Source: Saccharomonospora viridis DSM 43017
GTDB taxonomy: Bacteria > Actinomycetota > Actinomycetes > Mycobacteriales > Pseudonocardiaceae
Assembly (NCBI RefSeq): GCF_000023865.1
Contig: NC_013159.1
Location: 1,576,001-1,640,000 of the forward strand
Reading direction: 5' to 3'
Length of the DNA: 64,000 nucleotides
In this document: one piece after another, positions 1 to 64,000 of the stretch
How the letters are laid out: each line of letters starts with the position of its first letter
Position numbering within the stretch: the stretch's first letter is position 1
The notes under the pieces: generated by a model
The model's database searches: none
Told to the model about the DNA's origin: nothing
The model's input: the letters and a program-made list of their open reading frames with translations, nothing else
Translations under genes and position numbers: made by a program

Positions 1-163
1 CGGTGCGCCGAGTCCGCAGGCGATCGAGGCGGCGTTGAACCCGGCGGACAACGAATACAGGTACTTCGTCAAGTGCGAGAAGGACGGCCGATCGTGCTTC
101 AACGAGGAGTACGAGGACCATCAGGCCGATCAAAAGGATGCGAGAGCTCGTGGTGTCTACTGA
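1..163 (+). CDS. mltG: Endolytic murein transglycosylase MltG, C-terminal end (partial)
   Basis: Only the last 53 codons lie in the window, read from base 2 to the TGA at 161-163. The stretch SPQAIEAALNPADNEY followed by YFV matches the C-terminal end of YceG/MltG proteins, membrane-anchored lytic transglycosylases that cut nascent peptidoglycan strands. The tail after YFV is polar, with many Asp, Glu and Lys residues. MltG precedes aroE in many actinobacteria, which supports the call, and the next gene starts inside or just after its 3' end. The catalytic domain is outside the window, so identity rests on this tail plus gene order. Confidence 0.75.
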   Translation, partial: GAPSPQAIEAALNPADNEYRYFVKCEKDGRSCFNEEYEDHQADQKDARARGVY

Positions 164-1034
164 ATCCAGTATGTCCACAGTGGCGCCTCGCAGGGCGGGT
201 GTGCTCGGTTCGCCGGTGCGGCACTCGCTGTCGCCTGTGCTGCACAACGCCGCATACGCCGCTTTAGGCCTCGACGGATGGCACTACGACGCACACGAGG
301 TCGACGACAAGGCCTTGCCGGGCTTCGTGCGGACGCTCGGCGACGAATGGGTGGGGCTGTCGGTGACCATGCCCGGTAAGCGGGTGGCACTGGAGGTGGC
401 CGAGGAGGCCACACCGCGGGCGGTGGCCGTGGGAGCGGCCAACACCCTGTCCCGGTTGCCGACCGGAGGGTGGCGTGCGGACTGTACCGATGTGGACGGT
501 GTCGTGGGCGCGTTGCGCGCCGCTGGAGGCTTCCGCCCCGGGGACGGGAGAACGGCAGTGGTGTTGGGCGCGGGGGGTACGGCGGCGGCGGCCGTGGCGG
601 GGTTTCAGGAACTCGGCCTGGTCGATGTGCACCTCGTCGTGCGGGAGCCCGCGCGGGCGCAGGCGACGGCTGGGGCGGCACGTCGTGCCGGGCTCGACGT
701 CACCGTGCACCGGTGGGCGGAGACCGACCTCGCCGCGCTCACGTCGACGGCGGCCGTACTGGTGAACACCGTCCCGCCCGACGCCGTGGCACCCCACGTG
801 GACGCACTCGCCGCCGTGCCGTGCGTGCTCGACGTGATCTACCACCCGTGGCCGACGCCGCTGGCCGAGGCCGTGACGGCGCGGCGCAGCCGGGTGGCCA
901 CGGGACTGGACATGCTGTTGCACCAGGCGTTCGGCCAAGTGGAGCAGTTCACCGGTCTTCCCGCGCCACGTGAGGTGATGCGGGACGCGTTGCGGGAGGC
1001 CACCGGGAACATCCTGCCGTTGCCACTGGAGTGA
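153..1034 (+). CDS. aroE: Shikimate dehydrogenase (NADP-dependent)
   Basis: Reduces 3-dehydroshikimate to shikimate, step four of chorismate synthesis. The N-terminal substrate domain has GSPVRHSLSPVLHNAAY (shikimate-binding Ser pair) and SVTMPGKR with the catalytic Lys near residue 76. The NADP domain has VLGAGGTAAAAV, and the C-terminus carries GLDMLLHQAF. Length of about 293 residues is normal. Three starts are possible: ATG 138, GTG 153 and ATG 171. GTG 153 is chosen because GAGAG lies about 6 nt upstream; it overlaps the mltG stop by 11 bp, suggesting coupling. The other shikimate genes lie at 10.8-14.2 kb, separated by an accessory insertion. Confidence 0.93.
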   Translation: MSTESSMSTVAPRRAGVLGSPVRHSLSPVLHNAAYAALGLDGWHYDAHEVDDKALPGFVRTLGDEWVGLSVTMPGKRVALEVAEEATPRAVAVGAANTLSRLPTGGWRADCTDVDGVVGALRAAGGFRPGDGRTAVVLGAGGTAAAAVAGFQELGLVDVHLVVREPARAQATAGAARRAGLDVTVHRWAETDLAALTSTAAVLVNTVPPDAVAPHVDALAAVPCVLDVIYHPWPTPLAEAVTARRSRVATGLDMLLHQAFGQVEQFTGLPAPREVMRDALREATGNILPLPLE

Positions 1035-1129
1035 GTGTTCGCTGGCCCGACACGGTCACGGAACGTGTCCGCTGGTCGCCGTTCACCCGAGTCCGATAAG
1101 GTCGCCCGGCCGGACATGTTGGAGGTGCG

Positions 1130-2320
1130 ATGCGCAAGACGTGGGTGGTGGCGCTGGCGGCCACCATGGTGATGTCGGCGACCGTCGGAACGGCCCAGGC
1201 GAGGCCGGGTCCCCAGGACACGGTGCGCTTCGCGACGTTCAACGCCTCCCTCAACCGGACGGCCGAGGGGGAGCTGCTCGATGATCTGTCCACACCCGAC
1301 GACGAACAGGCCCGCGCCGTCGCCGAGGTGATCCAGCGCAGCAGGCCCGACGTGCTGCTGGTGAACGAGTTCGACTATGTGCCGAACAACGCGGCCGCTG
1401 ACGCGTTCCGCCGCAACTACCTGGAAGTCCCGCAGAACGGTGCCGAACCGATCCGCTACCGGTACGCCTACACCGCCCCGGTGAACACGGGGGTGCAGAC
1501 CGGTCACGACCTCAATCGGGACGGCATGGTCGGTGGACCCGACGACGCCCACGGATTCGGTGAGTTCGTCGGGCAGTACGGCATGCTCGTCCTGTCCCGC
1601 TACCCGATCGACACCGAGCGGGTCCGGACGTTCCGGACCTTCCTGTGGAAGGACATGCCGGGCGCGTTGCTTCCCGACGATCCGGCCACGCCGGAGCCGG
1701 CGGACTGGTACTCACCCGAGATACTGAAGACACTGCGGCTGTCCTCTAAGTCCCATTGGGACATTCCCATCCGCGTCGGAAAGCGTGTCGTCCACGTGCT
1801 CGCCGCGCATCCGACTCCGCCCTCCTTCGACGGACCGGAGGACCGCAACGGAACCCGTAATCACGACGAGATCCGTTTCTGGGCCGACTACGTGACCCCC
1901 GGCCGGGGTGACTACGTCTACGACGACGCGGGCCGTCGTGGTGGACTTTCCGCGGGGGAACGGTTCGTGATCGTCGGTGACTACAACGCCGATCCGTTCG
2001 ACGGGGACAGCACGGACAACGCGATCCAGCAACTCCTCGACGCGCCGCGGGTCCGGGACACCGCCCCGGCGAGCGTGGGAGCGGTCGTCGCGGCCAGGCT
2101 CCAGGGCGGAGCCAACGACGCACACCGAGGCCGGCCGTGGTTGGACACCGCGGACTTCGGCGACGAGTCGCCGGGCAATCTGCGTGTGGACTACGTGCTG
2201 CCTTCACGCGGGATGAAGACAGGCCGTAGCGGTGTCTTCTGGCCGGTGCCGGGAACCCGTCTCGATTACCTCAACGACGCCTCCGACCATCATCTGGTGT
2301 GGGTGGACGTACGCCCCTGA
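1130..2320 (+). CDS. Secreted endonuclease/exonuclease/phosphatase family protein
   Basis: A 396-residue exported metal-dependent phosphodiesterase of the EEP (DNase I/ExoIII-like) superfamily. A Sec signal peptide (MRKTW, hydrophobic core, cleavage after AQA) covers about the first 25 residues. EEP motifs follow in order: ATFNASLNR (Asn), LLVNEFDY (metal-binding Glu), AAHPTPP (His), VGDYNADPFDGDS (Asp/Asn), RVDYVLPS (Asp) and the terminal SDHHLVWVDV. Between the Glu and His motifs sits DLNRDGMVGGPDD, which resembles an EF-hand or dockerin calcium loop. A GGAGGTG ribosome site precedes ATG 1130. Substrate is unknown: nucleic acid, phospholipid or sugar phosphate are all possible. It appears monocistronic. 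Confidence 0.85.
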   Translation: MRKTWVVALAATMVMSATVGTAQARPGPQDTVRFATFNASLNRTAEGELLDDLSTPDDEQARAVAEVIQRSRPDVLLVNEFDYVPNNAAADAFRRNYLEVPQNGAEPIRYRYAYTAPVNTGVQTGHDLNRDGMVGGPDDAHGFGEFVGQYGMLVLSRYPIDTERVRTFRTFLWKDMPGALLPDDPATPEPADWYSPEILKTLRLSSKSHWDIPIRVGKRVVHVLAAHPTPPSFDGPEDRNGTRNHDEIRFWADYVTPGRGDYVYDDAGRRGGLSAGERFVIVGDYNADPFDGDSTDNAIQQLLDAPRVRDTAPASVGAVVAARLQGGANDAHRGRPWLDTADFGDESPGNLRVDYVLPSRGMKTGRSGVFWPVPGTRLDYLNDASDHHLVWVDVRP

Positions 2321-2364
2321 GGTCGCCCGCATCCTGCGAGTACGTGTCATGCGCGACGGGACGT

Positions 2365-2370
2365 TAGCGT
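2365..2370 (+). promoter_or_regulatory. -10 hexamer for leaderless 2-hydroxyacid dehydrogenase mRNA
   Basis: TAGCGT lies 6 nt upstream of ATG 2377. A TANNNT box at this distance places the transcription start on or next to the start codon, the usual leaderless layout in actinobacteria. AGGGG abuts the ATG too closely to act as a ribosome site. No clear -35 was seen. Confidence 0.5.
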
Positions 2371-2376
2371 AGGGGT

Positions 2377-3321
2377 ATGCGCATCGCCATTCTCGACGAC
2401 TATCAGAACGTCGCGCTCGAACTCGCGGACTGGGATTCGCTGAACGCCGAGGTGCGGGTTTTCACCGAGCACATCGCCGACCCCGACGAGTTGGTACGCC
2501 GCCTGGCGGGTTTCGACGTGGTCGTCGCCATGCGCGAGCGCACCCCCTTCCCCGAGTCGGTCCTGTCCCGGCTGCCCGACCTGCGGCTGTTGGTCACGAC
2601 CGGGCAGCGCAACGCCTCCATCGACGTCGAAGCGGCGCGCCGACACGGCATCCTCGTGTGCGGCACCGGGTACCTGCCGCATCCGACGGTGGAGCTGACG
2701 TGGGCGTTGATCCTCGCCGCGTGCCGGAATCTCCCCACGGAGTTCCAGGCGATGCGTGACGGCGGCTGGCAGACCACCATCGGCACCGGCCTGCGGGGGA
2801 AGACGCTCGGAGTCCTCGGCCTCGGGCGGCTCGGCTCCCAGGTCGCCCGTGTGGGGCAGGCGTTCGGTATGCGCACCATCGCGTGGAGTCAGAACCTCAC
2901 CGCTGAACGCGCTGCTGAACACGACGTCACGGCGGTGTCCAAGGACGAACTCCTCGCGGCCTCCGACGTGTTGACGGTGCACCTGGTCCTGAGTGCCCGT
3001 ACCCGGGGGCTGATCGGTGCCGCGGAGCTCGCGGCGATGAAGCCGACGGCGTTGCTGGTGAACACCTCACGCGGACCGATCGTGGATGAGGACGCGTTGA
3101 TCCGGGCGCTGCGGGAGGGGAGCATCGGCGGCGCCGCCCTGGACGTCTACGACGAGGAACCGTTGCCGGCCGATCATCCGCTGCGAACCCTGCCCAACGT
3201 CGTGCTGACCCCCCATATCGGATTCGTCACCCGGGACGTCTACGAGGTGTTCTACCGGGACGCCGTGGCTGACATCGCCGCCTACCAGGCGGGTGCGCCC
3301 GTGCGAGTGATAGAACCCTGA
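2377..3321 (+). CDS. D-2-hydroxyacid dehydrogenase (NAD-dependent)
   Basis: A 314-residue member of the D-isomer-specific 2-hydroxyacid dehydrogenase family, related to phosphoglycerate and glyoxylate/hydroxypyruvate reductases. The Rossmann motif GLGRLGSQVARVG is near residue 150. Catalytic residues are in VNTSRGPIVDEDAL (Arg), YDEEPLPADHP (Glu) and LTPHIGFVT (His). There is no C-terminal ACT or ASB domain, so it is not a standard SerA and its substrate cannot be read from sequence. It stands alone between the EEP gene and a convergent hydrolase, with a leaderless-type start at ATG 2377. Confidence 0.9.
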   Translation: MRIAILDDYQNVALELADWDSLNAEVRVFTEHIADPDELVRRLAGFDVVVAMRERTPFPESVLSRLPDLRLLVTTGQRNASIDVEAARRHGILVCGTGYLPHPTVELTWALILAACRNLPTEFQAMRDGGWQTTIGTGLRGKTLGVLGLGRLGSQVARVGQAFGMRTIAWSQNLTAERAAEHDVTAVSKDELLAASDVLTVHLVLSARTRGLIGAAELAAMKPTALLVNTSRGPIVDEDALIRALREGSIGGAALDVYDEEPLPADHPLRTLPNVVLTPHIGFVTRDVYEVFYRDAVADIAAYQAGAPVRVIEP

Positions 3322-3330
3322 CCGCGTGCC

Positions 3331-3375
3331 GGTCGCTGTCCGCGCACATCGCTTGTGTCGGCGCGGACAGCGACC
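3331..3375. terminator. Perfect 15-bp inverted repeat between convergent genes
   Basis: Arms GGTCGCTGTCCGCGC (3331-3345) and its exact complement (3361-3375) flank a 15-nt loop. It lies between the stop of the 2-hydroxyacid dehydrogenase (3321) and the stop of the convergent serine hydrolase (3407), so it probably ends both transcripts. There is no U tract, as is common for high-GC terminators. Confidence 0.7.
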
Positions 3376-3406
3376 CGGAAAGCCACGGGATGCGCTGCGG
3401 GGGGGG

Positions 3407-4219
3407 TCAGGCGAGTTCGGCGAGTACGGCGTCGCTGAACTCCGGCCACACCTGGGCCGCCCAGGGGCCGAACGCACGATCGGTGAGCGCGATGCAGGAC
3501 ACGCCCGCGTCCGGGTCGACCCACAGGAACGTGCCGGACTGTCCGAAGTGCCCGAACGTGTTGGGTGAGTTGCGCTTCCCTGTCCAGTGAGGGTCCTTGT
3601 GGTCGCGCAACTCGAAGCCGAGACCCCAGTCGTTCGGTTTCTGATGACCGAAACCCGGAAGAACGCCGTTGAGTCCGGGGAAGACGACCCGGGTGGCCTC
3701 ATCCAAAGTAGATTGATCGATCAGGGTCGGTCGCTGCAGTTCCCGGGCGAAGAGGGTGAGGTCATCCACAGTGGACTCGGCTCCCGCCCCGGGTGAGCCT
3801 TTGAGGACCGTGTCGTGCATGCCGAGCGGCTGGAGCAGGGCCTCTTCTTGGTAGGCGTCGAATGCGATGCCGGTGTGCTCGGTGAGCGCGTCGGCGAGCT
3901 GCTCGAACCCCGCGTTGGAGTACAGGCGGCGTTTTCCGGGCTCGGCGAGCATCTTGTGCTCGTTGAACCCGAGACCGGACGTGTGCGCGAGCAGGTGACG
4001 GATCGTGGAGCCCTCCGGACCCGCGGGGGTGTCCAGCTCCACCGCGCCCTCTTCCAACGCGATCAAGGCGGTGTAGGCGGTGAGCAATTTGGTGACCGAG
4101 GCGAGGGGGAACACCCTGGCGGTGTCGCCATGGGTGCCCAGAACCGTTCCGTCGGCCTTCACCACCGCCGCCGCGGCGTTGTCAACGGGCCACTGCTCGA
4201 TCAGCCGCACACTGTCCAT
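3407..4219 (-). CDS. Serine hydrolase, beta-lactamase/class C-like fold
   Basis: A 270-residue penicillin-binding-fold serine hydrolase (beta-lactamase, EstB or D-aminopeptidase-like). The catalytic SVTK (Ser41-x-x-Lys44) sits in PLASVTKLLTAYT. YSN at residues 99-101 is the second motif and HFGQSG near residue 225 takes the place of the KTG box. The LLAHTSGL segment is typical of the family. There is no signal peptide, so it is likely a cytoplasmic esterase or peptidase rather than a resistance enzyme. On the minus strand TAGAGT lies 6 nt before the ATG, suggesting leaderless expression. Confidence 0.88.
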   Translation of the reverse strand: MDSVRLIEQWPVDNAAAAVVKADGTVLGTHGDTARVFPLASVTKLLTAYTALIALEEGAVELDTPAGPEGSTIRHLLAHTSGLGFNEHKMLAEPGKRRLYSNAGFEQLADALTEHTGIAFDAYQEEALLQPLGMHDTVLKGSPGAGAESTVDDLTLFARELQRPTLIDQSTLDEATRVVFPGLNGVLPGFGHQKPNDWGLGFELRDHKDPHWTGKRNSPNTFGHFGQSGTFLWVDPDAGVSCIALTDRAFGPWAAQVWPEFSDAVLAELA

Positions 4220-4225
4220 GCTCCC

Positions 4226-4231
4226 ACTCTA
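4226..4231 (-). promoter_or_regulatory. -10 hexamer for the serine hydrolase
   Basis: On the minus strand TAGAGT is followed by 6 nt (GGGAGC) and then the ATG at 4219. The position fits a leaderless transcript. GGGAGC touches the start codon and cannot act as a normal Shine-Dalgarno. Confidence 0.45.
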
Positions 4232-4306
4232 ACGGGGGGAGTGGGCGGAACAGCGGAGACGCAGCCGGCGCACCCGGGTAGGCGCAGGGACGGGATGGCC
4301 GGTACC

Positions 4307-4390
4307 GCGGACACGGCTGTGTGAGTTGCGGACACAGCTGCACAGGCTGCGGACACGGCTACGCAGGCTGCGGACACGGCTCAACTCAGG
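4307..4390. repeat. 21-bp tandem repeat, four copies
   Basis: Four head-to-tail units start at 4307, 4328, 4349 and 4370. Each begins GCGGACACGGCT or GCGGACACAGCT, followed by a more variable 9-nt half. Units two and three are closest to each other. The array fills the gap between two minus-strand genes, and its last unit runs over the stop and final codons of the hydrolase gene. Period 21 keeps reading frame. Function unknown. Confidence 0.9.
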
Positions 4391-5022
4391 TGCCGGGTGA
4401 ACCACGTGCCCGCCAGGTCGGCGACCTGTTCGAGCGCGCCCGGCTCCTCGAACAGATGGGTCGCGTGCGGCACGACCGTCAGTTCGACCGGTCCGAGCAC
4501 CCGTTGTGCGGCCTGCTCGTTGAGATGGAGCACCTGCGTGTCCTGCCCGCCCACGATCAACAGGGTCGGGCATTCCACCTCGGCCAGTGCGGCACCCGCG
4601 AGGTCGGGACGTCCGCCTCGGGAGACGACCGCCCGGACGACGTCAGGCCTGCGGGACGCCGCCACGAGCGCCGCTGCCGCCCCGGTGCTCGCGCCGAAGA
4701 GCCCGATCGGCAGATCGCGGGTCGTGGTGTCCTGCCGCAGTTGGTCCACGGCTGTGACGAGCCGGTCGGAGAGCAGGTCGATGTCGAACCGCAGACGTCC
4801 GGTCGCGGCGTCGTACCGACTCTCGTCGGTGGTGAGCAGATCGAACAACAACGTCGCAAGACGTCGGTCCTGGAGGCTGCGGGCCACCGCGATGTTGCGT
4901 GGGCTGCGTCGGGAGCTGCCGGACCCGTGGGCGAACGCCACCACCCCGAACGCGTCGGCGGGGACGGTGAGATCACCCGACAGCGCAGCCGGACCCGCCG
5001 CGACACCGAACGAAACGGTCAT
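4381..5022 (-). CDS. Alpha/beta hydrolase, dienelactone hydrolase-like
   Basis: A 213-residue alpha/beta hydrolase. Features are the oxyanion region VVAFAHGSGSSRRSPRN near residue 30, the nucleophile elbow GLFGASTGAA (Ser), the acid in LIVGGQDTQVL and the catalytic His in VVPHATHLFEEPG. ATG 5022 is chosen because GGAGG precedes it at good spacing and it overlaps the upstream phosphoribosyltransferase stop as ATGA. Related hydrolase domains are often fused or adjacent to COG1926 phosphoribosyltransferases, so the two products probably act together. The physiological substrate is unknown. Its 3' end lies inside a 21-bp tandem repeat array. Confidence 0.87.
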   Translation of the reverse strand: MTVSFGVAAGPAALSGDLTVPADAFGVVAFAHGSGSSRRSPRNIAVARSLQDRRLATLLFDLLTTDESRYDAATGRLRFDIDLLSDRLVTAVDQLRQDTTTRDLPIGLFGASTGAAAALVAASRRPDVVRAVVSRGGRPDLAGAALAEVECPTLLIVGGQDTQVLHLNEQAAQRVLGPVELTVVPHATHLFEEPGALEQVADLAGTWFTRHLS

Positions 5023-5711
5023 CGTCCGCCTCCGGAGTACCGATCGGTACCTCCCGCGTACCGGTCGAGCAACGCCACCACCTCGTCGTCGTCGACCTGC
5101 GAGAAATCGGAGTACCACTGGCCGACGGCTTGGAAGAACGGCGGTTCGGACACACACAGCACCGAGTCCGCTTCCTCACGCAGAGCCGGAATCGCCTGTG
5201 GGGCGCAGACGGGGGCGGCGAACACGAGTGTGCGAGGTCGGCTCTCCCGCAGGGAACGCAACGCCGCCCTCGCCGTCACCCCGGTGGCGAGCCCGTCGTC
5301 GACCACGATCACGTCCCGCCCCTCGAGGCGTTCGGGCTCGCGGTCCCCCTGGTAGAGGTCGAGTCTGCGAAGCGCTTCCCGGCGTTCGCGTTCGACCACC
5401 GGTTCCAGATCGTCGTGGGTCAGACCGAGTAAGTCGAGGCTGCGTTCGTCCCAGACGACGGGGCCGTGGGGGGTGACGGCCCCGATGCCGAACTCGGGGT
5501 GTCCCGGGGAACCGATCTTGCGGGAGACCGCGACCCCCAGCGGTGCGTGCAGGGCGGAGGCCACCTCGGCGGCCACGGGGACGCCACCTCGGGCCAGGCC
5601 GAGGACCACCGGGTCGACCCAGGACCTCTCCCGCACCAACTCCGCCAACGCGAGTCCTCCCGCGCTGCGGTCCGCGTAGACCCGTTCCGTGGTCACTGCT
5701 TTGCGGGGCAT
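5019..5711 (-). CDS. Phosphoribosyltransferase family protein (COG1926 type)
   Basis: A 230-residue type I phosphoribosyltransferase-fold protein. VVLGLARGGVPVAAEVA near residue 40 and VIVVDDGLATGVTARAAL near residue 135 (the PRPP-binding loop with paired Asp) define it. SRKIGSPGHPEFGIGAV and VGQWYSDFSQV are typical of the COG1926 subgroup rather than of purine or pyrimidine salvage enzymes. It is the first gene of a two-gene minus-strand operon, and its stop overlaps the hydrolase start by 4 bp. The reaction is not established for this subgroup. Confidence 0.87.
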   Translation of the reverse strand: MPRKAVTTERVYADRSAGGLALAELVRERSWVDPVVLGLARGGVPVAAEVASALHAPLGVAVSRKIGSPGHPEFGIGAVTPHGPVVWDERSLDLLGLTHDDLEPVVERERREALRRLDLYQGDREPERLEGRDVIVVDDGLATGVTARAALRSLRESRPRTLVFAAPVCAPQAIPALREEADSVLCVSEPPFFQAVGQWYSDFSQVDDDEVVALLDRYAGGTDRYSGGGR

Positions 5712-5723
5712 GGTCTCACCGCC

Positions 5724-6017
5724 TCAGCCGGGTTCCCCTCGCCGCTTACGGTGGATGACCCAGCCCAGGTCCACCGCACTGCCCGCGGCGACGATCGCGA
5801 GGAACACGGTGCCCCACCAGGCGTCGAACAACGCGAAGATGACCGCGCCGCCGATGCAGAGCACGATGGCCAGACTCGCCAGCACGATGCGCAACGTCAG
5901 TGCGCTGTAGGCCGGTGCCGCTCCGCCGAAGCCCCCGGTGGGGTCGTGGTAGTCGGGCAGACCACGTTCGTAGTCCTCGCGGGTGCGTGGACGGTGGTGT
6001 CGTGCTCGTGCCTGCAT
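5724..6017 (-). CDS. Small two-helix membrane protein, unknown function
   Basis: A 97-residue protein with a basic, hydrophilic N-terminus (HHRPRTREDYERG) followed by two hydrophobic helices (about residues 40-60 and 63-83) separated by DAWWG, then a basic tail. It resembles small actinobacterial membrane proteins of unassigned function. ATG 6017 is preferred over the in-frame start at 6050 because the longer form would begin inside the ptsH terminator stem. It ends 12 bp before the phosphoribosyltransferase start and could be cotranscribed with it. Confidence 0.65.
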   Translation of the reverse strand: MQARARHHRPRTREDYERGLPDYHDPTGGFGGAAPAYSALTLRIVLASLAIVLCIGGAVIFALFDAWWGTVFLAIVAAGSAVDLGWVIHRKRRGEPG

Positions 6018-6049
6018 GGCCCACGGATACCCCGTTAGGGCGAAACGCA

Positions 6050-6082
6050 CACGGCCCGGTCCCCGCCGAGGACCGGGCCGTG
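6050..6082 (-). terminator. Terminator hairpin after ptsH
   Basis: CACGGCCCGGTCC (6050-6062) and its exact complement (6070-6082) form a 13-bp stem around a 7-nt loop, 16 nt beyond the ptsH stop on the minus strand. No clear U tract follows. Confidence 0.7.
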
Positions 6083-6098
6083 GATGACCGTGTTCTGG

Positions 6099-6365
6099 CT
6101 ATCCGTCGAGGTCCTGGGCGATCAGGTCGGCGACCGCGTCCACGGCCTCCTGGGCGCCCTCGCCTTCGGCGGCGATCACCACGGTGTCACCGTGTTTCGC
6201 GCCGAGTGTCATCAGGTTGAGCACGCTGGCCGCCTGCACGGGCGTGCCGCCGTCCTTGGCGATGGTCACCGGCACGGACTGGGCGGCGGCGGTCTTGGCG
6301 ACCAGCGCGGCCGGCCGGGCGTGCAGGCCGATCTTGCTCGCCACGGTCACTGTGCGTTCGGCCAT
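6099..6365 (-). CDS. ptsH: Phosphocarrier protein HPr
   Basis: An 88-residue cytoplasmic PTS protein that carries phosphate from enzyme I to IIA proteins. GLHARPAA places the phosphorylated His at residue 15. QAASVLNLMTLG contains Ser47, equivalent to the regulatory serine of low-GC Gram-positives, although HPr kinase is generally absent from actinobacteria. It is the last gene of the minus-strand regulator-IIC-HPr operon, 4 bp after the IIC stop. A hairpin terminator follows. Enzyme I is not encoded in this window. Confidence 0.96.
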   Translation of the reverse strand: MAERTVTVASKIGLHARPAALVAKTAAAQSVPVTIAKDGGTPVQAASVLNLMTLGAKHGDTVVIAAEGEGAQEAVDAVADLIAQDLDG

Positions 6366-6369
6366 GTCG

Positions 6370-7638
6370 TCATCCCTTCTGTGTCGGGTTGTCGTTCGTC
6401 GCGGAGGAGCCGGAGTCGGCCGTGGACTCGGCGGCCTCGCCGCCGTTCTCGTCCTCCTCCCGGCCGGGGGTGCGCAGGTTCCACTTGGTGATCACCCAGC
6501 GGAACAGCAGGTAGTAGATCACCGCGTAGACGAGGCCGATCGGGATGAGCAGCCAGGCCTGGCTGGCCGCCGGTGCCCCCGCGTTGAGCAGGAAGTCGAT
6601 CGACCCTGCGGAGAACGTGAACCCGAGGTGGATGTCCAGCGCGTTCACCAGCGCGAGCGAGATACCGGTGAGCACCGCGTGGATGAGGTAGAGCGGGAAC
6701 GCGACGTACATGAACGCGAACTCGATCGGCTCGGTGATCCCGGTGAGGAACGCCGTGAGCGCGGCCGAGATCATGATGCCGCCCACGACCTTCTTCTGGC
6801 TCGGGCGAGCGGTCTGCCAGATCGCCAGCGCCGCGGCGGGCAGGGCGAACATGAAGATCGGGAAGAACCCGGTCATGAAGGCGCCGGCCTCGGGGTCGCC
6901 GTCGAAGAAGTTGTTGATGTCGCCGCCGTCGAGCACGAACCACACGGGCACGTTGAGCAACTGGTGCAGGCCGACGGGGATGAGCAGTCGGTTCAGCACA
7001 CCGTAGATGCCGCCGCCGATCACGGCGTCGCTGGTGGCGAGCTCACCGAGGTTGTGGATGCCCGCGTCGATGACGGGGAAGATCAGCCCGAACACCACGC
7101 CCAGCAGCACGAGCACCAACGAGTTGACGATGGGCACGAACCGTCGGCCACCGAAGAACGCCAGGTAGGGCGGTAGCTTCACCCGATAGAACCGCTGCCA
7201 CACCACGGCGGTCACCAGGCCCACCACCACACCGGAGAGCACGCTGTAGGGCCATTTGATCGGTGCGAGGTACCAGCCTTCGTCGAACCCTTCCAGTTCC
7301 TCGATGGGCGCGAAGACCTGGACGACCTTGTTGAACACGACGAAGCCGACCACGGCGGCCACGCCGGTGGAGCCGTCCCCCTTGCGCGCGAAACCGACCG
7401 CGATGCCGACCGCGAACAGCAACGGCAACCAGTCGAACAACCCGCCGCCCGCGGCGGCCAGTACCTTCGCGACGTCCTCGGTGGCCTGCCAGCGGCCCAG
7501 CATGTCGTCCTGGCCGAGCCGCAGCAGCAGGCCGGCGGCGGGCAACGTGGCGATGGGCAGCATGAGGCTGCGCCCGAACCGTTGTAATCCGGCGAGGCGC
7601 TTCCCCTTGCGTTTTCCTGGATCGGACTTGGTGGTCAT
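6370..7638 (-). CDS. PTS permease IIC component, glucose/N-acetylglucosamine type
   Basis: A 422-residue integral membrane IIC protein of the glucose superfamily. It opens with LAGLQRFGRSLMLPIATLPAAGLLLRLG, typical of PtsG/NagE IIC domains, and has about ten hydrophobic segments, including GGDINNFFDGDPEAGAFMTGFFPI and the substrate-region motif GITEPIEFAFMYVAP-like (here ending FMYVAF). IIA and IIB are separate genes on the plus strand. The DasR-like regulator and its operator favour N-acetylglucosamine over glucose as substrate, by inference. The start overlaps the regulator stop (ATGA). The C-terminus is an acidic, disordered tail. Confidence 0.92.
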   Translation of the reverse strand: MTTKSDPGKRKGKRLAGLQRFGRSLMLPIATLPAAGLLLRLGQDDMLGRWQATEDVAKVLAAAGGGLFDWLPLLFAVGIAVGFARKGDGSTGVAAVVGFVVFNKVVQVFAPIEELEGFDEGWYLAPIKWPYSVLSGVVVGLVTAVVWQRFYRVKLPPYLAFFGGRRFVPIVNSLVLVLLGVVFGLIFPVIDAGIHNLGELATSDAVIGGGIYGVLNRLLIPVGLHQLLNVPVWFVLDGGDINNFFDGDPEAGAFMTGFFPIFMFALPAAALAIWQTARPSQKKVVGGIMISAALTAFLTGITEPIEFAFMYVAFPLYLIHAVLTGISLALVNALDIHLGFTFSAGSIDFLLNAGAPAASQAWLLIPIGLVYAVIYYLLFRWVITKWNLRTPGREEDENGGEAAESTADSGSSATNDNPTQKG

Positions 7639-8468
7639 CTGTGTCCTCCCTGCACTGCCGGGTTCGGATTCGTGATGCGATCGGGGTCCGGCGCACGAAT
7701 GTCTGGTGCGGTGTCCAGTGAGACGGTCAACCGGTAGCGATCCCCCCGGTACCAGGACGTCGTGTCCTCCGCCGCTCGCTTGCCCACGCGTGAGATCCGC
7801 CGGAGCACCAGCAGTGGCGCGCCGAGCGGCAGCCCCAGTAGCCGTGCGTGGTGTTCCCCCGCCGTGGCCGCGGTGACGGTCTGACAGGCGGTGTCGAACC
7901 GCACGCCGTGTCGCCGTGCGAGTTGGGCGTACACCGATCCGGTCAGGTCGAGGTCGAGCAGACCGGGCACGAGTCCGGGGTGGTACCAGCCGTCCTCGAC
8001 GGCGATGGGTGCACCGTCGGCGAGTCGCAGTCGTCTGATCCGGTACGCGGTGTTCTCGGGGCCGAACCCGAACGTGCGGCGAACGGGTTCGGGAGGCACA
8101 GCGGTGGCGATGGACAGGACCTTGCTGTCGGGCGTGAGTCCCCGGCTGCGCATGTCGTCGGTGAACGACGACAGACGCGGTGAGGGCTCGGCCCGACGCC
8201 GCACGGTGAAGGTCCCGTGTCCCCGTATTCGGCGCAGCAGCCCCTCGTCCACGAGTTGGCCCACCGCGTTGCGGACGGTGAGCCGAGACACGGCGTAGCG
8301 TCGGGCCAGCTCACGTTCCGATGGGATCGCCGTGCCGGAGGGAAGCTCGCGCTCCACCAGGTGGCGCAGGATCTCGCGCAGCTGTGCGTATTTGGGGATC
8401 GGTCCGTCGAGGACACGCGCGATGCGGTCGGCTTCGCCGGCCGCGATCTCGTTGCGAGCCCGGTCCAT
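7635..8468 (-). CDS. GntR/HutC-family transcriptional regulator, DasR-like
   Basis: A 277-residue repressor-type protein. The N-terminal winged helix (about residues 20-90) contains IPKYAQLREIL, PSERELARRYAVSRLTVRNAV and RIRGHGTFTV. A UTRA effector domain follows (FTDDMRSRGLTP, YRIRRLRLADGAPIAVE, SWYRGDRYRL). ATG 8468 follows GGAGG; upstream in-frame starts would read through the operator. The domain order and the YRGDRY ending resemble DasR, the GlcNAc-6-phosphate-responsive regulator of Streptomyces. It heads the minus-strand PTS operon and faces the IIB-IIA operon, so it probably controls both through the palindrome at 8513-8528. Confidence 0.87.
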   Translation of the reverse strand: MDRARNEIAAGEADRIARVLDGPIPKYAQLREILRHLVERELPSGTAIPSERELARRYAVSRLTVRNAVGQLVDEGLLRRIRGHGTFTVRRRAEPSPRLSSFTDDMRSRGLTPDSKVLSIATAVPPEPVRRTFGFGPENTAYRIRRLRLADGAPIAVEDGWYHPGLVPGLLDLDLTGSVYAQLARRHGVRFDTACQTVTAATAGEHHARLLGLPLGAPLLVLRRISRVGKRAAEDTTSWYRGDRYRLTVSLDTAPDIRAPDPDRITNPNPAVQGGHR

Positions 8469-8512
8469 CGATACCTCCGTACTCTCGCCCAGCAGGCCCG
8501 CAATTGGTACGT

Positions 8513-8528
8513 TCCGGTCTAGACCACT
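8513..8528. promoter_or_regulatory. DasR-type operator (dre-like palindrome)
   Basis: TCCGGTCTAGACCACT carries the perfect 10-bp palindrome GGTCTAGACC (8516-8525) and agrees closely with the published dre consensus ACTGGTCTAGACCACT. It sits in the 165-bp gap between the divergent regulator-IIC-HPr and IIB-IIA operons, 45 bp from the regulator start and about 105 bp from the IIB start, well placed to control both. Confidence 0.75.
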
Positions 8529-8633
8529 GGTGTGATGGGGCAGAATGCTCCGCAACCAGCCCGGTGTCAACCACCGTTACTGGTTTGTGGCTGGGGACCG
8601 GAGAACACGACACGAGAACACGAGGAGGCCGCG

Positions 8634-8870
8634 ATGGCGGACGACAGGCCGGAGAAGATCCTTGCGGCGCTCGGCGGCGCCGACAACGTCGTCGAGATCG
8701 AGGGGTGCATCACGCGGTTGCGCTGCGAGCTGGAGGACGGCTCCGTCGTCGACGAAGGTGCGCTCAAACAGCTCGGCGTGCACGGGGTCACGAAGATGGG
8801 CAACGTCGTGCAGGTGGTCGTCGGTCCCGAGGCCGATGCCATCGCCGAAGACATCCAGGACCTGCTGTGA
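8634..8870 (+). CDS. PTS IIB component, glucose/N-acetylglucosamine type
   Basis: A 78-residue stand-alone IIB protein. It holds the phosphorylatable cysteine in EIEGCITRLR (Cys25), the GCxTRLR signature of the glucose superfamily. VHGVTKMGNVVQVVVGPEADAIAEDI completes the small domain. ATG 8634 follows GAGGAGG; longer in-frame starts would include the operator region. It takes phosphate from the IIA encoded next and passes it to sugar carried by the IIC on the opposite strand. Its TGA overlaps the IIA GTG, indicating coupled translation. Confidence 0.93.
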   Translation: MADDRPEKILAALGGADNVVEIEGCITRLRCELEDGSVVDEGALKQLGVHGVTKMGNVVQVVVGPEADAIAEDIQDLL

Positions 8871-9322
8871 GCATGATCGTGCAGAGTCCGGTCGCCGGGA
8901 CGACGGTGTCGATGACCGAGGTGCCGGACGCCGTGTTCGCGCAGGCGATGGTGGGGCCGGGGATCGCGGTGCAGCCGGACGGAGGCCGTGCGGACGCGTT
9001 GTCCCCGATCGACGGCACGGTGGCGACCCTGCACCCGCATGCGTTCGTCGTCGCGGGCGAGGACGGCCGTGCCGTGCTCGTGCACTTGGGCATCGACACG
9101 GTGAAGCAGCAGGGTGAGGGTTTCACGGTGCACGTGGCGCGTGGGGATTCGGTACGGGCGGGACAGCCCGTGATCGGTTGGGACCCCGACGCCGTACGTG
9201 CCGCGGGGTACTCGCCCGTCGTGCCGGTCGTCGCGTTGGACGCCTCCGCCGACGCGTTGTCCACCGTGGCACCCGGCGAACGGATCGCCGCGGGGGAGAA
9301 GCTGTTCGCCTGGGCCGGTTGA
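8867..9322 (+). CDS. crr: PTS IIA component, glucose-type (Crr-like)
   Basis: A 151-residue cytoplasmic IIA of the glucose family. LSPIDGTVATLHPHAFVV and VLVHLGIDTVKQQG carry the paired histidines (about His58 and the phosphorylated His73). VARGDSVRAGQPVI and GEKLFAWAG are also typical. It accepts phosphate from HPr and donates it to IIB; in other bacteria this protein also serves inducer exclusion. The GTG at 8867 overlaps the IIB stop as GTGA; an internal ATG lies at 8873. It is convergent with the Rieske gene, 21 bp away. Confidence 0.94.
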   Translation: MSMIVQSPVAGTTVSMTEVPDAVFAQAMVGPGIAVQPDGGRADALSPIDGTVATLHPHAFVVAGEDGRAVLVHLGIDTVKQQGEGFTVHVARGDSVRAGQPVIGWDPDAVRAAGYSPVVPVVALDASADALSTVAPGERIAAGEKLFAWAG

Positions 9323-9343
9323 CGCCAGGCGGCCCCACCGCCG

Positions 9344-9790
9344 TCAGGCCGTGACGACGCGCTCGCCGTCGATCGTGACGTCGATCCGGGGCAGTGGGCC
9401 GTAGGCCGGTCCACCCTGTGCGTCGCCGGTGAACGGGTCGAAGGTGGAGTTGTGGCAGGGGCAGCGCAGTCGGGACTGTTCGGCGAGCACCGCGCAACCC
9501 TGGTGCGTGCAGACGGCGAGGAAGGCGACGACCTCGTCCTCCGCGGGGCGCGACACGATGATGTTGACGTCTTGGCCCTCCGGTGAGGGCACGGAGATGG
9601 TCGAACCCACCGGGATCCTGTCGAGGGTCGCCAACTCGGCTCCCTTCGTCACGTTCGGTTGGGACTGCGCGGCGTTTTGGGAGGCCCCTCCCGCGCAGGC
9701 GGCGAGGGCTGTGCCGCCGAGAGCCGCCCCGGCCACGGCGGCACCGGTGGTGGTCAGCACGGTGCGGCGGTTGTGTGTTCGTCCGGTCAT
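9344..9790 (-). CDS. Rieske [2Fe-2S] lipoprotein, Tat-exported
   Basis: A 148-residue small Rieske protein. The N-terminus has a twin-arginine motif (HNRRTVLTTTG, Arg8-Arg9), a hydrophobic stretch and a LAAC lipobox with Cys32, so it is probably exported folded by Tat and lipid-anchored. Cluster ligands are in CTHQGC and CPCHNSTF, the Cys-x-His/Cys-x-x-His pattern. It lacks the rest of a QcrA or dioxygenase and belongs to the group of short actinobacterial Rieske lipoproteins with unknown redox partner. GGGGAGA precedes the ATG. Confidence 0.9.
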   Translation of the reverse strand: MTGRTHNRRTVLTTTGAAVAGAALGGTALAACAGGASQNAAQSQPNVTKGAELATLDRIPVGSTISVPSPEGQDVNIIVSRPAEDEVVAFLAVCTHQGCAVLAEQSRLRCPCHNSTFDPFTGDAQGGPAYGPLPRIDVTIDGERVVTA

Positions 9791-10134
9791 GTTCTCCCCA
9801 ATGCCGTCGAGCCTGCGATGGTCGGTGGTCGTCCGTCCCGGGAGGAAGGCGACGTCGTGTTCTCCCGTGCGCCGGCGTGGTCGGTGCGGTTTCTGCGGGC
9901 GGCGTCGACGCTACCCAGGGTCGCTTGATGTTCGCTGGTGACTACTCACCGTGTTGGTGTGGCGTCATCCGGGGCGGAGGCAACCAGCCCCATTGTCGGA
10001 CGTGGTCGGACGCGGCCGGACACGGCATTGCCATCACCCGATCGGGGAGGATTCACGGCTGTTGGTGACCGAGAGGGACCGCTCGCTCACCAAACGGCTT
10101 GGCGGGGTGTGGGGGTTCCCGCAGGCTGGCGGAC
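9791..10134. other. 344-bp intergenic stretch
   Basis: This region separates the minus-strand Rieske gene from the plus-strand prepilin peptidase and must hold their divergent promoters. No convincing coding frame is present. A -10/-35 pair could not be fixed. Its one clear structure is the imperfect palindrome at 10062-10093. Confidence 0.6.
10062..10093. repeat. 12-bp imperfect palindrome upstream of the prepilin peptidase
   Basis: TTGGTGACCGAG (10062-10073) and CTCGCTCACCAA (10082-10093) are complementary at 11 of 12 positions around an 8-nt centre. It ends 41 bp before the start codon at 10135. It could be an operator or an RNA hairpin; no U tract follows. Confidence 0.6.
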
Positions 10135-10791
10135 ATGGGCGAGGGTCTTCTGCTGATCTGCCTCGGGGCCGTCATCGGTGGGGTCGCCGGTCGGGCTTTG
10201 GCCCGTGCGCGTCGGGCCGCCGCCGTCCCGGTCGGGTGGTGTGTCGCCGCGACCGGCGCGCTGTGGGGCATGGTGTGGGGGTTGGGGCGAGTCGGTGCAC
10301 TGCCGGGTTGGTGGATTCCGGTGCCCTTGGCGGCCACCGCGTTCGCCGTGCCACTGGCCTGTGCCGATCTGCTGTACCACCGGTTACCGGACGTGCTCAC
10401 CCTGCCGGCGTACGCCCTTGCGGGTGCGGCCGTGGGGGCGGCGGCGATCAGCGGCCCCGGCCCGCCGCTGTTGGGGGCGGCTTTGATCGGAAGCGGTATG
10501 ACCCTGGCGATCCATGCGCTGGTGCACGGGATCGCTCCGGATTCACTCGGGGCCGGGGATGTCAAGCTCTCGGGCAGCCTGGGAATGTTGACCGCCGCGG
10601 CGGGGTGGCCGACCTGGATGTTCGCGTTGGTACTGGCGTCGGTGTTCACCGCGGGATTGGCCGGAGCGGCAGCGCTGGTCGGTTCTCGGCGGTGGCGAAG
10701 GGGCGTGCCACACGGTCCGGGACTGCTGCTGGCCACCTGTGTGGGGGTGATGTTTCCGGGCGAGTTGGTCGTGGTGGGTATGGGCAGCTGA
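10135..10791 (+). CDS. Prepilin peptidase (type IV leader peptidase, A24 family)
   Basis: A 218-residue polytopic membrane aspartyl protease. Catalytic aspartates are Asp78 in [10 protein letters not shown] and Asp142 in [13 protein letters not shown] (the GxGDxK motif). About seven hydrophobic segments are visible. It lacks the N-terminal zinc-binding methylase domain of PilD, so it is the short cleavage-only form. No pilin or assembly genes are nearby; substrates would be encoded elsewhere. A comparable gene precedes the aro cluster in mycobacteria (near Rv2551c). ATG 10135 is chosen because upstream residues are not membrane-like. Confidence 0.85.
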
Positions 10792-10825
10792 CACGACTTT
10801 TTCTGTGCGTGACAACATTGGCGAT

Positions 10826-12028
10826 GTGTTGCGTTGGATAACCGCTGGTGAATCGCATGGCCCCGCCCTCGCCGCCATCCTCGAAGGCATGGTGGCCGGC
10901 GTGGAGATCACGACGGACGAGGTGGCCGAGCAGCTGGCCCGACGACGGCTCGGTTTCGGACGGAGCCCTCGGATGGGATTCGAGGCCGATCGCGTCGAGT
11001 TCCTCGGCGGTGTCCGACACGGGGTCACCCAGGGTGGTCCGATCGCGGTCAAGATCGACAACACTGAGTGGCCCAAGTGGGAGAAGGTGATGGCCGCCGA
11101 TCCGGTGGATCCCACCGAATTGGAGGGGCTGGCCCGTAACGCGCCGTTGACTCGTCCTCGTCCCGGCCACGCCGATCTGCCCGGCATGCTCAAGTACGGC
11201 TTCGACGAGGCCAGGCCGGTGCTGGAACGTGCCAGTGCGCGGGAGACCGCGTCCCGGACGGCTCTGGGGACGGTGGCGCGGGCCTTCCTGCGGCAGCTGT
11301 TGGGTGTCGAGATCGTCAGCCACGTCGTGTCGATCGGTCGGGCGAAGGCCCCCGAGGGACCGTTGCCGAAGCCGGAGGACCTGGCGGCCGTCGACGAGAG
11401 CCCCGTACGCGCTTTCGGGCAGGAGGCCACCGACGCGATGGTCGCCGAGATCGAGCAGGTGAGGAAGGCGGGTGACACCGTGGGCGGCGTGATCGAAGTG
11501 ATCGCCTACGGACTGCCGCCGGGGCTCGGTTCCCACGTGCACTGGGACCGTCGTCTCGACGCCAGACTCGCGGGCGCGCTGATGGGCGTGCAGGCGATGA
11601 AGGGTGTCGAGATCGGCGACGGTTTCACGACCGCCGAACGGTGGGGCAGTGAGGCCCATGACGAGATCGACGCGGACACCGGGCCGAACGGCGTCACGCG
11701 TCGCAGTAACCGTGCGGGTGGGCTCGAGGGCGGCATCACCAACGGGGAGCCGTTGCGGGTCCGCGTGGCGATGAAGCCGATCTCCACCGTTCCACGTGCA
11801 CTGTCCACTGTCGACGTCACGACCGGGGAGCCGGCTGTGGCGATCCACCAGCGTTCCGACGTGTGCGCCGTGCCCAGGGCGGGTGTGGTGCTGGAGTCGA
11901 TGGTGGCGCTCGTTCTGGCCGATGCGGCGTTGGAGAAGTTCGGCGGGGACTCGCTGGCCGAGTCCAAGCGCAACGTCGAGGCGTACTCGGCCCAGCTACG
12001 GGACTTCTGGAAACGGCCGGAGCAATGA
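10826..12028 (+). CDS. aroC: Chorismate synthase
   Basis: A 400-residue enzyme that converts 5-enolpyruvylshikimate 3-phosphate to chorismate using reduced FMN. Signatures are [14 protein letters not shown] at the N-terminus, [12 protein letters not shown], the Arg-rich [16 protein letters not shown] region and [28 protein letters not shown] near residue 300. GTG 10826 gives the family-standard VLRWIT start; a GTG at 10805 would add seven residues. Its stop overlaps the aroK start as ATGA. It is the first of four coupled shikimate genes, 34 bp after the prepilin peptidase. Confidence 0.96.
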
Positions 12029-12567
12029 GCGACGTGACGGAAAAAGGCCCGATCGTGGTGGTCGGCCCGCCCGGCTCGGGTAAGAGCACGGTGGGCAGGT
12101 TGTTGGCCGAGCGGCTCGGTGTCGATTTCCACGATGCCGACGCAGACATCGAGAACGAACAGGGCCGGACGATCTCCGACATCTTCGCCACCGACGGCGA
12201 ACCCGCTTTCCGCGCGATGGAGGAAGTGGCCGTCGACCGCGGGTTGCGTGAGTACACGGGGGTCTTCGCGCTCGGTGGCGGCGCCGTGACGTCGGAGGTG
12301 ACACGTGACCGACTGTCCGGCCACACGGTGGTGTTCCTCAACGTCAACGTGGCCGAGGGAGTGCGCCGGACCGGCCTGTCGACCGCGCGGCCGCTGCTGG
12401 CCGGGGTCAACCCGAGGGCGACCTACCGAACATTGTTGGAGACGCGACTGCCGCTGTACCGACAGGTGGCCGACGTCGAGGTCGACACCAGCTCCCGCAG
12501 TCCCGACGAGGTGGTCGACGAGATCGTCGCGAACTTGTCCGCCGCCGACGAGAACCGAGGCGGATGA
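12025..12567 (+). CDS. aroK: Shikimate kinase
   Basis: A 180-residue P-loop kinase that phosphorylates shikimate. Walker A is [12 protein letters not shown] near residue 15. The substrate residues appear in FHDADADIE (Asp) and EPAFRAMEE (Arg/Glu). ALGGGAVTS is the glycine-rich shikimate-binding loop, and RPLLAG contains the lid Arg. ATG 12025 overlaps the aroC stop. Length is normal for the family. Confidence 0.96.
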
Positions 12568-14198
<1,631 letters not shown>

Positions 14199-14253
14199 TG
14201 TGTCGTCGCCGGATCATTCCGGTGCAGGGGCGGGAGAGATTCGGCAGGTCACC

Positions 14254-15780
14254 ATGGGGAAAGGTCACTACCGAAGATCGATCGTCACGTTGGTGCTGGG
14301 TGTGCTCCTCGCGCTGGGCGCCGCGTGCACGTCGGGCACGTCGAGTGAGGCACCGTTGGAGGCCGAGGCCCCCGCGTCTCGCGGCGACCGTGGCTCGGGC
14401 GCCGGGCAGGCCGGGACGAACCCGGCTTCGCCACCGGCGACGCTGTCCGTCGACAGCCAACGCGGTGGTGATCGCGTGGTGGCCAGTGGTGGGGCCGACT
14501 CCGCGTACAACTACGGCCCCACGGTGTTGGTGGACGGCGGCACCGTGCGCATGTGGTGGTGCAGTCAGTACGGCAGCGCGCTTCCCCCCGGCGACGACAT
14601 CCTGTACGCGGAGGCCGCCTCGCCCGACGGTCCGTTCACGGGTCCCGGTGGAGGCATCCCCCAGGCCGTGTTCTCGGGCAACCCCGGTCATTTCGACGCC
14701 GTCCACACCTGTGATCCGACGGTGCTGCGGGTCGACGGGACCTACTACATGTACTACACGGGAGCGGCGGGGGACGATCAGGATTACGGCAACGCCATCG
14801 GCGTGGCGACCAGTACCGACGGTGTGCACTGGACCCGGCCGAGGAGCGAGCCCGTCATCACGCCGTCGCACGACACGCATCGGGACAACACCTATGGGGC
14901 GGGGCAGCCCGCGGCGGTGTACCTCGACGGCTGGTTCTACGTGATGTTCACCGACACCACGGGCGAGGCGGCCGGGTGGAACGGCGGAGGACAGTTCCTG
15001 CTGCGTTCACAGGATCCGATGTTCGCGACGGGGGTCGAGGCGCTGGGGGAGGACGGCTTCGTCGCCGTGCCGAGCACCGACTCACCACGTACCCGTTCGC
15101 TCGTGGACGCCTTCAGCGCCGATCTGACGTGGGTGGACGCGTTGAACGCGTTCGCCATCGCCCACCAGACCGCAGAGGGCACTACGTTGACCTTCTGGAA
15201 CCGTGACTTCACGGCTCAGCCGTACGAGCCGGTGCTCATCCGCAGCCAGTGGGAGGAGGGGCCGGGACTGGTCCGGCAACCCGACGGGCACGCGCCGCTT
15301 TCGTTGCGGGACCCGTGTGGGCGAGTGCCGTTCGACGTCGTGCACGCCACCGTGATCGGGGAGGCGAATGCGCCCACCGGGCTGCGGCGCTACGGACTCG
15401 ACGTGTACGGCGTGGACGGCTGTGGCGATCCACGCCGGGCTCTTGCGGTGTTGGAGGGCGTCGCTGTGCCGTCACCGGTGCGCACGATGGACCTCGTGGT
15501 CGACGGTCGACTCGTGCGTGTCGATCGGCGCTCGGTGGCCACCGAACTTGCCTGGCACGTGCTCGACGAACGCCCACCGGCACTCGATGGGGTGCCTGTG
15601 GCGGCGCGACTCTCCGCGGGCGCCCGGGCGGTGGCGGCGGAAGGACACGGTGTCGGCGTCCTGCTGGAGGAGACACTGTGGCCGGTCACCTCCACCGCGG
15701 CGCTTCGGGCCAACGACTCCCCGATCGAGACGATCAGTCCGGAGCAGTGGCGGGCGTACCCGAAAGGACCCCAGCTCTAG
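14254..15780 (+). CDS. Lipoprotein with glycosidase-like beta-propeller
   Basis: A 508-residue exported lipoprotein. The signal peptide MGKGHYRRS, a hydrophobic run and the LGAAC lipobox put the lipidated Cys at 25, followed by a Ser/Ala/Gly-rich linker. The body repeats blade-like motifs seen in GH43/GH32-type five-bladed propellers: YNYGPTVLVDGGTVRMWWC, DPTVLRVDGTYYMYYTGAA and IGVATSTDGVHWTRP. Which acids are catalytic cannot be assigned. It follows aroQ by 55 bp in the same direction but has no metabolic link to it. The 3' end abuts the convergent B-4DMT gene with adjacent stops and no spacer. Confidence 0.7.
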   Translation: MGKGHYRRSIVTLVLGVLLALGAACTSGTSSEAPLEAEAPASRGDRGSGAGQAGTNPASPPATLSVDSQRGGDRVVASGGADSAYNYGPTVLVDGGTVRMWWCSQYGSALPPGDDILYAEAASPDGPFTGPGGGIPQAVFSGNPGHFDAVHTCDPTVLRVDGTYYMYYTGAAGDDQDYGNAIGVATSTDGVHWTRPRSEPVITPSHDTHRDNTYGAGQPAAVYLDGWFYVMFTDTTGEAAGWNGGGQFLLRSQDPMFATGVEALGEDGFVAVPSTDSPRTRSLVDAFSADLTWVDALNAFAIAHQTAEGTTLTFWNRDFTAQPYEPVLIRSQWEEGPGLVRQPDGHAPLSLRDPCGRVPFDVVHATVIGEANAPTGLRRYGLDVYGVDGCGDPRRALAVLEGVAVPSPVRTMDLVVDGRLVRVDRRSVATELAWHVLDERPPALDGVPVAARLSAGARAVAAEGHGVGVLLEETLWPVTSTAALRANDSPIETISPEQWRAYPKGPQL

Positions 15781-16311
15781 CTACCGGGCGGGTTCGGTCT
15801 CCTGACGGTTGCGGGGACGGGGGGACGACTTCTCCCGGGGGTAGGGGGACGGCTTCCTCACCGGGGCCGACGTGGGTGGGGAAGCTTCGGTGGCGTCGTC
15901 GTCCCGGTCGGCGTCTCCGTACGAAGTGGCCAGGCGGCGTCCCACCACCAGGCCGAGACCGGCGGGCACCATGATCAACAGCGCTGTGAAGGCCGCGCCT
16001 CCGGTGAGGGCGGAGGCCAGCGCGCTCACACCCGTTCTGTCCACGAACGCGGCCTTGCCGACGACGGTGAGCACACCGGAGGTGACTCCGGCGACGAGCG
16101 CGGCCACGAACCAGGTGCGTCCGGCCTCGTCGAGGCCCACCCAGGCGTCGATCGCGCTCCACAGTGCCGCACTCCCCACGAGCACCGCCAGGGTGATCGT
16201 GGTGACGAGTGTGACGTCGGTCGGCTGGAACACGGCGAACTTCGCGGTGGCGACGGCGGCGGTGGCGTGCAGGAAGGCCATGCCGAGTGCGCGTGGGATC
16301 CAGGGCGGCAT
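15781..16311 (-). CDS. B-4DMT family four-helix membrane protein
   Basis: A 176-residue inner-membrane protein with four predicted helices (VATAKFAVF region, LVTTITLAVLVGSAALWSAIDAWVG, WFVAALVAGVTSGVLTVVG, AAFTALLIMVPAGLGLVVG) and a long charged, Pro/Ser-rich C-terminal tail. The same position between aroQ and pepQ is held in Mycobacterium by Rv2536, a conserved transmembrane protein. ATG 16311 is preferred to starts at 16368 or 16410 because TACAGT lies exactly 7 nt upstream, and the protein then begins MPPWIPRALG as in relatives. Transport has not been shown for the family as far as I know. Confidence 0.75.
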   Translation of the reverse strand: MPPWIPRALGMAFLHATAAVATAKFAVFQPTDVTLVTTITLAVLVGSAALWSAIDAWVGLDEAGRTWFVAALVAGVTSGVLTVVGKAAFVDRTGVSALASALTGGAAFTALLIMVPAGLGLVVGRRLATSYGDADRDDDATEASPPTSAPVRKPSPYPREKSSPRPRNRQETEPAR

Positions 16312-16318
16312 CTGCGTC

Positions 16319-16324
16319 ACTGTA
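16319..16324 (-). promoter_or_regulatory. -10 hexamer for leaderless B-4DMT mRNA
   Basis: On the minus strand TACAGT is followed by 7 nt (GACGCAG) and ATG at 16311. No ribosome site is present. This spacing supports the shorter start for the gene. Confidence 0.5.
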
Positions 16325-16423
16325 CTGCCGAGGCGGGAGTCGGTGAACCCTGTCGAGAACGAGATCATGCGCAGCACGGCGGCCGGGTGACGTGGTGGTC
16401 CGGTCGCCACGGAGGCGCGGCCT

Positions 16424-16429
16424 TACACT
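16424..16429 (+). promoter_or_regulatory. -10 hexamer for leaderless pepQ mRNA
   Basis: TACACT is followed by 6 nt (GAGCCG) and the GTG at 16436. No Shine-Dalgarno fits. The layout predicts a transcript starting at or beside the start codon. Confidence 0.55.
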
Positions 16430-16435
16430 GAGCCG

Positions 16436-17530
16436 GTGCCCGAGATCCATGCGACCCGACGACGTGCTCTGCGGGAGCGCCTCCACACCGCCGAACTCGA
16501 CGCGCTCCTCCTCACCGACTTGCTCAATATCCGCTATCTGACCGGTTTCACCGGTTCGAACGCGGCCCTGCTGGTGCACAGCGACGGCGATGAGCGCACC
16601 GTTTTCTGCACCGACGGCCGATACACCGCCCAGGCGGAGGCGGAAGTACCGGATCTCCGCAAGATCATCGAACGGCCGAGCGCACTCGCGCTCGTGCGGG
16701 AAGCCGACAGGCAACTTGCGCGCGGAGCCCTCGGGTTCGAAAGCCAGCACGTGAGCGTGGAAGAGCACGCCTCGTTCGTCGACGTGGCCGAGTCCGTGAC
16801 GTTGCGCCGAGCGCCGGAGTTGGTCGAACGGTTGCGTGAGGTCAAAGACGACGCCGAGATCGAGGACCTCCGCGAGGCGTGCGCCATCGCCGACCGGGCA
16901 CTGGCCGATCTGTTGGAAAGCGGTGGGCTGCGCCCAGGCCGTACCGAACGGGAGGTCGCACGCGATCTGGAGAACCGCATGGCGGAACACGGCTCCGAGG
17001 AGCCGGCGTTCCGAACGATCGTCGCCACGGGAGCCCATTCCGCCATCCCGCATCATCGGCCTACCGACGCTGTCCTGGAGACAGGGGATTTCGTTAAGCT
17101 CGATTTCGGCGCCGTGGTGAACGGGTACCACTCGGACATGACCCGGACGATCGTGCTCGGCCAGCCCGCGCAATGGCAGCGGGAACTGTACGAGCTCGTG
17201 GCCGCGGCGCAGGAAGCGGGCACGCAGGCCGCACGCCCGGGACGGGAGGTGGCCGCCGTCGACGCCGCTGCCAGGAGTGTCATCGCCGAGGCCGGGTACG
17301 GCGAACAGTTCTCGCACGGGCTCGGTCACGGTGTGGGGTTGGACGTACACGAGGCACCGAGACTGGCCCAGACCGGCGTCGGTACACTGTCGGCCTGCAT
17401 GGCGGTCACCGTGGAGCCGGGGGTTTACCTGGCCGGGCGCGGTGGTGTCCGCATCGAGGACACGCTTGTCGTGCGGGAGGGAACTCCCGAGATCCTCACC
17501 CTGAGTACCAAGGAACTCGTGGTCGCCTAG
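16436..17530 (+). CDS. pepQ: Xaa-Pro aminopeptidase/dipeptidase, M24B family
   Basis: A 364-residue cytoplasmic metallopeptidase cleaving Xaa-Pro bonds. The N-terminal creatinase-like domain (residues 1-130) includes [23 protein letters not shown]. The pita-bread domain carries all five metal ligands: [18 protein letters not shown] (two Asp), [13 protein letters not shown] (His), VTVEPGVYL (Glu) and GVRIEDT (Glu). It heads the pepQ-efp-nusB unit, an order conserved in actinobacteria. Xaa-Pro peptidase next to EF-P is a recurring pair linked by proline metabolism. Expression appears leaderless. Confidence 0.92.
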
Positions 17531-17565
17531 TGGCGACCCCACCCGACACAGGAGAACGCACACTC

Positions 17566-18123
17566 GTGGCCACCACCAACGACCTCAAGAACGGCATGGT
17601 CCTCGTCCTGGACGGCGAGCTGTGGTCCGTCGTGTCATTCCAGCACGTCAAGCCCGGTAAGGGCGGCGCGTTCGTGCGCACGACGCTGAAGCACGTCACC
17701 AGCGGTAAGGTGGTGGACCGCACGTTCAATGCGGGCACCAAGGTCGACACTGCGACGGTGGACCGTCGGCAGATGACGTACCTGTACAACGACGGCACCG
17801 ACTACGTGTTCATGGACGGCCAGACCTACGAGCAGCTGGAGCTCTCGGCTGACCTCGTGGGTGACGCCGCGAAGTTCCTCCTCGAGAACACCGAGGTGGA
17901 AGTCGGTATGTACGAGGAGACCCCGCTGTACGTGGAGCTGCCCACCGCGGTGGAGCTCGTGGTGGAGCACACCGAGCCCGGAGTCCAGGGGGACCGGTCC
18001 ACCGGAGGAACGAAGCCGGCGACGTTGGAGACGGGCGCCGAGATCCAGGTGCCGTTGTTCGTCAACACTGGTGACAAGGTCAAGGTCGACACTCGCGACG
18101 GCCGATACCTCGGCCGTGCCTGA
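17566..18123 (+). CDS. efp: Translation elongation factor P
   Basis: A 185-residue three-domain factor that relieves ribosome stalling at polyproline. It begins [13 protein letters not shown], and the modification loop is [13 protein letters not shown], with Lys at the tip. [13 protein letters not shown] and the C-terminal [24 protein letters not shown] are standard. GTG 17566 is used, preceded by GGAGA. It follows pepQ by 35 bp and is followed by nusB after 22 bp. Modification of actinobacterial EF-P is not inferable here, as no epmA or ymfI gene is present. Confidence 0.96.
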
Positions 18124-18145
18124 GCTTCGGACGGCGACGACCACG

Positions 18146-18607
18146 GTGAACAACGAGTCACGTGCTTCCCGGACCGCCCGGCGCGGGACCTTCAGCCGCC
18201 GCGCGTCTCGACAGCGCGCGGTGGAGCTGTTGTACGAAGCGGCATTGCGGAAGACCGATCCGGCGACCCTGATGTCGGAGCGGCTCGGTTCGCCCGACGT
18301 GGACCCGATCAGCGACTACACGATCACGCTGGTGGAAGGGGTCAGTGAGAACCGCGAGCGCATCGACGAGTTGTTGGCCGAGTACGCGCAAGGTTGGTCG
18401 CTGGAGCGTATGCCGCCGGTCGACCTCGCGGTGCTGCGGGTCGGTCTGTACGAGCTGCTGTGGTTGGACGACGTGCCTGATCCGGTCGCCATCGACGAAG
18501 CCGTGGGAATAGCCAAGCAACTGTCGACCGATGATTCGCCGCGGTTCGTCAACGGTGTGCTCGGACGCATCGGCACGGTCGCCGAACGGCTGCGCAAGGT
18601 CCTTTGA
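18146..18607 (+). CDS. nusB: Transcription antitermination protein NusB
   Basis: A 153-residue all-alpha RNA-binding protein that works with NusE (S10) at boxA sites in rRNA leaders. SRRASRQRAVELLYEAAL begins the fold after an N-terminal basic extension. VDLAVLRVGLYELLWLDDVPDPVAIDEAVGIAKQL and SPRFVNGVLGRI are conserved. GTG 18146 was chosen by alignment with the usual start. It ends the pepQ-efp-nusB unit, and a nested hairpin begins at the base after its stop. Confidence 0.95.
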   Translation: MNNESRASRTARRGTFSRRASRQRAVELLYEAALRKTDPATLMSERLGSPDVDPISDYTITLVEGVSENRERIDELLAEYAQGWSLERMPPVDLAVLRVGLYELLWLDDVPDPVAIDEAVGIAKQLSTDDSPRFVNGVLGRIGTVAERLRKVL

Positions 18608-18667
18608 CGAGGCGGCCTTCTTACCGAGGCTGAGGTGGGACCTGAGCCGGTAATGGTCGCCGCCTCG
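18608..18667. terminator. Nested inverted-repeat terminator between nusB and bldD
   Basis: Outer arms CGAGGCGGC (18608-18616) and GCCGCCTCG (18659-18667) are exact complements. Inside, TTACCG (18621-18626) pairs with CGGTAA (18648-18653), and GCT-g-AGGT (18629-18636) pairs with ACCT-g-AGC (18640-18647) around GGG. The structure starts directly after the nusB stop and lies between convergent genes. No U tract is present. Confidence 0.7.
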
Positions 18668-18782
18668 TGAGGAGCTCAGTTATTCGGCGGCCCGGTGGGT
18701 TTTCGGAAACGACTACCGACGAGGACCGCGCGGACCGAGGGCCGAGGCCGCGGGACGCGCGGTCCGTCGCGGTGGACGCGGA

Positions 18783-19271
18783 TCATTCCTCCGTGGAAGG
18801 ACGTGCTTCGGGAGGAAGCACTCCCCATTCGATGAGTTGTTCGGTCAGTTCGCCGGGGGTCATGTCGTAGATGATCGCCAGCGAACGCAAGTCCTCGGTG
18901 CGGATCGAGAGCACCTTGCCGTTGTAGTCACCCCGCTGGCTCTGGATGGTCGCCGCGTACCGCGCCAGCGGACCCACCTTCTCGGCGGGCAGCTGCTGCA
19001 GCCGTTCGAGATTGATCACGATCTTGGTGGCGGGCTCGGCGCCGGACGGCACCCTGCCTTCAGGCAGCAACTCGACTACCGGAACCCCGTAGAAGTCGGC
19101 GAGCTCGGCCAATTTCTGTACGGTCACCGCGCGGTCGCCCCGTTCGTAGGAGCCGACGACGACGGCCTTCCAGCGGCCGCCGGACTTCTGCTCGACTCCG
19201 TGCAGGGACAGGCCCTGTTGTTGGCGGATACCGCGGAGCTTGGCCCCGAGCGCCTTGGCGTAATCGCCCAT
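18783..19271 (-). CDS. bldD: Developmental regulator BldD (c-di-GMP responsive)
   Basis: A 162-residue repressor. The N-terminal XRE-type helix-turn-helix (residues 5-70) includes [24 protein letters not shown]. The C-terminal domain holds [15 protein letters not shown], which gives R113-x-D115 and R124-x-x-D127, the RxD-x8-RxxD signature shown in Streptomyces to bind tetrameric c-di-GMP. In Streptomyces BldD represses sporulation genes during vegetative growth. The gene lies convergent to nusB and divergent from pyrR, as in Streptomyces. A candidate autoregulatory site lies at 19345-19359, about 75 bp upstream of its start. Confidence 0.95.
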
Positions 19272-19344
19272 GTGGTGGTTCTCCGTTTCCTCGCCCCGAT
19301 GCGGCCACCGATGACCGACAGGGAATATTTACGCCGAATACTCA

Positions 19345-19359
19345 GAGTAATGGTTACTC
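19345..19359. promoter_or_regulatory. Candidate BldD operator
   Basis: GAGTAATGGTTACTC is a perfect inverted repeat, GAGTAA-TGG-TTACTC. It contains AGTAA-N3-TTACT, close to the BldD half-site pattern AGTGA...TCACC. It sits about 75 bp upstream of the bldD start, and Streptomyces BldD represses its own gene. A lone TTACTC half-site lies further on, near 19400. Confidence 0.5.
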
Positions 19360-19503
19360 CTCGTCGTCACCAGGTCAAGCAGATCATCGCCGTCTGGGGT
19401 TACTCACAGAGACAGACCACCCGTAAGGGCGAGGTTCTGTTCCTGCTACTGTCGGACCGGTTCGCCTGGTGCATCCAGGGCAAAGAGCATCCTTTAAGGA
19501 CCC

Positions 19504-19525
19504 GTCCAGTGAGGCGGGGAAGGAG
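19504..19525 (+). promoter_or_regulatory. PyrR-binding loop overlapping the pyrR ribosome site
   Basis: GTCCAGTGAGGCGGGGAAGG (19504-19523) matches the conserved PyrR RNA-binding loop (GUCCAGAGAGGCU followed by AAGG) at most positions. Its final AAGGAG (19520-19525) is also the Shine-Dalgarno for the pyrR GTG at 19533. UMP- or UTP-bound PyrR should therefore block pyrR translation directly, as reported for Mycobacterium smegmatis, rather than drive attenuation as in Bacillus. No terminator hairpin is seen between this site and the gene. Confidence 0.75.
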
Positions 19526-19532
19526 ACCTTCC

Positions 19533-20114
19533 GTGGCGTCACGATCGCGTGGCGCGACCGGATCGGCCGCTGAGCGCGAGCTGCTCTCGGCCGGTGACGT
19601 TGCGCGCACTATCGCCCGAATGGCCCATCAGGTCATCGAAAAAACCGCGCTCGGTGCTGAGGGCATGCCCCCACCCGTGTTGCTGGGCATCCCGACGCGA
19701 GGAGCGCCTCTCGCGGCTCGGTTGAGCGCGAGGATCACCGAGTTCTCCGGTGTGGCGGTGCCCAAGGGCACACTCGATGTCACGTTGTACCGGGACGATC
19801 TCCGCCGTCGTCCCACTCGACCCCTCGCCCAGACCCAGCTTCCGGACTCCGGCATCGACGACCGGGTCGTCGTGCTCGTCGACGACGTCCTGTACTCCGG
19901 CCGGACCATCCGAGCCGCGCTGGACGCACTGCGTGATCACGGGCGACCTCGGGCCGTGCAGTTGGCGGTGCTCATCGACCGTGGCCATCGGGAGCTGCCC
20001 ATCCGCGCCGACTACGTGGGCAAGAACGTCCCGACCTCGCGGTCCGAGGACGTCTCGGTGTTGTTGGACGAGGTCGACGGCCGCGACGCCGTATTGCTCA
20101 GGGAGCGTCGATGA
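19533..20114 (+). CDS. pyrR: Pyrimidine operon regulator PyrR / uracil phosphoribosyltransferase
   Basis: A 193-residue bifunctional protein that binds pyr mRNA in response to uridine nucleotides and has some uracil phosphoribosyltransferase activity. Motifs are [15 protein letters not shown], the PRPP loop [19 protein letters not shown] and [26 protein letters not shown] 19533 follows AAGGAG; longer in-frame extensions run through the bldD promoter and are not credible. It is the first gene of the pyrimidine operon, and its stop overlaps the pyrB ATG. Confidence 0.95.
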
Positions 20115-21043
20115 GGCATCTGCTGTCCACCGACGGTCTCGACGCCGCTACGGCCACGGCGATCCTCGACACGGCCGATGAACTGAAACGCACTCTGTTG
20201 GGCCGCGAGGTCCGCAAACTACCCACGCTGCGTGGGCGCACCGTGATCACCTTGTTCTACGAGAACTCGACCCGCACCCGGGTGTCGTTCGAGATCGCGG
20301 GCAAGTGGATGAGCGCCGACGTGGTGAACGTCTCCGCGGGCGGTTCGTCGGTCGGCAAGGGTGAATCCCTCCGGGACACCGCGTTGACGTTGTCGGCCGC
20401 AGGCGCGGACTGCGTGGTCATCCGGCATCCGGCCTCCGGTGCCGCTCATCGGCTCGCGGGCTGGCTGGCCGAGACGGGGACCAGCGTGATCAACGCCGGG
20501 GACGGGACGCACGAGCATCCGACGCAGGCGTTACTCGACGCCGCCACGCTGCGGGAGCGACTCGGCGGCCTTGAGGGCCGTCGCGTGACGATCGTCGGTG
20601 ACGTGCTCCACAGCCGGGTCGCGCGGTCGAACGCGCATCTGCTGCCCCTGCTCGGCGCGGAGGTGACGTTGGTCGCACCACCGACGTTGTTGCCGGTGGG
20701 AGTGGAGTCGTGGCCGGTCACCGTGTCCCACGATCTCGATGCCGCCCTGCCCGCCACCGACGCGGTGATGATGCTGCGCGTGCAGGCCGAGCGCATGCAC
20801 GGAGGTTTCTTCCCTTCGGCGCGGGAATACGCGATCGCGTACGGATTGAACGAGACCCGGCTGAAATTGCTGCCCGAACACGCCGTGGTACTGCACCCGG
20901 GACCGATGCTGCGCGGGATGGAGATCGCCTCGGCGGTGGCCGACGCACCCAACGCGGTGATCACCGAACAGGTCCGTAACGGTGTGCACGTGCGGATGGC
21001 GGTGCTCTATCACCTGCTGGCGGGGGAAGGGGAGAAGTCGTGA
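20111..21043 (+). CDS. pyrB: Aspartate carbamoyltransferase catalytic subunit
   Basis: A 310-residue enzyme joining carbamoyl phosphate and aspartate. Carbamoyl-phosphate ligands are in [13 protein letters not shown] and [14 protein letters not shown]; the aspartate-binding [11 protein letters not shown] is near residue 270. There is no pyrI regulatory subunit, and PyrC follows directly, as in actinobacterial PyrB-PyrC complexes. ATGA overlap with pyrR and GTGA overlap with pyrC imply coupled synthesis. Confidence 0.97.
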
Positions 21044-22335
21044 CGACCAGCAGTGTCCTGCTGCGGCAGGTCAGGCTGTACGGAACCGGTGAGCCCGTCG
21101 ACGTGTTGATCGCCGACGGTGTGATCGCGGAGATAGGACGCCCCGACGCGCCCGCCGGGGCCGAGGTGATCGACGGCGACGGACAGATCCTGCTGCCGGG
21201 TTTCGTCGATCTGCACACCCATTTGCGGGAGCCGGGCAGGGAGGACGCCGAAACGATCGAAACCGGCTCGGCGGCCGCCGCGCTGGGTGGTTACACGGCG
21301 GTGTTCGCCATGGCCAACACCGACCCGGTGGCCGACAACGCCGTGATCACCGACTACGTGTGGCGGCGGGGCCAGGAGGTCGGCCTCGTGGACGTGCATC
21401 CCGTGGGTGCGGTCACCGTGGGGCTGGCGGGCGAGCGGCTCGCCGAGATGGGCACGATGGCCAACTCGGCGGCCAGGGTGCGGATGTTCTCCGACGACGG
21501 ACACTGCGTCTTCGACCCCCTCGTGATGCGCAGGGCGTTGGAGTACTCCACCGCGCTCGGCGTCGTGGTGGCCCAACACGCCGAGGACCCGCGGCTGACG
21601 GTGGGAGCTCAGGCGCATGAGGGGGAACGGGCCGCGCGGCTGGGATACCCGGGGTGGCCCGCCTCCGCGGAGGAATCCATCGTCGCCCGGGACTGTGTGC
21701 TCGCCCGGCACGCCGGGGCGCGATTGCACATCTGCCATGTCTCGGCGGCGGGGACGGTGGACGTGTTGCGTTGGGCCAAGGAGCTCGGTACCGCCGTCTC
21801 GGCCGAGGTGACACCGCATCATCTGTTGCTCACCGATGAGCGGCTGAGCACGTTCGACCCGGTCAACAAGGTCAATCCGCCACTGCGTTCCGAGGCCGAC
21901 GTCCAACGCATGCGGCAGGCGTTGGCCGACGGAGTGATCGACTGCGTGGCCACCGATCACGCACCACACGCGCCGCAGGACAAGGACTGCGAATGGGCCG
22001 CGGCGCGGCCGGGGATGTTGGGTCTGCAGACCGCTCTGTCCGTGGTCGTCGAGACGATGGTCCGTCCCGGACTGCTCGACTGGCGTGGGGTGGCACGGGT
22101 GTTGAGCGAACGCCCCGCTCAGATCGCCGGACTGCCGGACCAGGGCAGGCCGTTGGCCGAAGGCGAGCCGGCGAACCTGGTGCTGGTCGATCCGGACACG
22201 GAGTGGACCGTCCAGGGCTCGGAATTGGCGAGCCGGGCGAGGAACACGCCGTACGAAGGCCTGCGACTACCGGCCGTGGTGAGCGCCACGTTGCTGCGTG
22301 GGCGCATCACCTCGCGCGAAGGGAAACTTGTGTGA
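21040..22335 (+). CDS. pyrC: Dihydroorotase
   Basis: A 431-residue zinc amidohydrolase of the type I (multifunctional-like) dihydroorotase class. [20 protein letters not shown] provides the metal His pair. [12 protein letters not shown] and [15 protein letters not shown] hold the substrate Arg and the catalytic Asp. GTG 21040 overlaps the pyrB stop. It converts carbamoyl aspartate to dihydroorotate. PyrD, the next enzyme, is not in the window. Confidence 0.96.
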
Positions 22336-22826
22336 TGGACAGGCTTTTGCTGACACTGCTGGTCTTTGCGTTCTTCGCGCTCTGTGTGTACGGCATGTGG
22401 CGCGGCTGGCGACGGCAGGCCCGCGCCCAGAGCGTGCGGATACCGCCGTTCTCGCCCGTGCCCGACGATCCCGGCGAACCGGAGCTGGAAACGCGAGGCA
22501 TCTACGTCAGCACGACGATGTCGGGCCGTTGGCAGGAGCGCATCGTCACCCGTGGAGCGGGACTGCGTGGACCCGCGGTGGTGCGGCTCTACGCGGACGG
22601 AATCGAGATCGACCGCAGCGGCGCGCCCAGTTTCTGGATTCCGCGGGACAGCATCGTCGACGTGCACACGGCGAAGGGGATGGCGGGCAAGGTCATGGGC
22701 ACCGACAGCCTGTTGGTGTTCACCTGGCGCCTCGGTGACGTCGAGTTGGACACCGGTCTGCGCGGTGACGACCTCTCCGTCTATCCGCGGTGGATCGAGC
22801 AGGTCAAGGGAGGTGCCCAGGTATGA
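22335..22826 (+). CDS. Membrane-anchored protein of the pyr operon, PH-like domain
   Basis: A 163-residue protein with a single N-terminal membrane helix (LLLTLLVFAFFALCVYGMW) and a soluble domain of alternating beta strands (RLYADGIEIDRSG, SFWIPRDSIVDVHTA, LLVFTWRLGDVELDTGLR). A homologue occupies the same place, between pyrC and carA, in Mycobacterium (Rv1382). It is coupled by ATGA overlaps at both ends, so it is made with the carbamoyl phosphate enzymes. It might tether or modulate them, but no function is established. Confidence 0.75.
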   Translation: MDRLLLTLLVFAFFALCVYGMWRGWRRQARAQSVRIPPFSPVPDDPGEPELETRGIYVSTTMSGRWQERIVTRGAGLRGPAVVRLYADGIEIDRSGAPSFWIPRDSIVDVHTAKGMAGKVMGTDSLLVFTWRLGDVELDTGLRGDDLSVYPRWIEQVKGGAQV

Positions 22827-23959
22827 CCGGGATGCGCACAGCCGCCGTGCTCGTGCTTGAGGACGGCCGGATCTTCCGGGGGACGGCGTACGGCGCCCGT
22901 GGGCGCGCCCTGGGGGAGGCGGTCTTCTCCACCGGGATGACCGGCTACCAGGAGACGCTGACCGACCCGTCGTATCACCGGCAGATCGTGGTGCAGACGG
23001 CGCCGCACATCGGCAACACCGGTTGGAACTCCGAGGACGACGAGTCCGGACGGGTCTGGGCGGCCGGGTACGTGGTGCGGGACCCGGCGCGGACGCCGTC
23101 TCACTGGCGGTCGACGCGCACGTTGGAGGACGTGCTCGTCGAGCAGGGCGTGGTCGGTATCGCCGAGGTCGACACGCGCGCGCTCACCCGGTATCTCCGT
23201 GAGCACGGCGCCATGCGCGCCGGCATCTTCTCCGGCGACGCCCTGAGCGCGGAGGACGACCTGGTGGCCCAGGTCCAGGCGAGTCCGAGGATGCAGGGCG
23301 CCGATCTCGCGAAGGAGGTCACCACGGCCACGCCGTACGTGGTGCCGGCGGAGGGACGGACCCGCTTCCGAGTGGCGGCGCTGGATCTCGGCATCAAGGC
23401 GAACACCCCATGTCGGATGGCGGCGCGGGGTATCGAGGTGCACGTCCTGCCCGCAAGCAGCGGACTCGACGACGTCCTCGCCGTCGAGCCGCACGGGGTG
23501 TTCCTGTCCAACGGTCCCGGGGACCCCGAGACCCAGCGGGGCGCGATCGAGCTCACTCGCCGGGTGTTGGAGCGGGAGCTGCCGCTGTTTGGCATCTGCT
23601 TCGGCAACCAGATCCTCGGTCGGGCGTTGGGGCTGAACACCTACAAGATGCGTTTCGGACACCGGGGTCTCAACGTCCCGGTCATCGACGTCGCCACCGG
23701 CAAGGTGGCCATCACCGCACAGAACCACGGATTCGCTCTCGAAGGCGAGCCGGGACAGCGTTTCGATTCGCCGTTCGGCAAGGCGCGGGTCAGTCATTAC
23801 TGCGCCAACGACGGCACGGTGGAGGGTCTGCGCTGCGAGGAGGTTCCGGCGTTCTCGGTGCAGTACCACCCGGAGGCCGCCGCGGGCCCGCATGACGCGG
23901 GATCGCTGTTCGACGAGTTCGTCACCCTGATGGAGGCCCGCCATGCCCAAACGCAGTGA
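22823..23959 (+). CDS. carA: Carbamoyl-phosphate synthase small subunit
   Basis: A 378-residue glutaminase subunit that delivers ammonia to CarB. The N-terminal half includes [19 protein letters not shown]. The class I glutamine amidotransferase domain shows [11 protein letters not shown], the nucleophile in [13 protein letters not shown] and the His/Glu pair in [17 protein letters not shown] 22823 follows GGGAGG and overlaps the preceding stop. It overlaps carB by 17 bp, so the subunits are translated in tandem. Confidence 0.97.
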
Positions 23960-26900
23960 CATCGAGCACGTACTCGTGATCGGGTCGGGACCGATCGTCA
24001 TCGGCCAGGCCGCCGAATTCGACTACTCCGGCACCCAGGCGTGTCGCGTGCTCCGTTCCGAGGGGCTGCGGGTGAGCTTGGTGAACTCCAACCCGGCGAC
24101 GATCATGACCGACCCCGAGTTCGCCGACTCCACCTACATCGAGCCGGTGACACCGGATTTCGTGGAGAAGGTCATCGTCGCCGAGCGGGAGCAGGGCAGG
24201 CCCATCGACTCCCTGCTGGCGACCCTCGGCGGTCAGACGGCCCTCAACTGCGCTGTGGCCCTGCACGAGCGCGGGGTGCTGGAGAAGTACGGCATCGAGC
24301 TCATCGGCGCCGACATCGACGCCATCCAGCGGGGTGAGGACCGGCAGAAGTTCAAGGACATCGTGCGGGCGGTCGGCGGTGGGGTGCCCCGCAGCGCCGT
24401 GTGCCACTCCATGGAGGAGGTCCGCGAGACCGTCGCCGAACTCGGTCTTCCCGTCGTGATCCGGCCCTCGTTCACCATGGGCGGCCTCGGTTCCGGAATG
24501 GCCCACACTCCGGAGGAGCTCGAACGCATGGCGTCGATCGGACTGGAGGAGAGTCCGGTCACCGAGGTGCTCATCGAGGAGAGCGTGCTCGGGTGGAAGG
24601 AATACGAGCTGGAGCTCATGCGCGACCGCAACGACAACGTGGTGGTCGTGTGCTCCATCGAGAACATCGACCCGATGGGTGTGCACACCGGTGACTCGGT
24701 GACCGTCGCACCCGCGATGACGCTCACCGACCGTGAGTACCAACACATGCGGGACGTCGGCATCGCCGTGTTGCGCGAGGTCGGCGTGGACACCGGCGGG
24801 TGCAACATCCAGTTCGCCGTCAACCCCGAGGACGGCCGCATGGTCGTCATCGAGATGAACCCCCGCGTGTCGCGGTCGTCGGCGTTGGCGTCGAAGGCGA
24901 CCGGGTTCCCGATCGCCAAGATCGCGGCGAAGCTGGCCATCGGCTACACGCTCGACGAGATCACCAACGACATCACCGGTGAGACACCCGCGTCGTTCGA
25001 GCCGACGCTCGACTACGTCGTCGTGAAGATGCCGCGGTTCGCGTTCGAGAAGTTCCCCGGGGCGGACCCGGAGCTGACCACGACGATGAAGAGCGTCGGT
25101 GAGGCCATGGCGCTGGGGCGCAGCTTCCCCGAGGCGTTGGGCAAGGCGATGCGGTCGATGGAGACCAAGGCGGGTGGTTTCTGGACCCGGCCCGACCCGG
25201 AGGGCGCGACGCTGGAGTCGACGCTGGAGGAGCTTCGCACCGCGCATGAGGGCCGGCTTTACGCCGTCGAACGGGCGTTGCGGCTCGGCGCGACGGTGGA
25301 GCAGGTGCACAAGGCCAGTGGCATCGATCCGTGGTTCATCGACCAGATCGCGTTCATCGGTGAGGTCGGTGCCCAGGTGCGTGACGCCCCCGTGCTGGAG
25401 GCGGACCTGCTGCGCAGGGCCAAGCGCGCCGGTCTGTCCGACCGGCAGATCGCCGCGCTTCGACCGGAGCTGGCCGGTGAGGACGGTGTTCGCACGCTAC
25501 GGCACCGGCTCGGGATCCGCCCGGTGTTCAAGACCGTGGACACCTGCGCGGCGGAGTTCGAGGCGAAGACGCCGTATCACTACTCGGCCTACGAGGCCGA
25601 CGCCACCGCCGAATCGGAGGTGGCCCCACAACGTGAGAAGCCGAAGGTGTTGATCCTCGGCTCGGGGCCGAACCGGATCGGGCAGGGGATCGAATTCGAC
25701 TACTCGTGCGTGCACGCCGCGCTCGCGTTGCGCGAGGCCGGGTTCGAAGCCGTGATGGTGAACTGCAACCCGGAGACGGTGTCCACCGACTACGACACCT
25801 CCGACCGGTTGTACTTCGAGCCGTTGACCTTCGAGGACGTGCTCGAGATCGTGCACGCCGAGCAGGCTTCGGGTGAGGTCGCCGGCGTGATCGTGCAACT
25901 GGGTGGGCAGACGCCGCTCGGGTTGGCGCAGCGGTTGGCCGACGCCGGGGTTCCGGTGGTGGGTACTCCGCCCGAGGCGATCCATCTGGCCGAGGAGCGC
26001 GGTGCCTTCGGTGAGGTGCTGGCGGCCGCCGGGCTGCCCGCGCCGAAGTACGGTATGGCGACGTCGTTCGACGGCGCCCGGCGGATCGCCGACGAGATCG
26101 GCTATCCGGTGCTCGTGCGACCGTCCTACGTTCTGGGCGGCCGCGGTATGGAGATCGTCTACGACGAGGCGACGCTACGCGGCTACATCGAGCGCGCCAC
26201 GGAGGTCACACCCGAACACCCGGTGCTGGTGGACCGCTTCCTCGACGATGCGATCGAGATCGACGTCGACGCGCTCTACGACGGCGAGGAGTTGTACCTC
26301 GGCGGTGTGATGGAACACATCGAGGAGGCCGGGGTGCACTCCGGTGACTCGGCGTGCGCGTTGCCTCCCATCACGTTGGGGCGGACCGACCTCGAAGCGG
26401 TGCGCCGTTCGACCGAGGCCATCGCCAAGGGCATCGGCGTGCGGGGCCTGCTCAACGTGCAGTACGCCCTCAAGGACGACATGTTGTACGTGCTCGAGGC
26501 CAACCCGAGGGCGTCGAGGACCGTACCGTTCGTGTCGAAGGCCACGGCGGTGCCGCTGGCGAAGGCGGCGGCGCTGATCATGACTGGCTCGTCGATCGCC
26601 GAGCTGCGTGCTCGGGGCGTGCTCCCGGCCGAGGGGGACGGCGGACTGCTGCCCCTGGGTTCCCCGGTGGCGGTCAAGGAAGCCGTGCTGCCGTTCAACC
26701 GCTTCCGCACACCGGAAGGCCATGGGGTCGACTCACTGCTCGGACCGGAGATGAAGTCCACGGGCGAGGTGATGGGCGTCGACCTGTCGTTCGGGGAGGC
26801 GTTCGCGAAGTCCCAGGCGGGTGCGTACGGATCTTTGCCGACCCGCGGAACCGTGTTCGTCTCGGTGGCCAACCGGGACAAACGTTCCTTGGTCTTCCCG

Positions 26901-27278
26901 GTGAAGCGACTGGCCGATCTCGGGTTCAAGGTGGTCGCCACCGCGGGCACGGCGGACGTCCTGCGGCGCAACGGCGTCGAGTGCTCGGTGGTGCGTAAGC
27001 ACTACCAGGGCAGCACTCCCGAGGAACCCAACATCGTCGAGGTGATCCGGGACGGCGGCGTGGACATGGTGATCAACACGCCGTACGGGAACAGTGGACC
27101 GCGCGTGGACGGGTACGAGATCCGCACGGCGGCGGTGTCGCGGGGGATTCCGTGCATCACGACGGTGCAGGGAGCGGCGGCCGCGGTACACGGCATCGAG
27201 GCGCTCATCCGAGGAGAGGTCACCGTGCGGCCGTTGCAGGAACTCCAGGCGAGACTCCGTGAGGTGACGGAAGCGTGA
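23943..27278 (+). CDS. carB: Carbamoyl-phosphate synthase large subunit
   Basis: A 1111-residue synthase with two homologous ATP-grasp halves. The N-terminal half opens [21 protein letters not shown] and the C-terminal half repeats it as [19 protein letters not shown] near residue 565. The first phosphorylates bicarbonate, the second carbamate. A C-terminal MGS-like allosteric domain begins near [13 protein letters not shown] and contains VNTPYG-type residues ([20 protein letters not shown]). Long convincing-looking frames opposite it are GC artefacts. The stop is 10 bp before pyrF. Confidence 0.98.
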
Positions 27279-27288
27279 GCGGAAGACG

Positions 27289-28149
27289 ATGAGCGACATG
27301 GCTGGCCGATCTTTCGGGGAGCGGTTGACGGCGGCCGTGTCCGCTCGGGGTCCGCTGTGTGTGGGCATCGATCCGCATCCGGCTCTGCTGGAGGCCTGGG
27401 GGCTTCCCGTCGACGTGAGCGGGCTCGAACGGTTCGCTCTGACGGCCACGGAGGCCCTCGCGGGGACCGTGGCCGTGCTCAAACCCCAGTCGGCGTTCTT
27501 CGAGGCCTACGGGGCCGCGGGGATCGCCGTGCTCGAACGGGTCCTCGCCATGGCGAGACAGGCCGGTGCCCTGGTGCTGCTCGACGTCAAGCGGGGTGAC
27601 ATCGGGTCCACGATGGCCGCCTACACGGCCGCCTATCTGGCCGACGACGCCCCGCTGGCGGCCGATGCGATCACCGTGTCGCCGTATCTCGGGTTCGGTT
27701 CGCTGGAGCCTGCGCTGAAGCAGGCTCGCAGCACGGGCCGAGGGGTGTTCGTGCTCGCGCGGACGTCCAACCCTGAGGGAGGCACCGTGCAGTGTTCGCG
27801 AGGGGCCGACGGCGTCACCGTCGCCCAGTCCGTCGTGGATTCGGTTGCGGAGTGTAACCGGGGGGCGGAGCCCCTCGGGGACGTCGGAGTCGTGGTCGGG
27901 GCGACCGTGAAACCGGGTGAATTGCGGCTCGACGCGGTGAACGGGCCGGTACTCGCGCCGGGACTCGGTGCGCAGGGCGCCACGGCCGAGGATCTGCGCC
28001 GGGTGTTCGGCGAGGGGGTGCGGGCGGTGCTGCCGTCGTCGTCTCGTGACATCCTCCGGCACGGTCCCACGCCTGAGGCATTGCGCTCGGCGGTCGAGGC
28101 GGCGCGGGAGAGTCTCGTGTCCATCCTGCCGCAAATGTCATCGTCGTAA
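27289..28149 (+). CDS. pyrF: Orotidine 5'-phosphate decarboxylase (type 2)
   Basis: A 286-residue TIM-barrel enzyme forming UMP. LCVGIDPHPALL, VLKPQSAFFEAYG and the catalytic LLDVKRGDIGSTM (Lys/Asp) are diagnostic. The longer type 2 form is usual in actinobacteria. ATG 27289 begins MSDMAGRS, with another ATG at 27298. It ends the pyrimidine operon; the next gene is mihF after a 303-bp gap, matching the order of the mycobacterial chromosome. Confidence 0.96.
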   Translation: MSDMAGRSFGERLTAAVSARGPLCVGIDPHPALLEAWGLPVDVSGLERFALTATEALAGTVAVLKPQSAFFEAYGAAGIAVLERVLAMARQAGALVLLDVKRGDIGSTMAAYTAAYLADDAPLAADAITVSPYLGFGSLEPALKQARSTGRGVFVLARTSNPEGGTVQCSRGADGVTVAQSVVDSVAECNRGAEPLGDVGVVVGATVKPGELRLDAVNGPVLAPGLGAQGATAEDLRRVFGEGVRAVLPSSSRDILRHGPTPEALRSAVEAARESLVSILPQMSSS

Positions 28150-28452
28150 CGGCATGCCCTGGTCCGACCGTATATTGATCTTGCACTACGCTACGAGTCC
28201 GTGGCGTCACGAGGGTTTCGGCGCGACAAGCAGAGCGACAGATGCGAACCTCACGTCTTCGATAGTCCGTTCGGTGTGAGTAGGGTCGTTTCTGGCCGGG
28301 CCATGGCGCCTAGCCGTGGTGCGGTTTCGTCATGTCGTCGGCCGAGGTCGGCGATGCCTGCGGTCGGCGCCACCCCGCATTGAGAGTCCAGGTCGAGGGT
28401 GGGTACGGTCGCCACACCCACCCAGAATTTTTGAGTAACACCGGAGGAAAAC
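28150..28452 (+). other. 303-bp leader region of mihF
   Basis: The gap between pyrF and mihF holds the mihF promoter and leader. TAGGGT at 28281-28286 with TTCGAT 17 bp upstream (28258-28263) is a weak promoter candidate. A 26-codon ATG frame (28303-28383) lies downstream of it. A terminator-like hairpin follows at 28397-28432. GGAGG at 28442-28446 serves mihF. Confidence 0.45.
28397..28432 (+). terminator. Terminator-like hairpin with U tract in the mihF leader
   Basis: GGGTGGGT (28397-28404) pairs exactly with ACCCACCC (28416-28423) around an 11-nt loop; TTTTT follows at 28428-28432. It stands only 20 bp before the mihF GTG. It may end pyr operon readthrough or act as a transcription attenuator for mihF-gmk-rpoZ. 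Confidence 0.6.
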
Positions 28453-28770
28453 GTGGCACTTCCCCAGCTCACCGAGGAACAGCGTGCTGCGGCGCTGGAG
28501 AAGGCCGCCGCCGCCCGCCGCGCTCGTGCCGAGCTCAAGGAACGGCTCAAGCGCGGTGGTACGACCCTCGCCGAAGTGCTGAAGCAGGCCGACGAGGACG
28601 AGGTCCTCGGCAAGATGAAGGTCTCCGCATTGCTGGAAGCGCTGCCGGGCGTGGGCAAGGTGCGTGCGCAGCAGACGATGGAGCGTCTGGAGATCGCGTC
28701 CAGCCGCCGTCTGCGTGGCCTCGGCGACAGGCAGCGTAAGGCGTTGCTGGCCGAGTTCAGCGGCGAGTGA
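28453..28770 (+). CDS. mihF: Actinobacterial integration host factor mIHF
   Basis: A 105-residue nucleoid-associated protein specific to actinobacteria and unrelated to the alpha/beta IHF of proteobacteria. The basic N-terminal helix region ([22 protein letters not shown]) is followed by the helix-two-turn-helix DNA-binding part ([25 protein letters not shown]) and [19 protein letters not shown] 28453 follows GGAGGAAAAC. It is coupled to gmk by a GTGA overlap. The family is essential in mycobacteria, compacts DNA and stimulates phage integration. Confidence 0.96.
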
Positions 28771-29432
28771 GCGAGCGGAATCGCGGCTCGAGCGCGGTCG
28801 GCCCGATGGCCGGTCGTGAAAACGGTGAGTCGGTGTCGGGCGTGAGCCCGAGGCACCGGCTCACCGTTGTCTCGGGGCCGTCCGGGGTCGGTAAGTCGAG
28901 CGTCGTCGCCGAGTTGCGGAGGCTGTGCCCTGACATCTTCCTCAGCGTTTCGGTGACCACCCGAGCGCCGAGGGCGGGCGAGGTCGATGGCGAGCATTAC
29001 CACTTCGTGGACCGGGAGCGGTTCCGGTCCATGGTCGAAAACGGTGAGTTGCTCGAACACGCCGAGTTCGCGGGTAACTACTACGGCACGCCTCGCGCGC
29101 CGGTGGAGCGGGTGCTCGAACAGGGGCGTCCAGCGGTGCTGGAGATCGAGCTCAAAGGCGCCCGTCAGGTGCGGGCCGCCATGCCTGACGCGCAGCTGGT
29201 GATGTTGCTGCCGCCGTCCTGGGAGGAGCTCGTCAATCGACTCACGGGTCGGGGCACCGAGCGGGACGACGCCGTACGGGCGCGATTGCGTGAGGCCGAG
29301 CGGGAGCTGCAGGCCGCGGACGAGTTCGACGCTCGCATCGTCAACTCCGACGTGCGGACCGCCGCGCGCGAGTTGCTAAGCTTGGTGATTGGCCGAACCG
29401 CCGTTTGCGACGATACGGAGCACAGTCAGTGA
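28767..29432 (+). CDS. gmk: Guanylate kinase
   Basis: A 221-residue P-loop kinase converting GMP to [23 protein letters not shown] is the Walker A region near residue 38. [27 protein letters not shown] is the GMP-binding segment. [20 protein letters not shown] contains the Walker B equivalent. About 30 extra N-terminal residues precede the fold, so an internal start is possible, but GTG 28767 overlaps the mihF stop. Its own stop overlaps the rpoZ GTG. Confidence 0.95.
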
Positions 29433-29704
29433 CTGCGATTACGCTGGGGCCGCAGGGTGAGCAGCTCGAAGGCATCACCAACCCGCCCATCGATGAGCTG
29501 CTGGAGAAAGTCAGTTCCAAGTACGCGCTCGTGATCTACGCCGCGAAGCGCGCCCGCCAGATCAACGACTACTACGCCCAGCTGGGCGAGGGGCTGCTGG
29601 AGTACGTGGGCCCGCTCGTCGAGCCGGGGCCGAGGGAGAAGTCGTTGTCGATCGCGCTGCGCGAGATCCACGCGGGTCTGCTCGAGCACACCGAAGGCGA
29701 GTAG
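29429..29704 (+). CDS. rpoZ: RNA polymerase omega subunit
   Basis: A 91-residue subunit that aids beta' folding and assembly. [35 protein letters not shown] is the conserved omega core; the C-terminal part [18 protein letters not shown] is typical of actinobacteria. GTG 29429 overlaps the gmk stop by 4 bp. The gmk-rpoZ-coaBC order is widely conserved. Confidence 0.96.
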
Positions 29705-29711
29705 TTCACCG

Positions 29712-30950
29712 TTGGCAGAGCGACCACGTGTCGTCCTCGGCGTCGGGGGCGGCATCGCCGCCTACAAGGCCTGTGAGGTGCTGCGGGGGCTCACCGAGTC
29801 CGGGCACGATGTCCGGGTCGTTCCGACCGCCGCGGCACTGAAGTTCGTCGGAGCCGCCACCTTCGAGGCCTTGTCGGGGCACCCCGTGCACACGGACGTG
29901 TTCACCGAGGTGCCCGAGGTGCAGCACGTCCGTGTCGGTCAGGAGGCCGATCTGGTCCTGGTCGTACCGGCCACGGCCGATCTGTTGGCCAAGGCCGCTC
30001 ACGGTGTCGCCGACGACCTGCTCACCAACACGCTGCTGATGGCACGCTGTCCGGTGGTGTTCTTCCCCGCGATGCACACCGAGATGTGGGAGCATCCGGC
30101 GACCCGGGACAACGTGGCGCTGCTGCGCTCCCGCGGCGTGGTGGTCACCGAACCCGATTCGGGCCGGTTGACGGGCAAGGACACCGGTAAGGGGCGCCTG
30201 GCCGACCCCCGGGAGATCGTCGATCTCGCGAAGTTGCTGCTGGCGAAGCCGAACGCGCTGCCCAGGGATCTGGAAGGCGTTCGGGTGGTCGTGTCGGCGG
30301 GCGGTACCCGGGAGCCGCTGGACCCGGTCCGTTTCCTCGGCAACCGCTCGTCCGGTAAGCAGGGATACGCTCTGGCCAGGGTCGCCGCGCAGCGTGGTGC
30401 GGAGGTGACGCTCGTCGCCGCGCATACGGCTGCGTTGCCCGATCCTGCCGGGGCGCACGTGGTGTCCGTCTCGACCGCCGCGGAACTACAGGTAGCGATG
30501 GAGGACGCGGCCGCTGAGGCCGACGTCGTCGTCATGGCGGCGGCGGTCGCGGACTTCCGACCCGCCGAGCGGGCCGAGTGCAAGATCAAAAAGCAGGGCG
30601 ACGGCTCGGCGCCCACCGTGACACTGACCCGTAATCCGGACATACTCGCCGGGCTTGCGCAGCGCAGACGACCGGGCCAGATCCTCGTCGGATTCGCGGC
30701 CGAGACCGGTGACGAGCACGGCAGCGTGCTCGACCACGGTCGGATCAAACTGAAACGCAAGGGCGTCGACCTGCTCGTGCTCAACGCCGTCGGTGAGGGC
30801 AGAGCCTTCGAGGTGGACGAGAACACGGGCTGGTTGTTGTCGCCCAGCGGACTCGAGCAACGTATTCCACTGGGGGCCAAGTCGGAGTTGGCGGCTACGG
30901 TGTGGGACGCCGTGGCGGAGTTGGTACGTGCACAGGGACGGCGACAGTAA
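29712..30950 (+). CDS. coaBC: Bifunctional phosphopantothenoylcysteine decarboxylase/synthetase
   Basis: A 412-residue coenzyme A enzyme. The N-terminal flavin-dependent CoaC domain (residues 1-190) has [19 protein letters not shown], the active-site His in VQHVRV and PAMHTEMW. The C-terminal CTP-dependent CoaB domain has [38 protein letters not shown] and KIKKQ. The start appears to be TTG 29712, 8 bp after rpoZ, because no ATG or GTG fits the family N-terminus. It ends the tight mihF-gmk-rpoZ-coaBC cluster, 47 bp before metK. Confidence 0.95.
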
Positions 30951-30997
30951 GCTTTGTCGCGTCGTCAGCACGTCGGACGGAATGGGGCGAGGAGTCG

Positions 30998-32200
30998 GTG
31001 AGCACGTCGAACCGCAGATTGTTCACGTCGGAGTCGGTGACCGAAGGCCACCCGGACAAGATCTGTGATTCGATCAGCGACTCCATCCTGGATGCTCTGC
31101 TCGCCGCGGATCCGCGGAGTCGGGTCGCCGTGGAGACGTTGATCACCACCGGTCAGGTGCACATCGTCGGTGAGGTGACCACCGAGGCCTATGCCGACAT
31201 CCCGACGATCGTCCGGGATCGTGTGTTGGAGATCGGGTACGACTCGTCGGCCAAGGGGTTCGACGGTGCGTCGTGTGGTGTGAACGTGGCGATCGACTCG
31301 CAGTCGCCGGACATCGCGCAAGGGGTGGATTCCGCCTACGAGGCCCGGTTGGAGAACGCGCTGGATGAGTTGGACCGGCAGGGGGCGGGTGATCAGGGGT
31401 TGATGTTCGGGTACGCCTGCTCGGACACCCCGGAGTTGATGCCGCTGCCCATCGCCCTGGCCCACCGGTTCGCGCGGAGGTTGACGGCCGTCCGCAAGGA
31501 GGGCGTGCTGCCGTATCTGCGGCCGGACGGTAAGACGCAGGTCACGATCGAGTACGACGGTGACAGGCCGGTGCGGCTGGACACGGTGGTGATCTCCAGT
31601 CAGCACGCCGAGGGGATCGACCTGGAGGGCATGCTCGCGGCGGATCTCGCCGAGCATGTGGTGACGCCGGTACTGCATGAGATGGACTGGGAGCAGGAAG
31701 ACACCCGCCTGCTGATCAACCCGACGGGCCGGTTCGTGGTGGGTGGTCCGATGGGTGATGCGGGGCTGACCGGTCGCAAGATCATCGTCGATACCTATGG
31801 CGGTATGGCCCGTCATGGTGGTGGTGCGTTCTCGGGTAAGGACCCGTCGAAGGTGGACCGCTCGGCGGCGTATGCGATGCGGTGGGTGGCCAAGAACGTC
31901 GTCGCGGCGGGCCTTGCGGGACGGGTCGAGGTGCAGGTGGCCTACGCCATCGGTAAGGCGGCTCCGGTGGGGTTGTTCGTGGAGACGTTCGGTACCGAGA
32001 AGGTGGACCCGGCCAAGATCCAGGCTGCGATCACCGAGGTGTTCGATTTGCGGCCTGCGGCGATTATCCGAGACCTTGATCTGTTGCGGCCGATCTATGC
32101 GCCCACCGCCGCCTACGGACACTTCGGGCGCACTGATCTGGACCTGCCGTGGGAGCGCACCGACCGCGTCGATGCCCTGCGTAGTGCGGCCGGCGCCTGA
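30998..32200 (+). CDS. metK: S-adenosylmethionine synthetase
   Basis: A 400-residue enzyme that makes SAM from ATP and methionine. Signatures are [21 protein letters not shown] at the N-terminus, the hexapeptide-type [12 protein letters not shown], and the phosphate loop [28 protein letters not shown] ends the conserved core. GTG 30998 follows GAGGAG. No SAM riboswitch is apparent in the 47-bp upstream gap. It directly follows coaBC, but the intervening TAAGCT could provide a separate promoter. Confidence 0.97.
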
Positions 32201-32246
32201 CGGTCGTAGGCGGCACCCGTCTCGGGGTGGAATCGCCGCGGTGGCC

Positions 32247-32252
32247 TAGACT
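32247..32252 (+). promoter_or_regulatory. -10 hexamer for near-leaderless acyltransferase mRNA
   Basis: TAGACT is followed by 9 nt and ATG 32262, with no ribosome site. Transcription would begin within about three bases of the start codon. Confidence 0.45.
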
Positions 32253-32261
32253 TCCGGACTC

Positions 32262-33386
32262 ATGGCGCAGGTGCAGGAGGCCGGGACGAACTCAGCAGCC
32301 GTGATGAACTCGGTGGCGTCGAGCGGGTCCGCGACGGTTCAACCACGTAAGACCCGCTACATCAGCTGGGACGTCATTCGCGTGGTCGGCATTCTGGCCG
32401 TGTTGACCTTCCACGCGACCCTGCTCGCGCCGTTGAACCTCCCCGGCTTGGACCTTCCGCCGGAGCCGCTGCGCATGGACTTCCCGTTCGGCGCTTCGGT
32501 GCTGATCACGGTGTCGGGGTACTTCGCGGCGATGACCATCGGCAAGCACCCGTCGCTGCGGTGGTGGCTGCGTAGGCTCGCGCGGCTGTTGCCCGCCTTC
32601 TGGGTCGCTGTGCTGATGATCTTCGCGGCGACCCAGCTGTTCGCTCCCGAGGGCCTGCCCCGGCACACCTACCGTGACTTGCTCGGCAACCTCGCTCTGG
32701 TGCACCTGATCGTGCCGGACATCGCCTACATCGACCTCGCGCACTGGACGGTTCCGGTGCAGGTCGCGGGTTTCACGGTCATCGCCTTGTTGGCCGCCAC
32801 CAAGTCTGTGCGGGGGCGGGTGGCCACGGCGGTGATGTGGGCGGTACTGCTGGTGCCGTTGGCGATCCGGTACGTGTTCATGGGCCCCGGTGACATCGTT
32901 CCGACGTGGCTGAGCGTCGCCATGGACGGCACCGGGTTGAACCGCGCGCACCTGCTCATCGCCGGTGTGGCGATCTACCGGTGGTCGAAGAAGCGCATGA
33001 GCTTCACCGAGCTGTACCTCATGCTCATCGTGGTGCTGCTCGCGCACCATTGGCATCCGCCCGCCAACGACGCCGTGCTGGCCTACGCGGTGGCGCTGGT
33101 GCTGATCTGCGTGGCGGCCTACGAACCCGCGTGGAACGGCAAGTTGTTCACGCGGTTCGAACGGCAGATCCGGTGGCTCGCCGGCATCTCCTACGGCGTC
33201 TATCTGATGCACTACGTGATGGGCACGATCGTCGCCCGTCACCTGGCCGACCTCGGGGTGCCGTGGTGGGGCTGGGTCCCCGCGTGGTTCGTCGCGGCGA
33301 TCGTCCTGGGCTGGGCTCTCACCAAGTTCGTGGAGCGGCCCGCGTTCAACGCGCTGGACAAGCTGATCACCTCCCGAAGTCGATGA
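32262..33386 (+). CDS. Acyltransferase 3 family integral membrane protein
   Basis: A 374-residue membrane O-acyltransferase of the OafA/YrhL type with about ten hydrophobic segments. RYISWDVIRVVGILAVLTFHATLL carries the conserved Arg and catalytic His of the first helix. GASVLITVSGYFAAMTIGKHPSLRWWLRRLARLLPAFW is the second family signature. Members acetylate or succinylate surface glycans, lipids or antibiotics; the substrate here is unknown. Its stop overlaps the priA ATG by 4 bp, although the functions look unrelated. The cytoplasmic N-terminal 30 residues are polar and Ala/Ser-rich. Confidence 0.88.
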   Translation: MAQVQEAGTNSAAVMNSVASSGSATVQPRKTRYISWDVIRVVGILAVLTFHATLLAPLNLPGLDLPPEPLRMDFPFGASVLITVSGYFAAMTIGKHPSLRWWLRRLARLLPAFWVAVLMIFAATQLFAPEGLPRHTYRDLLGNLALVHLIVPDIAYIDLAHWTVPVQVAGFTVIALLAATKSVRGRVATAVMWAVLLVPLAIRYVFMGPGDIVPTWLSVAMDGTGLNRAHLLIAGVAIYRWSKKRMSFTELYLMLIVVLLAHHWHPPANDAVLAYAVALVLICVAAYEPAWNGKLFTRFERQIRWLAGISYGVYLMHYVMGTIVARHLADLGVPWWGWVPAWFVAAIVLGWALTKFVERPAFNALDKLITSRSR

Positions 33387-35470
33387 ATCGTTCGGACACC
33401 GATCCGCTGTGGGAACTGCCGCGATCCGAGTCGAAGGTGCCCACCCGCCGGGAATCGGCGCGGCGGACCTCCACGGCACGGCGGTCCGGCAAAGGACGTC
33501 GACAACCCGCCGAATCCGATCCGATCGCACGGGTGGTGGTCGATGTGCCGTTGGCCCATCTCGATCGCACCTTCGACTATCAGGTGCCACGGGAGTACGA
33601 CGCCGACGCCGTGCCGGGATGTCGGGTACGGGTGCGGTTCGCGGGCAAGCTCGTGGACGGGTACCTGGTGGAACGCGCTGCCACGACCGACCACACCGGC
33701 AGGCTGGCCTATCTGGAGCGGGTCGTGTCCCGGGAACGGGTACTGCCGCCCACGCTGCTTTCCATGTGCCGCGCGGTCGCGCGACGATACGGCGGCACTC
33801 TCGCCGATGTGTTGAGGCTGGCGATCCCTCCCCGTCACGCACGGGTGGAGGCCGAGCCTCCTCAGGCCCCGGCGGCTCCGCCCGCCGAACCACCCGGTGA
33901 CGGCTGGGGCCGTTACCCCCGTGGCCCCGCCTTCGTTTCCGCGGTGCGGGAAGGTCGTGCCGCGCACGCGGTGTGGCAGGCATTGCCCGGGGAGGACTGG
34001 CCCCGTCGGTTGGCCGAACTCGCCACCCTCGTCGCGGGGCAGGGCCGTGGCGCCGTCCTGGTGGTCCCGGACCACCGGGACATGGCACGGCTGCATGCGG
34101 TCTGCGTGGAACTCGCGGGGGCCGACGCGGTGGTCGCCCTCTCGGCGGGATTGGGGCCGGCCGAAAGATACCGGCGTTGGCTCGCCGTGCTCCGAGGGAC
34201 CGTGCGCATCGTCGTGGGGACGCGAGCGGCGATGTTCGCTCCGGTCGCCGACCCGGGGTTGTACGTCGTGTGGGACGACGGTGACGATCTCCACGTCGAT
34301 CCGCACGCCCCGTATCCCCAGGTGCGGGACGTGCTCATACTGCGGGCGCACGCGGACGGGGCGCCGCTGCTCGTCGCGGGGCATTCCCGGACGGCGGAGG
34401 CACAGCTGTTGGTGGAGGCTGGCTGGGCCCACGAGATCACCCCCGCCCGGGAAGTCCTACGGGCACGGGCGCCGCGGGTGACGCCGATCGGTGAGGATTT
34501 CGACGTGGCCCGGGACGAGGCGGCACGGGCGGCACGGTTGCCCGCCGTCGCCTTCGAAGCCGCCCGGGCGAGCCTGGCCGCGGGAGCGCCCGTGCTGGTA
34601 CAGGTGCCCCGGCGTGGATACGTGCCCGGCCTGGCGTGTGCGCATTGCCGTACCTCCGCGCGTTGCCGACATTGTGCGGGGCCGCTGCAGCTACCGGGCG
34701 CGGGGGAATCGGGGGTGCCACGGTGTCGTTGGTGCGGGGTGACCGACGCGGCCTACCGTTGCCCGGCGTGCGGTTCGGGGCGACTGCGGGCGGTCGTCGT
34801 CGGTGCCGCGCGTACGGCTGAGGAGCTGGGACGCGCGTTTCCGGGCACGACCGTGCGCACATCCGGCGGGGGTGACGTGCTGGTCGAGGTTCCGGCTCGA
34901 CCGGCGCTCGTCGTGGCCACACCCGGCGCGGAGCCGGTGGCCGAAGGCGGATACGGTGCCGCCCTGTTGCTGGACGGCTGGGCGCTGCTGGGCCGACAGG
35001 ACCTGCGAGCGGCCGAGGAGACCTTGCGGCGTTGGATGGCGGCGGCGACGCTCGTGCGGTCCGCGCGCGAGGGCGGCCGGGTGGTCGTCGGCGCGGAGGC
35101 GGGGATTCCGACGGTGCAGGCGCTCGTGCGGTGGGACCCCGGCTGGCATGCGGGGTTGGAACTGGCCGAGCGCGCAGAGCTCGGGTTCCCCCCTCACGTA
35201 CGGATGGCCAGCGTGGAAGGGAGCCCGGAGGCGGTCGCGACGTTGCTGGACGAGATCGACCTCCCGGAGTCGGGCGAGGTGCTCGGTCCGGTTCCGTTGG
35301 GTGAGGTCGACGAGGAGGGCCGCGCGGAACGGGAACGCGCGTTGCTGCGTGTGCCGAGGGAGGACGGCAGGGCTCTGGCGGAATCGGTGCATGCCGTACG
35401 TGCGGTGCGGGATGCTCGGAAAGCCACCGACCCGGTGCGGATCCAGCTCGATCCGCTGGCGTTGGTGTGA
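33383..35470 (+). CDS. priA: Primosomal protein PriA, actinobacterial form without helicase motifs
   Basis: A 695-residue replication restart protein. The N-terminal DNA-binding domain begins RVVVDVPLAHLDRTFDYQVP and includes GCRVRVRFAGKLVDGYLVERA. The zinc module shows paired cysteines in CAHCRTSARCRHC and CRWCGVTDAAYRCPACG. Where helicase PriA has Walker A (GxxGSGKT) this protein reads RAAHAVWQALP, and the DEAH box is replaced by WDDGDD, so helicase activity is not expected, as noted for other actinobacteria. A charged, low-complexity N-terminal extension of about 45 residues precedes the fold. Confidence 0.92.
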   Translation: MNRSDTDPLWELPRSESKVPTRRESARRTSTARRSGKGRRQPAESDPIARVVVDVPLAHLDRTFDYQVPREYDADAVPGCRVRVRFAGKLVDGYLVERAATTDHTGRLAYLERVVSRERVLPPTLLSMCRAVARRYGGTLADVLRLAIPPRHARVEAEPPQAPAAPPAEPPGDGWGRYPRGPAFVSAVREGRAAHAVWQALPGEDWPRRLAELATLVAGQGRGAVLVVPDHRDMARLHAVCVELAGADAVVALSAGLGPAERYRRWLAVLRGTVRIVVGTRAAMFAPVADPGLYVVWDDGDDLHVDPHAPYPQVRDVLILRAHADGAPLLVAGHSRTAEAQLLVEAGWAHEITPAREVLRARAPRVTPIGEDFDVARDEAARAARLPAVAFEAARASLAAGAPVLVQVPRRGYVPGLACAHCRTSARCRHCAGPLQLPGAGESGVPRCRWCGVTDAAYRCPACGSGRLRAVVVGAARTAEELGRAFPGTTVRTSGGGDVLVEVPARPALVVATPGAEPVAEGGYGAALLLDGWALLGRQDLRAAEETLRRWMAAATLVRSAREGGRVVVGAEAGIPTVQALVRWDPGWHAGLELAERAELGFPPHVRMASVEGSPEAVATLLDEIDLPESGEVLGPVPLGEVDEEGRAERERALLRVPREDGRALAESVHAVRAVRDARKATDPVRIQLDPLALV

Positions 35471-35498
35471 CGCGCGGAAGTCGTCTCCCGGTGCGCTC

Positions 35499-35504
35499 TA
35501 GACT
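35499..35504 (+). promoter_or_regulatory. -10 hexamer upstream of fmt
   Basis: TAGACT lies 7 nt before ATG 35512, the start of a short ORF whose stop overlaps fmt. The spacing fits leaderless transcription beginning at that ATG. Confidence 0.5.
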
Positions 35505-35511
35505 GGACGTG

Positions 35512-35547
35512 ATGTTGCCACCACACACTTTCCCGGGATGTCGATGA
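35512..35547 (+). CDS. Possible 11-residue leader peptide coupled to fmt
   Basis: The frame reads [11 protein letters not shown] and then TGA. The ATG sits 7 nt after TAGACT, where transcription should start. The stop overlaps the fmt ATG 35544 as ATGA, the same coupling used throughout this window. fmt has no Shine-Dalgarno of its own, so ribosomes finishing this ORF could supply its initiation. Pro-rich and Cys content hints at a sensing role, but this is conjecture and the frame could be chance. Confidence 0.4.
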
Positions 35548-36476
35548 GGCTTGTGTTCGCGGGGACACCCGCGCCTGCTGTGCCGTCGTTGCGTGCGTTG
35601 CTCGATTCGCCCCGGCACGAGGTCGTCGCCGTCGTGACCCGGCCCGATGCCCCGGCCGGGCGGGGGCGGAAGCTGTCGCGTTCGCCCGTCGGCGAGCTCG
35701 CCGACGAGCACGGCATCGAAGTGCTCACCCCACGGCGTGCCGGGGACGAGGACTTCCTGGCGCGACTGTCCGAACTCGCGCCCGACGCCTGCCCTGTGGT
35801 CGCCTACGGCGCCCTGTTGCCACGGTCGGCGCTCGCGGTGCCGCGGCATGGCTGGATCAATCTGCATTTCTCGCTGTTGCCCGCATGGCGGGGAGCCGCC
35901 CCGGTGCAGGCGGCGATCAAAGCGGGGGACGAGATCACCGGAGCTTCGACGTTCCGTATCGTGCCGGAGCTGGACGCCGGACCGGTGTACGGCACCGTCA
36001 CCGAGCGGATCAGACCGACCGACACCGCCGGGGAACTGTTGGACCGGCTCGCGAAATCAGGGGCCGAACTCCTTCTGTCTACTTTAGATGGTATTGAGGA
36101 CGGTACCGTCCAGGCTGTTCCCCAGCCTGCCGACGGTGTGACGTACGCGCCCAAGGTGACTGTGGACGATGCCCGGGTGAATTTCGCCGAACCGGCGCTG
36201 GCGGTGGATCGGCACATCCGCTCGGTCACCCCCGAGCCCGGTGCCTGGGCGGAGTTTCGGGGGCAGCGGCTCAAACTCGGACCCGTCAGGCTCGGTGACG
36301 GGGAGTACGAGGGGCTCGCGCCGGGCGAGTTGGTGGTGGAACGCAGACGGGTACTCGTCGGCACCGCGACGACGCCCGTCGTGCTGGGCGAGGTGCAAGC
36401 GCAAGGAAAGAAGCGCATGGCCGCCACCGACTGGGCACGCGGCACACGGATCGAGCAGGGGGAACGTCTGACATGA
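35544..36476 (+). CDS. fmt: Methionyl-tRNA formyltransferase
   Basis: A 310-residue enzyme that formylates initiator Met-tRNA with 10-formyltetrahydrofolate. [20 protein letters not shown] opens the Rossmann-type domain. The catalytic signature is [21 protein letters not shown], followed by [18 protein letters not shown]. The C-terminal OB-fold covers about residues 205-310. ATG 35544 is favoured because it overlaps a leader ORF stop; ATG 35538 would add two residues. It is coupled to rsmB by an ATGA overlap. Confidence 0.95.
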
Positions 36477-37927
36477 CCGGTGATCGGAGGGGACGACCTC
36501 GCCCCCAGCGGGGCTATCGAGACCGCCGTGGCCACCGGCCCGCGCCTCGTAAGCAAGGGCCGCGCAGGCCCCCGACCCGGGATCCCGCGCGGCGCGCGGC
36601 GTTCGACGCCCTGCGCGCGGTGACCGAGCGCGATGCCTACGCCAACCTGATCCTGCCGGAGCTGTTGCGCCAGCGCCGCATCACCGGAAGGGATGCCGCA
36701 CTGGCTACCGAACTCACCTACGGCACGGCCAGGGCGACCGGGTTGCTCGACGCCATCGTGGCGCGCTGTGTCGACCGGAAACTGGACACAGTGGACCCAG
36801 TGGTGCGGGATGCCCTGCGCCTCGGCGCTTACCAGTTGCTGCGCACCCGCATCCCCCACCATGCCGCGGTGGCCTCCACTGTGGACTTGGTGCGGGAGGA
36901 CGCGGGTTCACGGGTCGCGGGTTTCGTCAACGCGGTGCTGCGCCGGGTGTCGGAGAAGGACGAACAGCAATGGCTGGCGGAACTGACGGCCGACAGTTCC
37001 GACCCCCTGGCGGACCTCGCGTTGCGGACATCCCATCCCCGGTGGATCGCGCGTGCGTTCGCGGAGGCACTCGGGGACAAAGGCGACGAACTGAGGGCGG
37101 CACTGGAAGCCGACGACGCGCGGCCCGCGGTGCATCTTCTGGCCAAACCCGGACAGATCAGTGCCGAGGAGCTGGCCGCCATCACCGGCGGTGACGTGGC
37201 ACCGTACTCGCCGTACGGGGTGCACCTACCGTCCGGTGGAGGCGATCTCGCTGAGTCCGAGGTCATCGAGGAGGGACTCGCCACGGTTCAGGACGAGGGC
37301 AGTCAACTCGTGGCCGTGGCCTCCGTCAACGCGCCGCTCGGTGATGCGGCTGACGGCCGCGACACCCGCTGGCTCGATCTGTGCGCGGGGCCGGGCGGTA
37401 AGACGGTGGTGCTGGGCTGTCTCGCGCAGACGATGGGAGCGACCGTGGACGCGGTGGAGGTCGCCGAACATCGGGCCCGGCTGGTGCGTGAGGCCACGGA
37501 CGGCCTGCCCGTGACCGTGCACGTCACCGACGGACGTGCTCCCGAACTGGACGGGGACTACGACCGGGTGTTGGTGGACGCTCCCTGTAGCGGTCTCGGT
37601 GCGCTGCGCCGCAGGCCCGAGGCGAGGTGGCGGAAACAGCCCGGTGACATCGCCGAGCTCACGCGGTTGCAGACCGAGCTGTTGGCCTCGGCGTACCGGT
37701 TGGTTCGCCCGGGCGGCGTGGTGACGTACGTGGTGTGCTCGCCGCACTTGGCCGAGACCGAGGGAGTCGTGATGGCGAGTGCCCAACGTCTCGGTGCGGA
37801 GCTGATCGACGCGCGGGTGGCGTTTCCGGGTGTGCCCCACCTCGGTGACGGTCCGACGGTGCAGTTGTGGCCGCATCGGCACGGCACCGATGCGATGTTC
37901 TGCGCGATGCTGCGCAAACCCGCCTGA
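36473..37927 (+). CDS. rsmB: 16S rRNA m5C967 methyltransferase RsmB (Fmu/Sun)
   Basis: A 484-residue SAM-dependent enzyme. A basic, Arg/Pro-rich N-terminal tail of about 35 residues precedes a NusB-like RNA-binding domain ([26 protein letters not shown] to RVSEKD). The methyltransferase domain has [16 protein letters not shown], and the two m5C cysteines are in [21 protein letters not shown] and [13 protein letters not shown]. The second motif reads VCSPH instead of the common TCSxH. It is coupled to fmt as in most bacteria. Confidence 0.94.
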
Positions 37928-37978
37928 GTGTTCCGAAACACTGAAACAGCCATGTGCTGCCGTCCGATTTCGGCTGTC

Positions 37979-37984
37979 TACACT
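37979..37984 (+). promoter_or_regulatory. -10 hexamer for leaderless rpe mRNA
   Basis: TACACT is followed by 7 nt (CGGGAGA) and GTG 37992, placing the transcript start at the start codon. GGGAGA is too close for a Shine-Dalgarno. This promoter would drive the rpe-rib operon. Confidence 0.5.
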
Positions 37985-37991
37985 CGGGAGA

Positions 37992-38678
37992 GTGGCCCAC
38001 GAACCGTTGATCGCACCCAGTATTTTGTCCGCCGACTTCGCTGACCTCGGCACGGAGATCGACGCTGTCGCCGGCTCCGGTGACGCCCGAGCGGATTGGG
38101 TGCATGTGGATGTGATGGACGGCCACTTTGTGCCGAACCTCACCATTGGACTTCCGGTGGTGGAGTCCTTGTTGCGACGCACCGACCTCCCGCTCGACTG
38201 CCACCTGATGATCGAGGACCCCGATCGGTGGGCTCCGGGTTATGCGGAGGCGGGCGCGTACAACGTCACCGTGCACGTCGAAGCCGCCCGTGACCCCGTG
38301 ATGCTCGCGAAGAACCTGCGGGCGGCCGGCGCGAAGGCGGGGTTGGCCATCAAGCCGAACACGCCGCTCGAGGACTACCTGGACACGCTCAAGCACTACG
38401 ACACGCTGTTGATCATGTCGGTGGAGCCCGGCTTCGGTGGTCAGGCGTTCATCCCCGAGGTGCTCGACAAGGTGCGTACGGCCCGCAGGCTGGTCGACAC
38501 CGGTCATCTGAAGCTGCTGGTGGAGATCGACGGAGGGATCAACCCCGACACGATCGAGCAAGCGGCTGAGGCGGGGGTCGACTGTTTCGTAGCGGGGTCG
38601 GCCGTCTACGGCGCCGATGACCCGGCCAGGGCGGTCGCGGCATTGCGCGAACGAGCGCGGGCGGCCCGTTCGCGGTGA
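37992..38678 (+). CDS. rpe: Ribulose-phosphate 3-epimerase
   Basis: A 228-residue TIM-barrel metalloenzyme interconverting ribulose and xylulose 5-phosphates. [32 protein letters not shown] (His/Asp/His), [11 protein letters not shown] and [14 protein letters not shown] are standard, and [30 protein letters not shown] ends with the phosphate-binding loop. It heads the riboflavin operon, coupled to ribD by GTGA. Ribulose 5-phosphate is also the substrate of the RibB half of RibBA, giving a metabolic reason for the linkage. Confidence 0.96.
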
Positions 38679-39724
38679 GTGCGTCGGCGGTGACGGAGCG
38701 CGTCGTCCGTGAGGCCATGGAGGTCGCGCTCGCCCTCAGCGCCGGCGTGCGTGGCAACACCAGTCCCAATCCACCCGTGGGGGCCGTGATCCTCGACGCC
38801 GAGGGACGCCGGGTCGGGACGGGAGCGACCCAACCGCCTCCCGGCCCGCATGCCGAGGTGGTGGCCTTACGCGAGGCGGGGGAGCGGGCGCGGGGCGGAA
38901 CGGCCGTCGTCACGTTGGAGCCCTGTTCGCATCACGGGCGGACACCGCCGTGTACGCAGGCGTTGCTCGACGCCGGGGTGGCCGCCGTGCGGTACGCGGT
39001 GGCGGATCCGCATCCTGCGGCCTCCGGCGGTGCGGAGAGGCTGCGCGCGGCCGGCGTGGATGTCGCAGGCGGTGTCCTCGCCGAGGAGGTGGCGTCGGGG
39101 CCGCTGCGGGCGTGGCTGCACCGGGAACGGACCGGGCGGCCGCATGTGACGTGGAAGTACGCGGCCAGCCTCGACGGCCGGGTCGCCGCGGCCGACGGCA
39201 CCAGCCGGTGGATCTCGGGGCCGACTTCCCGGGCCGAGGTCCACGCTCTCCGGGCCGCCGTGGACGCCATCGTCGTGGGGACCGGCACCGTACTCACCGA
39301 CGACCCGTGGCTCACCGTGCGCACTCCCGACGGGGAGCTCGCGCCCCGACAGCCCTTACGTGTGGTGGTGGGCACACGCGGCATACCCGAGGGCGCGCGG
39401 GTGTTGGACAGCACAGCGGAGACGGTGCGCATCGCCTCCCATGATCCCGACGAGGTGTTGGCCCTGCTGAGCGAACGCGGTGTGGTGGACGTCCTGTTGG
39501 AGGGCGGGCCGACACTGGCGGGCGCGTTCGTCGCAGCAGGTCGGGTCGACCGGATCATCGCCTACGTCGCGCCGACGTTGTTGGGCGCGGGACCGGCGGC
39601 ATTGGGGCCGGCAGGAGTGTCGACCATCACCCAAGCACACCATTGGCGGGTCGAAGGGGCCACTATGTGCGGTGAGGATGTGCGGATCTCCGCCGTTCCG
39701 GTCACAGGTGAGGGAGGCGACTAG
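38675..39724 (+). CDS. ribD: Bifunctional riboflavin deaminase/reductase
   Basis: A 349-residue enzyme for steps two and three of riboflavin synthesis. The N-terminal zinc deaminase (residues 1-145) shows [12 protein letters not shown], the HAE ligand in [10 protein letters not shown] and [19 protein letters not shown]. The C-terminal NADPH reductase begins near [28 protein letters not shown] and has [18 protein letters not shown] 38675 overlaps the rpe stop. The stop codon abuts the ribE GTG with no gap. Confidence 0.95.
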
Positions 39725-40347
39725 GTGTTCACCGGGATTGTCGAGGAACTTGGCGAGGTCACGCGCGTGGAGCCGAACGCGGAGGCCACGCGGCTCACCG
39801 TGCGGGGTCCGGTGGTCACACAAGACGCACGGCACGGAGATTCGATCGCGGTCAACGGCGTGTGCTTGACCGTTGTGGACACCACCGATGACGAGTTCAC
39901 CGTCGATGTCGTCCCCGAGACGTTGCAGCGCACCAGCTTGAACGGCATCGAACCCGGCCGGTTGGTCAACCTGGAGCGGGCGATGAGTGCCGACGGTCGG
40001 TTCGGCGGCCACGTCGTACAGGGTCATGTCGACGGCACCGGGACTTTCCTGTCGCGCGACCACGACGGGCTCGCTCACTTCGCGTACCCGCCGTCACTGT
40101 CCCGATACCTGGTGGAGAAGGGCTCCATCGCCGTGGACGGTGTCTCGCTGACGGTGGCACGGGTGACGGATCAGGAGTTCGCAGTCGCGTTGATCCCCAC
40201 CACGTTGCGTGCGACCACCCTGGGTCGCAACCAACCGGGCGACTCGGTGAATCTGGAAGTGGACGTGCTGGCGAAGTACGTCGAGAAGCTGGCCGCTGTC
40301 CACCTGACGAGGTCATCGGTGGAGGACGGCGGGGGCGAGGAGGACAG

Positions 40348-40351
<4 letters not shown>
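39725..40351 (+). CDS. ribE: Riboflavin synthase alpha chain
   Basis: A 208-residue trimeric enzyme that dismutates two 6,7-dimethyl-8-ribityllumazines. It has the internally duplicated barrel: [16 protein letters not shown] with VNGVCLTV in the first half, and [11 protein letters not shown] with VDGVSLTV in the second. [20 protein letters not shown] is typical. GTG 39725 follows the ribD stop immediately; the TGA overlaps the ribBA GTG. No FMN riboswitch was seen upstream of the operon. Confidence 0.95.
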
Positions 40352-42615
<2,264 letters not shown>

Positions 42616-42628
<13 letters not shown>

Positions 42629-43599
42629 CGCTCCGGAGGTTCGCAAGGCCGAGTGGCCGTGTCGGGCGCGACCGTGTTCGTGCCGGTGACGGCACGGCGC
42701 GGTCGGTAACGCGACACCGCCACTCCGGCCAGGCAGACGACGCCACCCACGAGGCCGTAGCCGGTGGGGACCTCGGCGAGAAGCACCCACGACAGCACCA
42801 CCGACAGTGCGGGAACGGCGTAGGTGGAGACGCTGAGCCTGCCCGCTTCCGTGCGCTTGAGCGCGTACGCCCAGGTGCTGAATCCGATGGCGGTGGGAAA
42901 GACCCCCAGATAGACGGCGCCGAGCACGGCCGAGGTCGGCGCGGTGGCGAGTTCGGAGGCCAGTCGCGGCGTCCACGGCAGCAGGACCGCGGTGCCGATC
43001 AGACAGCCCAGCCACGTGATGGTCGTGGCGTCGATCCGGTCCAGAGCCTTCTTCTGGATGAGTACCCCCGCTGCGTACAGCACGGCAGCGAGTAGACACA
43101 GTGCGACGCCGATCCAGTCGCCCTCGCCGTCGGTGCCCAGGCCGATGATGACGATCCCGCTCATGCCGATCGAGCCGCCGAGCAGCAGCGGGCGGGGGAA
43201 GCCCTCGGCGAGGACGACTCCGGCGCCGAAGGTGACGAGCAGCGGTGCGATGTTGACCAACAGCGCGGCCGTGCCCGCGTCGAGATGCAGTTCGGCGGCG
43301 TTGAGGGCGACGGTGTAGCAGCACAACCACAGCACGCCGTAGGAGGCGACGAACAGCCACGACGTGCGGTCACGGGGCAGCGGGGGGAGCCGGCGGGTAC
43401 TGCTGCCGATCAGGACGGTGAGGGTCACGGAGGCCACCGCGAGACGCAGCAGGGCCAGTGGTGCGGGGGAGAACACCTCACCGATGGCGCGGATGCCGAC
43501 GAACGCCGACGACCACAGGACCATGGTCACGGCCGCGGCGAGGGCGGCCTTCGTGGCGTCGGTTCGGGGAATGGGAGCGCGCTCGGGCGGTTCTGTCAC
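42616..43599 (-). CDS. EamA/DMT-family exporter
   Basis: A 327-residue ten-helix transporter with the tandem EamA repeat. The first half starts ALAAAVTMVLWSSAFVGIRAIGEVFSPAPLALLRLAVA. The second begins after LGTDGEGDWIGVALCLLAAVLYAAGVLIQKKAL and ends VPALSVVLSWVLLAEVPTGYGLVGGVVCLAGVAVSRYR. Substrates of such exporters are amino acids or other metabolites and cannot be predicted. The start is GTG at 43599. The last four codons overlap the PH-protein gene tail to tail. Confidence 0.88.
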
Positions 43600-43765
43600 G
43601 CTCGTGATCGTCGTCGGTGCCGGGGCGTCGGCACAAGCGGGGAGTCAGGCACCGTTGTTCAGCGCGCAGGGCCGGCAGAACACGCCGGACGAACGGCGAG
43701 TGCCTGCTCGAGTGGTCCTGTGTCGCTTTCGTGCGGCTGCCGATGTGCGGGTCGACGGTCACAGG

Positions 43766-44545
43766 TCACAGCGTGAGGTCCACGACCACGGGGGCGTGGT
43801 CGGAGGCCCCCTTGCCCTTGCGCTCCTCGCGGTCGACGTAGGCGTCGGTGACGGCGTCGGCGAACGGACGGTTGGCGTAGACGAGGTCGATGCGCATGCC
43901 GCGGTTCTTCGGGAACGCGAGTTGGCGGTAGTCCCAGTAGGTGTAGGGGCGGTCGTACTTCAGTGCCCGGGGGACGACGTCCGTGAGGCCGGCGTCGCGG
44001 AGCCGGGCGAGTGCCTTGCGCTCGGGTTCGGTCACGTGCGTGGAGTCGGCGAACAGCGAGATGTCCCACACGTCGTCGTCGGTGGGCGCGATGTTGAAGT
44101 CGCCGAGCACGGCGAACGGCCGGTCGTCGCTGTTCTCGGCGAGGACGGTGGTGTGAAGGGCCTCCAACCAGCGCAGTTTGTAGGTGTAGTGCGGGTGATC
44201 GGGTTCCCGCCCATTGGGTACGTACACCGACCACACACGGACGCCGCCGCAGGTCGCGGCGACGGCCCGGGGGTGGAGGGCGTCCTCGTAGGTGGGTTCG
44301 TCGACGAGTCCTCGGGTGACGTCCTCGAGTCCGACCCGGGACAGGATGGCCACGCCGTTCCACCGGTTCGCGCCGTAGGAGGCGACGTCGTAGCCGAGTT
44401 CGGTGATGTCGTCGCGCGGGAAACCGTCGTCACTGCATTTGAGCTCTTGGAGACACAGCACGTCGGGCTGTGTGGAGCGCAACCAGGCGAGCACGCGTGG
44501 TAGCCGGGCAGTGATCGAGTTGACGTTCCACGTCGCGATGCGCAT
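43766..44545 (-). CDS. xth: Exodeoxyribonuclease III / AP endonuclease
   Basis: A 259-residue EEP-family DNA repair enzyme cutting 5' to abasic sites. Motifs are [30 protein letters not shown] (metal Glu), [34 protein letters not shown] (Asp/Asn), [13 protein letters not shown] and the terminal [16 protein letters not shown] 44545 gives the standard MRIATWN start; GATTCT lies 6 nt upstream on the minus strand and could make this a leaderless gene. It is divergent from uvrC, so two repair genes share this intergenic region. Confidence 0.95.
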
Positions 44546-44570
44546 ACCGGGAGAATCGCACACCAGCTGT

Positions 44571-44586
44571 GTATAACGTCCTATAC
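44571..44586. promoter_or_regulatory. AT-rich palindrome between xth and uvrC
   Basis: GTATAACGTCCTATAC has 5-bp arms GTATA and TATAC around ACGTCC. It is distinctly AT-rich for this genome and lies 26 bp upstream of xth and 100 bp upstream of uvrC. It could be an operator or a promoter core. It does not match the mycobacterial LexA box. Confidence 0.45.
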
Positions 44587-44672
44587 GGCGGGGCTGGGGG
44601 AGGTCCATCGGGTCGAGACTGTCGCACACACGACATGGGTGAGGGGTCGAACGCACCGTCGGACCAGCGCCA

Positions 44673-44678
44673 TAGGCT
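44673..44678 (+). promoter_or_regulatory. -10 hexamer for leaderless uvrC mRNA
   Basis: TAGGCT is followed by 7 nt (GGATGAC) and the GTG at 44686. There is no ribosome site upstream. The layout predicts leaderless uvrC transcription. Confidence 0.5.
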
Positions 44679-44685
44679 GGATGAC

Positions 44686-46662
44686 GTGGCCGACCCTTCC
44701 ACCTACCGACCCGCCCCGGGGACCATCCCGGACTCGCCCGGCGTGTACAAGTTCCGCGATGCCGGCGGACGGGTCATCTACGTCGGCAAGGCCAAGAGCC
44801 TGCGTAGCCGACTGAACTCCTACTTCACCGATCTCGCCGGACTGCATCCGCGTACCCGGCAGATGGTCACCACGGCCGCGAGCGTGGAGTGGACCGTGGT
44901 GAGCACCGAGGTGGAGGCGCTGCAGCTCGAATACAACTGGATCAAGGAGTTCGATCCTCGGTTCAACGTCCGTTACCGCGATGACAAGACGTACCCGGTG
45001 CTCGCGGTCACGTTGAACGAGGAGTTCCCGCGCCTGCACGTCTATCGAGGACCGCGGAAGAAAGGCGTGCGCTACTTCGGCCCCTACGCCCACGCCTGGG
45101 CCATCCGGGAGACTCTCGACCTGCTGTTGCGGGTGTTCCCCGCACGGACGTGTTCGACGGGGGTGTTCCGCAGGCACAGCCAGATCGGCCGCCCGTGTCT
45201 GCTCGGCTACATCGACAAATGTTCGGCCCCGTGCGTCGGTGCGGTGTCGGCCGAACGTCACCGCGAGATCGTCGAGGGTTTCTGCGACTTCCTCTCCGGC
45301 CGCACCGATCAGATGGTCCGCAAGCTGGAGCGGGAGATGGCCGAGGCGTCCGAGGCGCTGGAGTTCGAGCGGGCGGCCCGGTTGCGGGACGACCTCGCCG
45401 CGCTGCGCAAGGCCATGGAGAAGCAGGCCGTGGTGTTGGGCGATGGCACCGACGCCGACGTCATCGCGTTCGCGCACGACGAGTTGGAGGCGGCCGTTCA
45501 GATCTTCCACGTGCGGGGCGGTCGGGTCCGGGGCCAGCGTGGCTGGGTGATCGACAAGGTCGAGGAGATGGACGTGTCCGACCTCGTCGAGCAGTTCCTG
45601 TCGCAGTTCTACGCCGGTCAGGCCGAGCTGGCCGCCGAGACACCCACCGACGGGGTCGTCGTACCGCGTGAGGTGCTGGTGCCCGAGCTGCCGGCCAATG
45701 CCGAGAGCATGGAGCAGTGGCTGTCGGAGTTGCGTGGTTCCCGGGTGCGGCTCCGCGTGCCGCAGCGGGGGGACAAACGAACGCTGGCCGAGACCGTGGC
45801 CCGTAACGCAGAGGAGGCGTTCTCGCAACACAAGTTGCGTAGGGCGGGCGATCTCACCGCTCGTTCGGCGGCCTTGTCGGAACTGCAGGAGTACCTCGGG
45901 TTGGACAGTGCCCCACTGCGCATCGAATGCGTGGACGTCAGCCACCTGGCCGGTACCGACGTGGTCGCCTCGCTGGTGGTGTTCGAGGACGGGTTGCCCC
46001 GCAAGTCGGAGTACCGGCGGTTCGCGCTGCGGGAAGCCGCCACCGAGGGGGACGTGGCCGCCATCGCGGAGGTCGTCCGGCGCCGTTTCTCCCGATACCT
46101 CAAGGAGACCCAGGCTCAGGGCGTTGAGCGGGGCACGGAGACGCCCGGGGTGAATCAGGCACTGGACCCCGAGACGGGTAAGCCTCGTAAATTCGCCTAT
46201 CCGCCCAATCTGTTGGTCGTGGACGGTGCGGGGCCGCAGGCCACGGCCGCGGCGGACGTGCTGGCCGAGCTCGGTATCACCGACGTCGCCGTGGTCGGAC
46301 TCGCCAAACGGCTGGAGGAGGTGTGGCTGCCCGCCGACGACAACCCGGTCATCCTGCCGAGGACGTCGGACGCGCTGTACCTTCTGCAGCGAGTGCGTGA
46401 CGAGGCGCACCGGTTCGCGATCCGCTATCAGCGGCAGAAACGGTCGAAACGGGTACAGGAGTCGGTGTTGGACGGGATCCCTGGACTGGGGCAGGTCCGG
46501 AAGGCCGCGTTGATCAAGCACTTCGGCTCGGTGAAGAAGATCCGAGAGGCCACCGTGGCCGAGATCGCGGCGGTGCCGGGCTTCGGTACCCGCACAGCCG
46601 AGGTGGTCCATGCCGCGCTCGCAGGGGGCCGGACTGACAGCAGAGGGGAGTCGCAGACGTGA
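44686..46662 (+). CDS. uvrC: Excinuclease ABC subunit C
   Basis: A 658-residue dual-incision nuclease of nucleotide excision repair. The N-terminal GIY-YIG domain has [33 protein letters not shown] cysteine cluster ([17 protein letters not shown]) and the UVR motif ([17 protein letters not shown]) follow. The RNase H-like 5' nuclease domain includes [25 protein letters not shown]. The C-terminal helix-hairpin-helix pair is [22 protein letters not shown] and [23 protein letters not shown] 44686 is preferred on promoter spacing and family length. The uvrC-rapZ-yvcK-whiA order is conserved in actinobacteria. Confidence 0.96.
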
Positions 46663-47570
46663 CCGAGGAGCACACCGAGAACGTTGGGGGAGCGGGCGCC
46701 AGGGGCTCCGGGATGGAGGTGGCGGTCGTCACCGGATTGTCCGGGGCGGGCCGCAGTACCGCCGCCAAATGCCTGGAGGACCTGGGCTGGTTCGTCGTGG
46801 ACAACCTGCCACCCGAGTTGATCTCCACGATGGTGGAGCTCGGCGCGCAGGCGCGGGGTGTGATCACCAAGGTGGCGGTCGTGATGGACGTGCGGTCGCG
46901 TGCCTTCACCGATGACCTCGCCTCGGTCATCAAGGACCTCGACGCGCGTGGCTACAAGCCTCGGGTGCTGTTCCTGGAAGCCACCGATTCGGTGCTGATC
47001 CGTCGCTTCGACCAGGTGCGTCGCGGCCATCCCATGCAGGGGGACGGAAGGCTGGTCGACGGCATCACCGCCGAGCGGAAGTTGCTGGCGCCGCTGCGGG
47101 AGGAAGCCGACCTGATACTCGACACGTCGGCGCTGTCGGTGCACGATCTTCGCGCCAAGATCGAGGACGCGTTCGGCACCGAGTCCAGTACTCAGACCCG
47201 GGTCACGGTGTTGTCCTTCGGCTACAAGTACGGCTTGCCGATGGACTCCGACCTGGTGATGGACGTGCGTTTCCTGCCCAATCCGTTCTGGATCCCCGAA
47301 TTGCGGGACCAAAGCGGACTCGACGGCGACGTGCGCAACTACGTGTTGGGCCAGGAGGGCGCAGAGGAGTTCCTGCAGCAGTACCACGAGTTGCTGCGTT
47401 TGGTGGGGGCCGGGTACAAGCGAGAGGGCAAGCGTTACCTCACCTTGGCCGTGGGCTGCACCGGTGGCAAGCACCGCAGTGTCGCCATCTCCGAGGAGCT
47501 GGCGAACCGGCTGTCCAAGGAGGACGGTATGGCGGTCAAGGTCGTGCACCGGGATCTGGGCAGGGAGTGA
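46659..47570 (+). CDS. rapZ: RapZ/YvcJ-family nucleotide-binding protein
   Basis: A 303-residue P-loop protein. Walker A is [22 protein letters not shown] near residue 25, and [12 protein letters not shown] and [23 protein letters not shown] are conserved. The C-terminal domain carries [32 protein letters not shown] and [18 protein letters not shown]. In Escherichia coli RapZ is an sRNA adaptor for glucosamine-6-phosphate control; the actinobacterial role is unclear. The GTG overlaps the uvrC stop. Confidence 0.94.
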
Positions 47571-48550
47571 GGCCGAGGATGCGTGCCGTCGCACTCGGTG
47601 GTGGGCATGGACTGCATGCGACATTGTCGGCGTTGCGACGGCTCACCCCGGACGTGACCGCGGTCGTCACCGTCGCCGACGACGGGGGGTCGTCGGGAAG
47701 GCTCCGTCGGGAGCTGGGCCTGCTACCGCCCGGTGATCTCCGGCAGGCGTTGGCCGCGTTGGCGGCCGCGGAGGACGGCGGCACGTTGTGGGCCGAGGTG
47801 TTCCAACACCGTTTCGGCGGTACCGGGGCTCTCACCGGGCATGCGGTCGGCAATCTGCTGTTGGCCGGCCTGTTCGAGGTGCTCGGGGACCCCGTGGCGG
47901 GACTGGACGAGGCCGCCCGGTTGCTGGGCATCAGCGGACGGGTGCTGCCGATGTCGGTCGAACCGTTGGAGATCGAGGCCGAGGTCACGGGGCTGGACAA
48001 CGGTAACGGTGAGGCCGTCAGCCGTATCCGGGGCCAGGTCGCGGTCGCGAGCACACCCGGCCAGGTGCGGCGCATCAGTCTGCACAACCCTGGCCGCCCT
48101 CACCAGCCCCCGATCGCGTGTCCGGAAGCGGTGGAGGCCGTGTTGAACGCCGATGCGGTCTTCCTCGGCCCCGGTTCGTGGTTCACGAGCGTGCTGCCGC
48201 ACCTGTTGGTGCCGGACCTGCACGACGCGCTCGTGCGCACGACCGCGACCAAGGTGGTGATCCTCAATCTCATGCCGCAGCCGGGGGAGACGGCGGGGTT
48301 CTCACCGGAGCAACACCTGCACGTACTCTTCGAACACGCTCCCCGGCTCAAGGTGGACGCGGTGATCGCCGACCGTGACTCCGTGCCCACCCCCGTGCGT
48401 CTACGCCGGGCGGCTGACTCCTTGGGTGGGCGTGCGCATCTGGCTTCGGTCGCTGCTCCGGGCAGGATGGGCAGGCATGATCCGGATGCCTTGGCGGATT
48501 GTGTGCGAGAGGCTCTCGGCTTGTCCGAGGGCAAGGAGGAGGGGCAGTAG
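47567..48550 (+). CDS. yvcK: Gluconeogenesis factor YvcK/CofD-like
   Basis: A 327-residue Rossmann-like protein of the CofD/YvcK group, which binds UDP-sugars in Bacillus and Mycobacterium (CuvA) and influences cell-wall synthesis and carbon use. VALGGGHGLHATLSALRRLTPDVTAVVTVADDGGSSGRLRRE is the conserved opening. GNLLLAGLFE, FLGPGSWFTSVLPHLLV and TKVVILNLMPQPGET follow. GTG 47567 overlaps the rapZ stop; ATG 47579 is an alternative. whiA starts on the base after its stop. Confidence 0.94.
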   Translation: MRPRMRAVALGGGHGLHATLSALRRLTPDVTAVVTVADDGGSSGRLRRELGLLPPGDLRQALAALAAAEDGGTLWAEVFQHRFGGTGALTGHAVGNLLLAGLFEVLGDPVAGLDEAARLLGISGRVLPMSVEPLEIEAEVTGLDNGNGEAVSRIRGQVAVASTPGQVRRISLHNPGRPHQPPIACPEAVEAVLNADAVFLGPGSWFTSVLPHLLVPDLHDALVRTTATKVVILNLMPQPGETAGFSPEQHLHVLFEHAPRLKVDAVIADRDSVPTPVRLRRAADSLGGRAHLASVAAPGRMGRHDPDALADCVREALGLSEGKEEGQ

Positions 48551-49537
48551 ATGGCGATGACGGCGGCGGTCAAGGACGAGCTCAGCCGCGTGGAAGTCAC
48601 CAAGATCGGTCCGCGCCGGTCGGAGGTGTCGGCGCTGCTGCGGTTCGCGGGCGGGCTGCACATCGTCGGGGGGCGGGTCGTCGTCGAAGCCGAGCTCGAC
48701 ACCGGGTCCGTGGCGCGCAGGCTCCGCAAGGAGATCCACGAACTGTACGGGCATCTTCCCGAAGTGCACGTCATCACCTCGAGCGGGTTGCGTAAAGGGA
48801 CTCGTTATGTGATCCGGGTGGTCAAGGACGGTGAGGGGCTGGCACGGCAGACAGGGCTCATCGACCAGCGGGGTCGTCCTGTTCGTGGGTTGCCCGCCTC
48901 GGTGGTCTCCGGTGGGGTGGCCGATGCGGAGGCGGCGTGGCGCGGGGCGTTCCTCGCTCACGGTTCGTTGACCGAGCCCGGACGTTCGTCGTCGTTGGAG
49001 GTGACGTGTCCGGGGCCGGAGGCGGCGCTGGCCTTGGTGGGCGCGGCCCGTCGGATGGGCATCCAGGCCAAGTCGCGTGAGGTACGTGGCGCCGATCGGG
49101 TGGTGGTGCGCGACGGTGATGCCATCGGAGCGTTGTTGACTCGCCTCGGCGCGCATTCGAGTGTGTTGGCGTGGGAGGAGCAGCGACTGCGGCGCGAGGT
49201 GCGGGCCACCGCCAACAGGTTGGCGAATTTCGACGACGCCAATCTGCGCCGTTCGGCACGGGCGGCCGTGGCGGCTGCGGCCCGGGTGGAACGCGCCATA
49301 GAGATCCTCGGTGACACGGCCCCCGAGCACCTGCTCGCGGCGGGCAAGCTGCGGTTGGCCAACCGGCAGGCGTCGCTGGAGGAGTTGGGGCAGTTGGCGG
49401 ATCCGCCGATGACCAAGGACGCCGTCGCAGGACGGATCCGGCGGCTGCTGGCCTTGGCGGACAAACGGGCCAAGGAACTCGGTGTGCCGGACACCGAATC
49501 CGCCGTCACCCCGGAGATGCTCGAAGAGAGCGTCTGA
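48551..49537 (+). CDS. whiA: Sporulation/cell-division regulator WhiA
   Basis: A 328-residue DNA-binding protein that fuses a degenerate LAGLIDADG homing-endonuclease fold (residues 1-215, including [10 protein letters not shown] and [17 protein letters not shown]) to a C-terminal helix-turn-helix ([38 protein letters not shown]). In sporulating actinomycetes it works with WhiB at FtsZ and chromosome-segregation genes. It terminates the uvrC-rapZ-yvcK-whiA unit, with a strong terminator 100 bp downstream. With bldD it gives the window two developmental regulators. Confidence 0.96.
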
Positions 49538-49844
49538 GGCCCCGACGAGGGCCGGTGGTGGTGAACCACGAAGACCGACGTGAGGAAGGTCGCTGAGAAA
49601 ACCCCGATCCGCCCTCGAACGGGTTTGTGCTGGTCTGAGGCCTTCCGTCCACCGTTGTCATGCGGTGGACGGAAGGCAATTTGTTTTGCTCCCGCGTTCG
49701 AGGTGTGAACCGACGGAGTTACGTCCATCCGGGTGTAGAGGTCAGGGTGTCGTCTGCTGTCTCAGCCGTTCGACGGCCCGCAACGTGACCGGCTGGAGCG
49801 CCCAGCGGAGGTTGACCGGCCGCTCTCGGACGAAAGGGGACCTC
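49538..49844. other. 307-bp intergenic stretch between whiA and gpgS
   Basis: It contains the strong terminator at 49640-49687 and, beyond it, the presumed gpgS promoter. No supported promoter hexamers were recognised. An in-frame upstream extension of gpgS exists but has no family-like sequence. Confidence 0.6.
49640..49687 (+). terminator. Rho-independent terminator after whiA
   Basis: GCCTTCCGTCCACCG (49640-49654) pairs perfectly with its complement (49663-49677) around an 8-nt loop, and AATTTGTTTT follows. A 15-bp stem with a T-rich tail is the most canonical intrinsic terminator in the window. Confidence 0.9.
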
Positions 49845-50876
49845 GTGGACACGACAAGGATCGGCCTGAGCGCCGATAACGCCGATCTGGGTTTCTCCTC
49901 CCGGGTTCGTTCCTGGTTGCGGCACCGGTCCGCTCGCGCCGACGACTGGACGGCCTCCGAACTGTGTGCCCTCAAAGGGGAGCGCACGGTGACCGTCGTC
50001 ATCCCGGCGCGTGATGAGGAGCGTACGGTGGGTCGGATCGTGAAGACGATCCGCACGGCGTTGATGGAGGAGTACCCGCTCGTCGACGATGTGCTGGTCG
50101 TCGATTCGCGTTCTCGCGACAACACGGCGCGGGTGGCTGCGGAGGCCGGGGCCAGGGTCGTGGCGCAGGACACCGTGTTGCAACCGTTGCCGGACATGCA
50201 CGGTAAGGGTGAGGCGTTGTGGAAAGGGCTCGCCGCCACCACCGGCGATCTCGTGGTGTTCGTGGATGGCGATCTTTACGACTTCACCGCGGAGTACGTG
50301 ATCGGGCTTCTCGGTCCGTTGCTCACCGATCCCGGCGTGGACTACGTGAAGGGGTTCTACCAGCGGCCGCTGGTCCACGGTTCTCAGGTCGACGCCGACG
50401 GGGGCGGGCGGGTCACCGAACTGGTGGCGCGTCCGCTGTTGAACATGTATTGGCCTGACCTGGCCGGGTTCGTGCAGCCTCTGGCCGGGGAGTACGCGGG
50501 GCGACGCGAGGTGTTGGAGAGCATCCCCTTCGTCACACACTATGGAGTCGAGGTCGCGCATTTGATCGACTTGCTGCGGTGGCGGGGGTTGGAGGCGTTC
50601 GCTCAGGTCGACCTCGGGATGCGCACCCACCGGCATCAAAGCACCCATGCGTTGGGGCAGATGGCCGGACAGATCATGTTGACGATCATGGATCGGCTCG
50701 ACCGCAGTGGCCGGCTGGTGGTGGCGGAGCCGCCGTCCGCGTTGCTCGCGCAGTTCCGCCGCAGCGAGGCCGCCGATGGGGCGGTACGGGAGTGGGTGGT
50801 CACCGATCTCACCGTGCGGGAGCGGCCTCCACTGCGCACGGTGCGTCCCACGGGGCGGAGTGGCCCTCCGTGGTAG
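49845..50876 (+). CDS. gpgS: Glucosyl-3-phosphoglycerate synthase
   Basis: A 343-residue GT81-family glycosyltransferase that joins UDP-glucose and 3-phosphoglycerate, first step to glucosylglycerate and mycobacterial methylglucose lipopolysaccharides. TVTVVIPARDEERTVGRIVKTI is the nucleotide-binding start. Other motifs are DVLVVDSRSRDNTARVA, the metal motif VVFVDGDLYDF, and the acceptor loop FVQPLAGEYAGRREVLESIPF. GTG 49845 follows AAAGGGGA. It stands alone; the GpgP phosphatase is not adjacent. Glucosylglycerate often responds to nitrogen or salt stress. Confidence 0.92.
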   Translation: MDTTRIGLSADNADLGFSSRVRSWLRHRSARADDWTASELCALKGERTVTVVIPARDEERTVGRIVKTIRTALMEEYPLVDDVLVVDSRSRDNTARVAAEAGARVVAQDTVLQPLPDMHGKGEALWKGLAATTGDLVVFVDGDLYDFTAEYVIGLLGPLLTDPGVDYVKGFYQRPLVHGSQVDADGGGRVTELVARPLLNMYWPDLAGFVQPLAGEYAGRREVLESIPFVTHYGVEVAHLIDLLRWRGLEAFAQVDLGMRTHRHQSTHALGQMAGQIMLTIMDRLDRSGRLVVAEPPSALLAQFRRSEAADGAVREWVVTDLTVRERPPLRTVRPTGRSGPPW

Positions 50877-51030
50877 GGCGAGTACCGCGTCCGAGAAGAC
50901 CGCGTCACCGGAGCGGGCGCTGTTTCGGCGCTGCTTCGGGCCGCGTCGAACGGCTCGACCGCAGAACCGGAGGCTTCTTTTAGTCCGTTCGGGCGCCGAT
51001 GCCTCACCGTCGGTGCGGCAACCGCGGTGG

Positions 51031-51528
51031 TCAGCTCGCTTCAGGCGGGTTCGGATCGGTGAGCTGTGGTCGGTCGGAGGACGGCCACACATACGGCAGG
51101 TTGTCCGGTACGTCGGGGAAGAGCGGCCGGTAATGTTCCGGGTCCTTGCGCACGAGGGCGGAGCGGTGGCTGCGGTGGAACTCCTCGTCGCCCAGCCACG
51201 GCGGCAGGTCGTTGGCCACGGCCAGTGTCGCCTGGTCACGCACGACCCTGATGCCGAGGGCCGAAGCCAGGTCGGCCACCATCTTCCGCGCGCACGTGTC
51301 CGCCCTACCCTGTGCGCGCCACACCTCGCACATGGTCAGCCCGTAGCGGGTGAGCGCCTCCTCGTAACCGGCCCACATGCGCACCGCGGGATGACGACGC
51401 CAGCCGTGTCCCGGCACGGTCAGGGCCCGCAACACCTGGAGGGCCTCGACCCGTTGTTTGCCCAGCCGTCGTTGGTCGAGGACGTGGGCCGTCGCGGCGA
51501 AGTCGGGATAGGGCAGAAACGTCTGCAC
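51031..51528 (-). CDS. MSMEG_6728-family protein (T4 endonuclease V-like fold)
   Basis: A 165-residue protein beginning MQTFLPYPDFAATAHVLDQRRLGKQRVEALQVL, the signature of the MSMEG_6728 family. That family is related to pyrimidine-dimer DNA glycosylase of T4 endoV type. HPAVRMWAGYEEALTRYGLTMCEVW and HRSHRSALVRKDPEHYRPLFP, both conserved, resemble the endoV core. DNA repair is a plausible role, not shown. The GTG start follows AGGAAG. It is convergent with gpgS. Confidence 0.82.
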   Translation of the reverse strand: MQTFLPYPDFAATAHVLDQRRLGKQRVEALQVLRALTVPGHGWRRHPAVRMWAGYEEALTRYGLTMCEVWRAQGRADTCARKMVADLASALGIRVVRDQATLAVANDLPPWLGDEEFHRSHRSALVRKDPEHYRPLFPDVPDNLPYVWPSSDRPQLTDPNPPEAS

Positions 51529-51666
51529 GCCGCTTCCTAGCCGTGATGGGGGCGGGGTCGCTTCCCGTCCCGCTCGACGCGGTGTTCGCCGTCGGCGGTC
51601 GACACGGTCGCCACCCCACGTGCGACGTCGGTCCGGGAACCGACCGTACCGGGGCTCATGGTCGTC

Positions 51667-52116
51667 TCACGGTGTCGTGGTCGACGGCATGGGTCCGTTC
51701 GGGCCGGGCAGGGTGTCGGGGTCGGGTTCGTGTCCCGGTTCGCCTCGGGTGCGTCGGGTGCGTTTGAGTTCCGCCTCGTACGCGTGCCGTTGTCCCGGGG
51801 TGAGCGCGCGTGCCTGGTCGACGAATCGGTGGAACACGCCGTAGTAGGTGTCCTCGTAGTCCTCGACGACCTGGTAGGTCCAGCGTCCCGGCAGCACGTT
51901 GCGGCCCAGGAGTTCTCGGTCCAGTCGGGCGGCGAGTTCGTGGTGCCCGGCGTCGTGGAGCATGCCGATGGCTTCCTCGAGGGCGAAGTCGGCGGTTCCG
52001 GTGAGCCGATGGAACGCGTAGAGGTGGCCACGCGCTTCTTCCACCGCTTCCCAGGCCTCGGTGAGCTTGCCCACGGCTCGCACCGTGGCGGTGTCCGGTC
52101 GGGAGGTGTGTGTCAT
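51667..52116 (-). CDS. Conserved actinobacterial protein of unknown function
   Basis: A 149-residue soluble, mostly helical protein. EARGHLYAFHRLTGTADFALEEAIGMLHDAGH and DRELLGRNVLPGRWTYQVVEDYEDTYYGVFHRFVDQAR look like the conserved part and recur in related actinobacterial proteins from memory. The C-terminal third is charged and Pro-rich. No catalytic motif is recognised. ATG 52116 is preferred because the longer form (to 52149) would add unlike residues. It is divergent from the SRPBCC gene with an 80-bp gap. Confidence 0.65.
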   Translation of the reverse strand: MTHTSRPDTATVRAVGKLTEAWEAVEEARGHLYAFHRLTGTADFALEEAIGMLHDAGHHELAARLDRELLGRNVLPGRWTYQVVEDYEDTYYGVFHRFVDQARALTPGQRHAYEAELKRTRRTRGEPGHEPDPDTLPGPNGPMPSTTTP

Positions 52117-52196
52117 GGGTGGTCGGGTACCCGAGACACACACCGTCATACGCCGAGTTTCGGCGTCACCGACCGCACCCGAAGGAGGGGATTGTC

Positions 52197-52667
52197 GTGA
52201 GCACGGTGATGAAGGCGGTCGACGTGGATGTTCCGCTGTCCACCGCGTACAACCAATGGACCCAGTTCGAGTCGTTCCCGGAGTTCATGGAGGGTGTCGA
52301 AGAGGTTCGGCAGTTGGACGACACGCACACCCATTGGGTGACCCGGGTCGGGGGTGTCACGCGCGAGTTCGACGCGACGATCACCGAGCAACACCCTGAC
52401 GAGCGGGTCGCCTGGACCTCGGAATCCGGGCCGCGGCACGCCGGTGTGATCACATTCCATCGGCTCGGGCCGAGCCGCACCCGGGTCACGGCGCAGATGG
52501 ACATCGATCCGGACGGTTTCCTGGAGCAGGTGGCCGACAAGACCGGGATGCTGGGCAAGCGCGTCAACGGCGACATGCACCGGTTCAAGGAGTTCATCGA
52601 GCGCCGCGGGCACGAGACCGGTGGCTGGCGCGGTGACATCGACACCCCGCCCACGGCGGGGACGTGA
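52197..52667 (+). CDS. SRPBCC family protein (polyketide cyclase/dehydrase-like)
   Basis: A 156-residue START-like protein. DVDVPLSTAYNQWTQFESFPEFMEGVEEVRQLDDTHTHW, TREFDATITEQHPDERVAWTS and VTFHRLGPSRTRVTAQMDIDP-like strands form the helix-grip ligand pocket typical of CoQ10-binding or cyclase-like members. The C-terminal tail carries HETGGWRGDI. GTG 52197 follows GAAGGAGGGG. Stand-alone proteins of this type are common in actinobacteria and usually of unknown ligand. Confidence 0.82.
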   Translation: MSTVMKAVDVDVPLSTAYNQWTQFESFPEFMEGVEEVRQLDDTHTHWVTRVGGVTREFDATITEQHPDERVAWTSESGPRHAGVITFHRLGPSRTRVTAQMDIDPDGFLEQVADKTGMLGKRVNGDMHRFKEFIERRGHETGGWRGDIDTPPTAGT

Positions 52668-53955
<1,288 letters not shown>

Positions 53956-53962
53956 CAACGAC

Positions 53963-55171
53963 ATGGCAGTGAAGACGCTCGACGACCTGCTCGGCGAGGG
54001 CGTTTCCGGTCGGCGCGTGCTCGTGCGCGCCGACCTCAACGTCCCGCTCGACGGAGAGAAGATCACAGACGACGGTCGGGTCCGTGCCGCGTTGCCCACC
54101 ATCCGCGCGTTGGCGGAGGCCGGGGCCCGCGTGATCGTGACGGCGCATCTCGGTCGACCCAAGGGTGCGCCCGACCCGGCGTACTCCCTGCGGCCCGTGG
54201 CCGCTCGACTCGGCGAACTGCTCGGCACCGAGGTGCCGTTGGCCGGCGACGTGGTGGGGGACCAGGCCAAGGCCGCGGTTTCCGCACTGGGCGACGGTGA
54301 CGTCGTACTGCTGGAGAACGTGCGGTTCGACCCGAGGGAGACCAGCAAGTCCGAATCGGAACGGGCGCAGTTGGCCCGGGAGTTGGCGGAACTGACCGGC
54401 GGGAACGGTGCGTTCGTGTCCGACGGGTTCGGCGTGGTCCACCGCAAGCAGGCATCGGTCTACGACGTCGCGCGTGTGCTGCCTCCCTACGCGGGGGGTC
54501 TCGTGCTCGCCGAGTTGGACGTGCTGAAGACGTTGACCGGTGACCCCCAACGGCCTTACGCGGTGGTGCTCGGTGGGTCGAAGGTGTCGGACAAACTCGC
54601 CGTCATCGAGGCGCTGTTGCCGAAGGTCGATCGGCTGCTCGTCGGTGGTGGTATGTGCTTCACCTTCCTCGCCGCGCAGGGGCACGGTGTCGGTTCCTCG
54701 CTGCTGGAGACCGACATGGTGGACACGTGCAAGCGGTTGCTGGCCGACGCGGGGGACAAGCTGATGCTGCCCACGGACGTCGTGGTGGCCGATGCCTTCT
54801 CCGCTGATGCCGCCACGCGCACCGTGCCCATCACCGGGATCGAGGACGGTTGGATGGGACTGGACGTCGGTCCGGAGACCGTGGCCGCGTTCGGGGCGGC
54901 GATCCGGGAGGCGCGCACGCTGTTTTGGAACGGCCCCATGGGCGTGTTCGAGATGGCACCGTTCGCCGAGGGCACCCGAGGTGTTGCGACGGCGATCGCC
55001 GAATCGGACGCGTTCAGCGTCGTCGGCGGCGGCGACTCGGCCGCGGCCGTGCGTCAGCTCGGGCTGCCCGAGGACGGTTTCTCGCACATCTCCACCGGAG
55101 GCGGGGCTTCGCTGGAATACCTGGAGGGCAAGGACCTGCCCGGCGTCGCCGTGTTGAGTGAGGAGCAGTGA
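53963..55171 (+). CDS. pgk: Phosphoglycerate kinase
   Basis: A 402-residue two-domain kinase. [13 protein letters not shown] and [15 protein letters not shown] form the 3-phosphoglycerate site. [14 protein letters not shown] and [20 protein letters not shown] are the actinobacterial variants of the family motifs. The ATP domain has [36 protein letters not shown] and [15 protein letters not shown]. Its last base is shared with the tpiA start codon (TGATG), so translation is coupled. Confidence 0.97.
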
Positions 55172-55956
55172 TGGCCCGCAAGCCGCTGATCGCAGGCAAC
55201 TGGAAGATGAATCTGAACCACCTCGAGGCCATCGCCCTGGTTCAGAAGATCGCCTTCTCGTTGCCGGAGAAGTACTACGAGAAGGTCGATGTGACGGTGC
55301 TTCCGCCGTTCACCGACATCCGTAGCGTGCAGACACTGGTCGACGGGGACAAGCTCCTGCTCACCTACGGGGCTCAGGACGTGTCGCCGCACGACTCCGG
55401 TGCCTACACCGGCGACATCTCCGCTCCGATGCTCGCCAAGCTGGGCTGCACCTATGTCGTGGTCGGCCACTCCGAGCGGCGCGAGTACCACGGCGAGACC
55501 GACGAGCTCGTGAACAAGAAGGTCCGTGCCGCGCTCAAGCACGGGCTGTCGCCGATCGTGTGTGTCGGCGAGCAGTTGGAGGTTCGGGAAGCCGGCGGTC
55601 ACATCGAGCACACCACGTCTCAGCTCATCGCGGCGCTGAAGGGGCTCAAGACCGAACAGGTGAACAACGTGGTGGTGGCCTATGAACCCGTGTGGGCCAT
55701 CGGCACGGGCCGTGTCGCCACCCCTTCCGACGCCGAAGAGGTGTGTGCCGCGTTGCGGACGGCGCTGGCCGACAAGTACGGTGCCGACCTCGCCCAGCGG
55801 GTGCGGGTGCTCTACGGTGGCTCGGTGAAGTCGAGCAACGTGGCCGACCTCGTCAAGTGTGACAACGTCGACGGAGCTCTCGTGGGTGGTGCCAGCCTCG
55901 ACGGTGAGGAGTTCACGAAACTGTGTGCTCTCGCGGCGGGTGGCCCACTACCGTGA
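55171..55956 (+). CDS. tpiA: Triosephosphate isomerase
   Basis: A 261-residue TIM barrel. Catalytic residues are Lys12 (AGNWKMNLN), His100 ([14 protein letters not shown]) and Glu172 ([17 protein letters not shown], loop six). [15 protein letters not shown] and [15 protein letters not shown] make the phosphate site. ATG 55171 gives the usual [11 protein letters not shown]; the GTG directly before it is less likely. It belongs to the gap-pgk-tpiA operon. Confidence 0.97.
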
Positions 55957-56017
55957 CATCGGCGCGGATTGCGCTACTCTTGGTATCCCCGCCACGCGCA
56001 GTACACAGAGGATGACA

Positions 56018-56248
56018 ATGGAACTGTTCCTGCAAATTTTGTTGATCGTCTCCAGCGTGCTGCTGATCATCGCGGTGCTGCTGCACCGTGGTCGAGGCGG
56101 CGGGCTGTCGTCCCTGTTCGGTGGCGGTATGCAGTCGAGCCTTTCCGGGTCGAGCGTGGCCGAGAAGAACCTCGACCGCATCACGCTCGGGATCGGTGCT
56201 GTGTGGGTGATCGCCATCGTTGGGCTCGGTCTGCTGGTGAAACTCTGA
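56018..56248 (+). CDS. secG: Preprotein translocase subunit SecG
   Basis: A 76-residue membrane protein with two helices (LFLQILLIVSSVLLIIAVLLH and LGIGAVWVIAIVGLGLLVKL) joined by the conserved RGRGGGLSSLFGGGMQSSLSGSSVAEKNLDRIT loop; it forms part of SecYEG. ATG 56018 is preferred to 56012 because AGAGG then stands 6 nt upstream. TACTCT at 55975-55980 might be a promoter between tpiA and secG. Confidence 0.94.
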   Translation: MELFLQILLIVSSVLLIIAVLLHRGRGGGLSSLFGGGMQSSLSGSSVAEKNLDRITLGIGAVWVIAIVGLGLLVKL

Positions 56249-56301
56249 TCGGCGTTGGCGTGCGAGGAGCGTACGTCAACTTTCTGGTGGGGTGACGATT
56301 C

Positions 56302-56649
56302 ATGGTTGGCGGTAACGCGATTCGAGGCACGCGGATCGGGGCGGGCCCCTCGAACGAGACGGAGCGTGGGGAGGCTGCTCCGCGACGTCGGGTCTCCTAT
56401 TGGTGCGCCAACGGACACGAGTCACGTCCGTCGTTCGCGATGGACGCGGAGACTCCGGAACAGTGGGACTGCCCGCGCTGCGGTTTGCCCGCGGGGCGGG
56501 ACCGGGAGAATCCTCCCGCAGCCCCTCGCACGGAGCCGTACAAGTCGCATCTGGCGTACGTGAAGGAACGTCGGAGCGACGCCGACGGTGAGGCCATCCT
56601 CGCCGAGGCGCTGGAACGGCTGCGTCGTCGCCGCGAAGGCGAAGGCTGA
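56302..56649 (+). CDS. rbpA: RNA polymerase-binding protein RbpA
   Basis: A 115-residue actinobacterial transcription activator that binds the principal sigma factor and RNA polymerase. The N-terminal tail is followed by the zinc-ribbon-like core SYWCANGHESRPSFA...WDCPRCGLPAG with its Cys pairs, the basic linker with PRTEPYKSHLAYVKERRS, and the sigma-interaction helix EAILAEALERLRRRREG. RbpA stabilises open complexes and contributes to rifampicin tolerance in relatives. It follows secG by 53 bp, as in many actinobacteria. Confidence 0.95.
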   Translation: MVGGNAIRGTRIGAGPSNETERGEAAPRRRVSYWCANGHESRPSFAMDAETPEQWDCPRCGLPAGRDRENPPAAPRTEPYKSHLAYVKERRSDADGEAILAEALERLRRRREGEG

Positions 56650-56702
56650 TCCGGTTTCTCCTCCGGCGACAGCTGAAGCTGGGACAACAACAAAAGGTAC
56701 AT

Positions 56703-56780
56703 ACCACGAAGGCCACTTTTCCTGAGCCAGCCGCAGGGAAAGGTGGCCTTCACTTGCACAGGAAAAGTGGCCTTCGTGGT
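56703..56780. repeat. 22-bp perfect inverted repeat with a third related copy
   Basis: The left arm (56703-56724, starting ACCACGAAGGCCACTTTT) and right arm (56759-56780) are exact complements over 22 bp. A third, diverged copy of the right arm (CAGGGAAAGGTGGCCTTCAC, from 56734) lies between them. The unit sits between convergent rbpA and the histidine kinase and reaches the kinase stop codon. It probably ends both transcripts, but the extra copy suggests a repeated element rather than a simple terminator. Confidence 0.85.
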
Positions 56781-58018
56781 TAGGTGAGCGGATAGCGGGC
56801 CCGGATTCGGAACCCACCGTCGTCGGTGCATTCGGCGTCGAACGTGCCTCCGAGGAGTTTGGCGCGTTCGGCGAGCCCGGCGAGGCCGTAGCCGCCACCG
56901 GGAGGCAGCGCGGGATTACGGCGGGCGTTGGGGCGGTCGTTGCGCACTTCCACGGAAAGCGTGTCGTTGGACGCGGAGATGTGCACGAACGCGGTGGCCC
57001 CCGGCGCGTGCTTACGGACGTTGGTCAACGCCTCCTGCACCGTGCGGTAGGCCGCCGCCGAGACCTGGCGTGGCAGTGAGCTCGGCAGGTTCTCCACCGA
57101 CACTCTCACCGGAACACCGGCATGACGTATGAGCTCGTCGAGATTGTCCAGATCCGCTTGGACGGTCATGTCGGAGCCCGACCGCAACACACCCACAAGC
57201 CCCCGCAGCTCCTCCAAGGTGCGTCTGCTCAGCGTGCGGATCGTGTCGGCGGTCTTTTTGGCCTCCGGGTCGGTGTCGGCCGCGCACAACACCCCCGCCT
57301 GCATGGCGATGAGGGTGATGTCGTGGGACACCACGTCATGCATTTCCCTCGCCAGTCGGGCCCGCTCCTCGGCCCGCACCGCTTGTGTATGAAGTTGTCG
57401 TTCCCGGTCCCGGCTTTCCGCAAGTTCCGCCAGACGCGCGGCCAGTTCCGCCCTCGCCTGGATGAGCAAACCGATCGCCACCGGCATGCCCGCCACGATC
57501 ACGCCGTAGATGGCGTCGAGGATGTGCATGCGCCAGGTGAGATCGAAGAAATCGGCCAGCGGCCAGAGTATGAACCGGCACAGCCACACCAGACCGGCCC
57601 CCACCCACATGTGCCAGTGGAACGGCTTACGGCGTGCGAGGTATCCCAACGCGAACATGGCGGCCAACTGGGCCCAGCCCGCGAAGAAACCGGGAACGGC
57701 GAGCACGACCGCGGTGAACGGGAAGCGGCGGCGCAACAGCAGTGCCACACAACTGGCGGCGGACAGGTACACGGAATACGGCGGTGCTTGCTCGGGAACC
57801 ACCAGCCACACGTCCAGCACCGCGATGACGACGAAAGCCAGATCCGTCGCGATACCGGTGAGGGCAGGGCGTCTCGCGAACACCTTCGTCGACGGATCTG
57901 TCGGGCTCACCGTCGACGGGTCTGCCGGGCTCGCACTGCGCTGCTGCGGCAGCTCCGCTGTCTCCGCGCCAGAACCGCTGACCGGGACCCCGGTTAGGGA
58001 TATTCCCTGTGTGGTCAT
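56780..58018 (-). CDS. Sensor histidine kinase, NarL-type (HisKA_3)
   Basis: A 412-residue membrane kinase. A 50-residue disordered, Pro/Ser-rich cytoplasmic start precedes four to five helices (about residues 55-190). The dimerisation box has ERARLAREMHDVVSHDITLIAMQAG with the phospho-His near residue 227. The HATPase domain has EALTNVRKHAPGATAFVHI (N box) and GGGYGLAGLAERAKLLGG (G box). ATG 58018 was chosen; a start at 58051 adds 11 residues. No response regulator gene lies on either side, so the partner is elsewhere. The signal is unknown. Confidence 0.9.
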   Translation of the reverse strand: MTTQGISLTGVPVSGSGAETAELPQQRSASPADPSTVSPTDPSTKVFARRPALTGIATDLAFVVIAVLDVWLVVPEQAPPYSVYLSAASCVALLLRRRFPFTAVVLAVPGFFAGWAQLAAMFALGYLARRKPFHWHMWVGAGLVWLCRFILWPLADFFDLTWRMHILDAIYGVIVAGMPVAIGLLIQARAELAARLAELAESRDRERQLHTQAVRAEERARLAREMHDVVSHDITLIAMQAGVLCAADTDPEAKKTADTIRTLSRRTLEELRGLVGVLRSGSDMTVQADLDNLDELIRHAGVPVRVSVENLPSSLPRQVSAAAYRTVQEALTNVRKHAPGATAFVHISASNDTLSVEVRNDRPNARRNPALPPGGGYGLAGLAERAKLLGGTFDAECTDDGGFRIRARYPLT

Positions 58019-58153
58019 GGGTTTCGACCTCTCGTCTCGTGGACTCGACACAGAGAGGTTTCTGGTGCAAGGGCTACAAAAGCAACCCCTAGAGCATGTG
58101 CGCTTGCAACAAAACCGTGTGAAACGTTCCGTGCTATGGGCGGAACACAGGCC

Positions 58154-58936
58154 TCAGCGCCGCAAGGTGTGGATCTTCGACGCTGCGGACCGGTCGATCA
58201 GCCACACCGTGCGTTGCTTGCCCCGGGCACCGGACGCGGGAAGGCTCATCTCGTCGGCACCGGCGAGGGCCAGCGCCACGGCATCCGCCTTGGCCTCGCC
58301 CGAGGTGAGCAGCCATACCTCCTCGGCGGCGCGGATAGCCGGGAAAGTCAACGACAACCGGGTGGGTGGGGGTTTCGGGCAGTCGCGCACGGCCACGACC
58401 GTGGAACGCGTCTCCGCCGCGGCGGGGGAGGACGGGAAGATCGACGCGACGTGTCCCTCGCCACCGATGCCCAGCAGCAGGATGTCGAAAGTGGGCACTT
58501 CGACGGCGCCGGTGGCCGTGCTCGACGATCGAGCGGCCGCCGCGAGCACCTCGGCATACCCCGCGGCCGCCGCGTCCGGGTCATCGCCGAACTCGCCGTC
58601 CGAGGCGGCCATCGCATGCACCCGGCTCTCCTCCACCGGAACGTGGTCCAGCAGCGCCTGTCGCGCCTGCTTCTCGTTACGTTCGTCGTCGTCGGCCGGG
58701 AGGAAGCGTTCGTCGCCCCAGAAGATGTCCAACTGCGACCAATCCACGGCGTTCTTGGCGGGGCTGCGACGTACCTGTTCGAGTACGGCGATGCCGGTGC
58801 CCCCACCGGTCAGGACGACCGAGGCCGACCCCTTGCGGGCCTGAATGTCGGCCAGCGTCGACACCAGTCGGGCGGCGGCGGCCGCGGCGAGCACTTCCGG
58901 GTCGGGGTGGACGACGACAGTGGGATCCATGCTCAT
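58154..58936 (-). CDS. pgl: 6-phosphogluconolactonase
   Basis: A 260-residue enzyme hydrolysing the lactone made by Zwf. SVVLTGGGTGIAVLEQV, DIFWGDERFLPADDDERNEKQARQALL and LLLGIGGEGHVASIFP are the family signatures (the usual GxGxDGHxASLFP motif has GEGHVASIFP here). LSLTFPAIRAAEEVWLLTSGEAKADAV follows. It is the last gene of tal-pgi-zwf-opcA-pgl, 2 bp after opcA. GGAGG precedes the ATG. No clear terminator was seen beyond it. Confidence 0.94.
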   Translation of the reverse strand: MSMDPTVVVHPDPEVLAAAAAARLVSTLADIQARKGSASVVLTGGGTGIAVLEQVRRSPAKNAVDWSQLDIFWGDERFLPADDDERNEKQARQALLDHVPVEESRVHAMAASDGEFGDDPDAAAAGYAEVLAAAARSSSTATGAVEVPTFDILLLGIGGEGHVASIFPSSPAAAETRSTVVAVRDCPKPPPTRLSLTFPAIRAAEEVWLLTSGEAKADAVALALAGADEMSLPASGARGKQRTVWLIDRSAASKIHTLRR

Positions 58937-58938
58937 GC

Positions 58939-59955
58939 CTACGCCTCCGGTTCCTTCGTGGCCGTGGATTCCGCGGCCGGTTCCTGGCCGTTCGCCGCCG
59001 CGGCGCCGCCGCGTTTGCTTCTTTGAGTCGGTTTCCGTCCGGACGAGAGCTTGGTCAACCCGCGGAGCGCGGCCTCGTAGACCTCGTCGGGGTCGAGCCT
59101 GCGCAGCTCTTCGATGAGACAGTCACGATTGTCCCTGCGATGTAGGTCGACCCGCCGGGTTGGTTGACCCGGTTGGATCAATGTGCCGGTTTTGCCGTCG
59201 GGTCGGCGTAATTCGATGGGGCCGGATGGCCGGTCGAGCCGCACCGCCACGATGCCTTGCGCCGCCGTGGTCTTGACCCGTTTCACCGGCACGTTCAAAT
59301 ACTCGGCGAGCCAACCCGCGAGCAGCTCGGTGGAGGGGGAATCGGCTTCCCCCGTCACCGACGCACTCGTGATCGGTTCGTACGGTGGCAGGTCGAGGGC
59401 GGCCACCAACTGCGCTCGCCAGTTGGTCAGCCGTGTCCACGCCAGGTCGGTGTCCCCGGCCGCGTAGTTCTTGCTGCGAGTCCTCAACGCCCGGATCGGG
59501 TTGTTCTCGGCGGCCGCGTCGGTGATCCGGCGTTGTGCGAGTTGCCCGAGTTGGTCCTGCGCCGGTGCCTTCGGGCCCTTGCCCGGCCACCAGGTGACCG
59601 TGGGGGTGTCCGGCAACAGCAGCGGGACGACCGCGCTGCGGCCCTGATTCGCCAGCGGGCCGTACAACCGCAACACGATGACGTCGCTGGCCCCCGCGTC
59701 GCCGCCGACCCGGATCTGGCCGTCGATCCGCGGCGCCGCGCTCCGCGTTCCCTTCGCCACCACGATCACCCGCGACGGGTGTTCGCGGCTCGCCTCGTTG
59801 GCGGCGTCGATGGCGTCCTCGAGTTGTTCGTCGTCCTCCGCGGCGATCACCAGGGTCAGCACCCGGCCCAACGCCACCGCGCCGCCCCGCTCGCGGATCT
59901 CCACGAGCTTCTTGTTCAACTGCGACGTTGTGGTCGACGGCAGATCGATAATCAT
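58939..59955 (-). CDS. opcA: Glucose-6-phosphate dehydrogenase assembly protein OpcA
   Basis: A 338-residue protein of the OpcA family, an oligomerisation and redox-linked activator of glucose-6-phosphate dehydrogenase in cyanobacteria and actinobacteria. VALGRVLTLVIAAEDDEQLEDAIDAANEASREHPSRVIVV opens the fold, and VPLLLPDTPTVTWWPGKGP and TRLTNWRAQLVAALD are typical. The C-terminal 35 residues are Lys/Ala-rich and disordered. Start ATG 59955 follows AGGAGA. The 298-bp gap to zwf is unusual for this operon and is filled mainly by a tandem repeat. Confidence 0.93.
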   Translation of the reverse strand: MIIDLPSTTTSQLNKKLVEIRERGGAVALGRVLTLVIAAEDDEQLEDAIDAANEASREHPSRVIVVAKGTRSAAPRIDGQIRVGGDAGASDVIVLRLYGPLANQGRSAVVPLLLPDTPTVTWWPGKGPKAPAQDQLGQLAQRRITDAAAENNPIRALRTRSKNYAAGDTDLAWTRLTNWRAQLVAALDLPPYEPITSASVTGEADSPSTELLAGWLAEYLNVPVKRVKTTAAQGIVAVRLDRPSGPIELRRPDGKTGTLIQPGQPTRRVDLHRRDNRDCLIEELRRLDPDEVYEAALRGLTKLSSGRKPTQRSKRGGAAAANGQEPAAESTATKEPEA

Positions 59956-59999
59956 CGAAGTCTCCTGTGTCGGTCCGCGCCCGGCGAGCCGCCCCTGGA

Positions 60000-60264
60000 C
60001 TCGGACGCCTGCGGTGTTGTGCGGGACACCCTCCCTACTCGGACTTGCCGGGCAGGCCGGAGCAGGGGCCCACCCCGGTCGGCGTCCACAACGGGCAGGC
60101 CAGTCTCCGTCACGGACGCCTGCGGTGTTGTGCGGGACGCCCGCACCCGGTCGGCGTCCGCGATGGGCAGACCATCCTCCGTCACGGACGCCTGCGGTGT
60201 TGTGCGGGACGCCCGCACCCGGTCGGCGTCCGCGATGGGCAGACCATCCTCCGTCACGGACGCC
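60000..60264. repeat. 72-bp tandem repeat at the 3' end of zwf
   Basis: Two identical 72-bp units (60111-60182 and 60183-60254) begin CACGGACGCCTGCGGTG. A third, diverged unit (60000-60110) has a 39-bp in-frame-length insertion. A truncated fourth start (60255-60264) lies inside zwf and encodes its last codons. Each unit contains GGACGCC and its complement GGCGTCC, plus a GCGGG-ACG-CCCGC hairpin. The array fills most of the zwf-opcA gap. Confidence 0.92.
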
Positions 60265-61783
60265 TCCAGTGGCGGCCCGTGCGTTGCATCATCGCCTCCG
60301 CCGACGGCGGCCCCCACGAACCCGGTTCGTACGGCTCCGGCGGACCCAAAGTGGCCCAATGCTTCAGGATGGGGTCGAGGATCTGCCAGGACAGCTCGAC
60401 CTCCTCGTTACCGGGGAAAAGCGACGGTTCGCCCAACAACACGTCGAGGATCAACCGCTCGTAGGCCTCCGGCGAGCTTTCGGTGAACGCGTGTCCGTAG
60501 CCGAAGTCCATCGTGACGTCGCGGACCTCCATCGTGGTTCCCGGCACCTTGGAACCGAACCGCAACGTCACACCCTCGTCCGGCTGCACCCGGATCACCA
60601 AAGCGTTCTCGCCGAGCTCCTCGGTCGCGGTCGAGTCGAACGGCAGGTGCGGAGCCCGCTTGAAGATCACGGCCACTTCGGTGACCCTGCGCCCCAACCG
60701 CTTGCCCGTGCGCAGGTAGAACGGGACCCCCGCCCACCGGCGGTTACGCACCTGCAGGGTCACGGCCGCGTAGGTCTCGGTGGTGGAGTCCTTCGGAAAG
60801 CCTTGCTCCTGGTGCAGGCCGAGCACCCTCTTGCCACCCTGCCACCCACCGACGTACTGGCCACGCGCCGTGGTCTCCTCGAACGGCCCCACCGGTGTGG
60901 TCGCGCTCAACACCTTGACCTTCTCGGCGCGCAGAGCCTCCGGTTCGAACGACCCCGGCTCCTCCATCGCGGTCAACGCGAGCAGCTGCAGCAAGTGGTT
61001 CTGGATCACGTCGCGTGCCGCGCCGATGCCCTCGTAGTAACTCGCGCGCCCACCGATGCCGATGTCCTCGGCCATCGTGATCTGCACGTGGTCGACGTAG
61101 TTCGCGTTCCAGATCGGCTCGAACAACTGGTTGGCGAACCGCAACGCCAGGATGTTCTGCACCGTCTCCTTGCCGAGGTAGTGGTCGATGCGGAACACCG
61201 AATCCTCGGGGAAGACCTCATTGACGATGGCGTTCAGTTCCCTGGCGCTTTCCAGGTCGTGCCCGAACGGTTTTTCCACCACGACCCGACGCCACACGCC
61301 TTCGGAGGCCTGCGCCAACCCGCACCGGGCGAGCTGTTTCGTCACCACCGGGAAGGCCCACGGCGGAATCGACAGGTAGAACGCCGTGTTACCGCCGGTA
61401 CCGCGCTCCTCGGCCATGGTCCGAACCGTCTCGGCCAGCTCGTCGAACGCCTCGTCGTCGTCGAACGAACCGTGGACGAACCGGATGCCTTCGGCCAGCC
61501 GGTTCCACACCGACTCCCGAAACGGTGTCCGTGCGTACTCGGCCACCGCGTCGTGTATCTGTTGGCCGAAGTCCTGGTGCTCCCACTCCCGGCGAGCGAA
61601 GCCGATCAAGGAGAACCCCGCGGGAAGCAGCCCACGGTTGGCGAGGTCGTAGATCGCGGGCATGAGCTTCTTCCGCGACAGGTCCCCGGTGATGCCGAAG
61701 ATCACCAGGCTTGACGGCCCGGCGATCCTCGGCAGTCGCTTGTCGCGCGGGTCGCGCAGCGGGTTGACCCAACCTTCCTTCAT
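60254..61783 (-). CDS. zwf: Glucose-6-phosphate 1-dehydrogenase
   Basis: A 509-residue enzyme starting the oxidative pentose phosphate pathway. LVIFGITGDLSRKKLMPAIYDL is the NADP-binding motif. VVVEKPFGHDLESA and the catalytic FRIDHYLGKETVQNILALRFAN (Asp/His/Lys) follow, and GVPFYLRTGKRL is conserved. ATG 61783 overlaps the pgi stop. The final residues, HWRRP, are encoded where the 72-bp repeat array begins, so the stop codon lies within repeat sequence. Confidence 0.97.
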   Translation of the reverse strand: MKEGWVNPLRDPRDKRLPRIAGPSSLVIFGITGDLSRKKLMPAIYDLANRGLLPAGFSLIGFARREWEHQDFGQQIHDAVAEYARTPFRESVWNRLAEGIRFVHGSFDDDEAFDELAETVRTMAEERGTGGNTAFYLSIPPWAFPVVTKQLARCGLAQASEGVWRRVVVEKPFGHDLESARELNAIVNEVFPEDSVFRIDHYLGKETVQNILALRFANQLFEPIWNANYVDHVQITMAEDIGIGGRASYYEGIGAARDVIQNHLLQLLALTAMEEPGSFEPEALRAEKVKVLSATTPVGPFEETTARGQYVGGWQGGKRVLGLHQEQGFPKDSTTETYAAVTLQVRNRRWAGVPFYLRTGKRLGRRVTEVAVIFKRAPHLPFDSTATEELGENALVIRVQPDEGVTLRFGSKVPGTTMEVRDVTMDFGYGHAFTESSPEAYERLILDVLLGEPSLFPGNEEVELSWQILDPILKHWATLGPPEPYEPGSWGPPSAEAMMQRTGRHWRRP

Positions 61784-63396
61784 GGGCTGAGCTCCTGTAC
61801 GGCTCGGACGACATCGGCCAGGCCCGCCGCCCGGTCGGTCAGGTGCAGCCGCAACACAGGCCTGCCCGTCCCGGCCAACACCTGGCCGTCCCCCAGCGCC
61901 TGTGCGAGCTGCAACGTGCCCAGGGTGTAGGGGCGGCCCGGCACGGGCACGTCCTCCTCGTTCGACCCCGTGATCTGCAAAAAGCTCCCGTTCGGGTGGC
62001 CACCTTTGTGGTACTGGCCTGTGGAGTGCAGGAAACGCGGCCCCCACCCGAACGTCGTCTGCTTGCCCGTCCGTCGGGCGAATTCGCTGCGAAGCACGGT
62101 GGCGGAGGCGTCGTCGAGTCGGTCCAGATACGCCTGTACCGCGAGGTAGCCGCCGTCGGCGACATCGCTGACGAACTCGCGCAGCACGTCCGTGAGCGTG
62201 CCCGTCCTCGCTTTGTCCACCGGCCCGTACACCTCGACGGGGCCGATCACGGCCGCCGGTTCCTCGGTGCTGGTCAGCGCCTGCGGGTTGTCCAACAGCG
62301 CTCTCGCGGCCTTCTTCGCGGCCTCGACGTCGGGCTGGTCGAACGGGTTGATCCGCAGCAGCCTCCCCACCACCGCGACCGCGTACTCCCACAGCAGGAA
62401 CTGTGCGCCGAGCGAACCCGTGACGGCGACGGCGGAGGCCCCGGTCGCCGGTCCCACCGCTACGGGGGTGGCGTCGGCTCCGGCGTCCGCGAAGCCGGGG
62501 GCGTCGGGGCTTTCGACGACCACGGGCAGCAGTCCGGTGCCCTGTTTACCCGTGGACTCGGCGATGAGCTGTTCGGCCCAGTCGCCGAACCCGGTGATGC
62601 CGGAACCGGTGTCGGCGAGCACCACCTTCTCGGCCCCGCCCGCGTGGGCCGCGCCGAGTGCCGCCGCCAAGCGCAACGCGGGGTTGTCCGGGGAATCGGT
62701 CGACAGCTGCCCCGCCACACTCGCCGCCTGGTCGAGCAGGCGAGCCACGTCCGCGCCCGCCAGCCCGGCGGGGACGAGACCGAACGCGGACAGCGCCGAG
62801 TAGCGGCCACCCACGTGGGGGTCGGCGAGGAAGACCCTGCGGTACCCCTCCGCGGAGGCCAGTTCGGCCAGTGGCGAGCCCGGGTCGGTGACCACGATCA
62901 TCCTGCTGGCCGCGTCGATCCCGGCATCGGCGAACGCCTCGGCGAAGATGCGCCGATGGCTGTCCGTCTCCACCGTCGTGCCCGATTTCGACGACACCAC
63001 GAGCACGGTGCGTTCCAGGTCGCCGGCGAGAGCGTCGGCGACCTGGCCGGGATCGGTGGTGTCCAGCACCGTCAACGCCACTTTCTCGGTGGAGGCGATG
63101 ACCTCGGGAGCGAGTGACGAACCACCCATCCCGGCGAGGACGACGCGGTCGAGTCCCTCGGCACGCAGCTCGGTCCGCAACGACTCGACCTCGCCGATCA
63201 ACGGCCGCGAGCTTCTGTGTAGCGCGGTCCACGCCAGCCGGATCGACGCCTCGGCCTCGGCCTCTGGCCCCCACAGTGTGGCGTCCTGCGCGGTCAGCTT
63301 CGAAGCCACACCGTCGGAGACGAGTTCGTCCAGCAGTTGCCGGGCCGATTCGGCGAGGACGGAATCGGTGATCTCGACTGTCGTGCGATCCGCCAT
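61780..63396 (-). CDS. pgi: Glucose-6-phosphate isomerase, actinobacterial tal-linked form
   Basis: A 538-residue SIS-domain isomerase interconverting glucose and fructose 6-phosphates. VVLAGMGGSSLAPEVIAS, LVVSSKSGTTVETDSHRRIF and VGGRYSALSAFGLVPAGLAG are sugar-phosphate-binding segments. FLQITGSNEEDVPVPG and STGQYHKGGHPNGSFLQI occur near the C-terminus. The protein is shorter than and diverged from classical Pgi; such proteins are encoded between tal and zwf in several actinobacteria. ATG 63396 shares one base with the tal stop. Confidence 0.92.
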   Translation of the reverse strand: MADRTTVEITDSVLAESARQLLDELVSDGVASKLTAQDATLWGPEAEAEASIRLAWTALHRSSRPLIGEVESLRTELRAEGLDRVVLAGMGGSSLAPEVIASTEKVALTVLDTTDPGQVADALAGDLERTVLVVSSKSGTTVETDSHRRIFAEAFADAGIDAASRMIVVTDPGSPLAELASAEGYRRVFLADPHVGGRYSALSAFGLVPAGLAGADVARLLDQAASVAGQLSTDSPDNPALRLAAALGAAHAGGAEKVVLADTGSGITGFGDWAEQLIAESTGKQGTGLLPVVVESPDAPGFADAGADATPVAVGPATGASAVAVTGSLGAQFLLWEYAVAVVGRLLRINPFDQPDVEAAKKAARALLDNPQALTSTEEPAAVIGPVEVYGPVDKARTGTLTDVLREFVSDVADGGYLAVQAYLDRLDDASATVLRSEFARRTGKQTTFGWGPRFLHSTGQYHKGGHPNGSFLQITGSNEEDVPVPGRPYTLGTLQLAQALGDGQVLAGTGRPVLRLHLTDRAAGLADVVRAVQELSP

Positions 63397-64000
63397 CAGC
63401 TCTGCACCTTCGCCGACTCGAGTTGGCTCCGGACCGTGTCGAGCAGCTCCGCCCACGACTTCTCGAACTTCTCCACACCCTCGTCCTCGAGCGTGCGGAA
63501 CACGTCGTTGACGTCGATGCCGACCGCGGTGACCCGGTCGAACACCTGCTGGGCCTGCTCGGCGGTGCCTGTCACCGTGTCGCCGTGGATGTCGGCGTGA
63601 TCGGCGACGGCCTCCAGGGTCTTCTCCGGCATCGTGTTGACCGTGTTCGCGACGACGAGTTCGTCCACGTAACGAGTGTCGGAGTATTCGGGGTTCTTCA
63701 CACCCGTGGACGCCCACAACGGACGCTGTGGATTCGCACCGGCCTGCTTGAGCGCCGCCCAACGCTCACTGGCGAACTTCTCCTGGTAGGCGGCGTAGGC
63801 GAGACGGGCGTTGGCGAGGGCGGCCTCACCACGCAGCGCCAGCGCTTCGTCGGTTCCGATGGCCTCCAGCCGCTTGTCCACCTCCGAGTCCACTCGCGAG
63901 ACGAAGAACGAGGCCACGGACTGGATGCTCGACAGATCGTGTCCGGCTTCCTTGGCCTGCTCCAGCCCGGCGAAGAACGCGTCGATCACGGCGCGGTAAC
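63396..64000 (-). CDS. tal: Transaldolase, C-terminal part (partial)
   Basis: The last 201 codons of a transaldolase, running off the right edge. [14 protein letters not shown]-type sequence begins the visible part; [19 protein letters not shown] follows. [23 protein letters not shown] contains the Schiff-base Lys, and [16 protein letters not shown] is conserved. It transfers dihydroxyacetone units between sedoheptulose 7-phosphate and glyceraldehyde 3-phosphate. tkt probably lies beyond the edge, as in related genomes. Its stop and the pgi start form TGATG. Confidence 0.95.

Follow-up and report, generated by a model that had tools for sequence, protein, structure and literature searches.

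The intergenic element described here was found in Saccharomonospora viridis DSM 43017, within an analyzed stretch of 64,000 nucleotides (referred to below as the window), where it occupies 78 bp between two genes that converge upon it. It contains three matching arms in the copy order +, -, -, the first of which starts 53 bp after the stop codon of rbpA, and the third of which abuts the stop codon of a histidine kinase gene. The features of the locus are as follows:

56302-56649, plus strand: rbpA, RNA polymerase-binding protein, the gene upstream of the element (open reading frame; Pfam RbpA, E=1e-42)
56681-56702, minus strand: T-rich stretch ATGTACCTTTTGTTGTTGTCCC past the stem, read from the sequence, a possible loose U-tract for the kinase transcript
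56703-56780, no strand assigned: whole 78-bp three-arm element, with an outer stem of copies 1 and 3 (folding and genus alignment)
56703-56724, plus strand: arm (copy) 1 with the outer flank ACCAC, carrying the word core GGCCACTTTTCC at 56711-56722 and common to both alternative stems
56708-56751, no strand assigned: inner hairpin of copies 1 and 2, the 44-bp form of the genus (repeat search and genus alignment)
56737-56751, minus strand: copy 2, internal, invariant in all eight aligned genomes
56759-56780, minus strand: copy 3, the outer arm, whose final base overlaps the kinase stop codon
56780-58051, minus strand: convergent histidine kinase gene with its stop codon at 56780-56782 (open reading frame; HisKA_3, E=1.4e-17; HATPase_c, E=1.5e-07)

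The outer arms represent a perfect 22-bp inverted pair, composed of ACCACGAAGGCCACTTTTCCTG and its exact reverse complement, which can be extended to 28 nt at 93% complementarity. The third copy, GGAAAGGTGGCCTTC, is identical to the same stretch of arm 3 at 14 out of 15 positions and 93% complementary to arm 1; due to the order +, -, -, arm 1 is complementary to both arms 2 and 3. Two exact 22-bp arms and a third copy had already been described in the earlier note, and their presence was confirmed far beyond chance expectation: the 12-mer core (at most one mismatch) has three matches in the window, all of them residing in the element, as compared to a mean of 0.23 in shuffled sequences, none of 100 shuffles reaching three. 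Moreover, the pair showed the highest complementarity among the six inverted-repeat pairs listed in the window (arms of at least 18 nt, distance limit 60). Two further structures were observed in the window, namely an ordinary terminator-like hairpin with a short T-run at 56254-56280 (0.6 such sites in shuffles), directly following a small open reading frame that ends at 56248 and which we take to be SecG-like, and direct repeats between two minus-strand genes at 59960-60250, with the repeated peptide TDACGVVRDARTRSASAMGRPSSV in a frame crossing the gap.

The 96 nt around the element were calculated to fold at -52.4 kcal/mol on the plus strand and -51.5 kcal/mol on the minus strand (z -7.5 and -7.4, respectively), and none of 200 shuffles folded equally well. 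On the plus side, the stem is not followed by a U-tract; on the minus side, a loose T-rich stretch is present. The terminator scan of the window reported nothing at the element, which may be excluded by the loop limit of 3-8 applied in the scan, and the Rfam search yielded no match at gathering score across the window.

To follow the element through the genus, the rbpA-kinase gaps of 12 genomes were compared, and three copies were found in 11 of them. Eight genomes (S. viridis, G001, G002, G003, G004, S. piscinae, G009, and G010) share the GGCCAC word and a length of 78 bp without any indels. Another three (G006, G007, and G011) feature GGACTCC in copies 1 and 2 and GGGGTCC, differing by one change, in copy 3, the latter being changed further and decaying in G011. 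A plain two-arm hairpin was encountered in G005 only. Within the alignment of the eight 78-bp elements (six distinct rows), columns 26-52, including the whole inner copy, showed zero variation. The inner copy, which the earlier note regarded as diverged, is therefore the conserved part of the element and not a decayed copy. Arm 1 of S. viridis carries a T in place of the C present in the other seven genomes and now matches arm 3 perfectly. The gap of G010 (L029) is 884 bp long and contains a called reading frame of 194 aa between rbpA and the element, which is intact beside the kinase stop codon.

RbpA was found in all 150 genomes of the family. Inspection by eye of 23 rbpA gaps originating from outside the genus revealed no three-arm element; these gaps mostly contain two-arm hairpins with unrelated stems, three of them being 7 bp long and one representing a gene overlap, and in six of the 23 the kinase end was not recognized by the script, so that about 250 bases were viewed there. 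The rbpA gap of G020 features a two-arm GAAGGCCACC hairpin, and that of G171 (L066) is filled by different short repeats around GGGGCATC.

Pairing of arm 1 with either arm 2 or arm 3 would result in two mutually exclusive hairpins, a short inner one (1:2) and a long outer one (1:3), and such an alternative use of one arm by two partners is plausible. On the rbpA transcript, arms 1 and 2 would emerge first, so that the inner hairpin could close at once. On the kinase transcript, arms 3 and 2 would precede arm 1, and the outer stem could close with the loosely T-rich stretch after it. In the eight aligned genomes, standard pairs accounted for 97.2% of the outer-stem cells when read as minus-strand RNA and for 88.2% when read as plus-strand RNA, with departures that mainly read as G-U in the former and as A-C in the latter case, and one double change, from A-U to G-C, was detected. 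The corresponding values for the inner stem were 95.6% (plus) and 98.2% (minus). This pairing by strand fits, but does not prove, a preferential use of the outer stem by the kinase transcript and of the inner stem by the rbpA transcript. The G-U columns favored the minus strand by 8 to 2 among 27 columns (7 to 2 when restricted to the 24 columns of the stem), corresponding, for these few columns, to 0.055 and 0.09 in a hand-made one-sided binomial test. G006 and G007 show the opposite, as the departure of their outer stem forms G-U on the plus strand. The single departure in the inner 15-bp arm of S. viridis is G-U on the plus strand, and that of G010 is G-U on the minus strand, the latter counting against a strand-specific stem model. 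The covariation score observed for the outer stem was reached by 28 (plus) and 21 (minus) out of 500 shuffles, this being a weak control, and covariation of the inner stem did not exceed that of shuffles in the eight-genome alignment.

Copies were then counted in the complete S. viridis genome (one contig, 4,308,349 bases). Allowing up to three mismatches, the 17-mer gave eight matches, three of them in the element and five with three mismatches each, none of the five coinciding with a GAAGGCCAC..GTGGCCTTC palindrome. This paired pattern itself identified five palindromes (reversed control: 0), and the four besides the element have common 9-bp ends and differing middles and begin 21 to 34 bp from the stop codon facing them. 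For the 13-mer word, 12 matches were obtained on both strands (control: 2). The three-arm pattern was restricted to the rbpA-kinase gap; the three-arm form is thus alone in the S. viridis genome, which is copy-poor. A proof of dispersal by means of the exact core within this genome was ruled out, the core being confined to the rbpA-kinase locus. A phage origin was likewise rejected, as the lone match to Mycobacterium phage Myrna was weak (37 bases, E=0.1) and covered query positions 18-54, before arm 1.

The situation in related genomes is different from that in S. viridis. The paired pattern was present in 15 out of 61 genomes comprising S. viridis and relatives (reversed control: at most 1), with 62 places in Prauserella shujinwangii (G031), 56 in S. 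piscinae (G008), and 28 in G020, as compared to 5 in S. viridis (G000). A wider pair pattern for two-arm palindromes recovered 281 places in Prauserella endophytica (G117), 94 in G026, 56 in S. piscinae, 28 in G006, 12 in G011, and 8 in G007 (control: 0, except 1 in G007). High numbers were also obtained for the 13-mer word on both strands, namely 283 in Prauserella flavalba (G138; control: 1), 261 in P. endophytica (1), 178 in G026 (4), and 83 in G006 (1). At least 120 stretches were located in named genome contigs of P. flavalba, P. endophytica, P. shujinwangii, S. piscinae, and one actinomycete MAG. The three-arm pattern occurred at 47 places in 9 out of 150 genomes of the family (reversed pattern: 3), including one place inside a called gene (G030) and two overlapping places in S. 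piscinae; it misses the elements of G003, G004, G009, and G010, arm 3 of which reads GCGGCC, and the set of 150 comprises none of G002, G005, G006, G007, and G011.

The element is, accordingly, a member of a dispersed intergenic palindrome family residing in Saccharomonospora and Prauserella as well as in further genera of the same bacterial family. Dispersal of a palindromic intergenic element, as suspected in the earlier note, was thus established for the relatives, where the family occupies gene 3' ends with a preference for convergent gaps, and did not hold for S. viridis itself. That note would have abandoned the idea had the genome contained no other copies; S. viridis comes close to this state, and the idea was rescued by the relatives only. 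Comparison with relatives can be required to recognize a seemingly unique element of one genome as part of a family.

Family members differ in their word and agree in their shape. The word GGGCACWTTCCCTGC was counted 98 times in G007, 99 times in G011, and 88 times in G006, and was absent from the remaining nine genomes of the genus (no control match in any of the 12). The 98 matches in G007 were joined into 57 clusters (maximum distance 60 bp). At least two matches are present in 33 of these, at spacings of 22, 30, or 52 bp exclusively: a 52-bp pair in 16 clusters, a full triple in 8 (four per order), a 22-bp pair in 7, and a 30-bp pair in 2. In 24 of the 33 multi-match clusters, the outer spacing is therefore the 52 bp of the three-arm form (22+30), and in 16 of these 24 the middle copy is not an exact word match, as is the case in S. 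viridis; the middle copy was read directly in the printed loci only. Two orthologous gaps adjoining elements of S. piscinae feature three arms with the GGGCAC word in G007 and G011, three arms with GGACTCC in G006 (one of them diverged at the second gap), and two arms with GGCCTCC in G005. In the other seven genus genomes, S. viridis included, most of the gene between these two gaps is missing and other sequence is found there, and no family words were seen by eye at the two gaps.

These results bear on an alternative, an ordinary strong terminator whose additional half-repeat arose through local template switching and was retained by chance within the genus. The single place of the three-arm pattern in S. 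viridis and the 23 gaps of other genera, in which no three-arm element was seen, would agree with such an origin. However, the length of exactly 78 bp is kept in eight genomes, the outer arms of G007 clusters repeat the 52-bp spacing, and other species possess the three-arm form at unrelated loci as well, a recurrence that already disfavors this explanation, which we regard as improbable.

Presence of an element also varies between genomes. One orthologous stretch of P. flavalba and P. endophytica has two gaps that contain an element in one species and not in the other; in another stretch, an element is common to both. In an orthologous element of the two species, the loop center reads TTCAA in P. 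flavalba and TTGAA in P. endophytica (L164:1100-1150 and L181:3565-3615), as would result from an inversion of the loop within its flanking arms. Furthermore, a palindrome with another word, AAGGCACTTTGG, and the same GCGTTGAACGC loop lies at L139:5080-5140 and is missing from the orthologous P. endophytica gap (L149). Judging from this palindrome, loop and arms may be exchangeable as modules.

Terminators are usually viewed as evolving singly, whereas many 3'-end hairpins of one genome share a word here, and orthologous gaps of related species contain different words in the same three-arm frame. As a tentative extension, it is conceivable that the family constitutes a genome-wide set of bistable two-way terminators, operating with no known transposase, in which the word changes jointly across the arms of a locus and across many loci of one genome against a constant shape, place, and spacing (22 and 30 bp), amounting to concerted evolution by an unrecognized copying process.

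To evaluate the placement of the family relative to genes, 173 distinct clusters of at least two copies were assigned to gaps between genes called with a simple script from codon-position GC, identical-sequence repeats being counted once in this and the following gap and wobble counts. In total, 99 clusters were located in convergent, 66 in codirectional, and 3 in divergent gaps, 4 were inside called genes, and 1 was undetermined. Accordingly, the family is extragenic, only 4 of the 173 clusters lying within a called gene. Since the loci had been fetched for holding elements, many as element carriers and some as three-arm carriers, the sample is not random, and neighboring gaps were used as control (gaps of 60-600 bp, loci L127-L246). 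Among 102 gaps with an element, 58 were convergent, 42 codirectional, and 2 divergent, as compared to 34, 103, and 83, respectively, among 220 gaps without an element (Fisher p about 9e-14 for convergent enrichment and 4e-14 for divergent avoidance). The suggestion that copies should be found in convergent gaps was thereby borne out. Elements are also positioned close to gene ends: of 63 distinct loci, 33 were convergent, 25 codirectional, 1 divergent, and 1 inside a gene, and 3 had no left gene; with the last five excluded, the element started at most 40 bp from the facing stop codon at 48 of the 58 remaining loci (median 23). Oriented by the upstream transcript, the extra arm in codirectional gaps followed ++- in seven and +-- in two cases, which are too few for a conclusion.

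Enrichment in convergent gaps could also point to an element acting at the DNA level, in which near-perfect palindromes, located where the supercoils of converging genes meet, serve as cruciform or binding sites (with a nucleoid protein or gyrase as conceivable ligands) and RNA pairing is a by-product. The observation that every Prauserella copy is itself near-palindromic is in line with this explanation. The RNA-strand wobble test carried out for 73 codirectional family elements was not significant, with 35 G-U versus 27 A-C (p=0.37), or 21 versus 13 when counted per element (p=0.23); hence, the wobble bias of the rbpA locus does not generalize, and a role at the DNA level is possible. On the other hand, the outer stem at the rbpA locus pairs better as minus-strand than as plus-strand RNA, and many copies reside in codirectional gaps as well, mostly near stop codons. 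Overall, we consider a purely DNA-level element rather unlikely.

A REP-type transposase, proposed in the earlier note as something to look for, was considered as the mover of the palindromes and found no support in the genomes and loci searched. No match to PF01797 (Y1_Tnp) was obtained in S. viridis or in the seven copy-rich genomes G020, G026, G031, G088, G117, G138, and G139. The domain was present in 4 of the 12 genus genomes and in 4 of 16 chosen genomes, these being the same four (G003, G004, G006, and G008), and their Y1_Tnp loci (L104-L108, about 1.5 kb per side) contained no word of the GGCCAC, GGACTCC, or GGCCTCC type. Likewise, the tetramers GTAG and CGTC were not enriched within 12 bases outside the ends of the 173 clusters (8/346 and 32/346 ends, either strand, versus 18/346 and 57/346 in control stretches 60 bases away from the element ends). 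Short extragenic palindromes, a high copy number in some relatives, and clustered units are features expected of a true REP/BIME system mobilized by a REP-associated tyrosine transposase (RAYT), but with neither the transposase in copy-rich genomes, nor the words of the three types at the Y1_Tnp loci, nor a tag enrichment at the element ends having been found, such a system appears highly improbable. Copies may arise by gene conversion between dispersed copies, by template switching within hairpins, or through an unrecognized mobile system.

Taken together, the element is probably best explained as a three-arm member of a dispersed palindrome family that acts as the common 3'-end hairpin, either a terminator or an mRNA-end hairpin, of two converging genes and offers them alternative stems. 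Its anatomy, its conservation in the genus, its dispersal in relatives, its placement at 3' ends, and the species-specific words with three arms kept were observed; termination would be its predicted function, with a different stem presumably serving each transcript. Two questions become testable, namely in what way short palindromes are spread and homogenized in the absence of a recognized transposase, and whether a single arm serves two opposed terminators by alternative pairing.

No description of a three-arm palindrome family was found in the open-access literature, as judged by titles and abstract openings. Inverted pairs of DNA uptake sequences were reportedly described as terminators in Neisseria and Haemophilus by Kingsford in 2007. 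They are similar to the present family in that a genome-specific word is reused as inverted pairs at gene ends, but the word is rare in S. viridis (12 matches of the 13-mer, as counted above, against 2 in the control).

With REP/BIME elements and their RAYTs, known from E. coli, Pseudomonas, and Stenotrophomonas, the family has in common short extragenic palindromes in many copies (here in relatives), their occurrence singly or in small clusters, and a proposed role in termination. It is unlike them in its longer arms, in the three-arm order (+,-,-) or (+,+,-), in that no RAYT association was found, and in a word that is not constant among related species at a given site. Moreover, S. viridis does not possess many palindrome copies (the element and four with common 9-bp ends); these occur in relatives such as P. 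endophytica. A GTAG (or CGTC) tag marks one end of REP elements (PMC3733652, PMC2817692), and no enrichment of either tag at the ends was found here. The element therefore resembles REP/BIME terminator palindromes in its working, but neither a RAYT association nor an end-tag enrichment was found for it. CGTC-tagged repeats are reported as dispersed palindromes without a dedicated transposase in the accessible part of PMC3733652, where they feature the CGTC tag and stems of 8-9 bp, in contrast to the untagged stems of 15-24 bp in this study. The portions of these sources available to us contain no occurrence of 'Actino' (PMC3733652) or, beside the definition of RAYTs, of 'Actinobacteria' (PMC2817692), and the accessible part of a REP survey (PMC12306157) lists three Actinomycetota in a table, with no occurrence of Saccharomonospora, Amycolatopsis, or Streptomyces.

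A structural parallel is provided by U-less or clustered-hairpin intrinsic terminators. According to the accessible part of PMC8355165, nearly 90% of terminator structures in M. tuberculosis have no or a mixed trail, and opposite-strand (X-shaped) arrangements are mentioned; the element is comparable in featuring a strong hairpin just past the stop codon and, apparently, no proper U-tract. One arm common to two alternative stems is not described in that part of the source. Furthermore, the terminators treated there represent structural classes, whereas the element analyzed in this study belongs to a repeated sequence family.
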